A stretch of 64,000 nt of DNA from Haloarchaeobius sp. HME9146 (GTDB lineage: Archaea; Halobacteriota; Halobacteria; Halobacteriales; Natrialbaceae), in the NCBI RefSeq assembly GCF_025399835.1, contig NZ_JAODVR010000001.1, positions 1,178,001 through 1,242,000 on the forward strand, read 5' to 3'. Within the stretch, counting starts at the first letter, position 1. Every line of letters begins with the position of its first letter. Shown here piece by piece: positions 1-64,000 of the stretch. Both the position numbers and the translations under genes were made by a program. The notes under the pieces are model-generated. The model did no database searches and was not told the origin of the DNA. It saw only the letters and a list, made by a program, of their open reading frames with translations.

Positions 1-354
1 CCCGCCGAACTGGCGGCCGAGCGCCGGGAGGACGAGACGATTCTGGCCCTCGCGGACCGGGTCGATCTCGTGGTCGACGACGACCTCGAACGTCGGTTCC
101 CGGCCGAGTGCCTGGCCCGGGTCGACCTCGTGACCGCATCCGGGACCTACAGCTCGGACGTGCTGCGACCACGCGGTGCCCGGGAGCAGCCACTCACCGA
201 CGCGGAGCGACGCGAGAAGGCCGCCGAACTGTTCGAACCGACCGTGCCGGCCGAGACCGTCTCGCGGGTCGAACGGGTCCTCGGCGACCCGGACGCCCGG
301 GTCGATTGCCTCCTCGAACCTTGGCAGGGCGACACGACAGGAAGGAGGGTTTAA
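1..354 (+). CDS. MmgE/PrpD family protein, C-terminal part (5' end outside window)
   Basis: The reading frame is open from base 1 and stops with TAA at 352-354, so only about the last 117 residues are visible. The segment VDLVVDDDLERRFPAE followed by a short beta region and PLTDAERREKAAELF matches the usual C-terminal layout of the MmgE/PrpD family, where a 'NPLSDAELEAKF'-like helix follows the last beta strands. The family includes 2-methylcitrate dehydratase, cis-aconitate decarboxylase and many uncharacterised dehydratases. The active-site domain lies upstream of the window, so the substrate cannot be inferred. The next gene starts 26 bp after the stop on the same strand. Confidence 0.6.
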   Translation, partial: PAELAAERREDETILALADRVDLVVDDDLERRFPAECLARVDLVTASGTYSSDVLRPRGAREQPLTDAERREKAAELFEPTVPAETVSRVERVLGDPDARVDCLLEPWQGDTTGRRV

Positions 355-379
355 TACCCATGCGCAGAGGGTTTCGATA

Positions 380-1081
380 ATGCTCACCGCGAAGGTCTGT
401 GTCCGATACGAGGGAGACTGGACTGCAGAGCTCGCCCGGTACAACGTCTTCGGCGAGTTCCTCGCGTCGACCTTCCGGAACCGGCGCTACATCGGTATCA
501 TGGCCCTGGAGACGGACGACTTCGAGGAGACGGTCGCCGTCATCAAGGAGTACTGGGACGCCGCGGACGAGGTCGAGGTGCTCGAACGCTACGAGCGCCG
601 CGACACCGACCGGGAGTCAGCCACGCTGTTCCTGCGGGGCCAACTCACCGAGTTCACGCCGCTGCAGACGCTGCTGTACGAGGGCTTTCTCCCCATCGGC
701 CCGACCAAGTTAGAAGACGGACGGGAGTGCTTCGACCTGCTGTTGAACGACCGCAAAGAGCTGTCGCAGGCGACGGAGCTCCTCTCGGAGTTCGGGCCCG
801 TCTCGGTCGAGCGCATCTCCCAAGATTTCAGCCGGGAGGTGACCCCGAGTGCGGCGGAGTGGCAGGAATTGCTCGGCTCCATCCCGTCCCGCCAGCGCGA
901 ACTGCTCACCCTCGCGCTCGAACGCGGCTACTTCGACATCCCGCGGGAGGTCACGCTGGAGGAGCTCGCCGAGGAGATGGGTATCACGAAGACGACCGCC
1001 TCGAACCACCTTCGCAAGGCCGAGCGCTCGTTCATGGAGTTCCTCGTCTCCTACGTCAGCCTCGCCGCGGAGGACGACTGA
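380..1081 (+). CDS. HTH-10 (Bat/bacterio-opsin activator type) transcriptional regulator
   Basis: This 233-residue protein has the usual build of haloarchaeal Bat-like regulators. An N-terminal half without catalytic motifs is followed by a C-terminal HTH-10 domain at about residues 170-228, with SRQRELLTLALERGYFDIPR then EEMGITKTTASNHLRKAE as the helix-turn-helix. Members of this family control transcription in response to light, oxygen or metabolites; the ligand here is unknown. I chose the ATG at 380 because it begins at the first residues of the family N-terminus (MLTAKVCVRYEGDW); a longer frame from 176 overlaps the preceding gene and reads as shadow sequence. It is followed 70 bp later by a UspA gene. 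Confidence 0.85.
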   Translation: MLTAKVCVRYEGDWTAELARYNVFGEFLASTFRNRRYIGIMALETDDFEETVAVIKEYWDAADEVEVLERYERRDTDRESATLFLRGQLTEFTPLQTLLYEGFLPIGPTKLEDGRECFDLLLNDRKELSQATELLSEFGPVSVERISQDFSREVTPSAAEWQELLGSIPSRQRELLTLALERGYFDIPREVTLEELAEEMGITKTTASNHLRKAERSFMEFLVSYVSLAAEDD

Positions 1082-1151
1082 GGCCGGATACACTTATACA
1101 GGAACACATGTGCGACAGTCGAATAATGGCCGTCTCGCTGGAGTATCGGAT

Positions 1152-1595
1152 ATGAGCGAGACGGCACTGGTGCCGGTGAAGAACCACGCGCCCTGGGCCG
1201 AGACCGTCGCGGACGCCGCGGCGGCCGTCGAGGACGAGGACACCGACGTGGTCGTCCTCCACGTCTTCGACGAGGCCGAGGCCGAATCGACACGACAGAA
1301 CCTCGACGACGACGACACACTCACCCTCGATGACCTCGCCTCGCGCAAGCGCGGCGTGAACGCGGCCATCGACGTGCTGGCCGACGAGGGACTGTCGTCG
1401 CGACCGCGGGGTGCGCACGAGGACGAGCGGACCGCGGACGCGATACTCCGGGTCGCAGAGAGCGAGGACGCCGACCGGCTCTACGTCTACGGACGCAAGC
1501 GAAGCCCGGCCGGCAAGGCCGTCTTCGGCAGCACCGTGCAGCGACTCATCCTCAACGCAGGGGTGCCCGTGACGGTCGTCCCGCCGGAGGGCTGA
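1152..1595 (+). CDS. UspA family universal stress protein
   Basis: A 147-residue single-domain UspA protein. The N-terminal strand ALVPVKNHAPW is followed by the alternating alpha/beta fold. The ATP-binding signature G-x2-G-x9-G-(S/T) appears near the C-terminus as GRKRSPAGKAVFGSTVQ, so nucleotide binding is expected. The start at 1152 is set by the conserved N-terminus (MSETALVPV); a longer frame from 849 is a shadow of the upstream gene. An AT-rich stretch at about 1090-1100 (ATACACTTATAC) may be its promoter. UspA proteins are abundant in haloarchaea, and nothing here indicates a specific partner. Confidence 0.85.
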   Translation: MSETALVPVKNHAPWAETVADAAAAVEDEDTDVVVLHVFDEAEAESTRQNLDDDDTLTLDDLASRKRGVNAAIDVLADEGLSSRPRGAHEDERTADAILRVAESEDADRLYVYGRKRSPAGKAVFGSTVQRLILNAGVPVTVVPPEG

Positions 1596-1671
1596 GGACG
1601 GGTGTACTTAAAGGGTGAGAATAGTTTGTGCCAATGATTAATCGGGTAATTCAGGATACGTACTGATACGC

Positions 1672-2634
1672 ATGACACAGAAGACCACACGACGTGACGC
1701 ACTCAAGACGGCCGGTGCAGTGACCAGCGCAGCAGGCTTGACTGCTCTCGCAGGCTGTTCCGCCATCCTGGGTGGGGGTGGGGGAGGCGGCAGCGGGTCC
1801 ATCACCGTCGGTTCGAAGCAGTTCACCGAACAGGAGGTGCTCGGCTACCTCGCCGTCGAGGCGCTCAAGGCGAACACCGACGTCGACGTGAACGACAAGG
1901 TCGGGCTGGGTGGCAGCGTCACCAACTTCGAGGCGCTCAAGAGCGGCCAGACTGACATGTACTGGGAGTACACCGGTACCGCGTGGGCGACGCTCCCGCC
2001 GAAGCACAGCAAGGTCATCACCGACCCGGAGAAGATCCAGCAGAAGGTCGAGAGCGAGTTCGAGTCCGAACACGACATCACGCTGCTCGACCGCGCCCCG
2101 TTCAACAACACGTACGTCCTCTGCGTCCGCAAGCAGTGGGCCGAGGACACGGGCGTCACCTCCATCAGCGACTACGCAACGTACCTCCAGGACGGCAACA
2201 CCGACCATACCCTCGTGATGGACGCCGAGTTCCAGGAGCGCGAGGACGGCTGGCCAGGGCTCATCGAGCACTACGACTTCGCGGACGCCGCGAAGCAGCT
2301 CAACGTGAAGAACGTCAGCCCGGCACTGGGCTACCAGATCGTCGGCGAGAAGGAGGCGGCAGTCACGATGGGGTTCAACACGAACCCGAAGATTCTCAAG
2401 TTCGACCTCCAGTCGCTCGAAGACGACAAGGGCTTCTTCCCGGTGTACAACCCGGCCCCGATGGTCAGGCAGCCGGCTCTCGAGGAGAACCCGTCCATCG
2501 AGGAGCCACTGAACGAGGTCGCGAACGCGCTGTCGACGGACACCATCCGGAGCCTCAACCGCAAGGTCTCCATCGACAAGAAGGACGCTCGCACTGTGGC
2601 GAAGAACTTCCTCGAGTCCGAAGGCCTCGTCTGA
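1672..2634 (+). CDS. Glycine betaine/osmoprotectant ABC transporter, substrate-binding lipoprotein (OpuBC/OsmoF type)
   Basis: A 320-residue exported binding protein. It has a twin-arginine signal (TRRDAL, Arg7-Arg8), a hydrophobic stretch and a lipobox ending LTALAGC with Cys29 as the lipidation site, followed by a glycine-rich spacer. The mature part opens with ITVGSKQFTEQEVLG, characteristic of the OpuBC/OpuCC/ProX group that binds quaternary ammonium solutes such as betaine, choline and carnitine. MYWEYTGTAW is a second family signature. It is first in a four-gene transport operon (binding protein, permease, ATPase, permease) and is followed 4 bp later by the first permease. The precise solute cannot be read from the sequence. 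Confidence 0.88.
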   Translation: MTQKTTRRDALKTAGAVTSAAGLTALAGCSAILGGGGGGGSGSITVGSKQFTEQEVLGYLAVEALKANTDVDVNDKVGLGGSVTNFEALKSGQTDMYWEYTGTAWATLPPKHSKVITDPEKIQQKVESEFESEHDITLLDRAPFNNTYVLCVRKQWAEDTGVTSISDYATYLQDGNTDHTLVMDAEFQEREDGWPGLIEHYDFADAAKQLNVKNVSPALGYQIVGEKEAAVTMGFNTNPKILKFDLQSLEDDKGFFPVYNPAPMVRQPALEENPSIEEPLNEVANALSTDTIRSLNRKVSIDKKDARTVAKNFLESEGLV

Positions 2635-2638
2635 GCCA

Positions 2639-3447
2639 ATGTCCGCCACTTACGCAGTCGCACCGGACGGCGAGTTCGCCACGCTCACGGTGGCGTTCCT
2701 GGGAGACTACCTCCAGTTCTTCCTGGACAACCAGGCACAGCTCTGGGAGCTCCTTATGGAACACCTCGCCATCGTCGGTCGGGCGATGCTCATCGCCGTG
2801 CCCCTCGGTGTGCTCCTCGGGACGGTCATCACCTACGACGACCGCCTCGCGACGGTGGTGCTCTGGCTGGCCGGCGTGATGATGACTGTCCCCTCCATCG
2901 CGCTCTTCGGGCTCCTCATCCCGTACCTCGGCATCGGGAAGCCACCCGTCGTGTTCGCGCTCATCCTGTACACACAACTGCCCGTCGTCCGGAACACCTA
3001 CGTCGGACTCTCGCGGGTCGACGAGGCCGCTGTCGAGGCCGGGACGGGACTGGGGATGACGCGCGTCCAGCGGCTCCGTCGCGTCCAGGTTCCGATGGCA
3101 CTGCCGGTCATCATGGCGGGCGTTCGAAACGCCGTCGTGTTGCTCATCGGCATCGCCGCAATCGGGGCGTTCGTCGGGGCGGGTGGCCTCGGCGACCTCA
3201 TCTTCGACGGCATCGATAGCGCGAACACCGCGAAGATCGTGGTCACGACGGCCGTGTTGTCCGGGTTCACGCTCGCGGTCGACTACGTGCTGGCCTCGAT
3301 CGAACAGGTGCTCCGCCTCCGAAACGGCGAGGAGGTCGAACCGAAACTGGGGACGCGTGTCCTCAGCGGCGTGCTCGGGCGCGTCTCGGCCACCGGCGGC
3401 GCGAGCCGACCGGGCGCGTCCACGACAACCGAAGATAGCGTGCAATC

Positions 3448-3451
<4 letters not shown>
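2639..3451 (+). CDS. Osmoprotectant ABC transporter permease (OpuBB/OpuCB type)
   Basis: A 270-residue inner-membrane permease with about six hydrophobic segments. The EAA-type loop that docks on the ATPase is visible as VEAGTGLGMTRVQRLRRVQV, followed by ALPVIMAGVRNAVV, typical of the betaine/choline permease family. It has a soluble Ser/Thr-rich C-terminal tail of about 35 residues, longer than usual. Its last codons overlap the ATPase gene (ATGA, 3448-3451), so translation is probably coupled. Together with the second permease at 4416 it should form the heterodimeric membrane channel. Confidence 0.85.
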
Positions 3452-4413
<962 letters not shown>

Positions 4414-4415
4414 CC

Positions 4416-5099
4416 ATGCTGTCGCCGGCACTCATCGGGAAGCTCCCCGAAGCGTACCGGTTCCTGATGGAGCGTCAGGACGAGTTCATCACGCTGCTCA
4501 CCCAGCACGTCAAGCTCGTGTTGTTCTCGGAACTGCTCGCCATCTGTGTCGCCATCCCGCTCGGCATCGCGGCGACCCGGAACCCGCGGGCGAAGACGCT
4601 CATCCAGGGTGTCGGGAACACCGCCCAGACCATCCCGACGCTGGCGATCATCGCCCTGGTGTTCCCGCTCGTCGGCATCGGCTTCTGGCCGTCGGTCATC
4701 GGCCTGTTCACCTACGCGTTGTTGCCCATCCTCACCAACACCATCGCGGGCATCGAAGAGGTCGACGACAGCATCGTCGAGGCCGCCCGCGGGATGGGGA
4801 TGACCGACTGGGAGATACTCCGGAAGATACAGCTCCCGAAGGCCGTCCCGGTCATCTTCGCAGGCATCCGGACCAGCTCGGTCATCAACGTCGGGACCGC
4901 CTACCTCGCGTTCTTCATCGCGGGCGGTGGCCTCGGCGTGTGGGTCGTCGGCGGCATCCGGCTGTACAACATGAACCAGGCGCTGGCCGGGGCGATTCCG
5001 GGCGCGCTGTTGGCCATCACGCTGGACTCGATGTTCGCACTCATCGAGCGAAAGCTCGGTGGTGAAGCTGCCCAGTCGCAGAACCTCGCGACCGGGTAG
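4416..5099 (+). CDS. Osmoprotectant ABC transporter permease (OpuBD/OpuCD type)
   Basis: A 227-residue permease with about five to six membrane segments. The cytoplasmic coupling loop reads DSIVEAARGMGMTDWEILRK, followed by QLPKAVPVIFAGIRT, the hallmark of the glycine betaine/proline permease family. GTAYLAFFIAGGGLG is a further family motif. It ends the four-gene importer operon; its stop codon abuts the 3' end of the convergent iron alcohol dehydrogenase gene, leaving no room for a conventional terminator on this strand. Confidence 0.85.
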   Translation: MLSPALIGKLPEAYRFLMERQDEFITLLTQHVKLVLFSELLAICVAIPLGIAATRNPRAKTLIQGVGNTAQTIPTLAIIALVFPLVGIGFWPSVIGLFTYALLPILTNTIAGIEEVDDSIVEAARGMGMTDWEILRKIQLPKAVPVIFAGIRTSSVINVGTAYLAFFIAGGGLGVWVVGGIRLYNMNQALAGAIPGALLAITLDSMFALIERKLGGEAAQSQNLATG

Positions 5100-6218
5100 T
5101 CAGAGGTTCTCGAGACAGACGTCGCGCAGCTCTTCTTTCGAGAACGAGACCGGACTCGTCTCGGTGTTCACGTTCCCCGCAGCACGCTCGACGACCGCGT
5201 CCCACTCCCATCGCTCGGGCGCGTTCGGCAGCGGGTCGTCGAGCCCGACCTGTGACCGGAGTGCTTCGAGGTGACTCGCCAGTGCCGCGCCGGGCTCGCG
5301 GGCTTCGGGCGCGAGGGTCGCGAAGGCGCTTCTGGCCGCCGGGTCCCGAGCCGACCGTCGGACCACCGCTGGCAGCAACTTCGCGTTCGTGTGGCCGTGG
5401 GGCGTGTCGTAGACGCCGCCGATGGCGTGGCTGAGCCCGTGGACTGCGCCGAGGCCGGCGTTGTTCATCGCGAGCCCGGCCAGATAGCTGGCGTGCAGCA
5501 TGTCGTCACGGGCTGCCGGGTCGTCGCCGCGGACCGCCCGGGGGAGCGCCCGCTCGGCCAGCGCGAAGGCACGCCGGGAGTACGGCGTCGTCAGCGGCGA
5601 GGCACCCGTCGCGACGAGCGACTCGACGGCGTGGGTGAGCACGTCGAACCCACTCGACGCGGTGACGTACGACGGACAGTCGTCGGTGAGTGCCGGGTCG
5701 AGGACGGTGGCGTCGGCCCGCAGCACCGGGTGCCCGACACTCACCTTCTCGTCCGCCTCGTGGTCGGAGAGGACCGCCCAGTGCCCGGTCTCGGTGCCGG
5801 TGCCCGCGGTGGTCGGGACGAGGACCAGCGGTCGGCCCTCGCGGGACCGTGGCTGTGTCGGGTCGGCTGCGCGCAGTTCGGTCAGGTCGTCGCCGAACGC
5901 CGGGAGTGCGCAGGCGGCCTTCGCGGCGTCCATGACGCTCCCGCCGCCGACACCCACGACCAGGTCGGCCTCGTACTCGGCGAGCGCCTCGGCGATGTGT
6001 TCGACCGTCTCGAACGCCGGATTCGGCGTCACCGCGTCGACGACCGGGGGGTCGCCCGGCAGGGTGTCCGCAACGGTCGCTGCGATACCAGCCGCCGCGA
6101 CTCCTTCGTCCGTCACGACGACCGGGCGTTCGACACTCCGGCGGTCACCGACCGCTGACAGTGTGTCTACGCTCCCGCGACCGCTGTACGTCTTCGGGGG
6201 TGGACTGAACTCGTGCAT
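5100..6218 (-). CDS. Iron-containing alcohol dehydrogenase
   Basis: A 372-residue type III (iron-dependent) alcohol dehydrogenase. The NAD(P) site shows VGVGGGSVMDAAKA and VPTTAGTGTET. The metal ligands are expected in GFDVLTHAVES, VHGLSHAIGG and DTPHGHTNAK, all present. The length fits the family (370-390). Substrates in this family range from short alcohols and 1,2-propanediol to choline (GbsB), so the substrate is open. It faces the compatible-solute importer tail to tail with zero intergenic bases; GbsB-like choline oxidation would fit that neighbour, but this is only contextual inference. Confidence 0.8.
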   Translation of the reverse strand: MHEFSPPPKTYSGRGSVDTLSAVGDRRSVERPVVVTDEGVAAAGIAATVADTLPGDPPVVDAVTPNPAFETVEHIAEALAEYEADLVVGVGGGSVMDAAKAACALPAFGDDLTELRAADPTQPRSREGRPLVLVPTTAGTGTETGHWAVLSDHEADEKVSVGHPVLRADATVLDPALTDDCPSYVTASSGFDVLTHAVESLVATGASPLTTPYSRRAFALAERALPRAVRGDDPAARDDMLHASYLAGLAMNNAGLGAVHGLSHAIGGVYDTPHGHTNAKLLPAVVRRSARDPAARSAFATLAPEAREPGAALASHLEALRSQVGLDDPLPNAPERWEWDAVVERAAGNVNTETSPVSFSKEELRDVCLENL

Positions 6219-6445
6219 GGTCGGGGACGTCCAGCGCAGCGCGCATCAGGGTTCACCCCAACCTCGAGGAGGTTTTATCAGGCCGGCAGCAGACGCAGGC
6301 GAGGGTTCCAGCAGGTGCGCGCGGCGGTGAACGGCCGCCACCCCCAGACGTGACGCTGGCGACGACCGTCTCGTCCGACTGACTGTCCAGTCACCTGGGT
6401 AACTCCAGCGTGCTTCTAAAGCCGTAGTAACGCCTCTGTTAGTGC

Positions 6446-6904
6446 ATGAGTGATGCTGCCGCGAAACACGATTCCTTCGAGTTCGTCACCGCGATCAGTG
6501 CCGAGGTGAGCACGTGGCCGGCCGTGACGGACAGTGACCACCGCGACGGCGGGCGCGAGTTCCACGTCGGTACCACCGAAATCGGCCACGTCCACCGGTC
6601 CGGGCTCGTCGACGTCCAGTACCGGCTCCAGCTGCGCGACGCGGTCATCGCCGACGGGTTGACCGCGCCACACACGCTCGCGCCGCGCTCGGGCTGGACG
6701 TCGTTCCGCATCACCGATGCTGGCGACGTGGACCAGGCGCTCACGCTGCTCCGGGTCTCCTACATCGATACACTTCTCGTGCGCTCGCACACTCACATCT
6801 GCCGGGCCGCCCTCGACGAACTCGACGTCGACGACGAGCTCGACGCCCTCCCCGAACTGACCCGGAACGAGCTCGAAGGGCTGTACTCCGAGCTGCTGGC
6901 CTGA
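6446..6904 (+). CDS. Luciferase-domain (DUF5519) family protein
   Basis: A 152-residue cytoplasmic protein. Its pattern, WPAVTDSD near the start, then EFHVGTTEIGHVH, GLVDVQYRLQLRDAV, RSGWTSFRI and LTLLRVSYI, matches the small DUF5519/'luciferase' domain family whose name comes from weak similarity and whose reaction is unknown. The TATA-like sequence CTTCTAAAG at about 6412-6420 lies 27 bp before the ATG, suggesting a leaderless message. It converges on the DMT transporter gene with a 1-bp gap. Confidence 0.6.
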   Translation: MSDAAAKHDSFEFVTAISAEVSTWPAVTDSDHRDGGREFHVGTTEIGHVHRSGLVDVQYRLQLRDAVIADGLTAPHTLAPRSGWTSFRITDAGDVDQALTLLRVSYIDTLLVRSHTHICRAALDELDVDDELDALPELTRNELEGLYSELLA

Positions 6905-6905
6905 C

Positions 6906-7772
6906 TCAGCCGAGCGTGATGAGGGCGACGCCCGCGATGGCGACGCTGGCGGCGACCAGTCTGATTCTGAACTGCGGTTCGTCGAGCAGGACACCGCCGA
7001 GGAGCACCGCGACCACGGCCTGTGCGTTCACGATGGGCGAGGCGACGCTGGCGGGGAGCGTGGTGAAGGAGATGGCGATGACGTGCTGGCCGCCGGCGAT
7101 GACCGCGCCGACGGCGACGAACTTCCACCAGTCGTCGGCGGCCGCCGCGAGGTCGAGTTTCCGACCTGCGAGGGGGACGACCGAGACGAGGATGGTGACC
7201 AACATCACGACGACGAACTCGGTCGGCGTGACCGCGAGTTCCTGCAGCAGGACCCGCTTGCCGACGTCGACGACGCCGAAGGTGGCCGCACTCACGAGCG
7301 CGAGCTGGGCGGGGCGGGCGGTCACCGCGCGCCGAAGCGGCGTCAGTAACTCGCCGGGTTCGTAGTTGACGAGGTACAGGCCGACGGTGACGACGACCAC
7401 GCCGGCGACCTGCATGGGTGTGAGGCGTTCCTGGAGGAGGAGGACCTCGATGGGCAGGACGAACGCGGGGACGACCTTGCTGATTGGGGCGACGTAGCTC
7501 ACCTCACCGATGGCTAGCGCCCGGAAGAATACAACCAACGCGACGACAACCCCGAGGGAGACGGCGACGGTCGCTCCGAACGCGACCGGGTCTGTCGGGA
7601 CCGGCACCCCGTCGGTGGTCGCGAACGCGATCGGCAGATACCAGACGACGGCCGCGACGTACACCCACGAGAGGTACACCGAGACCGGGTACGCGCTGAA
7701 GTACCGTTTCACGACGAACAGGTAGACCCCGAAGAGGACGGCGGCGAACAGCGCGTACGCGATTCCACTCAC
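6906..7772 (-). CDS. EamA/DMT superfamily transporter
   Basis: A 288-residue protein made almost entirely of about ten hydrophobic helices in two repeats, the standard EamA (DMT) build. The end of the first repeat shows APISKVVPAFVLPIEVLLLQ and the second shows SPIVNAQAVVAVLLGGVLLD, the paired 'P..L....LGE'-type helices of the family. Substrates vary (amino acids, metabolites, drugs) and none can be assigned. It is transcribed away from the L15e gene region and ends next to the DUF5519 gene. Confidence 0.8.
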   Translation of the reverse strand: MSGIAYALFAAVLFGVYLFVVKRYFSAYPVSVYLSWVYVAAVVWYLPIAFATTDGVPVPTDPVAFGATVAVSLGVVVALVVFFRALAIGEVSYVAPISKVVPAFVLPIEVLLLQERLTPMQVAGVVVVTVGLYLVNYEPGELLTPLRRAVTARPAQLALVSAATFGVVDVGKRVLLQELAVTPTEFVVVMLVTILVSVVPLAGRKLDLAAAADDWWKFVAVGAVIAGGQHVIAISFTTLPASVASPIVNAQAVVAVLLGGVLLDEPQFRIRLVAASVAIAGVALITLG

Positions 7773-7898
7773 GTCTCACTGTCGACGACCTGCCCCGAAG
7801 AACGGTTCGATTCGCACGGAGTGTCGGGAACGTTCGTTCGGATTCGAAGACGATGCTGTCGCTCGGGGTCGATTTGAAAGATGAGAGAAGCGGTTCGT

Positions 7899-8489
7899 TT
7901 AGTTACCGCGCTTGCGGCCGGCGTTCGTGGACGGGCGGGTGTGCTCGGTACCCTTGCCCTTGAACGTCAGGCCACGGTTCTGGACACCGGCGCTCGTGAG
8001 GCCACGGAACGCGCGGTTCTTGTGGCTGTCGTCGCAGATCCAGTTGAGGTCGTCGTCGTTCTGGATGGCGGGGTGCTCGGGGTCCACGAGAATCACTTCG
8101 TGCCACTTCTGCGAGCCGTCCTCACCGACCCAGTAGGAGTTGAGCACGCGGAGGTTGACGTACTTGCGCGACGCTCGCTCCTCGGCGATGCGCTGGATGT
8201 TCTTGTTCCGACCGAGTCGGTTGACACCCTGGCGCTTCGAACGGCGACCGGCCTTGTGTCGGGTCTTGCGTGCGCCACCCTTGCGGACGGAGACACGCGC
8301 GACGACGACGCCCTGCTTGGCCTTGTAGCCGAGCTCGCGGGCCTTGTCGAGGCGGGTCGGGCGCTCGACGCGCTCGATTGCGCCTTCCTTGCGCCACTGC
8401 TGCTTTCGCTGCCACTGGAGTTCGGCGAGTTTGCCGTCGTCCGGGTCCTGCCACGCTTCCTTGATGTGGGAATAGAAGCTCTTTGTCAT
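7899..8489 (-). CDS. rpl15e: 50S ribosomal protein L15e
   Basis: A 196-residue very basic protein that matches archaeal/eukaryotic L15e from end to end: MTKSFYSHIKEAWQDP, then RPTRLDKARELGYKAKQG, RRSKRQGVNRLGRNKN, LRVLNSYWVGEDG and the tail GLTFKGKGTEHTRPS. It is part of the large ribosomal subunit. A GGTGAT sequence 12 bp before the ATG could act as ribosome-binding site. The gene is monocistronic here, with a leader of about 105 nt containing hairpins and a very short open frame (see separate entry). Confidence 0.97.
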   Translation of the reverse strand: MTKSFYSHIKEAWQDPDDGKLAELQWQRKQQWRKEGAIERVERPTRLDKARELGYKAKQGVVVARVSVRKGGARKTRHKAGRRSKRQGVNRLGRNKNIQRIAEERASRKYVNLRVLNSYWVGEDGSQKWHEVILVDPEHPAIQNDDDLNWICDDSHKNRAFRGLTSAGVQNRGLTFKGKGTEHTRPSTNAGRKRGN

Positions 8490-8662
8490 GGTGTATCACC
8501 ACGGGCGTTGGCCGGTTCAGTTCGCGAGGGCGAACCACATTCCGATGACCTGCACGGGGGCAGGTGCCCACTGGTGCCCGTCGTCCAGCGAGTTGTCGAT
8601 ACTTCCCCGTCTCGGCCTTTAAGGGTGTCGAACTGTCCCGAACCGTGTCCTGTCGTCACACA
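8490..8662 (-). promoter_or_regulatory. rpl15e promoter and structured 5' leader
   Basis: Read on the minus strand, a palindromic TATA box CCCTTAAAGG lies at 8616-8625, predicting a start of transcription near 8595 and a 5' untranslated region of about 105 nt, long for a haloarchaeon where leaderless messages dominate. Inside it are a CCTGC...GCAGG hairpin (about 8550-8566) and a GTTCGC-GAGG-GCGAAC hairpin (8520-8535). The second overlaps an eight-codon open frame, ATG TGG TTC GCC CTC GCG AAC TGA (8517-8540). Whether this leader regulates L15e synthesis is inference. Confidence 0.5.
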
Positions 8663-9874
8663 TCACCGACCCGCCGCGGCGGGCCGCTCCCGTCGGGTTC
8701 GCAGCCGGATGAAGACCGGGACGGTCACCGCGGCGATGAGTATCTCGACCCCGCCGGCGGTGAGGAACGCGGCCTCGTAGCCGAAGCGGCTGGCGACCGT
8801 GCCGCCGACGAGGATGCCGGCGAGGAACCCGGTGCTGCCGAACGCGTTGAAGCCGGCCATCGCCACGCCGCGCTCGGTGTCGCGCGCGAAGTCGGTGACG
8901 AGCGCCATCGTCGCCGGCGACATGAGCGCCCCGACCACACCGACGGCGACCATGGCGGCACCCGCCAGCTGGACCGTCGGGGCGAGGCCGACCGCGACGA
9001 TGGCGACGCCGTAGAGCACCGACCCGGCGACGACCGGAATCACCCGGCCGTACCTGTCCGAGGCGATGCCGAAGGGGTACTGGAGGAGCGCGAAGGGGGC
9101 GAAGAAGAGCGCGAGCATCAGCCCGGTCGCCCCGGGACTGAGTTCGAACACGTCCCGGAAGTAGAGGGTGCCGACGAGCGCGAAGAAGCCGGCGGTCAGG
9201 CGGTCGATGAAGCCGAAGACGTAGGGCACGAGCAGTATCGGCGTCTCGCGCACGCCCGCGACGGCCCGCCAGATGGTCGAGGCCGACTCGTTCGCCAGGG
9301 GGCCGACCCGACGGTCGGTGAGGGCGACGGTCGCCAGCACCGCGACACCGAACATGAGGACACTGGCGGCGGCGACCGGGGCTAGCGGTGAGAGCTCGTA
9401 CAGTTGCCCGCCGAGGGGGGCGCCGAGGGCGGTCCCGGAGCCGATGGCGATGCCGGCCGCGCCCATGTTCCGGCCGTGCCCGCCATCTAGGTCCATCAGC
9501 ATCGTCATCGCGAGCGAGAACGCGCCGATGGTGGCCGCGCCCTGGAGGACGCGAAGCACGAGGACCGCCCAGAACGGGACGGTCGTCACGGCAGGGACGA
9601 CTGCGAGCAGGGCGTAGCCGAGGCCGCCGCCGATGGTCCCGGCGACGACGAAGGGGACGCGCCTGCCGGCCGCATCACTGGCGGCCCCCCAGACGCCGGC
9701 GAACGCCACGAACGCCGCGAACTCGGCGGCGAGGAACCACATCCCGGCCTGGAGCGCCGTGCCGCCGTCGAAGACGGCGACCAGCGTGTCGATGCCGGGG
9801 TACAGCAGGACCTGCGCGAGCAGCACGACGAAGACGACGCTCGCGAGGACGATTCGGTCGCGGCGGGTGGTCAC
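8663..9874 (-). CDS. Major facilitator superfamily transporter
   Basis: A 403-residue protein with about twelve membrane helices. The MFS motif between helices 2 and 3 appears as GVWGAASDAAGRRVPFV, and its second-half counterpart as LLQYPFGIASDRYGRVIPV. Drug/proton antiporters and sugar transporters share this layout, and substrate cannot be assigned. The C-terminus is a short charged tail. It is followed on the same strand, after a long leader gap, by the L15e gene, and no operon partner is evident. Confidence 0.85.
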   Translation of the reverse strand: MTTRRDRIVLASVVFVVLLAQVLLYPGIDTLVAVFDGGTALQAGMWFLAAEFAAFVAFAGVWGAASDAAGRRVPFVVAGTIGGGLGYALLAVVPAVTTVPFWAVLVLRVLQGAATIGAFSLAMTMLMDLDGGHGRNMGAAGIAIGSGTALGAPLGGQLYELSPLAPVAAASVLMFGVAVLATVALTDRRVGPLANESASTIWRAVAGVRETPILLVPYVFGFIDRLTAGFFALVGTLYFRDVFELSPGATGLMLALFFAPFALLQYPFGIASDRYGRVIPVVAGSVLYGVAIVAVGLAPTVQLAGAAMVAVGVVGALMSPATMALVTDFARDTERGVAMAGFNAFGSTGFLAGILVGGTVASRFGYEAAFLTAGGVEILIAAVTVPVFIRLRTRRERPAAAGR

Positions 9875-9975
9875 GCTCGCCTCTACGGCAGCACCCTACG
9901 AATGTTCGTTGGTTCTCGACCTGTGCCGGGATGACACGGATATCGACGTGCCACCAGTAGGGTTGTTGCATACCA

Positions 9976-9986
9976 CAGATTTATTG
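9976..9986 (+). promoter_or_regulatory. TATA box for the small membrane protein at 10010
   Basis: The sequence AGATTTATTG sits 24-34 bp before the ATG at 10010, the expected distance for a leaderless archaeal transcript. No Shine-Dalgarno sequence precedes that ATG. Confidence 0.45.
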
Positions 9987-10009
9987 ACACCACTCGAATT
10001 CATGACGGT

Positions 10010-10363
10010 ATGAAAACATCTCAAACGACTGTATCGATAGTGGCCGTCGTCGACGGCCTCGTCGCGGTCGTCGGTGCCGTCGGCGTGCTCCTGAACATCG
10101 GGAGCGTCGCCTCGGTCATCCTCGTTGGCCTCTTCGGTGCCCAGGGCGTGCTGGCCTACGGTCTGTTCCGTGGCCGCCGATGGGCGTTCGGGGGTTCGAT
10201 GGTCCTCCACGGGTTCTACGCGCTGCTGGGCGTCGGTGGCGTACTCGCCGGAAGTGCGCTCGTCGGCGCTGTCGTGGTGGCTGTCAACCTCGCGATACTG
10301 CTCGCGCTGCGTGGTGCCCGCCCGGCGCGGGAGTCCCAGTCCGTCGCTCGTGCGCTGAACTGA
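10010..10363 (+). CDS. Small four-helix membrane protein of unknown function
   Basis: A 117-residue protein with four predicted membrane helices (VSIVAVVDGLVAVVGAVGVL, VASVILVGLFGAQGVLAYGL, MVLHGFYALLGVGGVLAGS, LVGAVVVAVNLAILLAL) and a short charged tail. I do not recognise a named family. It has its own TATA box and ends 67 bp before a metallo-hydrolase gene on the same strand; the two may be independent. Confidence 0.65.
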   Translation: MKTSQTTVSIVAVVDGLVAVVGAVGVLLNIGSVASVILVGLFGAQGVLAYGLFRGRRWAFGGSMVLHGFYALLGVGGVLAGSALVGAVVVAVNLAILLALRGARPARESQSVARALN

Positions 10364-10430
10364 GTCGCGTCGCCACCCCGTGGCTACCGCGGCCTCCACC
10401 GTTTTGTACCCCACCCCCGTAGCCAGCGCC

Positions 10431-11114
10431 ATGACAACCGAACTCGTCGAGGGCGTCTGGCAGATACCCTGTCGCGGCGTGAGTGCCTACCTCCTCGAAG
10501 ACGGTGCCGACCTCGTGCTCGTCGACGCCGGGACGCCCTGGGACGCGGGGCGCATCCGGGCGGGCGTGCTCGATTCGGGCCACGTCCTCGGCGACGTGGA
10601 CCGCGTCGTCATCACGCACTACGACCTCGACCACGTCGGCGCGCTCGCGAAGCTGGCACCCGACCTCGACGCGGTGGTCGTCGCGGGCGAACACACCGCC
10701 AGCGTCCTCCGGGGCGACCGCCAGCCCGACGCGCCCGGGTTCAAGGGGTTCCTGACGCGCCACCTGATGCGCCGCCTCATCACGCTCCCGGACCTGCCGG
10801 TCGAAGCGGTCCCCGACGGCGAGCAGAGGGGCAGTTTCACCGCGTTCGCGACGCCGGGGCACACGCCGGGCCACACCTGCTACGTCAGTTCGAAGCTCGG
10901 TGTCGGCCTCCTCGGCGACCTCGCGCAGGGAACCGACGACGGCACCCTCGACCGGATGACCAGTTTCGTCGACGCCGACCGCGAGCAGGCGGGCGAGAGC
11001 ATCCGGTCCTTCGCCGAGCGAGCACCTGCCTTTGAGGTGGCGTGTATGGGCCACGGCGAGCCGCTTCGCGACCAGGGCGACGAGCAGCTCCGCCGACTCG
11101 CGGCCCGGCTCTGA
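10431..11114 (+). CDS. MBL-fold metallo-hydrolase
   Basis: A 227-residue metallo-beta-lactamase-fold hydrolase. The metal-binding motif is THYDLDHVGA (the HxxxDH form, with the first His replaced by the H of THYDLDH) and the later zinc ligands lie in TPGHTPGHTCY and MGHGEPL. LVDAGTPWDAGRI near residue 25 is the usual strand before the active site. The family covers glyoxalase II, lactonases and nucleases, and the substrate is not determined. The ATG at 10431 is preferred to the track-long form from 10380 because MTTELVEGVWQIPC is the natural fold start. Confidence 0.82.
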   Translation: MTTELVEGVWQIPCRGVSAYLLEDGADLVLVDAGTPWDAGRIRAGVLDSGHVLGDVDRVVITHYDLDHVGALAKLAPDLDAVVVAGEHTASVLRGDRQPDAPGFKGFLTRHLMRRLITLPDLPVEAVPDGEQRGSFTAFATPGHTPGHTCYVSSKLGVGLLGDLAQGTDDGTLDRMTSFVDADREQAGESIRSFAERAPAFEVACMGHGEPLRDQGDEQLRRLAARL

Positions 11115-11137
11115 GTCCCGCCGCAATCTGTCGTCAT

Positions 11138-11146
11138 CTTTATCGC
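11138..11146 (+). promoter_or_regulatory. TATA box for the E1-alpha gene
   Basis: CTTTATCG at 11138-11145 lies about 30 bp before the ATG at 11175 and fits an archaeal TATA element for a leaderless or near-leaderless transcript. Confidence 0.45.
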
Positions 11147-11174
11147 GGAATCGGCCCTCGTTCGAACCAGTTCC

Positions 11175-12278
11175 ATGTCTCAACTCGTCTCGGACCAACC
11201 CGACGACCTGCATCGCGTCATCGACCGCGACGGTTCGGTCGTCGATGGGGCGTCGGTGTCGCTCTCCGACGACACGCTCCTGGCACTGTACGAGGACCTG
11301 AAGCTGGCCCGGCGCTTCGACCGGAAGGCCGTCGCGCTCCAGCGACAGGGCCGGATGGGCACCTACCCGCCCATCTACGGGCAGGAGGGTGCACAGGTCG
11401 CGAGCGTCCACGCCCTCGACGACGAGGACTGGCTGTTCCCGAGCTACCGGGAGAACGGGGCGATGCTCGCCCGCGGCGTCTCGATGTCGAAGAACCTCGA
11501 GTACTGGATGGGGTCGGAGGCGGGCAACGCCGCCCTCCGCGAGCGGAACGTGTTCACGGTCACGAACCCCATCGCGACGCAGATACCCCTCGCGACCGGC
11601 CTCGCCTGGGGCGCGAAGCTCAAGGGAGACAATCGGGCTGCGCTCGTCCACTTCGGCGATGGCGCGACCTCCGAGGGAGACTTCCACGAGGGGCTGAACT
11701 TCGCGGGCGTGTTCGACGCCCCGGTCGTCTTCTTCTGTAACAACAACCAGTGGGCCATCTCGGTGCCACGCGAGAAACAGACCAAGAGCGCGACTATCGC
11801 CCAGAAGGCCGTCGCCTACGGCTTCGAGGGCGTCCGCGTCGACGGGATGGACCCCATCGCCGTCTACGAGGTCACCCGCGACGCGGTCCAGAAGGCGAAG
11901 AACCCCGGCGACGAGCCCGCACCGACGCTCATCGAGGCGTTCCAGTACCGCCTCGGCGCACACTCGACCTCCGACGACCCCGGGGTCTACCGCGACGAGG
12001 AACGCACCGAGAAGTGGCGGCAGATGGACCCGGTCCCGCGGTTCGAGCGGTTCATGCTCGAGACCGGGCGGCTCGACCAGGAGGACGTCGACGCCATCGA
12101 ACAGGACATCGAGGACCGGCTGAACGAGGCGGTCGAGCAGGCCGAGGCGGCGACGACCGACCCGCGCCATATCTTCGAACACGTCTACGCACAACAGCCG
12201 AAGAAGCTCCGCGAGCAGCAGGCGTACCTCGAATCGCTCAGAGAAGAGTTCGGTGACGACGCGTTGCTGGAGGACTGA
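11175..12278 (+). CDS. Thiamine-pyrophosphate-dependent dehydrogenase E1 component, alpha subunit (pyruvate/2-oxoacid dehydrogenase type)
   Basis: A 367-residue E1-alpha subunit. The thiamine-pyrophosphate motif begins GDGATSEGDFHEGLNFAG at about residue 161 and ends in FFCNNNQWAIS near 188-198. RRFDRKAVALQRQGRMGTY and YRLGAHSTSDDPGVYR are conserved in pyruvate and branched-chain E1-alpha subunits. E1-alpha normally works as an alpha2-beta2 tetramer with E1-beta, feeding E2 lipoyl transferase and E3. None of these partners is adjacent, since the next gene is deoxyhypusine synthase on the other strand. The name therefore rests on the subunit itself, and its partner subunit must be encoded elsewhere. 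Confidence 0.85.
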   Translation: MSQLVSDQPDDLHRVIDRDGSVVDGASVSLSDDTLLALYEDLKLARRFDRKAVALQRQGRMGTYPPIYGQEGAQVASVHALDDEDWLFPSYRENGAMLARGVSMSKNLEYWMGSEAGNAALRERNVFTVTNPIATQIPLATGLAWGAKLKGDNRAALVHFGDGATSEGDFHEGLNFAGVFDAPVVFFCNNNQWAISVPREKQTKSATIAQKAVAYGFEGVRVDGMDPIAVYEVTRDAVQKAKNPGDEPAPTLIEAFQYRLGAHSTSDDPGVYRDEERTEKWRQMDPVPRFERFMLETGRLDQEDVDAIEQDIEDRLNEAVEQAEAATTDPRHIFEHVYAQQPKKLREQQAYLESLREEFGDDALLED

Positions 12279-12285
12279 AGCGGAC

Positions 12286-13308
12286 TCAGTCGTCGTCCGC
12301 GACCGCTTCGGCTTCTTCTTCGACCTTGGGCTCGTACCGCTGGAAGGCTTCCGCGACGAGCAGCGGCGTCACCAGCGTCGCCTCGGCCTTGACCTCCACG
12401 TGGTTCGTGACCTCCTCCTTGATCTTCCCCCACGAGACGGCCTCGTCCGGCGGCGCACCCGAGAGCGAGCCGTCGCCTTCGACACCGGTCGAGACGTACA
12501 CCGCGTAGTCCGCGCCGCCGCGGAACAGGTTCGTCATGATGGCGTGGTGCTTCGGGATGCCCCCACCAAGGACGATGAGGCCGGTCTTGTTCGCGAGCAG
12601 GCCCTCCTCGATGAGGTCGTCGTAGTCCTGGAGGATCTCGATGCCGATGTCCGAGTCGTAGCCCTGCTTGTAGTAGTAGAGGAAGTTGCCGACCTCGGCG
12701 TCGGTGAGCGCCGGACAGAAGATGGGGATGTCGTTGTCGGCGGCGTTCTTCAGGATGGAGTCCTCGTCGTCCAGTGTCTTCCCGAGTTCGCGCGAGAACT
12801 CGACCGGCGTGCGGACCTTCTTCTCGGCGAAGAAGTCCTCGAAGAAGTCGTTGAGGTACTCCTCCAGCCAGACGTAGCGGTCCGACGGGACGAAGATGTT
12901 CCCGAGCCGGTTGATGCCGCGTTCGCGCATCGCGGCCTCGTCGACGTCCCACTCGCCCATCTTGAACGGCTTCTCGGTCTTGATGACGTCCTCGGTGATG
13001 GAGCCGGAGGTCGTGATCATCACGTCGATGAGGTCCTCGCGGCAGAGGTAGGCGACGGTCTCGCGAAGCCCCGAGGAGACGATGTTCGAGGTGTAGGTGA
13101 GGTAGATGGTCGCGCCCTCGTCCCGCATCCGTTTCACGATATCGACGGCCTCGGCGAGGTGGGTCGCCTGGAAGCCGGTGGTCGCGTAGGCTTCGAGGAG
13201 TTCGCCGAGGTCGAACTCGCCCGAGTAGTCGTAGCCGCGAACGTCGGGTGTGTCGAGCTCCTCCTCGGAGCCCGGGATGACGTTGTTCTTGGTGTCGTCG
13301 TCGCTCAT
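12286..13308 (-). CDS. dys: Deoxyhypusine synthase
   Basis: A 340-residue deoxyhypusine synthase, the NAD- and spermidine- (or agmatine-) dependent enzyme that starts hypusine formation on aIF5A. Visible family motifs are YLTYTSNIVSSGLRE, IDVMITTSGSITEDVIK, CPALTDAEVGNFLYYYKQG, LGGGIPKHHAIMTN and the active-site segment EAVSWGKIKEE with the catalytic lysine at about 295. The ATG at 13308 is chosen because MSDDDTKNNVIPGS is a natural acidic start; the longer frame from 13500 runs through the divergent gene. It shares a 52-bp divergent promoter region with the DJ-1/PfpI gene. Confidence 0.95.
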   Translation of the reverse strand: MSDDDTKNNVIPGSEEELDTPDVRGYDYSGEFDLGELLEAYATTGFQATHLAEAVDIVKRMRDEGATIYLTYTSNIVSSGLRETVAYLCREDLIDVMITTSGSITEDVIKTEKPFKMGEWDVDEAAMRERGINRLGNIFVPSDRYVWLEEYLNDFFEDFFAEKKVRTPVEFSRELGKTLDDEDSILKNAADNDIPIFCPALTDAEVGNFLYYYKQGYDSDIGIEILQDYDDLIEEGLLANKTGLIVLGGGIPKHHAIMTNLFRGGADYAVYVSTGVEGDGSLSGAPPDEAVSWGKIKEEVTNHVEVKAEATLVTPLLVAEAFQRYEPKVEEEAEAVADDD

Positions 13309-13360
13309 GTGGGCATACTCGAACCGGACCGATAAGAGGCTTACACTCTTAGGCGGAGGT
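13309..13360. promoter_or_regulatory. Divergent promoter region between dys and the DJ-1/PfpI gene
   Basis: Only 52 bp separate the two start codons. On the minus strand CTCTTATCGG (about 13330-13339) can serve as the dys TATA box, and on the plus strand CTTACACTCTTAG (about 13340-13352) can serve the other gene. GGAGGT directly abuts the ATG at 13361, too close for a normal Shine-Dalgarno site. Confidence 0.4.
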
Positions 13361-13942
13361 ATGCGAGTCGCTATCTTGCTGTACGACGGCTTCGACGAAC
13401 TCGACGCCATCGGCCCGTTCGAAGTGTTCCAGACCGCCGGCGCGCTCGGCGGGGAGATGGAAGCCTCCCTGCGGACGGTCGACCCGGTGTCGACGGTCAC
13501 CGCCAGTCACGGGCTGACGGTCGCACCCGACGGCAAACTCGACGAGTACGAGGCCGACCTCGTGCTGGTTCCCGGTGGCGGTTGGAACACCGACCCGGAC
13601 GAACCCGGCGCGCGACGGGAGTTCGAGGCCGGGACGATTCCTGACGCGCTCGCCGAACGACACGAGGAGACGACCATCGCCAGCGTCTGCACCGGCGCGA
13701 TGTTGCTCGCCGCGGCAGGCCTCCTCAACAACCGCCCGGCGACGACCCACCACAGCGCGAAGGAGGACCTCGGCGTGTTCGCGAACGTCAAAGACGACCG
13801 TATCGTCGACGACGGCGACGTGCTGACCGCGGGCGGCGTGACGTCGGGACTGGACCTCGCGTTCTACCTCGTCAGAATGCACTGCGAGGACGGCATCGGC
13901 GAAGCGGTCGCGGACGAGATGGAGTACCAGCCGCGGGTGTAG
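13361..13942 (+). CDS. DJ-1/PfpI family protein
   Basis: A 193-residue single-domain class I glutamine-amidotransferase-like protein. MRVAILLYDGFDELDAIGPF is the usual start of the AraC-ligand-like/DJ-1 group, LVLVPGGGWNTD follows, and the nucleophile elbow ASVCTGAMLLAAAGLL places the reactive cysteine at residue 110. THHSAKEDL and TAGGVTSGLDLAFYLV complete the family pattern. Relatives include isonitrile hydratase, deglycases and proteases, and which of these applies cannot be decided. It is divergent from dys. Confidence 0.85.
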   Translation: MRVAILLYDGFDELDAIGPFEVFQTAGALGGEMEASLRTVDPVSTVTASHGLTVAPDGKLDEYEADLVLVPGGGWNTDPDEPGARREFEAGTIPDALAERHEETTIASVCTGAMLLAAAGLLNNRPATTHHSAKEDLGVFANVKDDRIVDDGDVLTAGGVTSGLDLAFYLVRMHCEDGIGEAVADEMEYQPRV

Positions 13943-13981
13943 AGCGGCGGTCGGGGCTGGGCCGGCGTGTCGGCGGTCAGG

Positions 13982-15643
13982 TCACCCCTGCCCGACCATG
14001 TCCTCCTCGTCGTCCCACTCTCGCTCACGGAGCTCGTACTTCTGGACCTTCCCGGTCGCCGTGGTCGGGAGCTGTTTCACGAACTCGAACCGGCGGACGA
14101 TCTTGTAGCTCGCGAGTCGTTCGCGGGTGAACGCAGTGAGCTCCTCGGGTTCGACGCCCGGGTCCTGCACGTCGCCGTTCTCGGGGACGACGAACGCCTT
14201 CGGCGTCTCGCCCCACTGCTCGCTGGGGGAGGGAATGACCGCCACGTCGGCGACGGCCGGGTGGTCGAACAGCGTGTCCTCCAGTTCGATGCTGGAGATG
14301 TTCTCACCGCCGGAGATGATGATGTCCTTCTTGCGGTCGCGGATGGCGATTATCCCGTTCTCGTCGACGGTCGCGAGGTCGCCCATGTGGTAGTAGCCCT
14401 CCAGACGCTCCGAGAACGCCTCCTCGGTCGCCTCGGGCTTGTTCCAGTAGCCCTCCATCACCTGGTTCCCGCGGACGACGACCTCGCCGACGGTCGTGTC
14501 GTCGTGGGGCACGTCCTCGCCGTCCTCGTTCACGACGCGAATCTCGGTCCCGAGGAAGCCCAGTCCCTGGCGCTTCTTCACCGCGAACCGCGCGTCGTCA
14601 TCGTCGTCGAAGAACCGGCGCGAGTCCGAGGTGGTGATGAGCGGCCCGGTCTCGGTCGCGCCGTAGACGTGTTTGAGGTACCAGCCGAACTCGTTCTCGA
14701 CGAGCCGGAGGGTCGCCTCCGGCGGGGCCGCACCGGCCGTGGCGACGCGGACCTCGTTGTCGCCGGTGACGGCTGGCTGGTGTTCGTCGTAGTAGTTCGA
14801 GAGGATGTTGAGCACCGTGGGTGCGCCACAGAAGTACGAGACGTCCTCGGTCTGGATGGCGTCGAAGACCGCCTCGGGCTCGACACCGCGGGTGCAGACG
14901 TGTTTCGCACCCATCCCGGTGATGGCGTAGATGTGCCCCCAGCCGTTGACGTGGAACATCGGGAGCGTCCAGAGGTAGACGTCGTCGTCGACGATGTCCT
15001 GATGGATGGCGATGAGGTAGGCGTGCAGCGTCTCGTTCCGGTGGGTCCGCATCACGCCCTTGGGGTCGCCGGTCGTCCCGGACGTGTAGTTGATGGTGAC
15101 GACTTCGTCCTCGTCCATCTCGGGGCGGTCGTACTCGCCGTCTGCCCCGTCGAGGACGGCATCGAAGTCCTCCCACTCGCCGGCGGACGAGTCCGCCGAA
15201 TCGCCGCCCGCGCCGCCCGCCGAGACGCCTTCCACCGCGTCCGCGTCGTTGCAGATGAATATCTCGGTGGGGACCTCATCGCGGACAGCCTCGATCTTCT
15301 CGGCGTACTCGTAGTCCGCGACGACCGCTTTCACACCAGCGTCTTCGAGGATGTACGCGAAGTCGTCCGGTGTGAGCCGGTAGTTCAGCGGGGTGTGGAC
15401 GCCGCCGAGTTGCATCGTCGCGTAGGCCGCTTCGAGGTGGTAGTGGGTGTTCGGGTCGAGGACGGCGACGCGGTCGCCTTTCTCGATGCCCCGCGCCTGG
15501 AGCGCCGCGGCGAGCCGGTCGACACGGTCGCCGAGTTCGTCGTAGGTGAAGCGTCGGCCGTCTGTCCCGACGACGGCCTCCTTGTCGCCGTACTGTCGCC
15601 GGGCGCGGTCGAGGAAGTCGGTAACGAGTAACGGTTTTCGCAT
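13982..15643 (-). CDS. AMP-dependent acyl-CoA synthetase/ligase
   Basis: A 553-residue adenylate-forming enzyme that should activate a carboxylic acid to its acyl-AMP and then CoA thioester. The P-loop-like motif YTSGTTGDPKGVMRTH lies at about residues 184-199, and the later motifs are YGATETGPL, GYYHMGDLATVD, RKKDIIISGGENISS and the C-terminal TATGKVQKYELR with the catalytic lysine. Length and motifs fit medium/long-chain fatty-acyl-CoA ligases. The neighbours do not show the acid used. Confidence 0.88.
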   Translation of the reverse strand: MRKPLLVTDFLDRARRQYGDKEAVVGTDGRRFTYDELGDRVDRLAAALQARGIEKGDRVAVLDPNTHYHLEAAYATMQLGGVHTPLNYRLTPDDFAYILEDAGVKAVVADYEYAEKIEAVRDEVPTEIFICNDADAVEGVSAGGAGGDSADSSAGEWEDFDAVLDGADGEYDRPEMDEDEVVTINYTSGTTGDPKGVMRTHRNETLHAYLIAIHQDIVDDDVYLWTLPMFHVNGWGHIYAITGMGAKHVCTRGVEPEAVFDAIQTEDVSYFCGAPTVLNILSNYYDEHQPAVTGDNEVRVATAGAAPPEATLRLVENEFGWYLKHVYGATETGPLITTSDSRRFFDDDDDARFAVKKRQGLGFLGTEIRVVNEDGEDVPHDDTTVGEVVVRGNQVMEGYWNKPEATEEAFSERLEGYYHMGDLATVDENGIIAIRDRKKDIIISGGENISSIELEDTLFDHPAVADVAVIPSPSEQWGETPKAFVVPENGDVQDPGVEPEELTAFTRERLASYKIVRRFEFVKQLPTTATGKVQKYELREREWDDEEDMVGQG

Positions 15644-15773
15644 GGCTGGCGCTACGGGCGACTTCCAATTATGTATGATTGATGGTTACAATGTCCGCCG
15701 GTATTGTGCCTCTTCGACGCGGTGCCTCCCTGTCCCGAACCCACCGTGACTGAACAGGCGGGCCGGTCGCTCC

Positions 15774-17165
15774 CTAGCGACTGACGGCGATTCGATATGT
15801 GGCGAGTGAGACCTCGGACGTCATCCACCCGACGAGCAAGAACGCGCCGAGGATGCAGAAGAACATCTCCCAGCCGGTCATCCAGATGGGGCTGATCCAC
15901 GGCGCGTAGTGGCCCCACATCGTGGCGAACTCGGTCGCGTACCCCGACAGCGGCGTGCCCGCGAAGGCGGCCTGCACCGAGGTCCGGAAGGGGACACTGT
16001 CGCCGCCACCCGCGACGAGGTTCGCGCTGCCCGTGATGGGGTAGGTGCCGCTCGCGTTCATATCGCGGATGGTCGGCCCCTCCTGGACGGATTCGTCGCC
16101 GGTCCCGAGTCGCTCGGCGTCGTACGGTCCCCACGTCGCGTAGTACTCCCAGACGACCTCTCCCTTGGGCGTGACCTCCAGGATGCGGTGGTTGAGCGTG
16201 TCCGTGATGAGGGTGTTCCCGTTCGGGAGCCGGTCGGCGTCACGTGGCCAGTTGAGCGTGTTCTGGCCGACCATCCAGGTGCGGACCCACTCGCCGTCCT
16301 CGTAGGCGTACTCGACGACGCGGTTGTTGCCCGAGTCGGCCACCAGCATCGTCGGGGTCCCGTCGTCGCTGACCATGTAGTCGGGGTTGTGCTGTTCGTT
16401 CAGGATAGAGTGGTCGCCGTCCTCGCCGAGGCGATTCGTGATGTTCTTCGTCTCCATGTCGACGATGACCGCCTGGTCGAAGTTCCGCGGCGAGAGCAGC
16501 AGTCGCCCGTCACCGAGGGCGTCGACGTCGTTGCTGTGGGACCAGTCCGCGTTCATCCCGCCGTCGGTGTCCGCGGGGAAGTGGTCCCGGTACTGCCACC
16601 GCCAGGTCACCTCGTCGGTCGTCAGGTTGTAGACGACGATCTCGTCGGCGCTCGTCCCGTTCTCGCCGTCCCACGCGCGCATGTGCGAGATGACGAGTTC
16701 GTCCTCGCTCAGCATGTCGGCGTCGTGGGTGTCCTCGAACGGGAAGCGGCGCTCCCAGACGCGTTCGCGGGTCTCCGGGTTCAACTCGTAGATGAGCGTC
16801 TCACCGCCCCGGGGTGAGACGACGAGCAGGTTCCCGTTCGGGAGCGGGTCCACGTCGAAGAACCACGCGTCCTTGCCTGCGCTGCTGTTGTGTACCCACT
16901 CCGTGAGGCCGCGTTCACCGGCGGCCACGAGACGGGCGGGCTTCTTGTCGTTCGTCGAGCCGCGGAAGGTGAATCCCTGGACGCTCACGACGGTCGTGTC
17001 GCCGGCAGTGCTGGTCACCGTTCCGCGCTGGAGCGAGGGCTGGTCGGCGGGGTCGAACGTGACCGCACTGACCACCGCCGGGGCGAAGAGCGCGAGGACG
17101 AGGACGACCACGAGGGCACGGAGAATCCGGGAGTCTATGGCGGGGAGTTGTCGCACGAGCGCCAT
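15774..17165 (-). CDS. Arylsulfotransferase (ASST)-like membrane-anchored beta-propeller protein
   Basis: A 463-residue protein with an N-terminal hydrophobic segment (ALVVVLVLALFAPAVVSAV), a large extracellular domain and a second hydrophobic segment near the C-terminus (MFFCILGAFLLVGWM). The middle contains repeated short motifs of the type LPNGNLLV, LGDGRLLLS and LPNGNTLITDTLNHRILEV, typical of the ASST/NHL-like propeller family. The histidine expected to carry sulfate in true arylsulfate sulfotransferases cannot be confirmed by eye, so enzymatic activity is uncertain. It is monocistronic in appearance. Confidence 0.65.
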   Translation of the reverse strand: MALVRQLPAIDSRILRALVVVLVLALFAPAVVSAVTFDPADQPSLQRGTVTSTAGDTTVVSVQGFTFRGSTNDKKPARLVAAGERGLTEWVHNSSAGKDAWFFDVDPLPNGNLLVVSPRGGETLIYELNPETRERVWERRFPFEDTHDADMLSEDELVISHMRAWDGENGTSADEIVVYNLTTDEVTWRWQYRDHFPADTDGGMNADWSHSNDVDALGDGRLLLSPRNFDQAVIVDMETKNITNRLGEDGDHSILNEQHNPDYMVSDDGTPTMLVADSGNNRVVEYAYEDGEWVRTWMVGQNTLNWPRDADRLPNGNTLITDTLNHRILEVTPKGEVVWEYYATWGPYDAERLGTGDESVQEGPTIRDMNASGTYPITGSANLVAGGGDSVPFRTSVQAAFAGTPLSGYATEFATMWGHYAPWISPIWMTGWEMFFCILGAFLLVGWMTSEVSLATYRIAVSR

Positions 17166-17206
17166 TCAGGGAAGCGGTTAAGTGTATCTTACGAAGCCCG
17201 CATCGT

Positions 17207-18466
17207 TCACCACTCCGTGATGGCCCCGGCACCCTGGGTGTACCAGAGGGAGCCGAAGAAGGTGAGCACGCCCGTGAACGCCGAGGCCCCGCCGACGAAG
17301 AACACCCACTGCATGCCGACCTGGGTCATGAGGAAGCCACCGAGCATCGGCGCGCCGACGCTGCCCGGCCGCCAGACGAGTTCGCGCACGCCGAAGCTCG
17401 ACGCCACCCCCGCGCCGTCGGTGCCCTCGTCGGCGAACAGCGCCATGCTCGCCGGTTCGCGGAAGGAGTCGGCGATGCCCAGTAGCATGTTCAGCCCGAC
17501 GAGGACCGGGAACGCCGCCGAGAGTTCGCCCACGATGGGATACACGGCGGGCAGATTCAGTGCCGCGCCCACCGCGGGTGAGAACGGAACCAGCACCGCG
17601 ACGACCGCGTACATCGTCCCGCCGACGAGGACGAACAGCGACCGGCCGAACCGGTCCGAGAGCGTGCCGGTGTAGGGCTGGAGCAGCATGTTCGTCAGCT
17701 TCTCGGAGGTGAGGACGACGGCCACGGCGAGACCGGCTTCGGTGTAGCCGAGGCCACCCTGTGCCGCCGCGACCCCGGCGTAGATGGGGACCCACGTCCG
17801 GACGAGGGTCACCGCGACGGCGTACTGGGCTCGGAAGCCGGTCAGGGTGAGGATGCGGTCGTTGAGCGCGAGGTCGGAGAACGGGAACCCCTCGATACGG
17901 GTGTCGTCGGGCTCGAGACTGAACCAGACGCCGACGGTCGCGATGGCCATCAGCGCCACGATGAGGGCGTAGATTGGCGTGAACCCGAACTGTTCGTAGA
18001 GGAGGCCCGCCGAGATACCGCCGAGGATGGCGGCCGCGAAGCGCCAGGCGTTCGCCTTCCCGATGTAGTTCGCACGCTCGTCGTGGGCGGCGAGTTCACC
18101 GACCATCGAGAGCGACATGAGGCCCGACCCGGTGACGGCGATGCCCTGTATCCCCCGGACGAGGATGAACTCCAGGCTCGCGCCGTCGAAGATCGAGATG
18201 GCCGCGAACCCGAGGTAGGCCACGAGGCTGACCACCAGACTGAACAGCAACACGTCGCGCTTGTCGTAGCGGTCGCCGGCCCATGCGAGGGGGACGACCG
18301 CGACCGTCTGGGCGATGGTGAACCCCGAGATGAACAGTCCGACGACCAGCCCCGACGGGTCGAAGATGTTGATGTAGAACGGCAGCAGCGTCGACAGGGT
18401 GACGAGGCCGAACCCGGTCGCGAAACGGGTGAGATAGAGCGCGTAGAAGCGAGAGTCGTCGGTCAC
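17207..18466 (-). CDS. Major facilitator superfamily transporter
   Basis: A 419-residue protein with about twelve membrane helices. AWAGDRYDKRDVLLF is the helix 2-3 MFS motif and LQPYTGTLSDRFGRSLFVL is its second-half equivalent; RGIQGIAVTGSGLMSLSMVG is helix 4. It resembles the multidrug/sugar-efflux branch, without enough to assign substrate. It is a different subfamily from the MFS gene at 8663. The short intervals around it do not suggest an operon. Confidence 0.83.
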   Translation of the reverse strand: MTDDSRFYALYLTRFATGFGLVTLSTLLPFYINIFDPSGLVVGLFISGFTIAQTVAVVPLAWAGDRYDKRDVLLFSLVVSLVAYLGFAAISIFDGASLEFILVRGIQGIAVTGSGLMSLSMVGELAAHDERANYIGKANAWRFAAAILGGISAGLLYEQFGFTPIYALIVALMAIATVGVWFSLEPDDTRIEGFPFSDLALNDRILTLTGFRAQYAVAVTLVRTWVPIYAGVAAAQGGLGYTEAGLAVAVVLTSEKLTNMLLQPYTGTLSDRFGRSLFVLVGGTMYAVVAVLVPFSPAVGAALNLPAVYPIVGELSAAFPVLVGLNMLLGIADSFREPASMALFADEGTDGAGVASSFGVRELVWRPGSVGAPMLGGFLMTQVGMQWVFFVGGASAFTGVLTFFGSLWYTQGAGAITEW

Positions 18467-18523
18467 TGCCCGAGGCTCCGGCAGTCCGAAACAAGTCGGT
18501 TCCGGTTCCGGCTGTGGTTCGGC

Positions 18524-19759
18524 TCAGGCCGTCACGGCGACCCGGTCCGCGAGCACGTCGAAGCCGCGGTCGAGGTCGGCGATGAGGTCGTCGATGTGCT
18601 CGATACCGACGGAGACGCGGACCAGCGTGTCGGTGATGCCGAGGGCCTCACGCTCTTCCTTCGGGAGCGGTTCGTGGGTCATGCCTGCGGGAAGCTCGAT
18701 GAGGGACTCGACGCCCCCGAGTGAGACCGCGAGCGTGAACTCCTCCAGGGACTCGAGGAACGCCTTCGCGTCGGTGATGTCTCCCGCCAGTTCGAAGCTC
18801 AGGACGCCACCGTAGCCGTGCATCTGCTCGCTCGCGAGGTCGTGTTGCGGGTGGCTCTCGAGGCCGGGGTAGAACACGCTCTCGACGAGGTCGTGGTCCT
18901 CGAGGTACTCCGCGATGACCGTCGCGTTCGCCTCGTGCTGGCGCATGCGCAGGGGGAGCGTCTTGATGCCGCGCATGAGGAGGTAGCTGTCGAACGGGGA
19001 GAGCATGTCACCGAGGCCGATCTGCTGGATGAAGGTGAGCTGGTCGGCGAGTTCGTCGTCGTTCATGATGACCGCACCGCCCACGGAGTCCGAGTGGCCG
19101 TTGAGGTACTTCGTGGTGCTGTGGGCGACCACGTCGGCCCCGAGGTCGAGCGGGCTCTGGAAGTACGGGCTCATGAAGGTGTTGTCGACGCCGAACACCG
19201 CGTCCGCGTCGTCGGCCAGCTCCGCGATGGCCCCGATGTCGCACATCTTCATCCGCGGGTTGGTCGGCGTCTCCATCCAGACCATCGTGGTGTCGTCGGT
19301 GATGGCGTCGGCGACGTTCGCGGTCTCGGTGGCGTCGACGAAGGAGACGTCCACGTTCAGGCGCGAGGTGAAGAGGTCCTCGAACATCCGGCGGGTGCCC
19401 GCGTACAGGTCGTCGAAGGCGACGATGTGGTCGCCGGGGCGGACGACCGACATGACGACCGAGGCGATGGCGGCCGTCCCGGAGGAGAACGCGAAAGCGT
19501 GCTTCCCACCTTCGAGCGCCCCGAGACGCTTCTCGAGCGCGTGGCGCGTGGGGTTGGACAGCCGCGAGTAGACGAACTCGCCGTTGTCCGGGTCGATGTC
19601 TTCGAGGCTCATGCTCGTGTCGAGCCCCGGCAGCGCGAAGGTGGACGCGAGGTGGATGGGCGAGACCACGTCCCCGACCTGGGGTTCGCCGGGTGTGGGC
19701 TCCTCACCGTGGCTGACTGCAAGCGTCTCGAAACGGCCTGGGTGCTCCCCGTCGTTCAT
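18524..19759 (-). CDS. Cys/Met metabolism PLP-dependent enzyme (cystathionine gamma-synthase/lyase family)
   Basis: A 411-residue pyridoxal-phosphate enzyme of the trans-sulfuration family. FAFSSGTAAIASVVM binds the cofactor phosphate, VDNTFMSPYFQSPL is a core strand, and HSTTKYLNGHSDSVGGAV carries the Schiff-base lysine at about residue 217. RVSVGIEHIDDLIADLDRGF is the standard C-terminus. The family includes cystathionine gamma-synthase, cystathionine gamma-lyase, methionine gamma-lyase and O-acetylhomoserine sulfhydrylase, and sequence alone does not separate them reliably. A TATA box lies 26-32 bp upstream (see next entry). Confidence 0.87.
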   Translation of the reverse strand: MNDGEHPGRFETLAVSHGEEPTPGEPQVGDVVSPIHLASTFALPGLDTSMSLEDIDPDNGEFVYSRLSNPTRHALEKRLGALEGGKHAFAFSSGTAAIASVVMSVVRPGDHIVAFDDLYAGTRRMFEDLFTSRLNVDVSFVDATETANVADAITDDTTMVWMETPTNPRMKMCDIGAIAELADDADAVFGVDNTFMSPYFQSPLDLGADVVAHSTTKYLNGHSDSVGGAVIMNDDELADQLTFIQQIGLGDMLSPFDSYLLMRGIKTLPLRMRQHEANATVIAEYLEDHDLVESVFYPGLESHPQHDLASEQMHGYGGVLSFELAGDITDAKAFLESLEEFTLAVSLGGVESLIELPAGMTHEPLPKEEREALGITDTLVRVSVGIEHIDDLIADLDRGFDVLADRVAVTA

Positions 19760-20107
19760 GGTTGACGATGACGGTCAGTTTTGCCTAATAACTTTTCATC
19801 TGTTAGTAATTTTCGCGATTTGGTTTATTATTCGGGCGTATCTGGCCTGTTATGTGGTGTCTATGCTCGCACCACGTGTGTTCATCGGCTGTCAGTTTTG
19901 GTGGTTCCCTCGTCGCTGGTGACGGGCTCGGCCCCGGGTTCGCGGGCCTTTACGCGCCGGTACACCGGTCGCTCCGGCCCAGAGCTTGCTGTGGCGTTGG
20001 TCTCCCACGAGACGGTGATTTGATATCGCATATACTGGTTTATACAGGCCGCAGCGCGGTCGCATCGCTTCCGGTGCTGGCGACACGAAACGGCAGAAGC
20101 GGGGCGC
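19760..20107. other. 348-bp gene-free interval with promoter of the trans-sulfuration gene
   Basis: No convincing gene is present. On the minus strand TTATTAG (complement of 19785-19791) lies about 26-32 bp before the start codon at 19759 and is a good TATA box for a leaderless message. The part from 19780 to 19870 is AT-rich compared with its surroundings; the part from 19900 to 20107 has normal GC content but no frame with haloarchaeal codon use. A second AT-rich patch (GATATCGCATATACTGGTTTATAC, about 20025-20046) has no obvious gene to serve. Confidence 0.45.
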
Positions 20108-21016
20108 TCAGTCGCTGTGCTGGCGGACCGACTCGAACTCGCCGGCGGTGATGGCGTCGGCGACGGCGGGCACGTCGACGTCGGGCACCTCCTGGGGATA
20201 CTTACGCCGGAAGTAGCCGACGATGTTGCGCAGGTCGCGCTCGAGGAACTCGTCGGCGTTGTCGTGGTCGGTCGGGACGGCCTGGGGCCAGTCGAACACC
20301 GTGACCCCCGACTCCGAGACGAAGACGTTGTACTCGCTCATGTCCGCATGGACGAACCCCTCTCGATAGGCGGTCGCCATCTCCCGGACCACGAGGTCGA
20401 GGACACCGACGACCTGTTCCGATTCTAGTTTCGCGCGCGAGAGCTCGACTCCGTCCATCTTCTCCATCACGATGGCGTGGCGGTTCTGGTCGATGGGACG
20501 GGGGACCGAGACATCGGGATAGAGCTCTTCGAGTCGTTCGTACTCGCGTTCGGCCGCCTTGCGCGCGGTGTAGAGCCAGGAGACGTGGTCGCGGTCGCTG
20601 GTGTAGTCCCGCTCTTTCATCACCTCGCGGAAGTTGGTGAAGCCCTCGCGGTGGTACTTCAGCGCCAGCGGTTTGTACGACTGCACCTCGAACACGTCGG
20701 ACTCCTTGCCGACGCCGAGGGAGGAACCGAAGCCCTGGATGGTGTCGCGCTCGGCGAAGGTGTGCAACGCGAGCGCGTCGTACCCCTCGAAGGTGAGCTT
20801 GTACCCCTCGTACTGGATGGTCTTTCGCTCCAGCAGGCCGCGGTCGAGACAGCGGTCCAGCCGATAGTCGACGTTCTCGATGGTGAGCCGCGAGAACTTC
20901 GGGATCTTCTCGCGCTGGACCCACTCGGAGAATCGCATCCCCTGCTCGACGCCCGAGAGTAGATAGAAGTCCTCGGCTTCGAGGTCGGGCATCATGGGGG
21001 CGACGTTCTGTACCAT
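20108..21016 (-). CDS. rio2: RIO2-type serine/threonine protein kinase
   Basis: A 302-residue atypical protein kinase. An N-terminal winged-helix domain (residues about 1-85) precedes the RIO kinase core, the defining arrangement of RIO2. The nucleotide loop is GSSLGVGKESDVFEV, the ATP-binding lysine lies in LALKYHREG, the catalytic loop is HADMSEYNVFV with the catalytic aspartate at about 225, and the metal-binding aspartate is in VFDWPQA. RIO2 acts in late maturation of the small ribosomal subunit in eukaryotes and probably archaea. The start could be the ATG at 21016 or an internal ATG a few codons later. Confidence 0.92.
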   Translation of the reverse strand: MVQNVAPMMPDLEAEDFYLLSGVEQGMRFSEWVQREKIPKFSRLTIENVDYRLDRCLDRGLLERKTIQYEGYKLTFEGYDALALHTFAERDTIQGFGSSLGVGKESDVFEVQSYKPLALKYHREGFTNFREVMKERDYTSDRDHVSWLYTARKAAEREYERLEELYPDVSVPRPIDQNRHAIVMEKMDGVELSRAKLESEQVVGVLDLVVREMATAYREGFVHADMSEYNVFVSESGVTVFDWPQAVPTDHDNADEFLERDLRNIVGYFRRKYPQEVPDVDVPAVADAITAGEFESVRQHSD

Positions 21017-21105
21017 ATGCGGTTGTGTAGCCGGGCGGGCGGTAAAAGCCCCGCGCGTCGGCGTCGATATATAGGATAAATCGTATCTTGCGATACGAAA
21101 TCCGC

Positions 21106-21294
21106 CTATCGGCCCTCGTCGAGTATCGAGTGTGGGTCTGTCATGGTCACCGTGTAGACGCGCTCACGAGGAACGTAGACGTAATTATCGTTCCCCTGGT
21201 GAATCTGCCAGTGGTCCTCACGGTAGTTCAGGTCCTCGTCATCCACGTGTTCCGTCACCATTTCGTCTGCCCCCTGATAGACGATTGTCGCCAT
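21106..21294 (-). CDS. Small acidic protein of unknown function (62 aa)
   Basis: A 62-residue protein, MATIVYQGADEMVTEHVDDE then EDHWQIHQGNDNYVYVPRER. The acidic composition and third-position G/C match haloarchaeal genes, and the ordered YVYVPRERVYTV segment suggests a small beta-rich fold. I recognise the general pattern from short conserved haloarchaeal proteins but know of no function. It lies between rio2 (upstream on the same strand is empty) and a 240-bp gap. Confidence 0.6.
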   Translation of the reverse strand: MATIVYQGADEMVTEHVDDEDLNYREDHWQIHQGNDNYVYVPRERVYTVTMTDPHSILDEGR

Positions 21295-21537
21295 ACCGAG
21301 TGTTAGCGAGCAGCGAGCATAACGTGACGGCTGGATACCGCTCGGTTGCGAACAGGGAGTAGTGACCTGGCGACCGTGTTTACAGACCGTCTGGCGAGTC
21401 GCCTATCGTGACGTGCGAACCTCCCTTCCTCCCCGTTCTGCGTCGGGTGGTGTTCAGGGCACCAGCCGAACTCTTCGGAATCCATCGGCTGGGCGGCTGG
21501 TACGAACGCTGATTCGTGTAGACGACCTACTAGCGAT

Positions 21538-21966
21538 ATGGTCGAATTCCCGGACGAGCGCCAGCTCGTCATCGAAGCCCGTGCGCAGCTTGTCGACTGG
21601 ACGAATAGTGCCCGGACACAGGCGTACGCCGAACTGTTCGAGGGCGACGACCCACTTCTCGCTCCCGAGGACCAGCAGCTGCTCGACGCCATCGACTCCG
21701 CACTGGAACGACAGGGAGGCGACGGTGTCTGGGGCACCGACCAGTACGGGATACACACGGCTGGCACGTCGAGTTCGAGCGCCTCTCTCGGCGTCGTCTG
21801 TGTGTATCATCCACAGATTACGAAAGACTCCGTTCTCCGAGGCCCAGACGGTATCGACGACGACGCCGAAGAGCGGCTCAACGCAGCGCTCTGGACGTAC
21901 AGCGAGCGCGTCTCGACGCTCATCGAAGAGCAACTCGACGAGTACGTGAGGGAGAAACAGCGATAG
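21538..21966 (+). CDS. Conserved-looking haloarchaeal protein of unknown function (142 aa)
   Basis: A 142-residue acidic protein with coding-type composition. The N-terminal half is helical (QLVIEARAQLVDWTNSAR and LLDAIDSALERQGG), a middle segment SSSASLGVVCVYHPQIT looks like a buried strand, and the C-terminal half is helical again (AEERLNAALWTYSERVSTLI). There is no signal peptide or membrane helix. I cannot assign a family. The antisense frames covering the same bases have shadow composition. Confidence 0.6.
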   Translation: MVEFPDERQLVIEARAQLVDWTNSARTQAYAELFEGDDPLLAPEDQQLLDAIDSALERQGGDGVWGTDQYGIHTAGTSSSSASLGVVCVYHPQITKDSVLRGPDGIDDDAEERLNAALWTYSERVSTLIEEQLDEYVREKQR

Positions 21967-22029
21967 TACGACATCCCGATTCGGATTCGTGTGGCCGGTC
22001 AGCGCTCGGGGACACACGCCTGGGCTATC

Positions 22030-22224
22030 TCATCGTTGCCTGGTTCGCTCGTGTTCCGGCGCGAGGTCGAGAAATACGTCTTCTTCGGTACCACAGACTG
22101 GACAGGTGTGCACGAAGTGAAGACCGTCCTCGTCGCGCCGTTCGACTCGCCATTCCGACCGGGAACGGGCCTGGTTGTCACACGTCGGACAGCGTTTGGG
22201 GTGGTCCTGAAGATAGTCACTCAT
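22030..22224 (-). CDS. Small zinc-ribbon protein
   Basis: A 64-residue protein with two CPxC knuckles (KRCPTCDNQ and HTCPVCGTE) spaced by about 28 residues, the usual four-cysteine zinc-ribbon arrangement. Many haloarchaeal micro-proteins have this form and some affect motility, biofilm formation or growth in published deletion screens, though the role of this one is unknown. I prefer the ATG at 22224 (MSDYLQDHPKRCP); an upstream in-frame ATG at 22266 would add 14 residues. Confidence 0.65.
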   Translation of the reverse strand: MSDYLQDHPKRCPTCDNQARSRSEWRVERRDEDGLHFVHTCPVCGTEEDVFLDLAPEHERTRQR

Positions 22225-22387
22225 GAAGTCGATAAACGACTTCGTTCCGTGGCGGTACGTTGGCATCGTCGGTAACTACGCTAGGCCCACGTATCAGCGC
22301 ATACCTGTTCTGGAAGGTACTGTCCACGTCTCTCACGTTCCTGACAGCAGGGAATCCCACCGGATACCGCTGTGCTGGACGAGACCG

Positions 22388-23593
22388 TTACGCTCCGAGC
22401 CACCAACCGTACAGTTTCTCCCGCTCGTCGTCGTCGCGGCGCTTCCGCCCGTCGTGGTAGGTCTTCCCCTTCAACAGCTGTCGCTCGACGGCGTTCGCGG
22501 CGATGCGGAGCGCGTGTGCAGCGCCGTACCCCTCTCCGTCGGCGGTGAAGTACCCCCGGTCGGTGACCAGTCGAATCCGTGCCAGCACCAGCGGAACCCC
22601 TCGGCTCTGCTCTTTGTGCTCGTCGAGTTCGATGCTGGCCTTGATGACGGTCATCTTACCGTACTTCGCCGTCATGTCCTCGATGAGCGCGGCCACGTCG
22701 TCGTAGTCCATCTCATCGAGCAGGTCGAGACCGAACACCTGAACGGCTTGCCGGTCGTCGCGTTCCCAGGTGAGTGCCTCGATGACGTCGGTCTTCGTGA
22801 TGATTCCGACCGGTTCGTTGCTCTCGTCGTCGATGACGACCAGCGAGGAGATCTCCTGGTCGAACATCGTCTCGACCACATCGTCGAGCGGTGCGTTTCG
22901 TCGGACCGTTGCGACCGTGTCGGACATCACGTTTCGCACGGGAAGGTCGAGCATCCGTTCGGTATCCCCCCCGCGTGCGCCGCCACCACCGGTTCGACCG
23001 CGCCGGCTCCCGCGACCGCCGGCCCCCGTCGTTCCGCCGTGGGCCTTCCGGCCGCCGCGGGTGGTGAAGTCGATGACGTCGTACAGACTCACCATCCCGA
23101 CGAGGTCGCCCTCGTCGACGACTGGAAGGTGTGCGATACGTGCTTCGCGAAGGGTGTTGAGTGCCTGCCCGAGCGTGGTCTCGGGAGTCGCACTGATGAG
23201 CTTCGTCGTGTAGGCGTCCTCGACCGTTACGGCGTCGAGGAACGGGCGGACCGCCTGCAGGACGGCGTCGGCAGTCACGACGCCGACGATCTGTTCGTCA
23301 CGCAGGACCGGGAGCGTTTTCGCGTCGCTCCCGATCATGAGCCGAGCGACCTCGCGGACGTCCTCGGTGCGGTCGACGGTCGGGACGTGCTGGACCTGTG
23401 AGCCGACCTTCGCCGAGGGCTGGTTCGACGACGAGGCCAGTTGTCGCCGGCTGACGACGCCCTGATACTCCTCACCGTCTGTGACGATGACCGAATCGAG
23501 CTCTTGATTCTCGAACGCTCCGGCGACCTTCGACAGCGGTGTCCCAATGTCGAATTCAGTGAACTTCGTTGAAAGGATATCTGAGATATTCAT
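22388..23593 (-). CDS. Four-CBS-domain protein with C-terminal HPF/RaiA-like ribosome-associated domain
   Basis: A 401-residue soluble protein. Four CBS motifs occupy residues 1-115 and 115-290 in two Bateman pairs (VIVTDGEEYQGVVSRR; LPVLRDEQIVGVVTADAV; LPVVDEGDLVGMVSLYDVID; LVVIDDESNEPVGIITKTDV). A Gly/Arg-rich linker (about 181-208) separates the third and fourth. The last 100 residues (MTVIKASIELDEHK, RIRLVTDRGYFTADGEGYGA, AHALRIAANAVERQLL) have the beta-alpha-beta pattern of ribosome hibernation promoting factor/RaiA. The combination suggests a ribosome-binding protein gated by an adenine nucleotide. No neighbour supports or contradicts this. Confidence 0.75.
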   Translation of the reverse strand: MNISDILSTKFTEFDIGTPLSKVAGAFENQELDSVIVTDGEEYQGVVSRRQLASSSNQPSAKVGSQVQHVPTVDRTEDVREVARLMIGSDAKTLPVLRDEQIVGVVTADAVLQAVRPFLDAVTVEDAYTTKLISATPETTLGQALNTLREARIAHLPVVDEGDLVGMVSLYDVIDFTTRGGRKAHGGTTGAGGRGSRRGRTGGGGARGGDTERMLDLPVRNVMSDTVATVRRNAPLDDVVETMFDQEISSLVVIDDESNEPVGIITKTDVIEALTWERDDRQAVQVFGLDLLDEMDYDDVAALIEDMTAKYGKMTVIKASIELDEHKEQSRGVPLVLARIRLVTDRGYFTADGEGYGAAHALRIAANAVERQLLKGKTYHDGRKRRDDDEREKLYGWWLGA

Positions 23594-24194
23594 CTTAGAA
23601 CTAGTTATCCCGACGGGTGCGAGACGGTTATAGCTACCTTACTTGTTTTGTCCTCCTGCAGAGATAATTACTATCGAAGAGACAACAGAAATAGCTGAAG
23701 GGCGACCAGTCTCTGCCCGAGGCGGTTCCAGAACGCCGTGTCCCATATGGACGACGTGGTCGACGCGGGTCGGTCCGGGCTGGCGGCCATCGGTCGAGAC
23801 AGGTTGGGAATGTGCAACTGTCGCGATACCACCGTGCAGGTGCAGCGTAGTGACCGACGACTCTGGTGGAGACCAACGACCCGGATACACCGGGAGTCGG
23901 GTGGCGCGTCGGGGCCGAGGGACTCGACTCCTCGGAGAACACGTTCCTCGTGGTGGGGAACCAGCGAGGCGCGGAGTTCTCGGGGTTCTGCTGCCCGGAG
24001 AACGCAATGCTCGACCGGATATATGTGCGAAATGTGACATCGTGGCTTTCGTCGCGAATGCGGGTTTGTGTTCACCAATCGTGAACCGAGTAGCTTTCTG
24101 GCCGGAATCCTAGTCAAGTCCGGCTCCCCAGAAGTGTCCTACAACGCCTCTAAATCCTCTAAAACAGCTTATTCACTAATAGCAAACGGACTGC
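23594..24194. other. 601-bp region without an intact gene, including coding-like debris
   Basis: No frame here gives a plausible complete protein. The part from about 23738 to 24020 has high G/C at third positions in two successive plus-strand frames, as if a gene had been broken (see pseudogene entry). The flanks (23594-23690 and 24100-24194) are AT-rich and look like ordinary intergenic DNA. Confidence 0.45.
23738..24020 (+). pseudogene. Possible broken gene fragment, family not recognised
   Basis: From 23738 one frame reads MDDVVDAGRSGLAAIGRDRL with normal haloarchaeal codon use and then degenerates. From 23866 a second frame reads VETNDPDTPGVGWRVGAE and continues through NTFLVVGNQRG and FSGFCCPENAMLDRIYV, again with strongly biased third positions, until codon use becomes AT-rich near 24020. 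Stop codons at 23848-23853 separate the second piece from any upstream start in its own frame. A frameshifted, truncated gene is the simplest reading; chance is possible. Confidence 0.3.
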
Positions 24195-24941
24195 TCAACT
24201 CGACACGAATTCGACGGTCACGCTGTTCGCACAGCTGATGACCAGGCCCGGCATGTCCTCGTCGAGGCGTTTCCCGCTCATCCGTTCGGTCGGACCGGAG
24301 ACGCTCACCGCACCGACTACCACGTCCGCGTCGGTGAGTATCGGCGCGGCCACGGCCCGGCGGTCCGGGCGGAGTTCACCCCGGTCGAACGCCAGCCGCT
24401 GGTCCCGTGCAGTCCGGAGCTGGCTGGCGAGTTCGTCCCGGTCAGTGGTGGTGCGTTCCGTCCGCGGCGCGAGTTCGTCGCCGAGGAGTTCGTCGCGCTC
24501 TCGCTCCGGCTTGTTGGCCAGTAGCGCCTTCCCCCCGGCGCAGGCGTGCAGGGGGGCCCGGCCGCCGTCTCGGATCGGGTCGTCCACGTCGGAGCCGGCA
24601 CTGAACACGTAGACGGCTTCGCCCTGCTCCTCGACGACGAGGCTCGCCGTCTCCCCGCTGGACTCGGCCAACCGTTCGACGTGGGGGCGGGCGACCTGAT
24701 ATAGTCTCTCACGTGCGCGTATCTGAGAACCGAGGTCGAGGAATCGGAACCCGAGACGGTACTCGCCGTCCTCTCGGACGACGTATCCTAGCTGCTCAAG
24801 CGTCCGGAGATGGTTGTGGACACCGCCTTTCGACAGGTCGAGCCTGTCGGCGAGTTCGGTGACGCCTGCCCGTTCGACCTTCGTGAGTTCGTCGACGACG
24901 CGGAACGTCGTGGCGGTTGCACCCACCGGATACTCTCCCAT
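24195..24941 (-). CDS. IclR family transcriptional regulator
   Basis: A 248-residue IclR regulator (251 if the ATG at 24950 is used). The N-terminal winged helix-turn-helix (AGVTELADRLDLSKGGVHNH then LRTLEQLGYVVREDGEYRLG) is followed by the IclR ligand domain from about residue 80 (LAESSGETASLVVEEQGEAV, PLHACAGGKALLANKP, AVAAPILTDADVVVGAVSVSG). IclR proteins usually sense a small metabolite and bind palindromes near their own promoter. Here the gene is divergent from the galactoside operon, and two perfect GTTCAC/GTGAAC dyads lie between them, so it is the likely regulator of both. Confidence 0.9.
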   Translation of the reverse strand: MGEYPVGATATTFRVVDELTKVERAGVTELADRLDLSKGGVHNHLRTLEQLGYVVREDGEYRLGFRFLDLGSQIRARERLYQVARPHVERLAESSGETASLVVEEQGEAVYVFSAGSDVDDPIRDGGRAPLHACAGGKALLANKPERERDELLGDELAPRTERTTTDRDELASQLRTARDQRLAFDRGELRPDRRAVAAPILTDADVVVGAVSVSGPTERMSGKRLDEDMPGLVISCANSVTVEFVSS

Positions 24942-24973
24942 GGGTCTCATGAAACACCCTCCCTACATAAAAC

Positions 24974-24992
24974 CGTTCACGGTTGGTGAACG
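24974..24992. promoter_or_regulatory. Putative IclR operator 1
   Basis: CGTTCAC-GGTTG-GTGAACG is a perfect inverted repeat with 7-bp arms and a 5-bp spacer. It starts 2 bp beyond the TATA box of the divergent IclR gene, a position expected for autoregulation. Confidence 0.6.
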
Positions 24993-25105
24993 AAACTCGG
25001 TGATAAATGATGTTGAATGAGTTCCACGGACTGGCGGATATCGTGGTATCAGGTGCTGTATAGCCCGTATTCGTGGATATCGGGGTTCTCCCGGATGACT
25101 GATTC

Positions 25106-25122
25106 GTTCACTGTTGGTGAAC
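25106..25122. promoter_or_regulatory. Putative IclR operator 2
   Basis: GTTCAC-TGTTG-GTGAAC repeats operator 1 with 16 of 17 bases identical in the core, and lies about 136 bp upstream of the sugar-binding-protein start. The two dyad centres are 131 bp apart. Confidence 0.6.
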
Positions 25123-25257
25123 CCACACAACAATAAAATATCTGGTACTTGTGGGTGTATTCACGGTACATATTGGTAGATAATCGCAATACGGCGAGGA
25201 CTTAGTTTAGCTCTCGACATTTTACCAAAAGTATTAAGTTTCCATTTTTCATGCTGT

Positions 25258-26649
25258 ATGACAGTGGTCAGCATGAGTGGTCAGGAACGCACCATCGACA
25301 GGCGGACGGTCTTGAAAGGAACCGGCGCAGCCAGCCTCTTCGCACTCGCGGGCTGTGTCAGCACAGGCGGTGGCGGTGGCGACACCACCAACGGCGGCGG
25401 TGGCGGCGGCGGTGGCGGTGGCGACACCACCAACGGCGGCGGTGGCGGCGGTGAGACCGCCATGGCAGACAGCATCGAAGCGTGGGGCTGGGACGTTGCA
25501 GCCAAGTCGCTCGACCTCACCGACGAGCCCTACGAGGAGGCCAACGGTGGCGACGTCTCCATCACGCAGATCGGCCGCTCGGACATGAAAGACAAGTTCA
25601 AGTCGAAGCTGCTCGCGGGCTCCGGTGCGCCCGCCGCGGCGATGATGGAGAGCGTCGACGCCGCCGCCTGGATCGATACGGGCGGACTGCGCGACGTCTC
25701 CGGGTGGCTCGACGACGACGTCAAGAGCAAGTTCGTCTCCGGCAAGTGGGGCCCGCTCACGAAGGACGGCGGCGTGTACGCGATGCCGTGGGACATCGGC
25801 CCGGTCGGAACGTTCTACCGCGAGGACGTGCTCGCCGAGCACGACGTCGACCTCTCGACGGTCGAGACCTGGGACCAGTTCATCGAGGAGGGCAAGAAGC
25901 TGCCCGACGGTCAGTACATGATCAACCTCCCGTCGAACGACTACGACGGCCTCTGGCGCATGCAGTACCGCCAGCTCGGCGGCCAGCCGTTCACGAAGGA
26001 CGGGAAGGTCGCGTTCAACAACGACACCAGCGTCCGCGTGGCCCAGAACCTCAAGGCCATCAAGGACGCCGGCATCGCAGACAGCAAGGCCTCGTGGTCG
26101 AGCGCCTGGTTCTCGGCGTTCGGTGACGGGACCATCGCCTCCCTCAACGGCGGCGCGTGGATGGAGGGCACCCTCAAGGCCGAACTCCCGAGCACGTCCG
26201 GCAACTGGCGCGTGATGAAGCCCCCGGCGTACGAGTCCGGTGGCGGTCGCGCGACGAACTGGGGTGGCTCGAACCTCGTCATCGCCGACCAGGTCAGCGA
26301 CGCGAAGGCCCGGCGCGCGTGGGACTACATGCAGTACACGCTCGCCTCGAAGGAGATGCAGATCAAGATGTACAAGAACTTCGGCATCTTCCCGGCCTAC
26401 AAGCCGGCCTACGAGTCGGACGAGTTCGACACGAAGAACGAGTTCCTCGGCGGTCAGCGCGCTGGGCGCATGTTCGCAGAGGTCGCACCGAACATCCCGT
26501 CGTACCGCTACACCGTCGACACGCCCGAGGTCACCAAGGCCATCAACACGCACTTCAGCGACATGATGGACGGCAAGGTGAGCCCGACGAAGGCAGTCGA
26601 GAAGGCCGCACAGCAGGTCGCAGACCGCACCGGTCGCGACCTCGCCTAA
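25258..26649 (+). CDS. Sugar ABC transporter, substrate-binding lipoprotein (family 1)
   Basis: A 463-residue exported binding protein. It has a twin-arginine signal (DRRTVLK, Arg15-Arg16), a hydrophobic core and a lipobox ending FALAGC with Cys33 as the lipidation site. A very Gly-rich linker follows, built from a 42-bp direct repeat. The mature domain shows the family-1 extracellular solute-binding fold (SIEAWGWDVAAKSL, KSKLLAGSGAPAAAMM, YAMPWDIGPVGTFYRED, GGAWMEGTLKAELP). Context makes a galactoside the probable ligand. A second in-frame ATG at 25273 is an alternative start. It is followed 16 bp later by the first permease. Confidence 0.88.
   Translation: MTVVSMSGQERTIDRRTVLKGTGAASLFALAGCVSTGGGGGDTTNGGGGGGGGGGDTTNGGGGGGETAMADSIEAWGWDVAAKSLDLTDEPYEEANGGDVSITQIGRSDMKDKFKSKLLAGSGAPAAAMMESVDAAAWIDTGGLRDVSGWLDDDVKSKFVSGKWGPLTKDGGVYAMPWDIGPVGTFYREDVLAEHDVDLSTVETWDQFIEEGKKLPDGQYMINLPSNDYDGLWRMQYRQLGGQPFTKDGKVAFNNDTSVRVAQNLKAIKDAGIADSKASWSSAWFSAFGDGTIASLNGGAWMEGTLKAELPSTSGNWRVMKPPAYESGGGRATNWGGSNLVIADQVSDAKARRAWDYMQYTLASKEMQIKMYKNFGIFPAYKPAYESDEFDTKNEFLGGQRAGRMFAEVAPNIPSYRYTVDTPEVTKAINTHFSDMMDGKVSPTKAVEKAAQQVADRTGRDLA
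25370..25452 (+). repeat. 42-bp tandem direct repeat in the glycine linker of the sugar-binding protein
   Basis: The unit containing GACACCACCAACGGCGGCGG begins at 25381 and again at 25423, a 42-bp period that encodes a 14-residue DTTN-plus-polyglycine unit twice. It lies just after the lipidated cysteine, so it lengthens the tether between membrane and binding domain. Confidence 0.75.
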
Positions 26650-26665
26650 CGCCGCACCGCCTTTC

Positions 26666-27685
26666 ATGTCATTCGAAACAAACGTTGACGAGCGGCAGGC
26701 ATCTCGCCGGGAAAGCGTCGTAGACGCGTTCCGGAAGCGCCGCCAGCAGCTCACGCGGACGCTGCCGGAGCTCCCGGGAGTGCCCTACTTCTTCCTGCTG
26801 CCCTTCTTCGTGCTGTTCGGCGTGTTCCTCGCGTTCCCCATCGTCTACACGCTCTACCTCTCGTTCTTCGAGTTCCAGAGCGTGGGTGGGGACGCGTTGC
26901 TCACGTTCGACTTCGGGTTCTACCAGTTCACGCTCACCGCCATCGCCGACCTGAAGTTCGTCGGTCTGTCGAACTACGAGCGACTGCTTTCGGACGGGCA
27001 GTTCCACCAGGCGATGTACAACACGGTGTTCATCCTGGTGGTCCAGGTCCCGCTGATGATCGTCATCGCGCTCGCACTCGCGGTGGCACTCGACGCCGCC
27101 TTCGTCAGGGCGCGCGGGCTGTTCCGCACGCTGCTGGCGCTGCCGGTGTCGGCGAACCTGGTCGCGTACGCGACCGTGTTCGTCCTGCTGATGCAGGAGA
27201 CCGGGCTGGTGAACTTCATGCTGGGAACGGTCGGCATCGACCCTATCCCGTGGTTCCAGAACGACTTCTGGTCCCGCATGACCATCGTCGGGGCGGTCAC
27301 CTGGCGCTGGACCGGCTACAACATGATCATCCTGCTCGCGGGCCTGCAGAACGTCCCGCGACAGCTGTACGAAGCCGCCGAGATAGACGGCGCGAACCGC
27401 ATCGAGAAGTTCAGATACGTGACCCTGCCACAGCTGAAGCCGGTGCTGTTGTTCGTGGTCGTCACCTCGACCATCGGCACGTTCAAGCTGTTCTCCGAGC
27501 CGCTCATCGTGAGCCAGGCCGGGGCCTCGGCGGAGGCCACGCGGACTATCGTCCAGTACATCTACCAGATGGCGTTCAAACAGTTCCAGCTGGGCTACGC
27601 GAGTGCGTTGACGTGGGTGCTCATCGCCGTCGTCAGCATACTTTCGGTCGTCCAGATCAAGGCAGGTGGTGATGGCGATGAGTGA
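26666..27685 (+). CDS. Sugar ABC transporter permease (MalF/UgpA type)
   Basis: A 339-residue permease. A cytoplasmic N-terminus of about 35 residues precedes about six membrane helices, beginning FFLLPFFVLFGVFLAFPIVY. The coupling loop reads LYEAAEIDGANRIEKFRYVT then LPQLKPVLLFVVV, the EAA motif of CUT1 carbohydrate importers. LPVSANLVAYATVFVLLMQE is a conserved central helix. It overlaps the second permease gene by a few bases and forms the membrane channel with it. Confidence 0.88.
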   Translation: MSFETNVDERQASRRESVVDAFRKRRQQLTRTLPELPGVPYFFLLPFFVLFGVFLAFPIVYTLYLSFFEFQSVGGDALLTFDFGFYQFTLTAIADLKFVGLSNYERLLSDGQFHQAMYNTVFILVVQVPLMIVIALALAVALDAAFVRARGLFRTLLALPVSANLVAYATVFVLLMQETGLVNFMLGTVGIDPIPWFQNDFWSRMTIVGAVTWRWTGYNMIILLAGLQNVPRQLYEAAEIDGANRIEKFRYVTLPQLKPVLLFVVVTSTIGTFKLFSEPLIVSQAGASAEATRTIVQYIYQMAFKQFQLGYASALTWVLIAVVSILSVVQIKAGGDGDE

Positions 27686-28625
27686 GAAGGAAGCCCAGCG
27701 CGATTTCGCCTGGAAGGTCGTCACGTACCTGTTCCTGCTCGTGTCGGTCGTCGTGACCATCGTCCCGCTGTACTGGATCGTGGTCGCCTCGACCCTGAAG
27801 GAGGAGGCGTTCCTCGCGGCGGGCAGTGCACCGAGCCTGCTCCCCGGGGGCGAGTTCTTCGCTAACCTCGCCGCGCTGCAAGAACGGACGAGCCAGATAT
27901 ACTTCCTGAAACTCAAGGAGTTCGTCCTGACGTTCACCCTCGGCGGGACGCCGGTCAGAGTGACGCTCATCCCCGGCTTCGACGGGTTCCAGCTCGGCTT
28001 CCTCGGTGCCATCGGGAACAGCGTCTTCATCGGCGTGGTGTACACGCTGCTGTCGCTGGTCATCTGCTCGATGGGTGGCTTCGCCTTCGCGAAGTACGAG
28101 TTCAAGTACAAAGAACCGATCTTCTACACCATTCTGGCGACGCTCATCCTGCCCATCCAGTTGCTGGTCATCCCGCTGTTCCTGCTGATGTCGCGCATCG
28201 GCATGACCAACACCTACTGGGCCATCATCCTGCCGTGGGCGGCGAACCCCCTCGGCATCTTCCTGATGCGCCAGAACATGCGCTCCATCCCGGACGCGCT
28301 GCTCGAGTCCGCGCGGATGGACGGCGCGACGGAGTTCCAGCTGTTCTACCGCATCGCACTCCCGACGATGAAATCCTCGCTGGCGGCACTCTCTATCATC
28401 CTGTTCCTGTTCCAGTGGAACCTGTTCCTGTTCCCGCTGGTCATCCTCGGACAGGAGAAGTACACCATCCCGGTGGCCATCAGCGGACTCGTCGGCGCAC
28501 AGCGCGTGTACTACGACCAGATCATGGTGGCAGCAGGGCTCTCTATCATCCCGATATTCCTGCTGTTCCTGTTCCTGCAGAAGTACTTCGTGAGCGGCAT
28601 CCTGGCCGGTTCGGTGAAAGAGTAA
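27678..28625 (+). CDS. Sugar ABC transporter permease (MalG/UgpE type)
   Basis: A 315-residue permease and partner of the preceding one. It has six membrane helices starting VVTYLFLLVSVVVTIVPLYW, with a large extracellular loop after the first. The coupling loop is LLESARMDGATEFQLFYRIA then LPTMKSSLAALSI, the EAA motif of MalG-type subunits. The ATG at 27678 gives MSEKEAQRDFAWK; in-frame GTG/ATG codons at 27666 and 27672 are alternatives. Whichever is used, the start lies inside the end of the upstream permease (stop at 27683-27685), implying coupled translation. Confidence 0.87.
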   Translation: MSEKEAQRDFAWKVVTYLFLLVSVVVTIVPLYWIVVASTLKEEAFLAAGSAPSLLPGGEFFANLAALQERTSQIYFLKLKEFVLTFTLGGTPVRVTLIPGFDGFQLGFLGAIGNSVFIGVVYTLLSLVICSMGGFAFAKYEFKYKEPIFYTILATLILPIQLLVIPLFLLMSRIGMTNTYWAIILPWAANPLGIFLMRQNMRSIPDALLESARMDGATEFQLFYRIALPTMKSSLAALSIILFLFQWNLFLFPLVILGQEKYTIPVAISGLVGAQRVYYDQIMVAAGLSIIPIFLLFLFLQKYFVSGILAGSVKE

Positions 28626-28627
28626 TC

Positions 28628-29761
28628 ATGGCAACGATAGATATCGATACGGTACGCAAGGAGTTCGAGAACGACGAAGAGGGCACCATCGTCGCCGTCG
28701 ACGACGTGGACCTCACCATCCAGGACGGTGAGTTCCTCGTGCTGGTCGGACCGTCCGGCTGTGGCAAGACGACGACGCTGCGAACCATCGCCGGCCTGGA
28801 GGACGTGACCAGCGGCGAGATCTACTTCGACGAGACGGAGGTGAGTGGGAAGCGCGCCCGCGACCGCGACGTCGCGATGGTGTTCCAGAACTACGCGCTC
28901 TACCCGCACATGAACGTCCGTCAGAACATCGGCTTCGGCCTGAAGCTCTCGAGTGAGATGTCCTCGGCCGAGATCCGGCAGAAGGTCGACCAGGTCGCGG
29001 AGATGCTCGGTATCTCCGACCTGTTACACAAGAAGCCGAAGGAGCTGTCGGGCGGCCAGCAACAGCGGGTCGCCCTGGGGCGCGCCATCATCCGCGAGCC
29101 CGAGGTGTTCCTGATGGACGAGCCGCTGTCGAACCTGGACGCGAAGCTCCGCGCGCAGATGCGGACCGAACTGCAGGAGCTCCAGCACGACCTCGACGTG
29201 ACGACGGTGTACGTCACCCACGACCAGACGGAGGCGATGGCGATGGGCGACCGTATCGCCATCATGAACGACGGCGTCCTCCAGCAGGTCGGGAGCGCCG
29301 AGGAGGTGTATCGCTCGCCCACGAACGAGTTCGTCGCGGACTTCATCGGGTCGCCGAGCATCAACCTGCTCACCGCCGAGGTGGACGGGTCGACACTGCG
29401 CGGTCCCGGTGGGTTCAGACACACGCTCGAGGACGACTCGTGGGTCGACGGCTACGACGAGGTCCGCGTGGGAATCCGCCCGGAGGACCTCCGACTCACC
29501 GACGGGGAGGGGACCGACGCCGAGGTGTCGGTCGTGGAGCCGATGGGGAACGAGAACTTCCTGTACATGACCCTGGCAGACATCGAGTTGACGGCACGTA
29601 TCGCGAGCGCGCTCCGGCCCAGTCCGGGCCAGACGGTGACGCTCGAGTTCGACGAGGACGCGCTGTACCTGTTCGACCCGCGCACGGGCGACGCGCTGAA
29701 GACGAAGACCGACGAGACAGACGTCGAAGTGGGGCAGTACGCCCCGGAGGGTGGTCGGTAG
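28628..29761 (+). CDS. Sugar ABC transporter ATP-binding protein (MalK/UgpC/MsmK type)
   Basis: A 377-residue ATPase. Walker A is GPSGCGKT at 41-48, the Q-loop is VFQNYALYPHM, the signature is LSGGQQQRVALGRA, Walker B is VFLMDEPLSNLDAKLR, and the switch is YVTHDQTEAM. The last 130 residues form the TOBE/OB domain of CUT1 ATPases (VGIRPEDLRL, TVTLEFDEDALYLFDPRTG). It starts 2 nt after the second permease and its stop codon abuts the D-galactonate dehydratase gene. MalK-type ATPases often serve several transporters. Confidence 0.92.
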   Translation: MATIDIDTVRKEFENDEEGTIVAVDDVDLTIQDGEFLVLVGPSGCGKTTTLRTIAGLEDVTSGEIYFDETEVSGKRARDRDVAMVFQNYALYPHMNVRQNIGFGLKLSSEMSSAEIRQKVDQVAEMLGISDLLHKKPKELSGGQQQRVALGRAIIREPEVFLMDEPLSNLDAKLRAQMRTELQELQHDLDVTTVYVTHDQTEAMAMGDRIAIMNDGVLQQVGSAEEVYRSPTNEFVADFIGSPSINLLTAEVDGSTLRGPGGFRHTLEDDSWVDGYDEVRVGIRPEDLRLTDGEGTDAEVSVVEPMGNENFLYMTLADIELTARIASALRPSPGQTVTLEFDEDALYLFDPRTGDALKTKTDETDVEVGQYAPEGGR

Positions 29762-30910
29762 ATGCGCATCGTCGACTACGAGCTGTACGAGGTACCGCCG
29801 CGCTGGCTGTTCCTGCGACTGGAGACCAGCGACGGGACCGTCGGCTGGGGTGAGCCGGTCGTCGAAGGCCGGGCGCACACCGTCCGGGCCGCGGTCGAGG
29901 AACTCCTCGACACGTACCTGCTCGGCAAGGACCCCTCGCCCATCGAGGACCACTGGCAGACGATGTACCGCGGCGGCTTCTACCGCGGCGGGCCGGTCCT
30001 CATGTCCGCCATCGCGGGTATCGACCAGGCGCTCTGGGACATCAAGGGCAAGCAGTTCGGCGCGCCCGTGTACGAACTGCTGGGCGGCGCGGCGCGCAAT
30101 CGCGTCCGTGTCTACCAGTGGGTCGGCGGCGACCGGCCCGAAGGTGTCGCCGAGGCGGCCGCCGAGAAGGTCGACGAGGGCTTCACCGCGCTGAAGATGA
30201 ACGCGACGGCGGAGATGCGCCGGGTGGACAACCCGGCCGCAGTCGACGACGCGGTGGCCAGAATCGCGGCGGTTCGCGAGGCTGTCGGTCCGGAGGTCGA
30301 CATCGGCGTCGACTTCCACGGCCGCGTCTCGAAGTCGATGGCGAAGCGGCTGGCGAAGGCGCTCGAACCGCACGACCCGTTCTTCATCGAGGAGCCGGTC
30401 CTGCCCGAGCACAACGACGCCCTGCCCGAGATCGCCTGTCACACCACGACGCCCATCGCGACGGGAGAGCGCATGTTCTCCCGGTGGGACTTCAAGGAGG
30501 TGTTCGAGTCGGGTGCCGTCGACGTAATCCAGCCCGACGTGAGCCACGCGGGTGGCATCACCGAGGTCAAGAAGATCGCCGACATGGCCGAGGCGTACGA
30601 CGTGGCGATGGCCCCGCACTGCCCACTGGGGCCCATCGCGCTCGCCTCCTGTATCCAGGTCGACGCCTGCTCGCCGAACACGCTCATCCAGGAGCAGAGC
30701 CTCGACATCCACTACAACGAGGGCAGCGACGTGCTCGACTACCTCGCGGACCCGTCGGTCTTCGAGTACAACGAGGGTTACGTCGACCTGCCCGACGGTC
30801 CCGGCCTCGGCATCGAGATAGACGAACAACACGTGCGCGCCAAGTCCGGCGACGTCGACTGGCACAACCCGGTCTGGCGTCACGAGGACGGCAGCGTCGC
30901 GGAGTGGTAA
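29762..30910 (+). CDS. dgoD: D-galactonate dehydratase (enolase superfamily)
   Basis: A 382-residue enzyme of the mandelate racemase/muconate lactonizing group that removes water from D-galactonate to give 2-dehydro-3-deoxy-D-galactonate. It has the same length as Escherichia coli DgoD and shares its long conserved blocks (RGGPVLMSAIAGIDQALWDI, YQWVGGDRPEGV, MAEAYDVAMAPHCPLGPIAL, WRHEDGSVAEW). The Mg2+ ligands and catalytic residues are at the expected places: D184 and H186 in VDFHGR, E210 in FIEEPV, E236 in GERMFS and H286 in APHCPLG. It begins directly after the ATPase stop and fits between galactose oxidation and aldol cleavage. Confidence 0.93.
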   Translation: MRIVDYELYEVPPRWLFLRLETSDGTVGWGEPVVEGRAHTVRAAVEELLDTYLLGKDPSPIEDHWQTMYRGGFYRGGPVLMSAIAGIDQALWDIKGKQFGAPVYELLGGAARNRVRVYQWVGGDRPEGVAEAAAEKVDEGFTALKMNATAEMRRVDNPAAVDDAVARIAAVREAVGPEVDIGVDFHGRVSKSMAKRLAKALEPHDPFFIEEPVLPEHNDALPEIACHTTTPIATGERMFSRWDFKEVFESGAVDVIQPDVSHAGGITEVKKIADMAEAYDVAMAPHCPLGPIALASCIQVDACSPNTLIQEQSLDIHYNEGSDVLDYLADPSVFEYNEGYVDLPDGPGLGIEIDEQHVRAKSGDVDWHNPVWRHEDGSVAEW

Positions 30911-30911
30911 G

Positions 30912-31733
30912 ATGCCGTTCGACGTACCCCTGCCCGATGGCGGTGCCAGGTTCGCCGGAGAGACCGTCCTCGTCACCGGTTCGACCCGGGGTATCGGCGA
31001 GGGCATTGCGAAGCGCTTCGCCGAAGAAGGCGCGAACGTCGTCGTCACCGGCCGCACGGTCGAGGCCGGCGAGGCGACCGTCGAAGCGATCCGGGACGAG
31101 GGCGGCGAGGCCGTCTTCGTCCGGGCGGATATGCGCGACCCCGACGACATCGCGGCCCTCGTCGAGGCCACCGCCGAGGAGTACGACGGCCTCGACGTGC
31201 TCGTGAACAACGCGGGCGTCGAGACCAACACGGCGGCCGACGAGGCGAGCATGGACGACTGGGAGTTCGTCCTGGAGACAGACTTCCGGTCGTACTGGCT
31301 CTGTGCCAAGCACGCCCGCGAGTACATGGACGAGGGGGCTGTCGTGAACGTCTCCTCGAACCACGCGTTCCTCACCATGCCCGAGATGTTCCCCTACAAC
31401 GCGGTGAAGGCGGGAATCAACGGTATGACGCGGGCGATGGCGCTCGACTTCGGCCCGCACGTCCGGGTCAACACGGTGAACCCGGGCTGGGTCGCCATCG
31501 ACCGGACGACCGGCGAGATGGACCCCGAGTACCGCGAGCACCTCGACTCCATCCACCCGGTCGGCCGGGTGGGGAAACCCGAGGACATCGCGGGTGTGGT
31601 CGCCTTCCTCGCCAGCGACGACGCCGCCTTCATGACCGGCGAGTCGGTGCTGGTCGACGGCGGGCGCTCACAGGTGATGCAGGACGACATGCTCCCGGAC
31701 TACGGCGAGCGCCGCGAGCGAGGGCCGGAATGA
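30912..31733 (+). CDS. Short-chain dehydrogenase/reductase, candidate galactose dehydrogenase
   Basis: A 273-residue classical SDR. The NAD(P)-binding TGSTRGIG is at 22-29, LVNNAGV near 97-103, the catalytic serine in NVSSNHAF (148-149), Tyr162 and Lys166 in YNAVKAG, and VDGGRSQVM marks the C-terminal part. The substrate is not given by sequence. Position between galactonate dehydratase and alpha-galactosidase makes NAD(P)-dependent oxidation of D-galactose to the lactone the simplest role. It starts 1 nt after dgoD and overlaps the next gene by ATGA. Confidence 0.85.
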   Translation: MPFDVPLPDGGARFAGETVLVTGSTRGIGEGIAKRFAEEGANVVVTGRTVEAGEATVEAIRDEGGEAVFVRADMRDPDDIAALVEATAEEYDGLDVLVNNAGVETNTAADEASMDDWEFVLETDFRSYWLCAKHAREYMDEGAVVNVSSNHAFLTMPEMFPYNAVKAGINGMTRAMALDFGPHVRVNTVNPGWVAIDRTTGEMDPEYREHLDSIHPVGRVGKPEDIAGVVAFLASDDAAFMTGESVLVDGGRSQVMQDDMLPDYGERRERGPE

Positions 31734-33937
31734 GCCCGGGTGTGGATGTGACCGGTGGCGAGACGACCGTCACCTACGACCCGGCGGTCCGGCGGCTCGT
31801 CGTGGAACGGGACGGTTCCGACGGGACGACGATACTGCTCTCCGGCACGCTGTCACTGGCACTCGGCGATTCAGTCGCCCCAGCAGTCGGTTCACGGGCC
31901 GCGGTCGACCCGGTCCCCGGCTCCGAGGACGGTGCCCGCATCGTCCACGGCGACGACTGGGAGACGACGGTCGACCTGGTTCCTGGTGACGGCTTCGTCG
32001 ACGTGCGGATTTCAGTACGACTGGAAGGCGACACCGAACTCGGCGACCTCCGGATTCTGGCCGACGCCGACGTGCCGGCGTACGGCCCCGAATCGTCCGT
32101 CTACCGCCACGGCTACCAGTCGTGGACGCCCACTGGGACGCTCCCGGTCGACGAGTCGTTCCCCGAGGAACCGGCCGAGAACGTCCCGATGATGCTCGAC
32201 CCGGGCGCACCCGAGGACACCTCGAACTACCTCACCGCCCTGCTCGGCGGCGAGGGGTCGCCCGACTGCACGCTCGGCTTCCTCGACCACTCGCGGTTCG
32301 TCACCCGGTTCGACGTGGACCGCGACGCAGAGGGAATCCACGGAATCGACGCGGTGTGCCCCGGCGACGGGGCCGTCGTTCGAGGTCACGACGGCGACCA
32401 CGAACCCCGGCGACTCGAACTCCCGACGCTCCGAATCGACGCGACGACCGACGTGGCCGACGCCATCGAGTCCATCGCGGACGCGACCGCAGAGCAGATG
32501 GAGTCGCGTGTCCCCGACCGGGTCCCCACCGGCTGGTGCTCGTGGTACCACTACTTCACCGAGGTCACCGAGGCGGCAGTTCACGAGAACGTCGAGTCGC
32601 TCTCGGAGTGGGGCGTCCCCCTCGACCTCGTCCAGCTGGACGACGGCTACCAGACCGCCTTCGGCGACTGGCGGACCCTCGCCGAAGGATTCGACGACAT
32701 GGCCGGCCTCGTGGAGGACGTGGAATCGGCTGGCTACGAACCGGGAATCTGGCTCGCTCCATTCTACGTGCAGGCGAACTCCGAGGTCGCTCAAGAGCAT
32801 CCAGAGTGGCTGATTACCAAGGATGGCGAGCCGGTCGACGCCGGGGCTCGTCACGGCCCCATGTACGGGCTCGACACGACCCACCCCGAGGTGCAGTCGT
32901 GGCTCGAAGACACGTTCACGACCATCGTGGAGGACTGGGGCTTCGCGTACCTGAAACTCGACTTCCTCTACGCGGCCGCCCTCGCCGGCGACCGGTACGA
33001 CGACGGTGCGACCCGCGCCGAAGCCTACCGGCAGGGCATGGCGACCATCCGCGAGGCCGTCGGTGGCGAGACGTTCATCCTCGGCTGTGGTGCCCCGCAG
33101 GGCCCGAGCGTCGGGCTGGTCGACGCGATGCGCGTCGGCCCGGACACCGCACCCCACTGGGCCAACACCCCGGCGAGCGAACCGGCCCACGAGAACGCGA
33201 TTCGCAACGTCCTCAACCGGCAGTGGACCCACCGGCGCTGGTGGGTGAACGACCCCGACTGCCAGCTCGTCCGCGAGACGACCGATCTCTCGCTGGCGGA
33301 GCGTCGGAGCTTCGCCGCCATCGTCGGACTGCTCGGCGGCTCGAACTTCGTGAGCGACCGCGTCGCCGAGATAGAAGACGTGGGTCGCGAACTGGTCGAG
33401 CGCTCCCTCCCGCCGGTCGAAGACGGCCGGGTCGAGGGGCTCGGTGAGACCGAGGTTCCGAGCCGAATCGTCACGGAGCGGGACGCCGACGGTGGTCGCG
33501 CCGTGGCCGTCTTCAACTGGAGCGACGAACCGCAGACGCTGCGGGTCGACCCGGTCGAGTACGGCCTCCTCGACTCGCTGGCGTGGGACGCCTTCCGCGA
33601 GGAAGTTCACGCCGGGGCTGTCGAGCGCGAGGTCCCGGCACACGGCTGTCTGCTGGTGCACCTGACACCGGCCCACGACCGCCCACACCTGCTCGGTACC
33701 GACCACCTCGCGGGGCTCGCCTCGCAGGTCTCGGCCGTCGAGTGGGACGATGGGACGCTCTCGGTATTCCTCGATGCGGAGGAGTCACAGTCTGCCGTGG
33801 TCGCCACGCCCGAAAACTGGCGACTCGATGGCTGTGCACCCGACACAGAATCCGACGGCGGCACCGACGACGTGGCGCGAGTCACCCTCACGCCCGGCGA
33901 GAACGCACTGCGATTCACCTCTGATACCCAACCATGA
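31730..33937 (+). CDS. Alpha-galactosidase (GH36/GH-D clan)
   Basis: A 735-residue glycoside hydrolase with an N-terminal beta-sandwich (about 1-250), a central (beta/alpha)8 barrel and a C-terminal beta domain. Motifs of clan GH-D are VPTGWCSWYHYF, LVQLDDGYQ, PGIWLAPFYV, FAYLKLDFLY with the nucleophile D411, and DAMRVGPDTAPHW with the acid/base D472. There is no signal peptide, so it acts on imported alpha-galactosides in the cytoplasm. It overlaps the SDR gene and the GH42 gene by 4 nt each (ATGA). Confidence 0.88.
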   Translation: MSPGVDVTGGETTVTYDPAVRRLVVERDGSDGTTILLSGTLSLALGDSVAPAVGSRAAVDPVPGSEDGARIVHGDDWETTVDLVPGDGFVDVRISVRLEGDTELGDLRILADADVPAYGPESSVYRHGYQSWTPTGTLPVDESFPEEPAENVPMMLDPGAPEDTSNYLTALLGGEGSPDCTLGFLDHSRFVTRFDVDRDAEGIHGIDAVCPGDGAVVRGHDGDHEPRRLELPTLRIDATTDVADAIESIADATAEQMESRVPDRVPTGWCSWYHYFTEVTEAAVHENVESLSEWGVPLDLVQLDDGYQTAFGDWRTLAEGFDDMAGLVEDVESAGYEPGIWLAPFYVQANSEVAQEHPEWLITKDGEPVDAGARHGPMYGLDTTHPEVQSWLEDTFTTIVEDWGFAYLKLDFLYAAALAGDRYDDGATRAEAYRQGMATIREAVGGETFILGCGAPQGPSVGLVDAMRVGPDTAPHWANTPASEPAHENAIRNVLNRQWTHRRWWVNDPDCQLVRETTDLSLAERRSFAAIVGLLGGSNFVSDRVAEIEDVGRELVERSLPPVEDGRVEGLGETEVPSRIVTERDADGGRAVAVFNWSDEPQTLRVDPVEYGLLDSLAWDAFREEVHAGAVEREVPAHGCLLVHLTPAHDRPHLLGTDHLAGLASQVSAVEWDDGTLSVFLDAEESQSAVVATPENWRLDGCAPDTESDGGTDDVARVTLTPGENALRFTSDTQP

Positions 33938-35928
33938 GCATCGGCGTCTGTTACTTCCCCGAGCACTGGCCCAGCGAGAACTGGGAGCGAGACATCGAAC
34001 AGATGGCCGACGCCGGCTTCGAGTACGTCCGCATGGCGGAGTTCTCGTGGGGCCGCGTCGAGCCAGAACGCGGCGAGTTCGACTTCGAGTGGCTCGACGA
34101 GGCGGTCGAACTCGTCGGCGAGCACGGCATGGAGGCCGTGCTCTGCACCCCGACCGCCACGCCCCCGAAGTGGCTGGTCGACGAACATCCCGAGATTCTG
34201 CAGGCGGACGAGGACGGCACGACCCGTGAGTGGGGTAGCCGGCGGTTCACCTGCTTCAACTCGGAGACCTATAGGGAGGAGACGCGGCGCATCGTCCGGG
34301 AATTCACGGAGAGATACGCCGACAACCCACACGTCGCGGGCTGGCAGACCGACAACGAGTTCGGCTGCCACGAGACGGTGCGGTGTTACTGTGATGACTG
34401 CGCCGCGGCCTTCCGAGACTGGCTCCGCGGGAAGTACGACGACATCGCGGACCTCAACGACTCCTGGGGCAACACCTTCTGGAGTCAGCAGTACGACTCC
34501 TTCGAGGCGGTTGACCCGCCCCGTCCCTCGCCCGCGGAACGCCACCCGTCGCGCCTGCTGGACTACTACCGGTTCGCGAACGACAGCGTGGTCGAGTACA
34601 ACCGGATTCACGCGGATCTCATCCGCGAGGCCAACGACGACTGGTTCGTCACCCACAACTTCATGGGCGACTTCGCCAGCCTCGACGCCTACTCCCTCGC
34701 GCCGGACCTCGACTTCCTCGGGTGGGACTCCTACCCCACCGGCTTCGTCCAGGACCGTCGCCAGGGCGAGGCCACCGTGCCCGAACTCCGGGCGGGCGAC
34801 CCCGACGAGGTGAGCATGAACCACGACATCTACCGGGGTGCCAAACAGAAACCCTTCTGGGTGCTCGAACAGCAACCCGGCGACGTGAACTGGCCGCCCT
34901 ACGCCCCGCAGCCGGGCGAGGGCGCGATGCGGCTCTGGGCGCACCACGCGGTGGCTCACGGTGCCGACGCGGTCTGTTACTTCCGCTGGCGGCGCTGCCG
35001 CCAGGGACAGGAGCAGTACCACGCCGGGCTTCGCAAGGCCGACGGCTCGGCCGACCGGGGCTACCACGATGCCGCCCAGACCGCCGAGGAGCTGTTCGAA
35101 CTCGACCCCGTGGACGCGCCTGTCGCCATCCTCCACGACTACGAGAACCTCTGGGCGACCGAGATTCAACCGCACAGCCCCGACTGGGACTACTGGTCGT
35201 TCATCAGGACCTACTACGCCGCGGCACGCCGCCACGGCGTGCAGGCCGACGTGGTCCACCCGGAGACCGACCTCTCTGGCTACGAGGCGGTGGTTGCGCC
35301 GGCACTGCACCTCGTCGACGAGGACCTCGCTGGGAACCTGACGGAGTACGTCGAGTCCGGCGGGCACCTGCTGCTCGGCGCGCGAACCGGCCTGAAGGAC
35401 CCCTACAACAAGCTGCACAACGCGCCCGCACCCGGGCCGCTGGCCGACCTCGCGGGCGCGACGGTCGACCAGCACGAGAGCCTTCCATCGCAGGTTCCGA
35501 CCGAACTCCAGTACCGGGGCGAGTCCTTCGAGTACCGGACGTGGGCCGAGTGGCTCGTCCCCGAGGACGCCGAGTCCCTGGGTGAGTTCACCAGCGGGAC
35601 TGCCGCTGGCAATTCGGCAGTGACGACCACCGACCGCGGCGACGGCCAGGTAACCCTCTGCGGCGTCTGGCCCGAGGCGGACCTCGCCGACGCACTCGTC
35701 TCGGACGTGCTCGACGCGGCTGGCGTCGCCCGCACCCACCGCCTGCCCGACTCGGTCCGGGTCGCCGAGCGCGACGGCTACTCCTGGGTCACGAACTTCG
35801 GGCCCGACGCGGTCGCCATCGACGCACCCGAGGACGCCTCGTTCCTCGTCGGGAGCGACGAAATCGGCGGCTACGACGTGGCCGTGGTCGAGGCTGCAGC
35901 CAGCGACCTCACGGTCGAAACGCAGTAA
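33934..35928 (+). CDS. bgaH: Beta-galactosidase, GH42 (Haloferax BgaH type)
   Basis: A 664-residue GH42 enzyme, the length of the characterised Haloferax BgaH. The N-terminal barrel opens CYFPEHWPSENWERDI. The acid/base is E142 in WQTDNEFGCH and the nucleophile E312 in PFWVLEQQPG. A zinc-site cysteine cluster follows the acid/base residue (CHETVRCYCDDC). The trimerisation domain (about 385-590) and small C-terminal domain are present. It has no signal peptide, hence is intracellular. It ends the galactoside operon; the next gene is convergent. Confidence 0.92.
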   Translation: MSIGVCYFPEHWPSENWERDIEQMADAGFEYVRMAEFSWGRVEPERGEFDFEWLDEAVELVGEHGMEAVLCTPTATPPKWLVDEHPEILQADEDGTTREWGSRRFTCFNSETYREETRRIVREFTERYADNPHVAGWQTDNEFGCHETVRCYCDDCAAAFRDWLRGKYDDIADLNDSWGNTFWSQQYDSFEAVDPPRPSPAERHPSRLLDYYRFANDSVVEYNRIHADLIREANDDWFVTHNFMGDFASLDAYSLAPDLDFLGWDSYPTGFVQDRRQGEATVPELRAGDPDEVSMNHDIYRGAKQKPFWVLEQQPGDVNWPPYAPQPGEGAMRLWAHHAVAHGADAVCYFRWRRCRQGQEQYHAGLRKADGSADRGYHDAAQTAEELFELDPVDAPVAILHDYENLWATEIQPHSPDWDYWSFIRTYYAAARRHGVQADVVHPETDLSGYEAVVAPALHLVDEDLAGNLTEYVESGGHLLLGARTGLKDPYNKLHNAPAPGPLADLAGATVDQHESLPSQVPTELQYRGESFEYRTWAEWLVPEDAESLGEFTSGTAAGNSAVTTTDRGDGQVTLCGVWPEADLADALVSDVLDAAGVARTHRLPDSVRVAERDGYSWVTNFGPDAVAIDAPEDASFLVGSDEIGGYDVAVVEAAASDLTVETQ

Positions 35929-35944
35929 GCGAACCCCTTTTCGG

Positions 35945-36373
35945 TCAGAACGAGTCGGTCAGCGTCGTCTGTCGCCCCGGAATCGCGCCCTCGTGTTCCA
36001 GCAGCCGGCGCTTCAGGTCGACGCGGTCGCCCTCGGTCTCGCCGGAGAAGCCGCCGAGCCAGTCCGTCCCGACGACGCGGTGGCAGGGCACGATGACTGG
36101 AACGGGATTCCGCCCGCAGGCCTGCCCGACCGCGACCGCGCTGGAATCGAGGGCAGCCGCGAGGTCGCCGTAGGTCCGCGTCTCGCCGCGGGGAATCGCG
36201 GCCATCTCGCGCATCACGTCGCCGGTGAAGGTGCCGGGGAATCGCACGTCGAAATCGAACGTCTCGCGCTCGCCGCGGCCGTACTCGCCGACCTGCTGGC
36301 GGACGGTCTCCGGCGGGGCGTCCAGCAGCGTCTCGTCGATGTCGAACGAGCCGCCGAGGACGGTCAACTGCAT
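35945..36373 (-). CDS. ogt: Methylated-DNA--[protein]-cysteine S-methyltransferase
   Basis: A 142-residue DNA repair alkyltransferase that takes the methyl group from O6-methylguanine onto a cysteine. The active-site motif IVPCHRVVG places the acceptor Cys at about 97, preceded by IPRGETRTYGDLAAAL (recognition helix start) and VGQACGRNPVPV (DNA-binding turn), followed by GGFSGE. The start at 36373 gives MQLTVLGGSFDID; the longer frame to 36718 runs into the divergent gene. It is 94 bp from the divergent lipoate ligase start. Confidence 0.93.
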   Translation of the reverse strand: MQLTVLGGSFDIDETLLDAPPETVRQQVGEYGRGERETFDFDVRFPGTFTGDVMREMAAIPRGETRTYGDLAAALDSSAVAVGQACGRNPVPVIVPCHRVVGTDWLGGFSGETEGDRVDLKRRLLEHEGAIPGRQTTLTDSF

Positions 36374-36467
36374 ACGAGAGGGTGGGCGCGCCAGCGACCT
36401 AACTCTGCTGTCCTCGCGTCGCCGCCGTCCCGCAACCGCCTTGCCCCTCGGGGCCGAACCCCGTCGC

Positions 36468-37274
36468 ATGGCAGACGTCGCGGCACGGGACTGGCGACTC
36501 ATCCGAGAGGAATCGCGGGACGGCCCGACCAACATGGCACTGGACGAGATCGCCGCGAAGTCGGCGACCGAGGACGGGGTACGGACCATCCGGGTGTACC
36601 AGTGGGAGCCGAGCTGTCTCTCGCTCGGGTACGGACAGGCCCCCGAGAGCGTCGACTGGGACTTCTGCGAGCAGGAGGGAATCGACGTGACGCGTCGCCA
36701 GACCGGCGGAGGTGGCATCTACCACGACTACCATGCCGACATCTCCTACTCCATCGTCGCGCCCGCCGACGAGTTGCCGGGCGACCTGATGGAGAGTTAC
36801 GAGCTGCTGTGTGACCCCATCCTCGACGCCTTCGCGAACATGGGCGTCGACGCGGCCTTCGCCGACCAGAAATACGAGAGCATCCACCGGCCGGCGTGCT
36901 ACCTGCGGGACATCCACCCGGCCCACGACGTGCTCGCGGGCGGCCAGAAGATCTCGGGGAATGCCCAGTACCGCCAGCGCGAGGCGGTCATCCAGCACGG
37001 GTCGCTCTCGTTCGACCTCGCGACCGCGAAGCACTGCGGCGTCTTCTCGGGCGAACCGGACCACGACACCTTCGAGGAGCGGGTGACGAGCATCCACGCG
37101 CAGTCCGGTATCGGCCGCGAGGAGGCCGTTTCGACGCTCGAAGACACCCTGCAGGACTGGGCCGGGGCGGCCGAGGGCGGGTGGACCGAGGACGAACTCG
37201 CCGCGGCCGCGGACCTCGCCAACGCGAAGTACCGGAGCGACACGTGGAACCGGGAACGGGCCGACCCTACCTGA
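36468..37274 (+). CDS. Lipoate--protein ligase A family protein
   Basis: A 268-residue protein of the lipoate/biotin ligase fold (LplA/LipM-like). WEPSCLSLGYGQAPESVDWD, then VTRRQTGGGGIYHDYHADIS with the GG loop that binds lipoyl-AMP, and the lysine region LAGGQKISGNAQYRQREAVIQHGSL are all typical. It should attach lipoate or octanoate to E2 or GcvH proteins. The C-terminal accessory domain of bacterial LplA is missing, as in archaeal two-part enzymes and LipM. The ATG at 36468 precedes MADVAARDWRLI; the track-long frame reads into the divergent gene. Confidence 0.85.
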   Translation: MADVAARDWRLIREESRDGPTNMALDEIAAKSATEDGVRTIRVYQWEPSCLSLGYGQAPESVDWDFCEQEGIDVTRRQTGGGGIYHDYHADISYSIVAPADELPGDLMESYELLCDPILDAFANMGVDAAFADQKYESIHRPACYLRDIHPAHDVLAGGQKISGNAQYRQREAVIQHGSLSFDLATAKHCGVFSGEPDHDTFEERVTSIHAQSGIGREEAVSTLEDTLQDWAGAAEGGWTEDELAAAADLANAKYRSDTWNRERADPT

Positions 37275-37316
37275 GTAGGGAGTGTGCTCAACACCGTGGC
37301 ATCGATACTCACGGGT

Positions 37317-37508
37317 ATGTCGAAATCAGGTTCCCCCGACGCGGCAGCACTGTTCCAGAAGGTCACCGGCGAGACGGAACTCGTCGACGAACAGGAAGAC
37401 AGCGTGAGCCACGACGCGGCCACCGAAGAGGACGAGGCGTACTTCGACGAGGCCAGAGAGGACGGCCTCGACGACGCGGTGGCCGCGCCCGAGATGGGTT
37501 CGGAGTGA
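37317..37508 (+). CDS. Small very acidic protein of unknown function (63 aa)
   Basis: A 63-residue acidic protein beginning MSKSGSPDAAALFQKVTGE, with a highly charged low-complexity second half. A longer version from an ATG at 37284 is possible. Codon use matches neighbours. No family recognised; it lies between the lipoate ligase and endonuclease IV genes on the same strand. Confidence 0.5.
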   Translation: MSKSGSPDAAALFQKVTGETELVDEQEDSVSHDAATEEDEAYFDEAREDGLDDAVAAPEMGSE

Positions 37509-37576
37509 CGTCGTCGTCGCCGACGTGACCGTCGCGGTTCGATACGCCTTTCCTCCCGCCCTCCTTGCCGTCTGGT

Positions 37577-38416
37577 ATGCTACGAGTCGGTGCCCACGAG
37601 TCCATCGCGGGCGGTGTGTACAACGCGGTCGACAGTCAGGTCGAAGACGGCGGTAACTGCGGACAGATATTCACCCACTCCCCGCAGGTGTGGCAGGACC
37701 CCAACATCGGCGAGGAGGAGGCCGAGCAGTTCCGCCAGCTCTCCGACGAGAACGACGTGGGTCCCTGGGTCATCCACTCCTCGTACCTCGTGAACCTCTG
37801 TACGCCCAAGGACGACCTGCGCGAGAAGTCCATCGACTCCATGCAGAAGGAGGTCGACGCGGCCGACAAGCTCGACATCCCGTACGTGAACGTCCACCTC
37901 GGTGCCCACACCGGCGCGGGCGTCGAGGGCGGCCTCGACAACGCGGCGAGCGCGCTCGACGAACTCGACGTCCCCGAGAGCGTGACCGTCCTCATCGAGT
38001 CCGACGCGGGCTCGGGGACCAAGCTTGGCGGCGACTTCGAGCACCTCGCGGAGGTCCTCGACCGGTCCGAGCAGGACCTCGACGTGTGTCTCGACACGGC
38101 CCACATGTTCGCTGCGGGCTACGACCTCTCCTCACCCGAGGCGGTCGAGGAGACCATGCAGGCGTTCGACGAGGTCGTCGGTATCGAGCACCTCCAGTGC
38201 GTCCACCTCAACGACTCCAAGCACGAGTGCGGCACCAACAAGGACGAACACGCCCTCATCGGCGAGGGATACATCGGCGAGGACGGCATGCGCGCGTTCA
38301 TCAACCACGAGATGATCCGCGACGTCCCGCTCGTCCTCGAGACTCCGACGGAGGACGGCAAGGGCTTCGCCTGGAACATCGAGCGCGTCAAGGAGCTTCG
38401 CGAGGTCGCCAACTGA
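37577..38416 (+). CDS. nfo: Endonuclease IV (AP endonuclease)
   Basis: A 279-residue class II apurinic/apyrimidinic endonuclease of the Nfo/Apn1 type, acting in base-excision repair. Zinc ligands of the three-metal site are visible in [78 protein letters not shown] and [12 protein letters not shown], all in order. The start at 37577 gives MLRVGAHES, the usual N-terminus. The length (about 280) is typical. Confidence 0.95.
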
Positions 38417-38460
38417 CCCGTCGGAGCGACGACTGAAATCGTTCTTTCAGTCAGCAGAGC

Positions 38461-38470
38461 CGCTTTAGTA
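38461..38470 (+). promoter_or_regulatory. TATA box of the 28-residue membrane micro-protein
   Basis: GCTTTAGTA at 38462-38470 lies 22-30 bp before the ATG at 38492, the normal leaderless spacing, in a stretch where nothing else needs a promoter. Confidence 0.4.
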
Positions 38471-38491
38471 CTGGCTGTGGAATCCCTGTGT

Positions 38492-38578
38492 ATGGTCTCG
38501 TTCAGAACAACCCTGTTGCTAATCGCCTCAATGCTCGCCATCGCAGCGGTCGGCCTCTCGTTCCTGCCGGTCGCGTGA
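38492..38578 (+). CDS. 28-residue single-helix membrane micro-protein
   Basis: A 29-codon frame (ATG at 38492, TGA at 38576-38578) encodes MVSFRTTLLLIASMLAIAAV followed by GLSFLPVA. It is one hydrophobic helix with a short positively charged start, so probably a membrane-inserted micro-protein. Codon third positions are partly biased. A TATA-like box at the correct distance and an isolated position between nfo and a methyltransferase gene argue it is a real transcript. No family is known to me. Confidence 0.45.
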   Translation: MVSFRTTLLLIASMLAIAAVGLSFLPVA

Positions 38579-38641
38579 ACCCGGTGGTGTCCGATTCCCG
38601 GACATCGACCTGTTTTTGCCGTCGCCTCTCCAAGCGGTCGC

Positions 38642-39433
38642 GTGCGCAGATTCGACGCCGACTACCTCGATGCGACCCGCGAAGGGATGTGGGCGGACTC
38701 CCGCGACGCCCTCGCCCCCCTCGAACTCGACACTCGCGAGCGGGTGCTGGACGTGGGCTGTGGCACGGGGAAGCTGACGGCGGTCCTCGCCGAGGAGACC
38801 GACGGCGAGGTCGTCGGGCTCGACGCCGACCCCGGATTGCTCGCCCACGCCCGAGAGGTCGGGCCTGTGGTGGCGGGCGACGCGACGCGACTCCCGTTCC
38901 CGGACGATAGCTTCGACCTCGTGGTCTGCCAGGCGCTGCTCATCAACCTCCCCGACCCGGCCGCCGCGGTCCGCGAGTTCGCCCGGGTCTCTCGTGGGGC
39001 GGTCGCGGCCGTCGAACCGGACAACGGGCTCGTGACGGTCGAGTCGACGGTCGACGCTGAATCCCGGCTGGCGGCGAAAGCCCGCGAGGCGTACCTGGCG
39101 GGCGTGGACACAAACGTCGCGCTGGGGGCCGACGCCCGGGACCTGTTCACCTCGGCGGGGCTCACCGACGTTCGGACGCGGCGGTACGACCACGCCCGGC
39201 GCGTCGCCCCGCCCTACGACCAGGCGGCGCTGGAGGCCGCGACCAGGAAGGCCAGCGGTGCCGGACTCGAGAGCGACGCGGGGGAGATTCGAAAGACACT
39301 GTCGGACGACGAGTACGACGAGCTCCGGGCGGCCTGGCGGGAGATGGGTCGGGCCGTCATCGAGCAGATGCAGGACGAGGCGTACCACCGCACCGAGACC
39401 GTCCCCTTCTTCGTCACCGTCGGTCGGACGTAG
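38642..39433 (+). CDS. Class I SAM-dependent methyltransferase
   Basis: A 263-residue methyltransferase. Motif I is VLDVGCGTGKLTAVL at about 36-50, motif II ends EVVGLDADPGLL, and post-motifs are DATRLPFPDDSFDLVVCQAL (motif III/IV) and INLPDPAAAVREFARV. This is the UbiE/COQ5-like or small-molecule class, and the substrate is unknown. The start is a GTG at 38642 (VRRFDADYLDATREG); no ATG gives the full domain. Confidence 0.82.
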   Translation: MRRFDADYLDATREGMWADSRDALAPLELDTRERVLDVGCGTGKLTAVLAEETDGEVVGLDADPGLLAHAREVGPVVAGDATRLPFPDDSFDLVVCQALLINLPDPAAAVREFARVSRGAVAAVEPDNGLVTVESTVDAESRLAAKAREAYLAGVDTNVALGADARDLFTSAGLTDVRTRRYDHARRVAPPYDQAALEAATRKASGAGLESDAGEIRKTLSDDEYDELRAAWREMGRAVIEQMQDEAYHRTETVPFFVTVGRT

Positions 39434-39508
39434 TGGATGTGTGCGCGACACGCCAACCCGAACCGGTTAGGAGGGCCACTGAGGATGATTCCAGCCCTAC
39501 CCGCAGGT

Positions 39509-39658
39509 ATGTCACGGGATGTCACCGCCGACCCTCCAGGCGGAGCGGTGTACAGCGCATTCGAGATCTCCCGGGAGGAGACGATCATCTACGACACGCG
39601 AAACACAGCGGCCTGGATACAGTCCAACGTGCAGCACGCTCTCGACGAGATGCGCTGA
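39509..39658 (+). CDS. Small haloarchaeal protein (DUF7331-like, 49 aa)
   Basis: A 49-residue protein ending REETIIYDTRNTAAWIQSNV and a short helix. The core 'IYDT...AWIQS' recurs in short haloarchaeal proteins grouped as a domain of unknown function; assignment is from memory of that pattern. The ATG at 39509 begins MSRDVTADPPGGAVYS; an upstream frame from 39437 has non-coding character. Function unknown. Confidence 0.6.
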   Translation: MSRDVTADPPGGAVYSAFEISREETIIYDTRNTAAWIQSNVQHALDEMR

Positions 39659-39706
39659 GTGACGGACTGACGGTACCCTTTTGTCGGCTCCGGAGGAAGA
39701 TTCGGT

Positions 39707-40573
39707 GTGTACGAGGAACGTGATCGCTCGAAGGCGTTCGACGCGCTGAGCGACCCGATCCGGGTCGCCATCGTGGAAGCACTCGTCGCGGCCCGGCGCG
39801 AGACCCCCGACGACCCGGAACGCTCGTTCTCGGAACTGCGCGACCGTGTCGGCGTCGAAGACTCCGGGCGCTTCAACTATCACCTCGGGAAGCTCCGCGG
39901 TCGCTTCGTCGAGCAGACCGACGACGGCTACGAGCTGAACTACGCGGGCGAGCAGGTCGCCTCGGCCATCCTCGCCGGCACCCTCGACGAGAGCGAGACG
40001 CGTGACCCGGTCGCACTCGACCACGACTGCCCCATCTGTGACGCGCCGATGGCTGCTCGCTTCGACGCGGGCCGGGTCACTGCGTCCTGTGACGAGGGAC
40101 ACGAACTCTATCGGACGAACGTCCCGCCAGCCGCGGCGACTGGGCGGACCGTCGAGGAGTTGCTCGCGTTCTCGGTCGACCTCACCCACAGCCGGGTCCT
40201 GTTGAACACCCGTGGCATCTGTCCCGAGTGTTACGGCCACGTCGAGAGCGAGGTTCGGTATCAGGAGGCCAACGGCGTGTCGTTCCACGCCATGTACTGG
40301 ACCTGTCGCCTGTGTGGTCGGCAGTCGCAGGCATCACTCGGCATCTGTCTTCTCCAGCATCCGGACCTCGCCACGTTCTACCGGGACCACGGCATCGACG
40401 TGGATGAAACCTATCCGTGGCTGCTGCCGGTGATACAGACGCCTGCCGAGCAGGTCGGCGAAGACCCGGCACGCTACCGACTGGAGATTCAGGAGGACGG
40501 TGAGACGTTCCGGGCGACCCTCGACGGCGACGGGGCTGTCGTGGAGACCGAGCGCTTCGACACCTCGGACTGA
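39707..40573 (+). CDS. ArsR-type winged-helix regulator with zinc-binding C-terminal domain
   Basis: A 288-residue protein starting at GTG 39707. The N-terminal winged helix (SKAFDALSDPIRVAIVEALV, FSELRDRVGVEDSGRFNYHL) is an ArsR-like DNA-binding domain. The middle carries CPICDAPMAARF and the later ICPECYGHVESE and TCRLCGRQSQASLG, i.e. several CxxC pairs for zinc. This is the common haloarchaeal regulator build (DUF7347 plus DUF7351). The ligand and target are unknown. It ends 55 bp before the aminopeptidase array and could act on it, but nothing direct shows this. Confidence 0.8.
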   Translation: MYEERDRSKAFDALSDPIRVAIVEALVAARRETPDDPERSFSELRDRVGVEDSGRFNYHLGKLRGRFVEQTDDGYELNYAGEQVASAILAGTLDESETRDPVALDHDCPICDAPMAARFDAGRVTASCDEGHELYRTNVPPAAATGRTVEELLAFSVDLTHSRVLLNTRGICPECYGHVESEVRYQEANGVSFHAMYWTCRLCGRQSQASLGICLLQHPDLATFYRDHGIDVDETYPWLLPVIQTPAEQVGEDPARYRLEIQEDGETFRATLDGDGAVVETERFDTSD

Positions 40574-40576
40574 ATA

Positions 40577-40607
40577 CAGAACGCTGCTTCTGGGAACGCT
40601 TTTTTAC
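40577..40607 (+). promoter_or_regulatory. Promoter of aminopeptidase copy 1 with CAGAA/TTCTG dyad
   Basis: CAGAA-CGCTGC-TTCTG (40577-40592) is an inverted repeat followed by GGAAC and the T-rich TATA element GCTTTTTTAC (40598-40607). The dyad begins 51 bp before the ATG at 40628. The same element precedes copies 3 and 4 exactly and copy 2 in degenerate form. Confidence 0.65.
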
Positions 40608-40627
40608 ACACCGTGAGACGTGGGTGT

Positions 40628-41719
40628 ATGGATCCCCGAATCGAGCGCCACGCCGATATCATCGTCAACCACTCCACCAGCGTCGAACCCGACGACAACG
40701 TCCTCGTGATGGCCCCGCCGGTCGCGGAGGACCTCGTCGTCGCCGTCTACGAACGACTCGGCGAGATCGGTGCGAGCCCGTCGCTGTCGATGCGGTCCGG
40801 GCGCGCTCTCCGTGCCTACCTGCGTGCCTCGGACCCGGACGACTTCGACATCTCCAAGCACGACCTCGCCCAGATGGAGGAGACGGACGTGGTCATCATC
40901 ATCCGTGGTGACGAGAACACGAACGAGCGAAGCGACGTTCCGCCGGAGACGATGAGCGCGTTCGGGAAGGCCCACCAGCCCATCGGCAAGGAGCGCATGG
41001 GCAAGCGCTGGGTCGGCACACAGTACCCGGCGTCCGGGAACGCCCAGGAGGCGGAGATGTCTACCCCGGCGTACGAGGACTTCGTCTACGAGGCCATCGA
41101 CAAGGACTGGGACGAACAGCGCGAGTTCCAGGCGAACATGGTCGAGATCCTCGACCCGGCCGACGAGGTCCGCATCGTCTCCGGCGAGACGACGGACATC
41201 CGCATGAGCGTCGACGGGATGGTCACGGCCAACGACTACGGCGAACTCAACCTCCCCGGTGGGGAGGTGTACACGGCACCGGTTCCCGATTCGGTCGAGG
41301 GTGAGGTGCTGTTCGACAAGCCGCTGATGGCCCAGGGTCGCGAGATGACCGACGTGTGGCTCAAGTTCGAGGGCGGCGAGGTCGTCGACCACAGCGCCGA
41401 GAAGAACGAGGACGTGCTGACCGCAGTGCTGAACACCGACGAGGGTGCCCGTCGCCTGGGCGAACTCGGCATCGGGATGAACCGCGACATCGACGAGTTC
41501 ACGTACAACATGCTGTTCGACGAGAAGATGGGCGACACCATCCACCTCGCCATCGGGAAGGCTATCGCCCACACCGTCCCCGACGGCCAGCCGCTCAACG
41601 AGAGCGCGATGCACATGGACATGATCGTCGACATGAGCGAGGACTCCTACATCGAGGTCGACGGGGAAATCGTGCAGCGTGATGGGACGTTTAGATTCGA
41701 AGACGGGTTCGAGGAGTAG
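40628..41719 (+). CDS. M29 family metallo-aminopeptidase, copy 1
   Basis: A 363-residue aminopeptidase of family M29 (AmpS/PepS/aminopeptidase T type), a cytoplasmic two-metal exopeptidase. The metal-site residues are in the family order: E213 in LPGGEVYTAP, E279 in LGELGIGMNRD, H306 in DTIHLAIGKA, H329 and D331 in HMDMIVDM. The N-terminal domain (about 1-190) is the substrate-side domain. The ATG at 40628 (MDPRIERHADIIV) matches the start of the three paralogues. First of four tandem copies, each with its own promoter, none overlapping. Confidence 0.9.
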   Translation: MDPRIERHADIIVNHSTSVEPDDNVLVMAPPVAEDLVVAVYERLGEIGASPSLSMRSGRALRAYLRASDPDDFDISKHDLAQMEETDVVIIIRGDENTNERSDVPPETMSAFGKAHQPIGKERMGKRWVGTQYPASGNAQEAEMSTPAYEDFVYEAIDKDWDEQREFQANMVEILDPADEVRIVSGETTDIRMSVDGMVTANDYGELNLPGGEVYTAPVPDSVEGEVLFDKPLMAQGREMTDVWLKFEGGEVVDHSAEKNEDVLTAVLNTDEGARRLGELGIGMNRDIDEFTYNMLFDEKMGDTIHLAIGKAIAHTVPDGQPLNESAMHMDMIVDMSEDSYIEVDGEIVQRDGTFRFEDGFEE

Positions 41720-41788
41720 GGAGATTCGGAGCGACCGCAGGGAGCGAGAATCTCCGAATTGCGAGCGGCGTAGCCGCGAGCAGTAGCG
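41720..41788 (+). repeat. Stem-loop repeat element R1, after aminopeptidase copy 1
   Basis: The first base after the stop codon begins GGAGATTC, which pairs with GAATCTCC at 41748-41755 around a conserved loop (GGAGCGACCGCAGGGAGCGA). A second hairpin, GCGGC-GTA-GCCGC, lies at 41765-41777. An alternative pairing ATTCGGAG (41724-41731) with CTCCGAAT (41752-41759) uses the same arms. Confidence 0.8.
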
Positions 41789-41827
41789 GGGGAACCTTCC
41801 GAAGCGACAGAACAGACAGAAAGCAAA

Positions 41828-41856
41828 CAGAAACGGGCTTCGCGGAACGGTTTTCC
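41828..41856 (+). promoter_or_regulatory. Promoter of aminopeptidase copy 2, degenerate dyad
   Basis: CAGAA-ACGGGC-TTCGC then GGAAC (41828-41848) corresponds to the promoter element of the other copies, but the right arm has lost two bases of the inverted repeat. GGTTTTCC follows where the TATA box stands in the other copies. The dyad begins 53 bp before the ATG. Confidence 0.5.
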
Positions 41857-41880
41857 AGTCCATGGGCGTTGACTGCCCAC

Positions 41881-42972
41881 ATGGACCCTCGTGTCAGAAA
41901 ACACGCCAAAATCGTTGTCGACCACTGTCTCGACGTGCAGGCAGGCGAGAACGTACTGGTAGAGGCCAAGCCTGCAGTCGAGGAGTTCGTCGTGGCACTG
42001 TACGAACTGCTCGGCGAGCGGAACGCGCTTCCGATGCGAGTCGGGGACAGTCCGCGCGCCTCGCAGGCATACCTCGAAGAACTCGACATCGGTACAGCGT
42101 CGCTGAAGGAACACAGGTTGGCCGCCTACGAGGCCGCGGACAAGGTCGTTCTGGTGTGGGGGATGGAGAACACGCGCGCGTCGAGCGAGATGGACCCCGA
42201 GATCTCGAACGCGATGGGTGAGGCGAACCGCGCCGTCTTCGAGGAGCGAATGGACACGCCCTGGGTTGGGACGATGCACCCGCTTTCGGGGACTGCCCAG
42301 GAGGCAGAGATGAGCACGCCCGCCTACGAGGAGTTCGTCTACGACGCCGTGACCAAGGACTGGGAAGAACAGCGAGCGTTCCAGGAACAACTGGTCGAAC
42401 TTCTCGACCCTGCCGAGGAGGTCCGCATCGTTTCCGGTGATGAGACCGACATCACGATGCGGGTAGATGGGATGGATGCTGGGAACGACTACGCGAAGCG
42501 AAACCTTCCTGGTGGGGAGGTCTACACCGTTCCCATCCCTGACTCCGTCGAGGGTGAGGTACGCTTCGACGTTCCGGTCGTCCAGCGCGGAAAGCAACTA
42601 GCGGGGGTGTGGCTCCGGTTCGAGGAGGGCGAGGTGGTCGAGTTTGAGGCTGAGAAGAACGAGGAGACGCTGGCGAGTATCCTCGACGCCGACGAGGGTG
42701 CAAAGCGTCTCGGTGAGCTGGGCATCGGGATGAACCGCGACATAGACCAGGTGACGAACCACATGCTGTTCGACGAGAAGATGGGAGACACGGTCCACCT
42801 CGCGCTCGGAACGGCGATAGAGGATGTGGTTCCCGAGGGCCAACCGTCCAACGAGAGCATGGTTCACGTCGACATGCTGGTCGACATGAACGAGGACTCC
42901 TACATCGAGTTCGACGGTGAAGTCGTGCAGCGGAACGGGACGTTCAGATTCGAAGACGGGTTCGAGGAGTAG
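41881..42972 (+). CDS. M29 family metallo-aminopeptidase, copy 2
   Basis: A 363-residue paralogue of copy 1, with the same metal-site blocks (GGEVYTVPIPDSVEGEV, RLGELGIGMNRDID, DTVHLALGTAIED, VHVDMLVDMNEDSYIEF). The N-terminal half is the most divergent of the four (VLVEAKPAVEEFVVALYELL), hinting at a different peptide preference. The ATG at 41881 aligns with the starts of the other copies; one 12 bp upstream is possible. Its stop is the first part of repeat element R2a. Confidence 0.9.
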   Translation: MDPRVRKHAKIVVDHCLDVQAGENVLVEAKPAVEEFVVALYELLGERNALPMRVGDSPRASQAYLEELDIGTASLKEHRLAAYEAADKVVLVWGMENTRASSEMDPEISNAMGEANRAVFEERMDTPWVGTMHPLSGTAQEAEMSTPAYEEFVYDAVTKDWEEQRAFQEQLVELLDPAEEVRIVSGDETDITMRVDGMDAGNDYAKRNLPGGEVYTVPIPDSVEGEVRFDVPVVQRGKQLAGVWLRFEEGEVVEFEAEKNEETLASILDADEGAKRLGELGIGMNRDIDQVTNHMLFDEKMGDTVHLALGTAIEDVVPEGQPSNESMVHVDMLVDMNEDSYIEFDGEVVQRNGTFRFEDGFEE

Positions 42973-42999
42973 GGAGACGCGACCGCAGGGAGCGTCTCC
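42973..42999 (+). repeat. Stem-loop repeat element R2a, short form
   Basis: GGAGACGC (42973-42980) pairs with GCGTCTCC (42992-42999) around the loop GACCGCAGGGA. Relative to R1 the lower stem changes at several positions on both sides, so pairing is kept. It starts at the first base after the stop codon of copy 2. Confidence 0.8.
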
Positions 43000-43037
43000 G
43001 AGCCCGAACGGGGAGCAGAGCGACCCGTGAGGAGTAG

Positions 43038-43104
43038 GGAGATTCGGAGCGACCGCAGGGAGCGAGAACCTCCGAATTGCGAGCGGCGTAGCCGCGAGCA
43101 GTAG
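43038..43104 (+). repeat. Stem-loop repeat element R2b, long form
   Basis: GGAGATTC (43038-43045) faces GAACCTCC (43066-43073) with one mismatch, while the alternative stem ATTCGGAG (43042-43049) with CTCCGAAT (43070-43077) stays perfect. The second hairpin GCGGC-GTA-GCCGC follows at 43083-43095. The preceding bases GAGGAGTAG copy the tail of an aminopeptidase gene although no gene ends here. Confidence 0.78.
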
Positions 43105-43173
43105 GCTCGTCTCGGCCATCGACACGACCAGTCTCTGACCCCCTGTTCGCTCGTCGCAATATCAACTATCGGA

Positions 43174-43203
43174 CAGAACTGTCGTTCTGCGAACCATTAA
43201 TCC
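43174..43203 (+). promoter_or_regulatory. Promoter of aminopeptidase copy 3 with CAGAA/TTCTG dyad
   Basis: CAGAA-CTGTCG-TTCTG (43174-43189), then CGAAC and the TATA-like CATTAATC (43195-43202). The dyad begins 51 bp before the ATG at 43225. Confidence 0.65.
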
Positions 43204-43224
43204 CGGTCGAGTCGTCGGACTGGT

Positions 43225-44304
43225 ATGGATTCACGAATCGAACAACACGCTGATATCCTCGTCAACCACTCCACGAACATCCAGCCCGGTGACAAGGTCA
43301 TCGTCGCCGCGCCCCCGGAGGCGAGCGACCTCGTCGCTGCCGTTTTCAAGAAACTGGGGGAGGTTGGTGCCCGTCCCGTCCAGCTCACACAGGACTCGCG
43401 GGCGATGCGAGAGTTCGTCCTCGCGGTCGACCCGGAGACGCTCGACCTGCCGGAACACCTCCAGGCGCTCATGGACGAGACCGACGTACTCATCGGCATC
43501 AGTGGAAGCTCGAACAAGAACGAGACGAGCGATGTCCCTCCCGAGAAGATCATGGCACTCGCGAAGCTGAACAAGCCGATTCAGGACGCGATGATGGAGA
43601 AGCGCTGGGTGGGAACGCAGTTCCCCGCCACGGGCGACGCCCAGAAAGCGGAGATGTCCACCCCCGCCTACGAGGACTTCGTCTGGGGCGCCATCAACCG
43701 GGACTGGGGCGCACAGCGCGAACTCCAGCAGCAGGTCGTCGACCGCCTCGACGACGCCGACGAGGTTCGCATCGTCTCGGGTGACACGACGGACCTGACG
43801 ATGTCCATCCGTGGGAACCTGACGAAGAACGACTTCGGCGAGAACAACCTCCCCGGCGGTGAGGTGTTCACCGCACCCGTCCCCGACAGCGTCGAGGGTG
43901 AGGTGTTGTTCGACAAGCCGCTGATGGCCCAGGGCCGCGAGGTCACGGGTGTCCGACTCGTCTTCGAGCAGGGCGAGGTCGTCGAGTACGAGGCCGAGAA
44001 GAACGAGGAGCTGCTCGCGGCTGTCCTCAACACGGACGACGGTGCCCGTCGCATCGGCGAACTCGGCATCGGTATGAACCGCGATATCGACCGGTTCACG
44101 TACAACATGCTGTTCGACGAGAAGATGGGCGACACCATCCACCTCGCTATCGGGCGCGCCATCGAGGGGACCGTCGGTGAGGGCGTCGAGTTCAACGACT
44201 CGGCAGTCCACATGGACATGATCGTCGACATGAGCCAGGATTCGTACATCGAGGTCGACGGCGAGGTCATCCAGCGCGACGGCAAGTTCTGGTTCGAGGA
44301 GTAG
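43225..44304 (+). CDS. M29 family metallo-aminopeptidase, copy 3
   Basis: A 359-residue paralogue, closest to copy 4. Both share VQLTQDSRAMREFVLAVDPE-type sequence, KNETSDVPPEK and the C-terminus DGKFWFEE. The metal-site residues are all present (GGEVFTAPVPD, RIGELGIGMNRDID, DTIHLAIGRAIEG, VHMDMIVDMSQDSYIEV). The gene lies 120 bp after repeat R2b, with its own promoter. Confidence 0.9.
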   Translation: MDSRIEQHADILVNHSTNIQPGDKVIVAAPPEASDLVAAVFKKLGEVGARPVQLTQDSRAMREFVLAVDPETLDLPEHLQALMDETDVLIGISGSSNKNETSDVPPEKIMALAKLNKPIQDAMMEKRWVGTQFPATGDAQKAEMSTPAYEDFVWGAINRDWGAQRELQQQVVDRLDDADEVRIVSGDTTDLTMSIRGNLTKNDFGENNLPGGEVFTAPVPDSVEGEVLFDKPLMAQGREVTGVRLVFEQGEVVEYEAEKNEELLAAVLNTDDGARRIGELGIGMNRDIDRFTYNMLFDEKMGDTIHLAIGRAIEGTVGEGVEFNDSAVHMDMIVDMSQDSYIEVDGEVIQRDGKFWFEE

Positions 44305-44372
44305 GGAGATTCGGAGCGACCGCAGGGAGCGAGAATCTCCGAATTGCGAGCGGCGGAGCCGCGAGCAGTAGC
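44305..44372 (+). repeat. Stem-loop repeat element R3, after aminopeptidase copy 3
   Basis: GGAGATTC (44305-44312) pairs perfectly with GAATCTCC (44333-44340), and ATTCGGAG (44309-44316) can alternatively pair with CTCCGAAT (44337-44344). The second hairpin is GCGGC-GGA-GCCGC (44350-44362), with a changed loop. The element begins at the first base after the stop. Confidence 0.8.
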
Positions 44373-44480
44373 GAGAATCACCAATATGCAACCGTCGGGA
44401 GCCGCGAAGACGGCTTCCAGGCCTGAGGCTCCCCGGTATCCTACACCGTTTCGACGAGTCAGCTATTGACAGACTCGAGA

Positions 44481-44508
44481 CAGAATTCCTGTTCTGGAAA
44501 CTATTAAC
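44481..44508 (+). promoter_or_regulatory. Promoter of aminopeptidase copy 4 with CAGAA/TTCTG dyad
   Basis: CAGAA-TTCCTG-TTCTG (44481-44496), then GAAAC and the TATA-like CTATTAAC. The dyad begins 52 bp before the ATG at 44533. Confidence 0.65.
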
Positions 44509-44532
44509 GACCTGGCACGAGTCGGCTCCAGT

Positions 44533-45612
44533 ATGGATTCCCGAATCGAGAAACACGCCGAGATCATCGTCGAACACTCCACCGACGTCCAGCCGGGCGA
44601 GACGGTCATCGTCTCCGGGCCGCCCGAAGCACGCGACCTCGTCGCCGCGGTGTACGGCAAACTCGGGGAGGTGGGTGCGTTGCCTGTCCAGCTCACACAG
44701 GACCCCCGCGCGATGCGCGAGTACATGCTCGCGGTCGACCCTGAAGAGCTCGACGTGCCCGAACACCTCCAGGCACTCATCGAGAAGACGGACGTGCTCA
44801 TCGGCATCCGCGCGAACTCGAACAAGAACGAGACGAGCGACGTGCCGCCGGAGAAGAACGTGGCGATGGCGAAGCTACACAAGCCCATCCAGGAGGCCAT
44901 GATGGAGAAGCGCTGGGTCGGCACGCAGTTCCCCGCGACCGGCGACGCCCAGAAGGCGGAGCTGTCGACGCCCGCCTACGAGGAGTTCGTCTACGGTGCC
45001 ATCAACAGGGACTGGGACGCCCAGCGCGAACTGCAACAGCAGGTCGTCGACCGGCTGGAGGGTGCCGACGAGGTTCGCATCGTCTCCGGCGAGACGACCG
45101 ACATCACCATGTCCGTCCTCGGCAACCCGACCAAGAACGACTACGCCGAGCACAACCTGCCGGGCGGCGAGGTGTTCACCGCGCCGGTACCCGACAGCGT
45201 GGAGGGCGAGGTGCTGTTCGACAAGCCGCTGATGTCCCAGGGTCGCGAGGTCACGGGCGTCCGGCTCGTCTTCGAGGAGGGGGAGGTCGTCGAGTACGAG
45301 GCCGAGAAGAACGAGGAGGTGCTGGCGGCCGCCCTCCAGACCGACGAGGGCGCGAAGCGAATCGGCGAACTCGGTATCGGGATGAACCGCGATATCGACC
45401 GGTTCACGTACAACATGCTGTTCGACGAGAAGATGGGCGACACCATCCACCTTGCACTCGGGCGGGCCTACGAGGATACCGTGGGCGAGGGCAACGAGCG
45501 CAACGATTCAGCCGTGCACATGGACATGATCGTCGACATGAGCGAGGATTCGTACATCGAGGTGGATGGCGAGGTCATCCAGCGCGATGGACAGTTCTGG
45601 TTCGAAGAGTAG
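44533..45612 (+). CDS. M29 family metallo-aminopeptidase, copy 4
   Basis: A 359-residue paralogue nearly identical in plan to copy 3 (KNETSDVPPEKNVAMAKLHK, AINRDWDAQRELQQQVVDRL). The conserved metal-site blocks are intact (GGEVFTAPVPD, RIGELGIGMNRDID, DTIHLALGRAYED, VHMDMIVDMSEDSYIEV). Copies 3 and 4 look like the most recent duplication. Last member of the array; beyond it lie two repeat elements and oppositely oriented genes. Confidence 0.9.
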   Translation: MDSRIEKHAEIIVEHSTDVQPGETVIVSGPPEARDLVAAVYGKLGEVGALPVQLTQDPRAMREYMLAVDPEELDVPEHLQALIEKTDVLIGIRANSNKNETSDVPPEKNVAMAKLHKPIQEAMMEKRWVGTQFPATGDAQKAELSTPAYEEFVYGAINRDWDAQRELQQQVVDRLEGADEVRIVSGETTDITMSVLGNPTKNDYAEHNLPGGEVFTAPVPDSVEGEVLFDKPLMSQGREVTGVRLVFEEGEVVEYEAEKNEEVLAAALQTDEGAKRIGELGIGMNRDIDRFTYNMLFDEKMGDTIHLALGRAYEDTVGEGNERNDSAVHMDMIVDMSEDSYIEVDGEVIQRDGQFWFEE

Positions 45613-45669
45613 GGAGACGCGACCGCAGGGAGCGTCTCCGATTGCGAGCGGCGGAGCCGCGAGCAGTAG
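45613..45669 (+). repeat. Stem-loop repeat element R4a, after aminopeptidase copy 4
   Basis: The short form GGAGACGC (45613-45620) pairs with GCGTCTCC (45632-45639) around GACCGCAGGGA, followed by GCGGC-GGA-GCCGC (45648-45660). It starts at the first base after the stop codon. Confidence 0.8.
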
Positions 45670-45705
45670 CGAGGTTCGGAGCGACCGCAGGGAGCGAGAA
45701 CCTCG
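45670..45705 (+). repeat. Stem-loop repeat element R4b
   Basis: CGAGGTTC (45670-45677) pairs with GAACCTCG (45698-45705) around the same loop as R1. Both arms differ from R1 and still pair fully. A looser related sequence (GGCGACCGAAGGGAGCCGTGAAGACA) follows to about 45742. Confidence 0.75.
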
Positions 45706-45767
45706 TATCTGAACGGCGACCGAAGGGAGCCGTGAAGACAGGTTCGAGAACTGACTGGACCCGCCAA

Positions 45768-45932
45768 CTAGCACTGCTCTTCGACCCACTCGCGAACGTA
45801 TTCTTTCTTCCGCCTATCGAGCGCGTACGCCCGGTCGATGCCGGTCGTCTGGGCGACCAGTTCGTCGGCCGTTCGGGGTGGGGAGAAACGACACTCACGA
45901 CCGCAGTGACACGACGAGCAAGACCGCGACTG
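45768..45932 (-). pseudogene. Reading-frame remnant with coding-type C-terminus
   Basis: On the minus strand a frame without any ATG, GTG or TTG start runs from 45932 to a TAG at 45768-45770. Its last 35 residues (PRTADELVAQTTGIDRAYAL then DRRKKEYVREWVEEQC) have ordered helical character and normal haloarchaeal codons. The upstream part overlaps the end of the small membrane protein gene in another frame. It may be the 3' end of a gene whose beginning is lost or frameshifted. Family not recognised. Confidence 0.35.
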
Positions 45933-46098
45933 TCAGCAGGACGGTCGTCAGCCAGACGGCCGTGATGTCGGACCCGACGAGGTGGGTGCCGAACAGCCAC
46001 CCGGACAGGTAGCCCCAGGGGGCGACGATGATGGGGAGCGTCACGGCGTAGACGGGGGGGATAGCCGAGAACCGGTCGGTGATGGAGGCGGGGATCAT
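45895..46098 (-). CDS. Small two-helix membrane protein (67 aa)
   Basis: A 67-residue protein with two hydrophobic segments (VYAVTLPIIVAPWGYLSGWL and TAVWLTTVLLTVAVLLVVSL) joined by a short polar loop. It lies downstream of the 46175 gene on the same strand with a 76-bp gap. No family recognised. Its end overlaps the open frame described as a remnant, so a frameshifted longer gene is possible. Confidence 0.5.
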   Translation of the reverse strand: MIPASITDRFSAIPPVYAVTLPIIVAPWGYLSGWLFGTHLVGSDITAVWLTTVLLTVAVLLVVSLRS

Positions 46099-46174
46099 GG
46101 TCGCCGGTTCTCCCGCCCCGCAGGTATACTTTACCGACAGGACTGGGAGCGGGGATTCTCCCGCGTGTACCGGC

Positions 46175-46825
46175 TCAGACCACGTCGCCGCGGACCGTCG
46201 CGCCTTCCTGCTGGTCGCGCCAGGCGTGGAGTTCCTTCGCGGCTTCCTGCGCCTGTTCTTCCTCCAGCCCGAGCATCCCGAGCGCTCGCGAGAGCGTCGG
46301 CAGGGCGAGTTCGGACTCGCGGAGCTTGCGCATCGCCTCCTCGCTCCGTTGTCCCTCGGCCCACAGGCAGACCCCGCGGGGGTCGAGCAGCGTCGTCCAG
46401 TCCTCGCGGCGTTTCGCGCCGGCCAGTCGCTGGGTGACGTTGTCCTCGAAGCTGGCGTTACACACCTCCAGATGGACCGGCTCGTCGTCCTCGAGCAGGT
46501 GCGCCGCGAGACACTTCTCCGGGGCGGCGTGGCCGTTCGCGTTCGCCCGGAGGTATTCCGGGTACTCGTCGGCCCACTCGGTTCGGACGGTCTGGCCGAC
46601 GCCTTTGACGCCGTACTCGGCTTCGAACTCGTCGGCGCGAGAGGCGTCGCCGCCCAGCAGGATGTCCTTGGTGAGGTAGACGTCGAGGCGGTCGACGGGG
46701 TCGAGGCCGAGTGCCACGTCGCCGTACACCCACACCTCGCGGACGGGAACCGGCAGCGGGCCGGACTCGACCGCGTCCAGGATGGCTTCGACTCGGTCGA
46801 GCGCCGCGTCGCGTTCGAGACTCAT
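46175..46825 (-). CDS. Conserved haloarchaeal protein of unknown function (DUF7095-like)
   Basis: A 216-residue cytoplasmic protein. The N-terminal part LPVPVREVWVYGDVALGLDP then VDRLDVYLTKDILLGGDA recalls the strand-turn of nucleotidyltransferases but lacks a clear GS-x-DxD catalytic motif. A middle block CLAAHLLEDDEPVHLEVCNA and WTTLLDPRGVCLWAEGQRSE is distinctive. The pattern matches a haloarchaea-restricted family I recall as DUF7095. Function unknown. It is 66 bp downstream of the thioesterase-like gene on the same strand. Confidence 0.65.
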   Translation of the reverse strand: MSLERDAALDRVEAILDAVESGPLPVPVREVWVYGDVALGLDPVDRLDVYLTKDILLGGDASRADEFEAEYGVKGVGQTVRTEWADEYPEYLRANANGHAAPEKCLAAHLLEDDEPVHLEVCNASFEDNVTQRLAGAKRREDWTTLLDPRGVCLWAEGQRSEEAMRKLRESELALPTLSRALGMLGLEEEQAQEAAKELHAWRDQQEGATVRGDVV

Positions 46826-46891
46826 CGTACTGTCGTACCCACCGGAAGGGAAAAACGTCCTCGCTTCGGGGCGCGACCCGGGACGGCCGGC

Positions 46892-47359
46892 TCAGGCGAG
46901 TTTGCTCTCGTCGGTCGAGACGTGGACCGTCTTCTCGACGGTGGCGTGGACCGTGCCGTCTTCGGCGACCACGTCGGCGGTGTACTCCCGGTCGATGGAG
47001 TCCTGGTCTTCGAGGGCTGACTGGATGGCGTCGAGTTCCTCGTCCGGCATCCGGAACCGGGCGTAGAGGTCCTCGGTGCCGGGTTTCTTGAACTGGACCT
47101 CGGTGGACCTGTCCCAGACCACGTACTTGCCGGGCAGCGCCTTGATGAGCATCATCGCGAACATCGGGTCACAGGCACCGTAGATGCTCCCGCCGAAGAT
47201 GGTGCCCATGTAGTTGCGGGTGCGCCAGCTCTGGGGAATCTTGATGCGTATCTCCTGCCAGTCGTCGGCGATGTACTGGACCCGGCCACCGGTCCCACGG
47301 TAGGAGGGCCAGACGTTGAACCCGAGGCGGAACAGTCGCGTGCGCCAGGACTCGCTCAT
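46892..47359 (-). CDS. DUF4442/PaaI-like hotdog thioesterase family protein
   Basis: A 155-residue hotdog-fold protein. RNYMGTIFGGSIYGACDPMF is the helix that carries active-site residues in this group, preceded by IRIKIPQSWRTRN and followed by VVWDRSTEVQFKKPGTEDLY. The family (DUF4442) is related to PaaI-type acyl-CoA thioesterases, but the natural substrate is unknown. No signal peptide. Confidence 0.75.
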   Translation of the reverse strand: MSESWRTRLFRLGFNVWPSYRGTGGRVQYIADDWQEIRIKIPQSWRTRNYMGTIFGGSIYGACDPMFAMMLIKALPGKYVVWDRSTEVQFKKPGTEDLYARFRMPDEELDAIQSALEDQDSIDREYTADVVAEDGTVHATVEKTVHVSTDESKLA

Positions 47360-47457
47360 TGACAGGTATGGCGTCCGCCGGCTACCTTACTGCTGTGGAA
47401 CGCGAGTCGCGTGGTCCCGGGTGGAACGACGACCGCGTGGTTCGGGGTTGTCGCCCG

Positions 47458-47931
47458 TCAGCGACCGGTCTCGGTGGCCTGGGCACAATCAACCCGCGTG
47501 ACGACCATCCCCTGCGGGCCGTGGAGCGTGACCGCTCCGTCCGGACAGAGTGGCTCGTCGAAGTTCGCGCCGCGGAGGAACTGTCGCGGGCTCCCGCCTT
47601 TCACGCCGTCGACGTCGCCGGTCGTCTTCACCTCGACGACGCCGCCGGGTTCGAGCGGGATGGTGTCCAGCTGGTAGGTGCCGCGTCCGTCGTAGTCGAG
47701 GGTGTAGCTCCGTAACTGGACGATTTCGTCGCCGTCGTTGTGGACGAGGACTCGCTCTTCGGCGTCGCCGGGTCGCTCGAGCGTGAGCCGGAGGTCGGCG
47801 GTCGGCCGGTGGGTTCGCGTCCGCGACGGGTCGACGACGCCCCTGATGTCGTCCAGACAGCCCGCGCTCCCGACGGCGAGGCCCCCCGAACACACGGCAA
47901 GCAGGTCCCGACGGGACGGAGACGGCGGCAT
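47458..47931 (-). CDS. Tat-exported lipoprotein with lamin-tail-like beta domain
   Basis: A 157-residue protein with a twin-arginine signal (PSRRDLLAV), a short hydrophobic region and a lipobox ending VGSAGC. The mature part (LVHNDGDEIVQLRSYTLDYD, VEVKTTGDVDGVKGG) has the all-beta pattern of lamin-tail domains found on exported haloarchaeal proteins. The start at 47931 places the arginine pair correctly; the frame from 47985 extends too far. Function unknown, probably cell-surface. Confidence 0.65.
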   Translation of the reverse strand: MPPSPSRRDLLAVCSGGLAVGSAGCLDDIRGVVDPSRTRTHRPTADLRLTLERPGDAEERVLVHNDGDEIVQLRSYTLDYDGRGTYQLDTIPLEPGGVVEVKTTGDVDGVKGGSPRQFLRGANFDEPLCPDGAVTLHGPQGMVVTRVDCAQATETGR

Positions 47932-48047
47932 ACCCGCCCGTATCCCCGCCACCCCCGAATAGCTTCGGACTCGCTGGAGAATCAACTCGGTGGTCTATGC
48001 TAGCGGTTCTCGGAGATTTATGCGCCCGGCACCCATCCAGACGGGAT

Positions 48048-48752
48048 ATGGAACACCGCGTCACGAACGAGGATGGGGACGAGGACCTGGTCTGGATACT
48101 CGGCTGGGGGAACCGACTCCGGCACGAGAACGTGCAGTGGCTCGAAGGGTGCTTCGCCGATGCTGGCTATCGCGTCCACACGCTCCAGATTCCGGACTTC
48201 CCCGCGGATTTCTACGGGGAGTGGGTCCGGCCCGCGAAGGAGTACGTTGCCGACCTCGACGACTATCGGCTGGTCGGCCACAGCACGGGTGGACTCATCG
48301 GGGCCTACCTCGACGGGGCCGAGACGACGACCTATCTCAGCCCGTGGTGGGGCTACACCGAGGACATGTCCGAGGGAATCCTCGACCTCGTCGGGAAGCT
48401 CGGCATCCGACACAAACTCATCCCGTCCGGGGTCAGCACCCGCGAGGCCATCGGGTCGCTGGCGACCGACTCGCAACTGGCAGACGGCCCGGGGAACGTC
48501 TCGCCGCGGTTCATCCGCGAGACGCGCCGCGGCCACCGGGAGCGCCCCCCGATCGACGAGGATGCGGTCGTCTTCTGCACGCTGCAGGACCAGGTCGTCA
48601 GCACCCGCGCCATCGGGGACGCGGTCACGGAATCGCAGGTCGTGCTGTACGACGGCGGCCACGAACTGTTCTCCTCCGAGCGCCGCGAGGCGTACGTCGA
48701 CGACGTGCTCGCGGCGGTCGACGGCGGGCTGGCCGCGGTCGAAACGGTGTAA
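48048..48752 (+). CDS. Alpha/beta hydrolase
   Basis: A 234-residue alpha/beta-hydrolase fold protein. The oxyanion/nucleophile region is LVGHSTGGLIGAYLDG (Ser in GHSTG), the acid is likely the Asp of CTLQDQVVSTR, and the catalytic His lies in YDGGHELFSS. The fold starts VWILGWGNRLRHENVQWLEG. The substrate is unknown. The ATG at 48048 follows a TATA-like GATTTATG (about 48015-48022); a longer frame from 47997 is less likely. Confidence 0.75.
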   Translation: MEHRVTNEDGDEDLVWILGWGNRLRHENVQWLEGCFADAGYRVHTLQIPDFPADFYGEWVRPAKEYVADLDDYRLVGHSTGGLIGAYLDGAETTTYLSPWWGYTEDMSEGILDLVGKLGIRHKLIPSGVSTREAIGSLATDSQLADGPGNVSPRFIRETRRGHRERPPIDEDAVVFCTLQDQVVSTRAIGDAVTESQVVLYDGGHELFSSERREAYVDDVLAAVDGGLAAVETV

Positions 48753-48811
48753 GACGACACCCGAGACTGGACAACGAAACCCGTATCCCGGCGTGGCGGC
48801 AACTACGGGCG

Positions 48812-49789
48812 ATGACCGAGTGCACCAAGTGCGACCGCGAGGCGGTGATGCACGCCGCGTACTCCGGCGCACACCTCTGCGAGACGCACTTCTGTGCATC
48901 CGTCGAGAAACGGGTGCGCCGACGGATTCGCGAGGACGGACTCGTGCCACAGGACGCCACGCCCGAGGACCCCGAGACGTGGGTCATCGGCCTCTCCGGC
49001 GGGAAGGACAGCGTGGTGCTCACCCACATCCTCGACGACATCTTCGCGCCCGACCCCCGCATCGAGATGGTCGCACTGACCATCCACGAGGGCATCGAGG
49101 GCTACCGCGACGAGAGCGTCGACGCCTGCGTCGAACTCGCCGAAGACCTCGAGATGCGCCACGAACTCGTCACCTACGAGGAGGAGTTCGGCGTCCGCAT
49201 GGACGACGTGGTCGAGCAAGACCCCGAGAACATGGCCGCCTGCGCCTACTGCGGCGTGTTCCGGCGAGACCTGCTGGAGACGTACGCCGACGAGTTCGGC
49301 GCGGACAAACTGCTGACGGGGCACAACCTCGACGACGAGGCCCAGACCGCCCTGATGAACTTCCTCGAGGGCGACGTCTCCCAGATCGCCAAGCACTTCG
49401 ACGCGAGTATCGGGACCTTCGACGAGCGCGAGGAACAGGACGAGTTCGTCCCTCGCGCCAAGCCGCTTCGCGACGTGCCCGAGAAGGAGGTCGCGCTCTA
49501 CTGCCATCTCACCGACCTCCCGGCGCACATCACCGAGTGCCCGCATTCCAGCGAAGCCTACCGCGGCGAGATACAGCGCCTGCTGTTCGACCTGGAGGAG
49601 AACCATCCCGGTACCCGTCACTCCATCATGGCCGGCTACGAGGAGCTGGCGGGAATCGTCGCCGAGCGCTACCGCGACGACGGAGACGGCTCGAAGGCCG
49701 ACCTGCAGGAGTGCGAGGAGTGTGGCTCGACGACCACCCGCGACCGCTGTCGCAAGTGCTCGCTGCTCGACGCGCTCGGCGCGGTCTGA
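48812..49789 (+). CDS. ncsA: tRNA 2-thiolation enzyme NcsA (Ncs6/TtuA type)
   Basis: A 325-residue PP-loop ATPase that thiolates tRNA wobble uridine with the ubiquitin-like SAMP2 protein in haloarchaea. An N-terminal zinc finger (CTKCDREAVM, LCETHFC) precedes the PP-loop IGLSGGKDSVVL (62-67), which is followed by CAYCGVFRRD and LTGHNLDDEAQTALMN, and a C-terminal zinc ribbon (CEECGSTTTRDRCRKC). The ATG at 48812 gives MTECTKCDREA; the longer frame is a shadow of the hydrolase gene. Confidence 0.93.
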   Translation: MTECTKCDREAVMHAAYSGAHLCETHFCASVEKRVRRRIREDGLVPQDATPEDPETWVIGLSGGKDSVVLTHILDDIFAPDPRIEMVALTIHEGIEGYRDESVDACVELAEDLEMRHELVTYEEEFGVRMDDVVEQDPENMAACAYCGVFRRDLLETYADEFGADKLLTGHNLDDEAQTALMNFLEGDVSQIAKHFDASIGTFDEREEQDEFVPRAKPLRDVPEKEVALYCHLTDLPAHITECPHSSEAYRGEIQRLLFDLEENHPGTRHSIMAGYEELAGIVAERYRDDGDGSKADLQECEECGSTTTRDRCRKCSLLDALGAV

Positions 49790-49943
49790 CCGGATCTCTC
49801 CTGTTCTGAATCCAGAACGCTTCGACGCCGACTCCGAAGCCAGAGCAAGACGGTTCGTGAAGGCGGTGGTGACGATACGACCGCGTAAGACACCCGTGCT
49901 CGTGCCCCGAAACCGCTTTCCGACGGCGGTCGTACCTCCCCGC

Positions 49944-50537
49944 ATGGGACTCCTCGATAGCCTGCGCGAACTGTTCGGGTCGCCGCCGTCGGACCGGCAG
50001 CCGGAGCCGGAGGAACGGGCGACCCCCGCCTCGGACCCGGACCGGATGTACGCGACGGCACCCGACCCTGACGACGCCGACGACTTCGGCCTGCCCGACG
50101 CACCCGGGGACGAGTCCGAACAACCGCCCCGGGAGCCGCCCGAGGCGTTCGCGTACGAGGCCCAGGAGTTCGTCGACTTCTGGCACGAGTACCCGCTCGA
50201 TTACAGTGTCGACTCGCTCGACCACCTCGACAGTCTCGTCGCCGAGAACTGGGAGCCGGGCGCGTTCGCCGGTGTCGACCCCGACCCGGATGGCGGCCCG
50301 GAGGCGCGCACGCTCTACGGTATCGTCCAGTCGCTCGGGAGCTATCTCGGCGAGTCGCTCGTCCGGGACGTCGACGGCGAGTGGACAGAAGCCGGGAGCG
50401 GAAGCTGGGTCGTCGTGGTCGAGGGGCCGGACGGCCAGGCGACCATCGACGTGTTCCGAATCGCGACCGAGGCGTTCACCGAGTCGCCGAACTTCCGCCC
50501 GCTCGTCGAGACCATCGAACGCGAGACCGGTATCTGA
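49944..50537 (+). CDS. Conserved haloarchaeal protein of unknown function (197 aa)
   Basis: A 197-residue acidic protein. It begins MGLLDSLRELFGSP, has a disordered acidic middle (about 15-65) and a folded C-terminal half: DYSVDSLDHLDSLVAENWEP, YGIVQSLGSYLGESLVRDVD, WVVVVEGPDGQATIDVFRIA. The pattern of a 'LDHLD' helix and a single small alpha/beta unit resembles DUF3806-type proteins, without proof. It is convergent with ftsZ2, 143 bp away. Confidence 0.6.
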   Translation: MGLLDSLRELFGSPPSDRQPEPEERATPASDPDRMYATAPDPDDADDFGLPDAPGDESEQPPREPPEAFAYEAQEFVDFWHEYPLDYSVDSLDHLDSLVAENWEPGAFAGVDPDPDGGPEARTLYGIVQSLGSYLGESLVRDVDGEWTEAGSGSWVVVVEGPDGQATIDVFRIATEAFTESPNFRPLVETIERETGI

Positions 50538-50680
50538 CCGGGAGATAGCGTCACGAGAGAAATCGACCGCGAAACCGGCGTTTACACGGTGTGAAAACGG
50601 TGGAGAGAAGGACCCCGAGTGGGGTTAGTTGGTGGATCGTGTCCCCGGTCAGGGGGACGACTGGTACGACTGTGTCTGCG

Positions 50681-51889
50681 TCAGCGGATGACGTCGAGGC
50701 CGTTGTTCTGCTCGACCTCGTCGCGTCCGCCGTCGCCACGCGTGCTCCCGAAGCTCTGGTTGCTCGAGGAGTTCGAACTGGCCGAGCTGGCGTTGCCGAA
50801 GTCCGCCTCGCTGGCGTCGAAGCCACCGCCGTCGATGGCTTCCCGGGACCGGTCGGCCTGCTTCTGCGTGCTCGGTCCGAGCACCTGGGCGCTCTGGACG
50901 CCCGTCATGATTGCCATGACGCGCACCTTGCCCTTGTAGTTCTCCTGGATCCGGGCACCCCAGATGACGTTCGCACTCGCCTCGAGGCGCTCGGTGATGT
51001 TGTTCGCGATACCCTCGGCCTCCTTGAGTGTGAGGTCGGGGCCGCCAGTGATGTGGACGAGCCCGCCCGAAGCACCGCGGTAGTCCACGTCAAGCAGCGG
51101 GTGGTTCATCGCGTCGTTGACGACCTCCCGCGTCTTGTTCTTGTCCTGTGTCTCGCCGACCAACATCACCGCGACGCCGCCCTGGTTCATGATGGATGTC
51201 ATGTCGGCGTAGTCGAGGTTGATGAGGCTCGGCTGCGTGATGGTCTCGGAGATGCCCTTGACCGTCTCGGCGATGATCTGGTCCATCACCGAGAACGCCT
51301 TGCCGATGGGCAGGTTCGGGACGTAGTCGAGCAGGCGGTTGTTGTCGAGGACGATGATGGAGTCCGCGGCTTCGCGGAGCTTCTCCAGTCCTTCCTCGGC
51401 CTTGACCGTCCGTGCACGCTCGACGTTGAACGGCGTCGACACCATGCCGACGACGATAGCACCCTGTTCCTTGGCGATCTTGGAGACGACCGGTGCCGCA
51501 CCGGTCCCCGTCCCGCCGCCCATGCCCGCCGTGACGAACACGAGGTCGGCGTCGCCGAGGACCTCCTTGACCGTGCCCTGTGCCATCTCGGTCGCGCGCT
51601 CGCCCATCGAGGGGTCGCCACCCGCACCGAGCCCGTTGGTCAGGGACTTGCCGACGAGTATCTTCGTGTCGGCCTCGATCATCTTGAGGTGTTGCTTGTC
51701 GGTGTTGATGGCGACCGTGTCGGCCCCATCGACGCCGATGTTGTACAGGCGGTTGACGGTGTTGTTACCCGCGCCACCGCACCCGACGATGACGATTCGG
51801 GGGTCACCGAACTCGTCGCCGTCGAAGTCCTGTTTCTGCTGTTTCTCGCGTTCCTCGTGTTCGAGGGCGTCTTGAACGATATCCTGCAT
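50681..51889 (-). CDS. ftsZ2: Cell division protein FtsZ2
   Basis: A 402-residue tubulin-family GTPase of the FtsZ2 class, which drives constriction of the archaeal division ring. [20 protein letters not shown] is the start of the GTPase domain, [20 protein letters not shown] (M123 onward) is the tubulin signature, and [20 protein letters not shown] follows. The unstructured C-terminal tail ends [12 protein letters not shown], a conserved tail of this class. It lies 2 bp after the cdrS gene in the same direction, as in other haloarchaea, so it is probably co-transcribed with it. Confidence 0.97.
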
Positions 51890-51891
51890 CG

Positions 51892-52074
51892 TTACACCTT
51901 GGCCCAGGTACGCTGTTTCTCGCCCGCACCCGAGCGTTCGGTCTGTTGTTCGTTAAGCATCTCACGAACGGCCGACCGAATGGCCTCGCTTCGATTCGGG
52001 AACTCTCCCGTCTCGACCATCTGTTCTACCTCCTCTATCTGCTGTTTCGGTATTCGCAGTGTCACACGCTCCAT
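51892..52074 (-). CDS. cdrS: Ribbon-helix-helix regulator CdrS (cell division regulator short)
   Basis: A 60-residue RHH protein: [20 protein letters not shown], then [20 protein letters not shown]. Established work in Halobacterium salinarum and Haloferax volcanii shows that CdrS, encoded directly upstream of ftsZ2, controls ftsZ2 and other cell-division genes. Synteny here is identical: stop 2 bp before the ftsZ2 start. The ATG at 52074 sits 15 bp downstream of a long hairpin-forming sequence. A frame extending to 52191 is non-coding in character. Confidence 0.93.
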
Positions 52075-52271
52075 GGTTGTATTCCCCTGGTAAGACGTCG
52101 CGCATGTGCGTCGTTCGCACGCGCATCGTCTTACACGGTGATTACGGCCACGGGAGCCCCGTAAACTCCCGTTCCGCCCCGTGTAAGACAACTTGTCTTA
52201 CGCGACTGTATGCACTGTGTCTTACGTAATAAAGGTACCGCCGATAACAGGTTTCGATTCGTGACCGTGTC
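52075..52271 (-). promoter_or_regulatory. cdrS-ftsZ2 promoter region with GTAAGAC operator-like palindromes
   Basis: On the minus strand the TATA-like CTTTATTACG lies at about 52226-52235, giving a predicted start near 52200 and a 5' leader of about 125 nt. A perfect palindrome GTAAGACAA-C-TTGTCTTAC covers 52183-52201, precisely where transcription should begin. A third half-site, GTCTTAC, lies at 52219-52225 beside the TATA box. A 45-base imperfect dyad, GTAAGACG ... CGTCTTAC, spans 52090-52134. GTAAGAC is therefore present in five orientations in 150 bp. Confidence 0.65.
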
Positions 52272-52871
52272 CTACGTCGAGTCGAGCACGTCCGCCGCCG
52301 GCGTCCGGCGACCGCAGCTCGGACAGAACGCCCAGTCCGACCGAACCTCGTCGCCACACTCGCAGTACGCCCGGTGTGCGGCCTTCTCGCCGCAGTTCGG
52401 GCAGTACACGTGATCGCCGTCGACCGACTCGCCGCACTGCCCGCAGGCCGTTTCGGTCACGTCACCCGCGGTGTCGGACACACCACCGACCGCCGTCGTC
52501 GGACTCGTGTCCGATATCTGCTCCGACGCCTCGACGCTGGCACCGTCGGCAGCCTGCACGCCATCGAGCGCGATGGTGAGGTTCAGGTCCTGCCGGCGCT
52601 GCGTCATGGCCGCGTCGAGTTTCTGCTCGAATACCTCGTCCACGCGTGCGTCCACCAGCGCGTCCACACGCGAGGCAACGAGGTCGTCCAGACTCCCGTG
52701 GTGCTCGGCCGACGGCTCCTCCTGACCGGCCGCGTCGCTCGCGTCGGCCTCGGAGGTGTCGCCGTCGAGATAAGCCCGCAGCGCGTCGCGAACGAGTTGG
52801 CTCTTGGACTCGTCCCTGGCCTCCAGCCGCTCGACCAGGTCGTCGTCCGCACGCACGGTAATCTTACTCAT
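52272..52871 (-). CDS. cdrL: Ribbon-helix-helix/zinc-ribbon regulator CdrL (cell division regulator long)
   Basis: A 199-residue protein with an N-terminal RHH domain (MSKITVRADDDLVERLEARD, KSQLVRDALRAYLDG), an acidic central region and a C-terminal double zinc ribbon (CGQCGESVDGDHVYCPNCGE, then CECGDEVRSDWAFCPSCGRR). It matches CdrL, encoded upstream of cdrS-ftsZ2 in haloarchaea and shown in Halobacterium to act on the cdrS-ftsZ2 promoter. A 198-bp gap separates it from cdrS. Its own TATA box CGTATAATG (complement of about 52893-52901) lies 22-30 bp before the start. Confidence 0.9.
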   Translation of the reverse strand: MSKITVRADDDLVERLEARDESKSQLVRDALRAYLDGDTSEADASDAAGQEEPSAEHHGSLDDLVASRVDALVDARVDEVFEQKLDAAMTQRRQDLNLTIALDGVQAADGASVEASEQISDTSPTTAVGGVSDTAGDVTETACGQCGESVDGDHVYCPNCGEKAAHRAYCECGDEVRSDWAFCPSCGRRTPAADVLDST

Positions 52872-52925
52872 ACCTGCAATCCGACTAACTCATTATACGG
52901 CAAGCACTTGAATGTAACCCCTCAT

Positions 52926-52945
52926 CGTCTGACGAACGTCTGACG
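52926..52945 (-). promoter_or_regulatory. Direct repeat upstream of the cdrL TATA box
   Basis: CGTCTGACG occurs at 52926-52934 and again at 52937-52945, an 11-bp period, i.e. about one helical turn, located just upstream of the cdrL TATA element as read on the minus strand. It could be a pair of sites for a regulator on one DNA face. Confidence 0.4.
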
Positions 52946-52999
52946 CTGTGTTCTGCTGCTCGTGGACTGCTACAATGTGTCGCGGCCGGACCAGATAAT

Positions 53000-53012
53000 A
53001 ACCCTTATGTCG
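53000..53012 (+). promoter_or_regulatory. TATA box for tRNA-Tyr
   Basis: ACCCTTATGTCG at about 53000-53011 lies 28-39 bp before the tRNA 5' end, with the AT-rich GATAATAA just upstream. Confidence 0.4.
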
Positions 53013-53038
53013 CATCCGGCGTCTATCTGGAAGTACGC

Positions 53039-53112
53039 CCGCCCTTAGCTCAGACTGGTAGAGCAGTCGACTGTAGATCGACTTGTCCCCCGTTCAAATC
53101 GGGGAGGGCGGA
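53039..53112 (+). tRNA. tRNA-Tyr (anticodon GTA)
   Basis: A complete cloverleaf. The acceptor stem CCGCCCT (53039-53045) pairs with AGGGCGG (53105-53111); the D-arm is TAGCTCAGACTGGTAGAGCA; the anticodon arm GTCGA-CTGTAGA-TCGAC holds anticodon GTA at 53073-53075; the T-arm is CCCCG-TTCAAAT-CGGGG. No intron is present. CCA is not encoded. A run of T follows (ACTTTTCC) and may help termination. Confidence 0.96.
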
Positions 53113-53230
53113 CTTTTCCTGCGAACAACGTGAGCAGTGAAACGTCTATCCTGAGCCGATTTGAGCAGACGAGTCGCAGCCCGGAACGGTCGAACGGACG
53201 TGAGACCGCATGCCCGGACCGTCTCGGCGA

Positions 53231-53258
53231 GTTCAAATCGGGGACGCTGGACTTCTCC
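53231..53258 (+). repeat. Partial copy of the tRNA-Tyr 3' region
   Basis: GTTCAAATCGGGGA (53231-53244) is identical to 53092-53105 inside the tRNA T-arm, and the next bases CGCTGGACTTCTCCC resemble GGGCGGACTTTTCCT after it. The copies are 139 bp apart in the same orientation. Only the T-loop and 3' strand are duplicated, as at the far end of an integrative element. Confidence 0.55.
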
Positions 53259-53325
53259 CGACGACTCGGTGCTGTCTTGAGGCACGACCGCGATATTCAA
53301 GTACAGTTGCACTAGTCCTACGGTA

Positions 53326-53949
53326 GTGGCAGTTTCGTTCGACCTCTTCGGGACGCTCGTGGACGTGGACCGCCCGGCAGACCCAGCAGAAGCGGTCGCC
53401 GAGGCACTCAGAGACCGCGATGTCGCAGTCCCCGAGGACTGGACAGCGGCGTACCGGGAGGTCCACATCGACGCGCCCGCGGGCGCGGAAGTACCATTGC
53501 CAGCACACGTCTCGGCGGCCCTGCAGAGCCGCGGCGTCGACGCGCCGGGGAACGCGCCGCGGCGGGCGGTCGTCTCGGCGTTCGACCCCGAAGTCAGGAC
53601 CCGAGAGGGTGCCGTAGCAGCGGTCGAGGCAGCCAGCGAGCAGGGGCCGGTCGCGCTCTGTTCGAACTGCGCGGTGCCGGAACTCGTCGGGCGGACGCTC
53701 GTCCGGTCGGACCTCGGGCGTGGTGACTTCGACACCATCGTCACCAGCGTCGCCTGTGGCTGGCGCAAGCCCGACCGGCACATCTTCGAGACGGTGGCGC
53801 GCCAGCTCGACTGCGATGTCGAAGCCCTGGTCCACGTCGGGGACGATCCGGAGACCGACGGGGGCATCACGGATGCAGGCGGCCGGTTCGTCGACATCGC
53901 GGAGACGCCCCTGGCCTCGCTCCCGGCAGAACTGGGGTGGTCCGGGTGA
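53326..53949 (+). CDS. HAD family phosphatase, first gene of the cobalamin operon
   Basis: A 207-residue haloacid-dehalogenase superfamily hydrolase starting at GTG 53326. Motif I is VSFDLFGTLVDVD (DxxGT with nucleophile Asp near residue 6), motif II is ALCSNCAVPE, motif III contains CGWRKPDRHIFE with the catalytic Lys, and motif IV is VHVGDDPETDGGITDAGG. The C1 cap is small. It overlaps cbiB by GTGA, so it belongs to the cobamide operon. A role as alpha-ribazole-phosphate or adenosylcobalamin-phosphate phosphatase is inferred from that context only. Confidence 0.82.
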   Translation: MAVSFDLFGTLVDVDRPADPAEAVAEALRDRDVAVPEDWTAAYREVHIDAPAGAEVPLPAHVSAALQSRGVDAPGNAPRRAVVSAFDPEVRTREGAVAAVEAASEQGPVALCSNCAVPELVGRTLVRSDLGRGDFDTIVTSVACGWRKPDRHIFETVARQLDCDVEALVHVGDDPETDGGITDAGGRFVDIAETPLASLPAELGWSG

Positions 53950-54848
53950 CGGTCACGGCGGCGGCCGCGGTCGGGGCCGGCTTCGCACTCGACGTGCTGA
54001 CGGGTGAGCCGCCGACCGAGGCGCATCCGGTGGCGTGGTTCGGCAAACTCGTTGCGCCGGTCGACCGGGAGTGGTCGCACCCGCGGCTCGTGGGGGCGCT
54101 GGCAACCCTGGTGTTGCCGGTGGTGGCCGCAGGTGTGGTGGGCGGGCTGGTCTTCCTGCTGGGCCGGTACGACACCTGGGTCGGCGTCGGCGCGGCGGCG
54201 GTCGCGCTGTACCTGACGACCAGCCTGCGGATGCTGTTGCGGGAAGGGCTTCGGGTGATTCGGCTGTCCGAGACCGACGAGGGGGCTGCCCGCGAGGCCC
54301 TGCTCTCGCTCGCGGGGCGGGACGCGAGCGACCTCTCCGCAGGCCAACTCCGGAGTGCCGCGGTCGAGTCCGTCGCGGAGAACCTGGCCGACGGGTTCGT
54401 CGCGCCGCTGTTCGCGTTTACGCTGTTTACGACCGTCTCACTCCCGTTCGCGGCCGCGGCGGCCGTGTGGGTGAAGGCGGTGAACACGCTCGATTCGATG
54501 CTGGGCTATCGCTCGAAGCCGGTCGGCTGGGCACCGGCCAGACTCGACGACGTGGTGATGTGGTTGCCGGCGCGGCTCTCGGCGCTGCTCATCGCGCAGG
54601 CGGCCCGACAGCCACGAGCGCTCCTCCGGGCGCGGTACTGGCTCTCGGAGGTTCCGTCGCCCAACTCTGGCTGGCCGATGGGGGCCATCGCGGCGGTCCT
54701 TGACGTCCGACTGGAGAAACCGGGGGTGTACGTTCTGAACGCGGGTGCGGACCTGCCGTCGCCACAGAAAGCCCGGCGGGGAATCCAGGTTGTCGGGTCG
54801 GCGGCGCTCGTCGCCGTGCTCTACGCGGGGGTGGTCGCGTGGCTCTGA
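53946..54848 (+). CDS. cbiB: Adenosylcobinamide-phosphate synthase (CbiB)
   Basis: A 300-residue membrane enzyme that attaches (R)-1-aminopropan-2-ol O-phosphate to adenosylcobyric acid. It has four to five hydrophobic segments. Family motifs are LDVLTGEPPTEAHPVAWFGK at the start, SAAVESVAENLADGFVAPLF, WVKAVNTLDSMLGYRSKPVG and SPNSGWPMGAIAAVLDVRLE. The GTG at 53946 overlaps the HAD stop by 4 nt; a GTG at 53937 is an alternative. It overlaps cobS by 10 nt. The CobD product at 57187 makes its phosphoamine substrate. Confidence 0.93.
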   Translation: MTVTAAAAVGAGFALDVLTGEPPTEAHPVAWFGKLVAPVDREWSHPRLVGALATLVLPVVAAGVVGGLVFLLGRYDTWVGVGAAAVALYLTTSLRMLLREGLRVIRLSETDEGAAREALLSLAGRDASDLSAGQLRSAAVESVAENLADGFVAPLFAFTLFTTVSLPFAAAAAVWVKAVNTLDSMLGYRSKPVGWAPARLDDVVMWLPARLSALLIAQAARQPRALLRARYWLSEVPSPNSGWPMGAIAAVLDVRLEKPGVYVLNAGADLPSPQKARRGIQVVGSAALVAVLYAGVVAWL

Positions 54849-55624
54849 GTCTGACCGCGTTCCGGGGGGCGCTCGGGTTCCTGACGCGGGTTCCCGCCGG
54901 CCACGACGAGGCCGCGTGGGACGCCTACCGGCAGGCTCCCGTCGCCATGGTCCCCGTGGGCTACCTCGTCGGCGTGCTCTGTGCGCTCCCGGTCGTCCTG
55001 GGCAGTCTGCTCGCGCTCCCGGCTCCAGTCGTCGGGTTCGGCTACCTGCTCGCGGTGTACCTCGTGACGGGTATCAACCACCTCGACGGGGTGGCCGACT
55101 GCGGTGATGCGGCGGTGGTTCACGGCTCGTCGGCCGACCGCCGCGAGGTGCTGAAGGACACCACGACCGGGGTTGGTGCACTCGCCGCGGTCGGGCTGGT
55201 GTTCGTCGGGCTCTCACTGGGCGGGGTCGCGCTCGCGGGCCTGCCACTGGCGATTGCGGTCGCCGTCGTCGTCGCCAGCGAGGTCGGTGCCAAGGCGGGC
55301 ATGGTCCTGCTGGCCGGGCTCGGGGACGCGGCCCACGAAGGGTTCGGGAGCGCACTGATGGCCGACGCGGGCCGCGGCACGACCGCGTCCGGCATCGCTC
55401 TCGCGACGCCGGTCGTCCTCCTCGGCGTGCCGACGCCCGACTGGCAGCCGGTCGCCGCCGTCGCGCTCGCCGCGCTCGGGGCCGGAATCCTCGTCGCGCT
55501 CGCCGCGCTGGCGTGGGCCGACGACCGTCTCGGCGGGGTCACCGGGGACGTCTTCGGCGCGACCAACGAGATCGCCCGGGTGGCCGGACTCCATGTGGGG
55601 GTGATCGCGTGGACGCTCTCGTGA
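54839..55624 (+). CDS. cobS: Adenosylcobinamide-GDP ribazoletransferase (cobalamin synthase CobS)
   Basis: A 261-residue membrane protein that joins AdoCbi-GDP to alpha-ribazole (phosphate). The N-terminus FRGALGFLTRVPAGHD is typical, and the catalytic metal motif is INHLDGVADCGDAAVV, followed by REVLKDTTTGVGALAAVGLV. Six to seven hydrophobic helices follow. It starts at GTG 54839 inside cbiB and overlaps cobY by 16 nt. Confidence 0.93.
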   Translation: MALSLTAFRGALGFLTRVPAGHDEAAWDAYRQAPVAMVPVGYLVGVLCALPVVLGSLLALPAPVVGFGYLLAVYLVTGINHLDGVADCGDAAVVHGSSADRREVLKDTTTGVGALAAVGLVFVGLSLGGVALAGLPLAIAVAVVVASEVGAKAGMVLLAGLGDAAHEGFGSALMADAGRGTTASGIALATPVVLLGVPTPDWQPVAAVALAALGAGILVALAALAWADDRLGGVTGDVFGATNEIARVAGLHVGVIAWTLS

Positions 55625-56184
55625 TGTGCGGCGGCCGGGGAACTCGCCTCGGTTCCGAGACCGAGAAACCGCTCTACCCCATCGCCGGTACCCCGATGGT
55701 CGACCGGGTGGTGGCGGCACTCGCCGGGAGCCGGGTAGAGACCGTGTACGCGGCCGTCTCCCCACACGCTCCCGAGACGCGGGAGCACCTCTCGAATGCT
55801 GCAATCGAGGGGAAACCACTCTCGCTCGTCCAGACCCCGGGCGACGGGTACGTCGCCGACCTGCAGGCTGCCCTCGCCACCGTCGACACGCCGGTGCTGA
55901 CGGTGGCCGCCGACCTCCCCCTGCTCGCGCCGGTGCTCGTCGACCGCGTGCTCGACCGGTTCGCGGCGGGCGAGGGCCACTCCCTGACCGTCGTCGTCCC
56001 GGCCGAACTGAAGCGCGCCCTCGGCGCGAGCTGTGACACCGAATTCGACGGCTACGCCCCCACGGGTGTGAACGTCGTCGCCGATTCAGACTCTGAGACC
56101 ATGTACACCAGTTACGACGCCCGACTCGCCGTGAACGTGAACCGCCAGTCAGACGCCGACCTCGCGGAGGAACTATGCGACTGA
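55609..56184 (+). CDS. cobY: Adenosylcobinamide-phosphate guanylyltransferase (CobY)
   Basis: A 191-residue nucleotidyltransferase of the archaeal CobY type, which replaces bacterial CobU in activating AdoCbi-phosphate with GTP. The nucleotide-binding start [20 protein letters not shown] and [11 protein letters not shown] are visible. The GTG at 55609 (VDALVMCGG) is chosen because an ATG at 55624 would remove the first strand of the Rossmann fold. It overlaps cobS by 16 nt and cobT by 10 nt. It lacks a P-loop kinase motif, which excludes CobU. Confidence 0.9.
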
Positions 56185-57197
56185 TCCTGTGTGCGGGCTC
56201 GACCGAGACCGCCAGCATCGAGGGCATCAGCGCCGCCGGGGCGGACCCCGACCTGATGCGTCACACGCCGAGTGCCGACGCCGAGATTCTGACCTATGGC
56301 CAGCCGGTCCGTGCGCCGGTCGTCCCGGTGAGTCCGTCGGGCTGTCCGACACCTGCGATTCTGACCCGGGCGGTCCGCGAGGAACTCGGGTTCGACGTGA
56401 CCGTGGTCGACGCGGGGCTCGCAGAACCCACGGGCGCACCGACCGTTTCCGTCGGGGCCAGAACGGGCACGGACATCCGTGAGGCGAACCCCGTCCCGAC
56501 CGCACCCGGCGCGTTCACCGCAGCCCGCCAGTTCGGCCGGGCGCTCCCCGACGAGCACGTGGTGGTGGGCGAAACCGTCCCCGGCGGGACGACCACCGCC
56601 CTCGGTGTCTTGCGGGCCCTCGGCGAGGTGGCGACCGTCTCCTCGTCGTTCCCGGACAATCCGCTCGAACAGAAACGCGAGGTCGTCCGCGAGGGACTCG
56701 CCGCATCCGGTCTCGAACCGGGCGACTGCGCCGGTGACCCGCGCGAGGCGGTCCGGCGGATGGGTGACCCCGTCCTCGCGACCGTCGCCGGGCTCGCCCT
56801 CGGCGCGCTCGAATCCGGGACCCGCGTCACCCTCGGCGGCGGGACCCAGTTGCTGACCGCCGGCGCGCTCGTCAGACACGCCGGGTGCGAGCACTCGATG
56901 GAACTCGCCACGACCAGTTTCGTGGCCGACGACGTGGACGACCTGGCCGACGCCGCCCGGCGGCTCGACCTCGACCTGACCGTGACGGACCCCGGCTTCG
57001 AGTCCGGAGAGCACGTCGCCATGGCCCGCTACGTCGCCGGGGAGGCCAAAGAGGGCGTCGGCCTCGGCGGCGCACTCGCCCTGGCGGACCGGGCCGACGC
57101 ACTGCCCACGGTCCGCGAGGCGATTCCCCGAGTGTACGCGTCGGTCGTCGACGAGGTCGGTGGCGACGAGCCGGCGGGAGGCGAGGATGCACCCTGA
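56175..57197 (+). CDS. cobT: Nicotinate-nucleotide-dependent phosphoribosyltransferase CobT-like (archaeal type)
   Basis: A 340-residue protein of the archaeal branch of CobT (long known as UPF0284), which makes alpha-ribotides from a lower-ligand base. FILCAGST-like start ([20 protein letters not shown]), [40 protein letters not shown] and [20 protein letters not shown] are its signatures. It overlaps cobY by 10 nt and cobD by 11 nt. Which base is activated (dimethylbenzimidazole or another) is not visible. Confidence 0.88.
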
Positions 57198-58200
57198 CTC
57201 GGTCCGCGAGGCCGAGCGCGTCCCCCACGGCGGGACCACTGATAGAAGCGTCCTCGACCTGAGCGCGAACACGAACCCCGAGACCCCGCCGGGCACCGAG
57301 GCCGTCTACACCGCGGCGCTCGCCGAGGCGGACCGCTACCCCGACGACCGGTACGACGAGTTCCGCGCCGCGGCGGCCGGCTTCGTCGGCTGCCGTCCCG
57401 AGCAGGTGGTGCCGACGCCGGGCGGGCTCGCCGCGATTCGGCTCGCCATCCAGACGACGGTCCGCCCCGGGGATTCGGTCGTCGTCCCCTACCCCAGCTT
57501 CGGGGAGTACGCCCGCGAGGTCCGTCTCCAGGGGGCCGACCCGGTGTTCGTTCCGCACGACGAGGTTCTGGCGACCGACCCGGCCGACCACGCCATGGTC
57601 GTCGCCTGCACCCCGAACAACCCGACCGGGGAGTGCCCACCCCGCGACGACCTGGTCGCCCTCGCGGACCGCTGTGCCGATTCGGGAGCCCGGCTGCTCG
57701 CCGACGAGGCGTTCCTTGGCTACACCGACCAGTCGTCGCTGGTCGGCCACGACGGCGTCATCGTCGCCCGTTCCCTGACCAAACTGTTCGGGCTTCCCGG
57801 GCTGCGCGCCGGCTACGCCGTCGCGACCGGCGCTGACCGTGATGCGCTGGACACGGCCCGGCGCGCCTGGAACCTCGGGACGCCCGCGGCCGCGGTGGGT
57901 GCGCACTGCCTTCGCCAGACCCAGTTCGTCGCCTCGACCCGCGAGACGGTCGGCCGGGAGCGAGCGAGACTGCGAGACGCGCTCGAGCCACACTTCGAGG
58001 TGGCCCCGTCCGACGCCCCGTTCCTGCTGCTCGACTGTCGCGACCGCGACGTGGACGCACTGCTCGACCGGGCACGGGATGCTGGCGTGGTCCTGCGGGA
58101 CGCCCGGACATTTCGAGGCCTCGAATCGCACGTCAGAATCGCCGTCAAAGACCGCGACGCGACCGACCAGGCACTGGCAGCGCTCGGTGTGGAGGCGTGA
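57187..58200 (+). CDS. cobD: L-threonine-phosphate decarboxylase (CobD-type PLP enzyme)
   Basis: A 337-residue fold-type I aminotransferase-like enzyme. [14 protein letters not shown] is the usual start of CobD/HisC-type proteins, [14 protein letters not shown] and [15 protein letters not shown] hold cofactor contacts, and [18 protein letters not shown] carries the PLP lysine K199. It should decarboxylate L-threonine O-3-phosphate to aminopropanol phosphate for CbiB. HisC-like aminotransferases look similar, but the cob operon location decides. The ATG at 57187 overlaps cobT; GTGA overlap with cbiZ. Confidence 0.87.
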
Positions 58201-58907
58201 CGGTGTTCGAGACGACGAGCGCCGACGACGTTCTCCGGCTCGCCCGGTCCGACACCACCTGGCTCTCGACGGGCTGGCGGGGCGGGCGCTCGCGGGCCGA
58301 CGCCGCCTACACGATCTCGGTGCCCGAGGGCTGGCACTGCGACGACCTCGACGAGTACGTGACCGAGCGACTGGCGGCTGCCGGGTTCGACCCGGGGACC
58401 GTCCCGGACTCGCCGGTCCTCCTCACCGGCGTCGACCTCGCACACCTCCGGGGCGCACGCTGCGGCCCGGTCGAAGCCTACGTGACGGCGGGCGTCTCGA
58501 ACCCGGCCGAGCTGCCGATGGACCCCGCAGGTGGGAGCCTTCCGACCGGTGAACTCGTTGCCGGGACCGTCAACGTCGTCGTGGGCACGACCCGCGAGCT
58601 GGCTCCGGGTGCGCTGGCGAATCTCGTGGCCGTGGCCGCCGAGGCGAAGGCCGCGACGCTGCTGGACGCGGTCGGCGTCCCCGGCACGACCTCGGACGCG
58701 GTGGTGGTCGCCACGGACCCCGATGGCGACCCGGCCGAGTTCTCGGGAAGCGCCACCCCGGTCGGGGCGGCCGCCCGCGCCTGTGTCCGGGACGCCATCG
58801 CCGCGTCGCTGGCTGCGCGATACGCGGAGACCGACCCACCGTCGGGCGTCGAGGACGCTCCCTACGGCGTCTCGACCGACGTTCGGGCCGAGGTGTTCCA
58901 GCCGTGA
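58197..58907 (+). CDS. cbiZ: Adenosylcobinamide amidohydrolase (CbiZ)
   Basis: A 236-residue CbiZ protein that cleaves the aminopropanol amide of adenosylcobinamide to give adenosylcobyric acid, the archaeal salvage route. [20 protein letters not shown] is the N-terminal region, and [14 protein letters not shown] with [20 protein letters not shown] are family hallmarks. It starts at GTG 58197 (GTGA overlap) and overlaps cbiP by GTGA. Its presence beside cbiP and cbiB shows that imported cobinamide is broken back to cobyric acid and rebuilt. Confidence 0.92.
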
Positions 58908-60433
58908 CCCACACCGTGCTCGTCGCCGGGACCGCCAGCCACGTCGGGAAGTCGACCGTGGTCGCCGGTCTCTGCCGGCTGCTCGCGGACCGGGGCGTGT
59001 CGGTCGCGCCGTTCAAGGCCCAGAACATGAGCAACAACGCCCACGTCGCCCCGACGCCCGACGGCGAGTGGGGCGAGATCGGCGTCTCGCAGTACGTGCA
59101 GGCCCGGGCAGCGAGAATCCAGCCGACGACCGACGTGAACCCGGTGTTGCTCAAGCCCCGGGGCGACGGCGAGTCCCAGCTGGTCATCGACGGGCAGGCG
59201 GTCGGGAACTTCGAAGCCGGCTCGTACTACGCCGAGCACTGGGAGGAGGCCCGGGGCGCGGCCGAGGAGGCGTATCGCCGGCTGGCCGCGAACTACGACG
59301 TGATTCTCGCGGAGGGTGCCGGCAGCATCGCCGAGATAAACCTCCACGACCGCGACCTCGCGAACGTCGAGACCGCACGGTTCGCCGACGCCGACGTCTT
59401 GCTCGTCGCCGACATCGAGCGCGGCGGCGTGTTCGCCTCGCTGGTGGGGACGCTCGAACTCGTCCCCGACGATATCCGCGAGCAGGTCGCGGGCGTGGTC
59501 ATCACCAAGTTCCGGGGCGACCTCGACATCCTCCAGCCTGGGATCGACGCGTTCGAGGACCGGACCGGCGTGCCGGTGCTCGGCGTGGTTCCGTACGACG
59601 ACCCCGGGCTCCCCGAGGAGGACAGCGTCGCACTCCCGCCGGTCGGCGAGCGCCGGGTCGACGGGGCGGACGACCATCCGGACCCGGTCCGCATCGGGGT
59701 GCCACGGCTCCCGCGCGTCTCGAACGCGACCGACCTGCAGCCACTCGCCCGTGAACACGGTGTCCGGGTGGTCTACCTCCCGCTCGACGACGGGCTGTCG
59801 GACGTGGACGCCGTGGTCATCCCGGGGACGAAGAACACGGTCAACGACCTGCGGGCGCTCCGCGAGGCCGGCTTCGACGAGGCATTGCGGGCCTTCGAGG
59901 GTCCCATCGTCGGCCTCTGTGGCGGCTACCAGCTGCTGGGTGAGTGTATCGAGAACGCTCACGTCGAGGGAACCGGAACCGAGCGAACCATCGACGGGGT
60001 CGGCCGCTTGCCCGTCGTCACCCGCTTCGACCACGAGAAGCAGGTCCGTCCCGCGACGTACGACCTCGCGGGCGTCGGCCCACTGGCGGGTGCCGAGGGA
60101 CCAGTCTCGGGCTACGAGATTCACGCCGGCGAGACGGTCGCGACGGGGGACGTGATGACGCCATTCGCGGTCGACGGCGACGCGAGTGCCGCACTCGGGG
60201 CCGCCACCGACGACGTGTGCGGGACGTACCTCCACGGCCTGTTCGAGAACCGGAGCGCCCGGCGGGCGTTCCTCGAACGTCTGGGTGTGGACCCCGGCGA
60301 CCCCGGCGAGGGGACCGTCACGGATTCCGCTGACCGGGCCGCCGCGCTGGTGACCGACAGCGTCGACCTCTCGGGGGTTTTCCCCACGTCGGAAGCCACT
60401 GGTAACAGGTCATCTGACGGCCGAAACTTATAG
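58904..60433 (+). CDS. cbiP: Cobyric acid synthase (CbiP/CobQ)
   Basis: A 509-residue glutamine-dependent amidotransferase that amidates four side chains of adenosylcobyrinic acid diamide. The N-terminal dethiobiotin-synthetase-like domain has [20 protein letters not shown], and [12 protein letters not shown] and [17 protein letters not shown] follow. The C-terminal glutaminase domain has the Cys339 nucleophile in [12 protein letters not shown] and the His in TYLHGLFEN. Starts at GTG 58904 and ends the operon. A CbiP in an otherwise late-step operon implies the corrin ring genes are elsewhere. Confidence 0.95.
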
Positions 60434-60693
60434 GAGCTACCCTACCCGTTCTTCGGATGGTTACGGGCACTCGCCCTGACCAGTCGACGCCAGTCACACG
60501 CTGTCTCTTTCCCCCTTTCGGTGGTCAGGAAACAGAGACGATGGGTTGGGACCCTGGGGGTGGTGAGGCGTCGGACGTATTGTTCGTTTCTGTGCATCGG
60601 TGGAACGATTGGGAGTGAAACAGTCCCGGTTCCGTGACGAAACAATCTATTAACTGACACCTATTGATGGGTGACTGGTGAGACGCTTCCCGC

Positions 60694-62661
60694 ATGGGTG
60701 ATGCAGGCCCCCCAACTAGTAGTCGACGAACGGTACTGAAATCGACAGCCCTCCTCGGCGCGAGTGCGCTGGGGGTCAACGGCCTCTCCACCGGCACGGC
60801 CTCGGGTGACGCGTCTGGCACGCTGCCGGACAGCGGCTGGCCGGTGTTCGGGAGCGACCTCGGGAACTCGGGCGTCGGCCCCGCCGGTATCTCGGCGACG
60901 TACATGGACCGGTCGTGGCTGAAGCGCGTCGACGGCGGCGGCTTCCTGGCGTCGCCCGTCGTCGCCAACGGCGTCGTCTACGCGGTCAGGGGCGGTGGCT
61001 CGCTCCTGGCCATCGAGGTGGAGACCGGCGAGACCATCTGGGAGAACGACCGCTACTCCCTGTGCTTCTCGTCGCCGGCGGTCGCGGACGGGACGGTCTA
61101 CCTGACCACGGTCGACCAGACCGTCGCGCTGGACGCCGCGACCGGCGAGCCGAAGTGGAGCGCCGACATCGGCGGTCTCGGCTCGCCGACGGTGGTCGAG
61201 GACACGCTCTACGTGACCGGCGAGCCCGGCGGCTGGGACGGCGAGAACGACTACGCGGACAACTGGGGACCGAAGACCGTCGCCGCGCTCTCCATCGCCG
61301 ACGGGAGCGAGCAGTGGCGCGCCACTGCGGACCGCATGGTCGATACCTCGCCGGCGGTCGCCGACGGCAGGCTCGTCGTCGGTGGCGAGGGCCTGGTCAC
61401 CGCCTTCGACGCCGAGACCGGCGACAGGCAGTGGACCGTCGACCGCAGCGGTGGGGACACCGAGTCCGACGATGGCTACACGACGACCGTCTCACTGGTC
61501 GACGGGACGGTGTACGGCCAGACCACCGGTGGCGTGTTCGCGCTCGATGCGGCGACGGGTGAGGCGGTCTGGACCCGCGACGACACGAGAGAGCCCGGGA
61601 CGGCCGGCACGACCATCTCGGCCGGACTCGGCTGGGATGGTGCCGGGCTGGAGCGCGTGGCGGTCACCGAAGACAGCGTCTTCGCGACGGTCCGGGACCC
61701 CGAGGACCGCTACACCGCGAGCCTGTACGCGCTCGACCGTGAGACCGGGGAGACGCGCTGGACGTTCGGCGGGAGCACGCTGGGCGCGGCGTACTCCTCG
61801 GTCCAGAACTGCCCGACGGTCGCCGACGGGCTGGTCTACGTCGTCGGCAAGAGCGGCTCCGACGACGATAGCTACCCGAACCCGGAGACCGTCTACGCGC
61901 TCGACCCGGCCGACGGGAGCATCGCGAAGGCCTACCACGGCCTCAACGGTGTCGGCACGGCGGGTGACGGCGGCGCGGAGGTCGAGGCCCCGGTGACGGT
62001 GGTCGACGGGACCGTCTTCGTCGCCAGCTACCTCGCCAACGGCCTCGCCAGTTTCTTCCTCGCCGCGCTGGAGGGGACCGACGACCTGGAGCTGCCCGCG
62101 CCCGACGTGACCGTCGAGACCACGGATGACGAGTACACGAGGTGCTCGTCGGTCGAGTTCCACGCGAACCTCGAGGACTTCGACCGCGACAACTACGACA
62201 AGACGCTCGTGCGCTGGTTCGTCGACGACGAGTACGTCCTGACCTCGTTCGCCACCTACGAGGCGGCCGGGTCCGGGATGCCGCGGTTCGACCTCGAGGC
62301 GGGCGAGCACACCGTGAAGGCCGTCGCCTACGACTGGTGGGACCGCCGGGACACCGACTCGATGACCATCACCGTCTCCGAGGACTGCGAGGACGACGAG
62401 ACGGTCGGCGTCGGTATCGAGGTCGCCACCGAGGACCCGACCGTCGGCGAGGCGGTCCGGTTCGAGGCGACCGTCGACGGTGACGACGACGACCTGGCGT
62501 ACGACTGGGAGTCCGCGTGTGCCGAGCAGATCGGCGACGACGGCGAGGTCGTCCGGTTCGAGTGGAGCGACCCCGGGGAGTACGACGTGTCCCTGATTGC
62601 GACCGATACCGAGACCGACGAGGAGTACACTGCCAGCACGACGGTCGACGTGGACGGGTAA
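60694..62661 (+). CDS. Tat-exported PQQ-type beta-propeller protein with C-terminal beta-sandwich domains
   Basis: A 655-residue exported protein. The twin-arginine signal SSRRTVLKSTALLGASALGV is cleaved near residue 35. Six to seven PQQ/BamB-like repeats follow up to about 460, with blade motifs such as VYAVRGGGSLLAIEVETGET, YLTTVDQTVALDAATGEPKW and VFALDAATGEAVWTRDD. The end (about 470-655) has two Ig/PKD-like domains (VEFHANLEDFDR, VRFEATVDGDDDDLAYDWES). It has no tryptophan-docking enzyme motifs, so it is more likely a binding or scaffold protein than a dehydrogenase. TATA-like CAATCTATTAAC lies about 44 bp before the ATG. Confidence 0.75.
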   Translation: MGDAGPPTSSRRTVLKSTALLGASALGVNGLSTGTASGDASGTLPDSGWPVFGSDLGNSGVGPAGISATYMDRSWLKRVDGGGFLASPVVANGVVYAVRGGGSLLAIEVETGETIWENDRYSLCFSSPAVADGTVYLTTVDQTVALDAATGEPKWSADIGGLGSPTVVEDTLYVTGEPGGWDGENDYADNWGPKTVAALSIADGSEQWRATADRMVDTSPAVADGRLVVGGEGLVTAFDAETGDRQWTVDRSGGDTESDDGYTTTVSLVDGTVYGQTTGGVFALDAATGEAVWTRDDTREPGTAGTTISAGLGWDGAGLERVAVTEDSVFATVRDPEDRYTASLYALDRETGETRWTFGGSTLGAAYSSVQNCPTVADGLVYVVGKSGSDDDSYPNPETVYALDPADGSIAKAYHGLNGVGTAGDGGAEVEAPVTVVDGTVFVASYLANGLASFFLAALEGTDDLELPAPDVTVETTDDEYTRCSSVEFHANLEDFDRDNYDKTLVRWFVDDEYVLTSFATYEAAGSGMPRFDLEAGEHTVKAVAYDWWDRRDTDSMTITVSEDCEDDETVGVGIEVATEDPTVGEAVRFEATVDGDDDDLAYDWESACAEQIGDDGEVVRFEWSDPGEYDVSLIATDTETDEEYTASTTVDVDG

Positions 62662-62884
62662 CCTGCACGTCGACAGCCCTGTTACGGGGCGTCGAAAGTA
62701 TCCGTCCCTGTACAGAACTGTCGTGCGGTGTCTCCGTTGGATGACTCGATGGCTGGTCCGGGGAGGACCGGTCGTCTGAGCCGGTCTTCGACCGCCACTA
62801 GCCCGTTCCCCCCAGTCTTAGTCGCGGGATAATACCGATTACCCACAATATAACGTTAGAACCCACTGGCGAGTGACTAGTCGT
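62662..62884 (+). promoter_or_regulatory. Intergenic region with promoter for the second propeller gene
   Basis: The 223-bp gap holds the AT-rich sequence GATAATACCGATTACCC and CAATATAACG at about 62829-62857. CAATATAACG ends 28 bp before the ATG at 62885 and fits a TATA box for a near-leaderless message. Nothing else is recognised here. Confidence 0.4.
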
Positions 62885-64000
62885 ATGGGTGACCATTACC
62901 CGAGTACGATAACACGACGACGAGTCCTCTCCGCGACCGCAGCCGTCGGGGGGAGTGCATTGCTCGGAAGCACGCTCGCCGAGACGGCAGCCGGTGGTGG
63001 CGACGGGACACGGACGCTCGACACGTCCCGGGCCGAGGCTGACGGGAGCGCACTGGTACGCGACTGGAAACGACCAATCGGCGGCGACTGGGGGTCGCGC
63101 ATCTCCCCGACCGTCGCCGAACTCCCGGAGTCCGAGGTCGACGGCCCCATCGTCTACGACGCCCCCGCCCGGGTCGGCATCCGTGCGTTCTCGATGGCCG
63201 ACGGTACTCGACTCTGGGAGACGGAACTCGCCGGGCTCGTCGGCGCGGAACCGACCATCGCCGACGGCGTCTGCTACGTCGCCTCAGACGGCGGAACCTA
63301 CGCGCTCGACGCGGCGACGGGCGAGAAGCTGTGGTCGTACGAGAAGGGCGGGAGCCTCGGCGTCGTGGTCGGTGACGACGCCATCTACGTCCCGACCGGC
63401 GACGCGTCTCCACGGGGCAGCAACTCCTGGACGCCCGATGGCGTCGAGCGGACGATGACCGCGTTCGACCGCGAGGACGGCTCGGTGCTGTGGCAGCAGT
63501 CCTACGGTGGCGAATACGGTACCGAAGCCGACCAGTTCTACGCCCGCCCGCAGCTCGTCGACGGGACCCTCCTCGCCGGCGGGTCGATGGGGCTGGTCGC
63601 GATGGACCCGGCGACCGGCGAGACGCTGTGGCAGGCGTTCGACCTGGCCGGCTCGATGACCGTCGCGGACGGCGTCGCCTACGTGACGGTGAAGGACGAC
63701 GGCGGGCTGGTCGCGTTCGACCTCGAGTCGAGAGAGCAGCTGTGGCGGGCCGACGTACTGGGGTCCGACCCACTGGTTCACGACGGCAGTGTCTACGTCA
63801 CCCAGCAGGAGCACCGCCACCCCGACCTCGTGGAAGATGGTGTCACCGCGCTCGACGCCGAGACCGGCGAACTGCAGTGGTCCCGGAACACGTGGGCCGA
63901 TGCGGTCGACGCGGACCAGACCGCTCTCGTCCCGACGACCCCACCGGTGCTGGCGAACGACCAGGTCGTCTTCGGCGGTGTTCGGCCGGACGACGGATAC
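62885..64000 (+). CDS. Tat-exported PQQ-type beta-propeller protein, 3' end outside window
   Basis: From ATG 62885 the frame is open for 372 codons to the window end without a stop. The product begins MGDHYPSTITRRRVLSATAA, a twin-arginine signal with three arginines, followed by repeated propeller blades (IRAFSMADGTRLWETELAGL, TYALDAATGEKLWSYEKGG, LVAMDPATGETLWQAFDLAG, VTALDAETGELQWSRNTWA). It is a tandem paralogue of the 60694 gene with the same general plan but different sequence. Whether it has the same C-terminal domains is not visible. Confidence 0.75.
   Translation, partial: MGDHYPSTITRRRVLSATAAVGGSALLGSTLAETAAGGGDGTRTLDTSRAEADGSALVRDWKRPIGGDWGSRISPTVAELPESEVDGPIVYDAPARVGIRAFSMADGTRLWETELAGLVGAEPTIADGVCYVASDGGTYALDAATGEKLWSYEKGGSLGVVVGDDAIYVPTGDASPRGSNSWTPDGVERTMTAFDREDGSVLWQQSYGGEYGTEADQFYARPQLVDGTLLAGGSMGLVAMDPATGETLWQAFDLAGSMTVADGVAYVTVKDDGGLVAFDLESREQLWRADVLGSDPLVHDGSVYVTQQEHRHPDLVEDGVTALDAETGELQWSRNTWADAVDADQTALVPTTPPVLANDQVVFGGVRPDDGY

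Follow-up and report, generated by a model that had tools for sequence, protein, structure and literature searches.

Tandem DNA palindromes at haloarchaeal M29 aminopeptidase stop codons: a putative counterpart in kind of GTAG-tagged REP elements

The closest described systems are bacterial GTAG-tagged REP elements and BIMEs, short imperfect extragenic palindromes that carry GTAG at the 5' foot and tend to cluster (PMC3733652, PMC2817692). In many cases the neighbouring ORF takes its TAG stop from the GTAG tag (PMC3733652). REP stems come in subtypes with alternative complementary residues, copies often exceed 100, and BIMEs alternate in orientation. Among haloarchaea, the PATE of Haloquadratum are non-autonomous and IS605-related, lack a transposase gene, and have near-terminal palindromes around a body, IS605-matching ends, and a terminal oligonucleotide that acts as the target site, with no target duplication (PMC3119063). 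A third system, the hairpin/cruciform behind the variable repeat of DGRs, has a GC-rich stem of 7-10 bp and free sequence near a TAG stop, with GRNA loops that begin with G and end with A; it is specific to the sense strand and acts as DNA (PMC3240598). Finally, archaeal intrinsic terminators use a T stretch as their signal, and hairpins lie near some Haloferax transcript ends (PMC7237163). Against this background we examined a window of 64,000 nucleotides (G000:C1:1178001-1242000) from a 4.19 Mb haloarchaeal genome (G000), very probably that of a Haloarchaeobius. None of the full-text papers searched contained the exact core strings of the element found there, and the openly accessible literature that was searched held no description of it.

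Four tandem genes on the + strand of the window (40628-45612) were identified as M29 aminopeptidase paralogues by ORF calling and paralogue search, and PF02073 was confirmed on the third, the gene on which the profile was tested. The calls come from a home-made codon-usage caller, which can miss short genes. The original prediction placed six exact cores among these genes, and a core search recovered CGACCGCAGGGAGC at 41732, 42980, 43050, 44317, 45620 and 45682, all on the + strand, together with a seventh copy carrying one mismatch at 45717. With up to two mismatches allowed, the window holds 11 matches against 2.25 expected. Genome-wide, one further exact copy occurs outside the window, again behind an M29 gene (L030).

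The copies form arrays that run head to tail (TAG-H1-H2-TAG-H1-H2, where H1 and H2 are the first and second hairpins), and all window units lie on the same strand. As predicted, four copies begin at the first base past a TAG stop (41720, 42973, 44305 and 45613). Gene 1 (40628-41719, ending FEDGFEE-TAG) is followed by R1, with a first hairpin of stem GGAGATTC/GAATCTCC (41720-41755, from sequence and core search) and a second hairpin, TGCGAGCGGCGTAGCCGCGAGCA (41760-41782, from a strict-form hairpin scan), then GTAG. Gene 2 (41881-42972, also ending FEDGFEE-TAG) is followed by R2a, in which the sequence gives a first hairpin, GGAGACGC/GCGTCTCC (42973-42999), and a hairpin of a third type, ACGGG...CCCGT (43008-43028). 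An internal GTAG with no gene ahead (GAGGAGTAG, 43034-43037) then introduces R2b, with its first hairpin at 43038-43073 (core search) and its second at 43078-43100 (strict-form scan), again before GTAG. Behind gene 3 (43225-44304), R3 comprises a first hairpin at 44305-44340 (core search) and a second at 44345-44367 (strict-form scan), then GTAG. Gene 4 (44533-45612) is followed by R4a, whose first hairpin, again GGAGACGC/GCGTCTCC (45613-45639, core search), and second hairpin (45643-45665, strict-form scan) precede an internal GTAG at 45666-45669; next come the R4b first hairpin, CGAGGTTC/GAACCTCG (45670-45705, core search and covariance model), and a third-type hairpin, ACGGCGACCGAAGGGAGCCGT (45713-45733, core search), that contains the seventh core variant.

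The stems differ among copies and remain paired as originally described, except that R2b (GGAGATTC/GAACCTCC) contains one A.C mismatch. The tag GAGGAGTAG does precede R2b, and R4b is likewise preceded by GAGCAGTAG. Two components are additions to the earlier description: the second hairpin, TGCGAGCGGCG[T/G]AGCCGCGAGCA, which stands behind four core copies and is again followed by GTAG, and the third hairpin type, which reads ACGGG...CCCGT or ACGGC...GCCGT. The hairpins share the layout outer stem, GA, inner stem, GNA loop, inner stem, GA, outer stem. Hairpins of this strict form number 11 in the window, all within 41738-45723, and ten order-3 Markov sequences gave 0-1. RNA folding returned the same structure, the copies of the first hairpin having z values of about -3.6 to -4.3.

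TAG is part of the element and not merely the stop of the gene, because it stands at most internal array borders, where it is not a stop. In the window, GAGGAGTAG, GAGCAGTAG or a similar tag occurs with no gene ahead at 43034 and 45666 and behind the second hairpin at 41783, 43101 and 44368; in relatives too, most arrays have TAG at their internal borders. All M29 genes with a perfect hairpin of at least 6 bp at +1 end in TAG, and those lacking a +1 hairpin use TAG, TGA and TAA. In an unbiased genome sample, in which TAG makes up 108 of 476 stops, a similar hairpin followed none of the 108. GAGTAG occurs there 28 times in intergenic DNA vs 10 times at stops. Since the commoner intergenic sites should then carry more copies, choice of a TAG-like target does not by itself fully explain the preference for stops. 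TAG is also not universal, given that some related hairpins in other genera across the order directly follow TAA or TGA stops, which leaves room for a 3'-end role.

The protein ends indicate insertion. Uninterrupted M29 proteins mostly end in FEDGFxx-stop. Genes 3 and 4 now end in FWFEE-TAG, apparently truncated by insertion, and tail comparison located their displaced original C-termini beyond the arrays: GAAGACGGCTTCCAGGCCTGA, encoding EDGFQA-stop, at 44406-44426 for gene 3 and GAAGACAGGTTCGAGAACTGA, encoding EDRFEN-stop, at 45734-45754 for gene 4 (both +). Displaced tails were also found at L030 (EDEFES-stop), L099 (DGFE-stop) and L089 (EDFEN-stop), and the pattern was seen behind none of 465 other genes. 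These tails place the probable point of entry at TTCGARGA^C, the arrays bringing the stop with them. The L089 gene additionally keeps a complete FEDGFEG end, as if its array had been acquired with a foreign tail. The proposal that the element carries the gene tail with it thus needs revision: at genes 3 and 4 it would supply the stop instead and push the tail downstream, although an array in the sister species G001, standing behind an acquired-looking tail, agrees with the original idea.

Empty sites in relatives, like the displaced tails, point to insertion. The G001 acyl-CoA dehydrogenase gene has TTCGAGTAG followed almost at once by the common flank, with no array; in G000 an array lies between the TAG end and that flank, and the flanks can be aligned on both sides. 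This site is empty in G003 as well, and G002, G004 and G005 have other versions. The dehydrogenase TAG appears native, as is possible where the empty sites of some species already end in TAG. The G001 FtsJ gene also lacks an array. In Halosimplex salinum (L159), a TAG-headed unit is nested in the loop of another unit. The suggestion that the element is a small mobile repeat is therefore favoured by the displaced tails, the empty sites, the copies at unrelated genes and this nested insertion, although we infer mobility from sequence comparison rather than demonstrate it. Such loci would amount to a natural experiment: palindromes, once inserted, take the place of stops and trim protein ends, and the original ends can still be read behind them.

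Similar arrays might arise with no mobility at all, through local tandem duplication of tail and hairpin, concerted evolution among paralogues, and covariation produced by template switching. In three other genera, a second copy of the M29 tail (71-75 bp, 96-99% identical) stands behind the gene; loop cores resemble one another more closely within species than between orthologues; and ordinary tandem duplication at convergent genes does occur in this genome. We nevertheless regard this account as quite unlikely, given that units stand behind unrelated genes and that no further unit follows the tails displaced from genes 3 and 4, where tandem duplication would give one. Separately, the perfect repeat of a 75 bp gene tail at L196 was set aside as part of an ordinary 234 bp tandem duplication.

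The genome-wide covariance-model search that had been proposed was run with a model built on the first and second hairpins, and it found further copies, those of class A (below) placed at stop codons. All six species of the genus that were examined have composite matches, at least 12-23 per genome; this is a lower bound, as 150 of 2144-2648 first-look candidates were scored in each. Order-wide, matches with E <= 1e-7 occur in at least 61 of 195 genomes and at least 29 of 67 genera, in a scan with strict filters that scored 25 candidates per genome. An NTAG tag, mostly GTAG and sometimes ATAG, stands unpaired at the foot of the palindrome in 38 of 71 tabulated matches. These NTAG-tagged units, which we call class A, lie exactly behind a TAG stop (gap 0) in 28 cases across the genus set, the other ten being mostly within arrays, and are always co-oriented with their gene. 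Class B units mostly carry the tag (G)GTG, have the stem CGCGGTTC/GAACCGCG and are interspersed, with random orientation (18 vs 15). Random position and strand, named beforehand as a result that would speak against the original reading, describe class B alone. In this genome all nine class A loci start at the first base behind a TAG, after five M29 aminopeptidases, an acyl-CoA dehydrogenase, an FAD-dependent oxidoreductase, an FtsJ-TRAM methylase and a small ORF, a weak gene call that ends NPIEE-stop. The strict class A pattern was found in no viral contigs, and no plasmids were found carrying it.

Covariation in the stems is extensive. Over 73 matches, 96.6% of cells were paired vs 78.5% after shuffling, a figure biased upward by the use of a structure-fitted alignment; double changes affected 18 of 20 stem pairs, and sliding the partner column by one lowered pairing to 27-38%. 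The further compensatory changes that were sought in additional copies do exist, and the covariation proved far larger than first reported. It is not direct evidence of a function in RNA, since a DNA palindrome, or template-switch perfecting of quasi-palindromes, yields the same signal; when repair by template switching makes a palindrome perfect, covariation can result with no selection on the fold. Haloarchaeal 3' ends that covary strongly therefore need not signify a functional RNA.

A DNA palindrome fits the features of the element better than a terminator or an RNA does, given an outer stem nearly devoid of G-U, GNA/GNNA loops and no T-run. The outer helix has only three G-U cells among more than 500, which counts against RNA because helices evolving stepwise in RNA should show more. 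Loops are mostly C-GNA-G and C-GNNA-G, GCTA and GCCA among them, and both forms are stable DNA loops. Among intergenic perfect stems of at least 7 bp, GNA made up 16 of 40 triloops and GNRA one of 24 tetraloops, in a sample that includes motif-chosen stretches. The alternative is an RNA hairpin whose fold is kept by selection behind the stop, acting as a 3'-end stabiliser of mRNA, a block to exonucleases or read-through, or a protein site. Class A units are always co-oriented and directly past the stop; the placement recurs in other families and behind TAA or TGA stops, including thermosome-like GGMGGMM-stop ends; the inner helices contain some G-U pairs; and Haloferax volcanii has hairpins upstream of some transcript ends (PMC7237163). 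We still consider this reading unlikely, as sister-species orthologues lack the hairpin, class B is blind to orientation, no Rfam match was obtained up to E = 1, and hairpins are not general behind stops, the sampled TAG genes having none.

A transcription terminator, also among the roles first suggested, would account for the 3'-end position, and TTTTT does follow a small number of similarly built hairpins elsewhere (L019 and L025, and the M29 ends L066 and L069). However, no window copy has a T-run, a terminator scan of the + strand found nothing at these copies, and T4 within 14 nt downstream was present for only 2 of 28 such hairpins in G000 and for 1 of 25 in G010. Together with the hairpin-free TAG stops of the sample, these results make termination very improbable; the T stretch that signals archaeal intrinsic termination is absent here.

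We think it reasonably probable that these composite DNA palindromes, inserted at gene 3' ends, correspond in kind, within haloarchaea, to GTAG-tagged REP elements and BIMEs, which would give archaea an equivalent of the bacterial repeats. An array would consist of one or more [TAG-first hairpin-second hairpin] units placed head to tail, the TAG at the gene end being a stop codon brought by the unit. Recognition of the unit may depend on the GA/GA mismatches and GNA/GNNA loop of its DNA hairpin, in single-stranded or cruciform form, with entry 3' of a GA/GAGTAG-like site. Recombination and gene conversion could later have spread it among the M29 paralogues, and any effects on mRNA 3' ends would be secondary. 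The mover would be an enzyme other than any Y1 transposase now encoded in the genome: Y1_Tnp (PF01797) is absent from the organism's own genome, and RAYT (NF047646) gave no hit above cut-off in 125 genomes of the family. This raises the question of how hairpins are moved or copied to the ends of genes where Y1 transposase is absent. A bolder extension, which we hold to be doubtful, is that of order-wide, stop-seeking DNA hairpin cassettes that would insert in gene orientation, either as the stop itself or exactly after it, change the C-terminal residues, and pass between the ends of unrelated genes through a structure-specific enzyme or repair route, again independently of Y1 transposase.

By analogy, the element seems to work like a GTAG REP, with the same kind of palindrome, tag, clustering and stem subtypes and with its tag as TAG stop in the 28 gap-0 units. 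We do not class it as one because RAYT and Y1_Tnp are absent, copy number is low (nine class A gene loci) and orientation does not alternate, the two-hairpin units running head to tail. It further differs in being archaeal, in its tandem GA/GA plus GNA/GNNA loops, and in its strong confinement to stop codons and M29 genes. With PATE it shares a haloarchaeal host, palindromes, the lack of a transposase gene, and a terminal oligonucleotide as target site with no target duplication, but it consists of hairpins only, in a genome lacking Y1 transposase. The DGR hairpin is similar in its stem, its position near a TAG stop, its strand specificity, its G-first, A-last loop and, on the reading favoured here, its action as DNA; here, however, the loops are GNA, GCTA and GCCA, and the duplicated M29 tails showed no adenine-directed changes on inspection.

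Some minor points concern the motif itself. A kink-turn or L7Ae site, an idea prompted by the GA/GA pairs, was rejected because the two sides of the internal loop are equal or differ by a single bulged base. A seeming excess of GA/GA plus GNA hairpins across the genome was likewise discarded as inflated, the stretches having been chosen by motif with the cluster included, and it was absent when weak stems were examined in 500 kb sampled without bias. Unbiased support for pairing comes from GCGANNGNANNGAGC, for which 18 of 51 matches outside the M29 cluster are paired, vs 1 in 16 expected. One paired GCGANNGNANNGAGC match lies behind the fifth M29 gene.

Eight paralogues of the M29 aminopeptidase gene were found in the source genome (G000), at eight loci with four of them in tandem, and sister species likewise carry tandem M29 sets. 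At three loci (L066, L069, and L071), a second copy of the final 71-75 bp of the M29 gene, 96-99% identical, lies some 95 bp downstream of the gene; the same arrangement was seen in part at L073, L075, and L076. The inserts behind the M29 genes at L066 and L069 open with a hairpin built on the same plan as those in the window (outer and inner stems separated by GA, closed by a GNA loop), followed by TTTTT. The identical CCTTTTTAGCGT follows two hairpins of this build, at L019:17771 and L025:10008, which could be genuine terminators.

The tail of an acyl-CoA dehydrogenase gene, terminating in TTCGAGTAA, also recurs downstream at L211 and L212 (G000 and G001), with two such repeats in G000 and one in G001, the latter without a TAG-headed array. 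An almost perfect tandem duplication of 234 bp (about 2.1 copies) was observed at L196:13176-13660 (G000:C1:3373176-3373660), where it covers the ends of two convergent genes.

Hairpins of the window family also lie immediately 3' of the stop in genes ending in GGMGGMM at L233, L243, and L247, which appear thermosome-like judging by their tails; the stop preceding the hairpin is TAA in two of the species, and in the third it is TAG. At L143:1992-2046, the palindrome GAAGAGC-GATA-GCTCTTC spans the stop of a gene that its sequence suggests is NusG/Spt5-like, with the TAG stop located at the palindrome loop. Finally, a genome of another genus (G010) carries a longer multi-hairpin repeat, GGATGAGCGACCGNAGGGAGC ... 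ACGGCGAACGGAGTGAGCCGT, at many intergenic sites (e.g., L036, L045, and L047).
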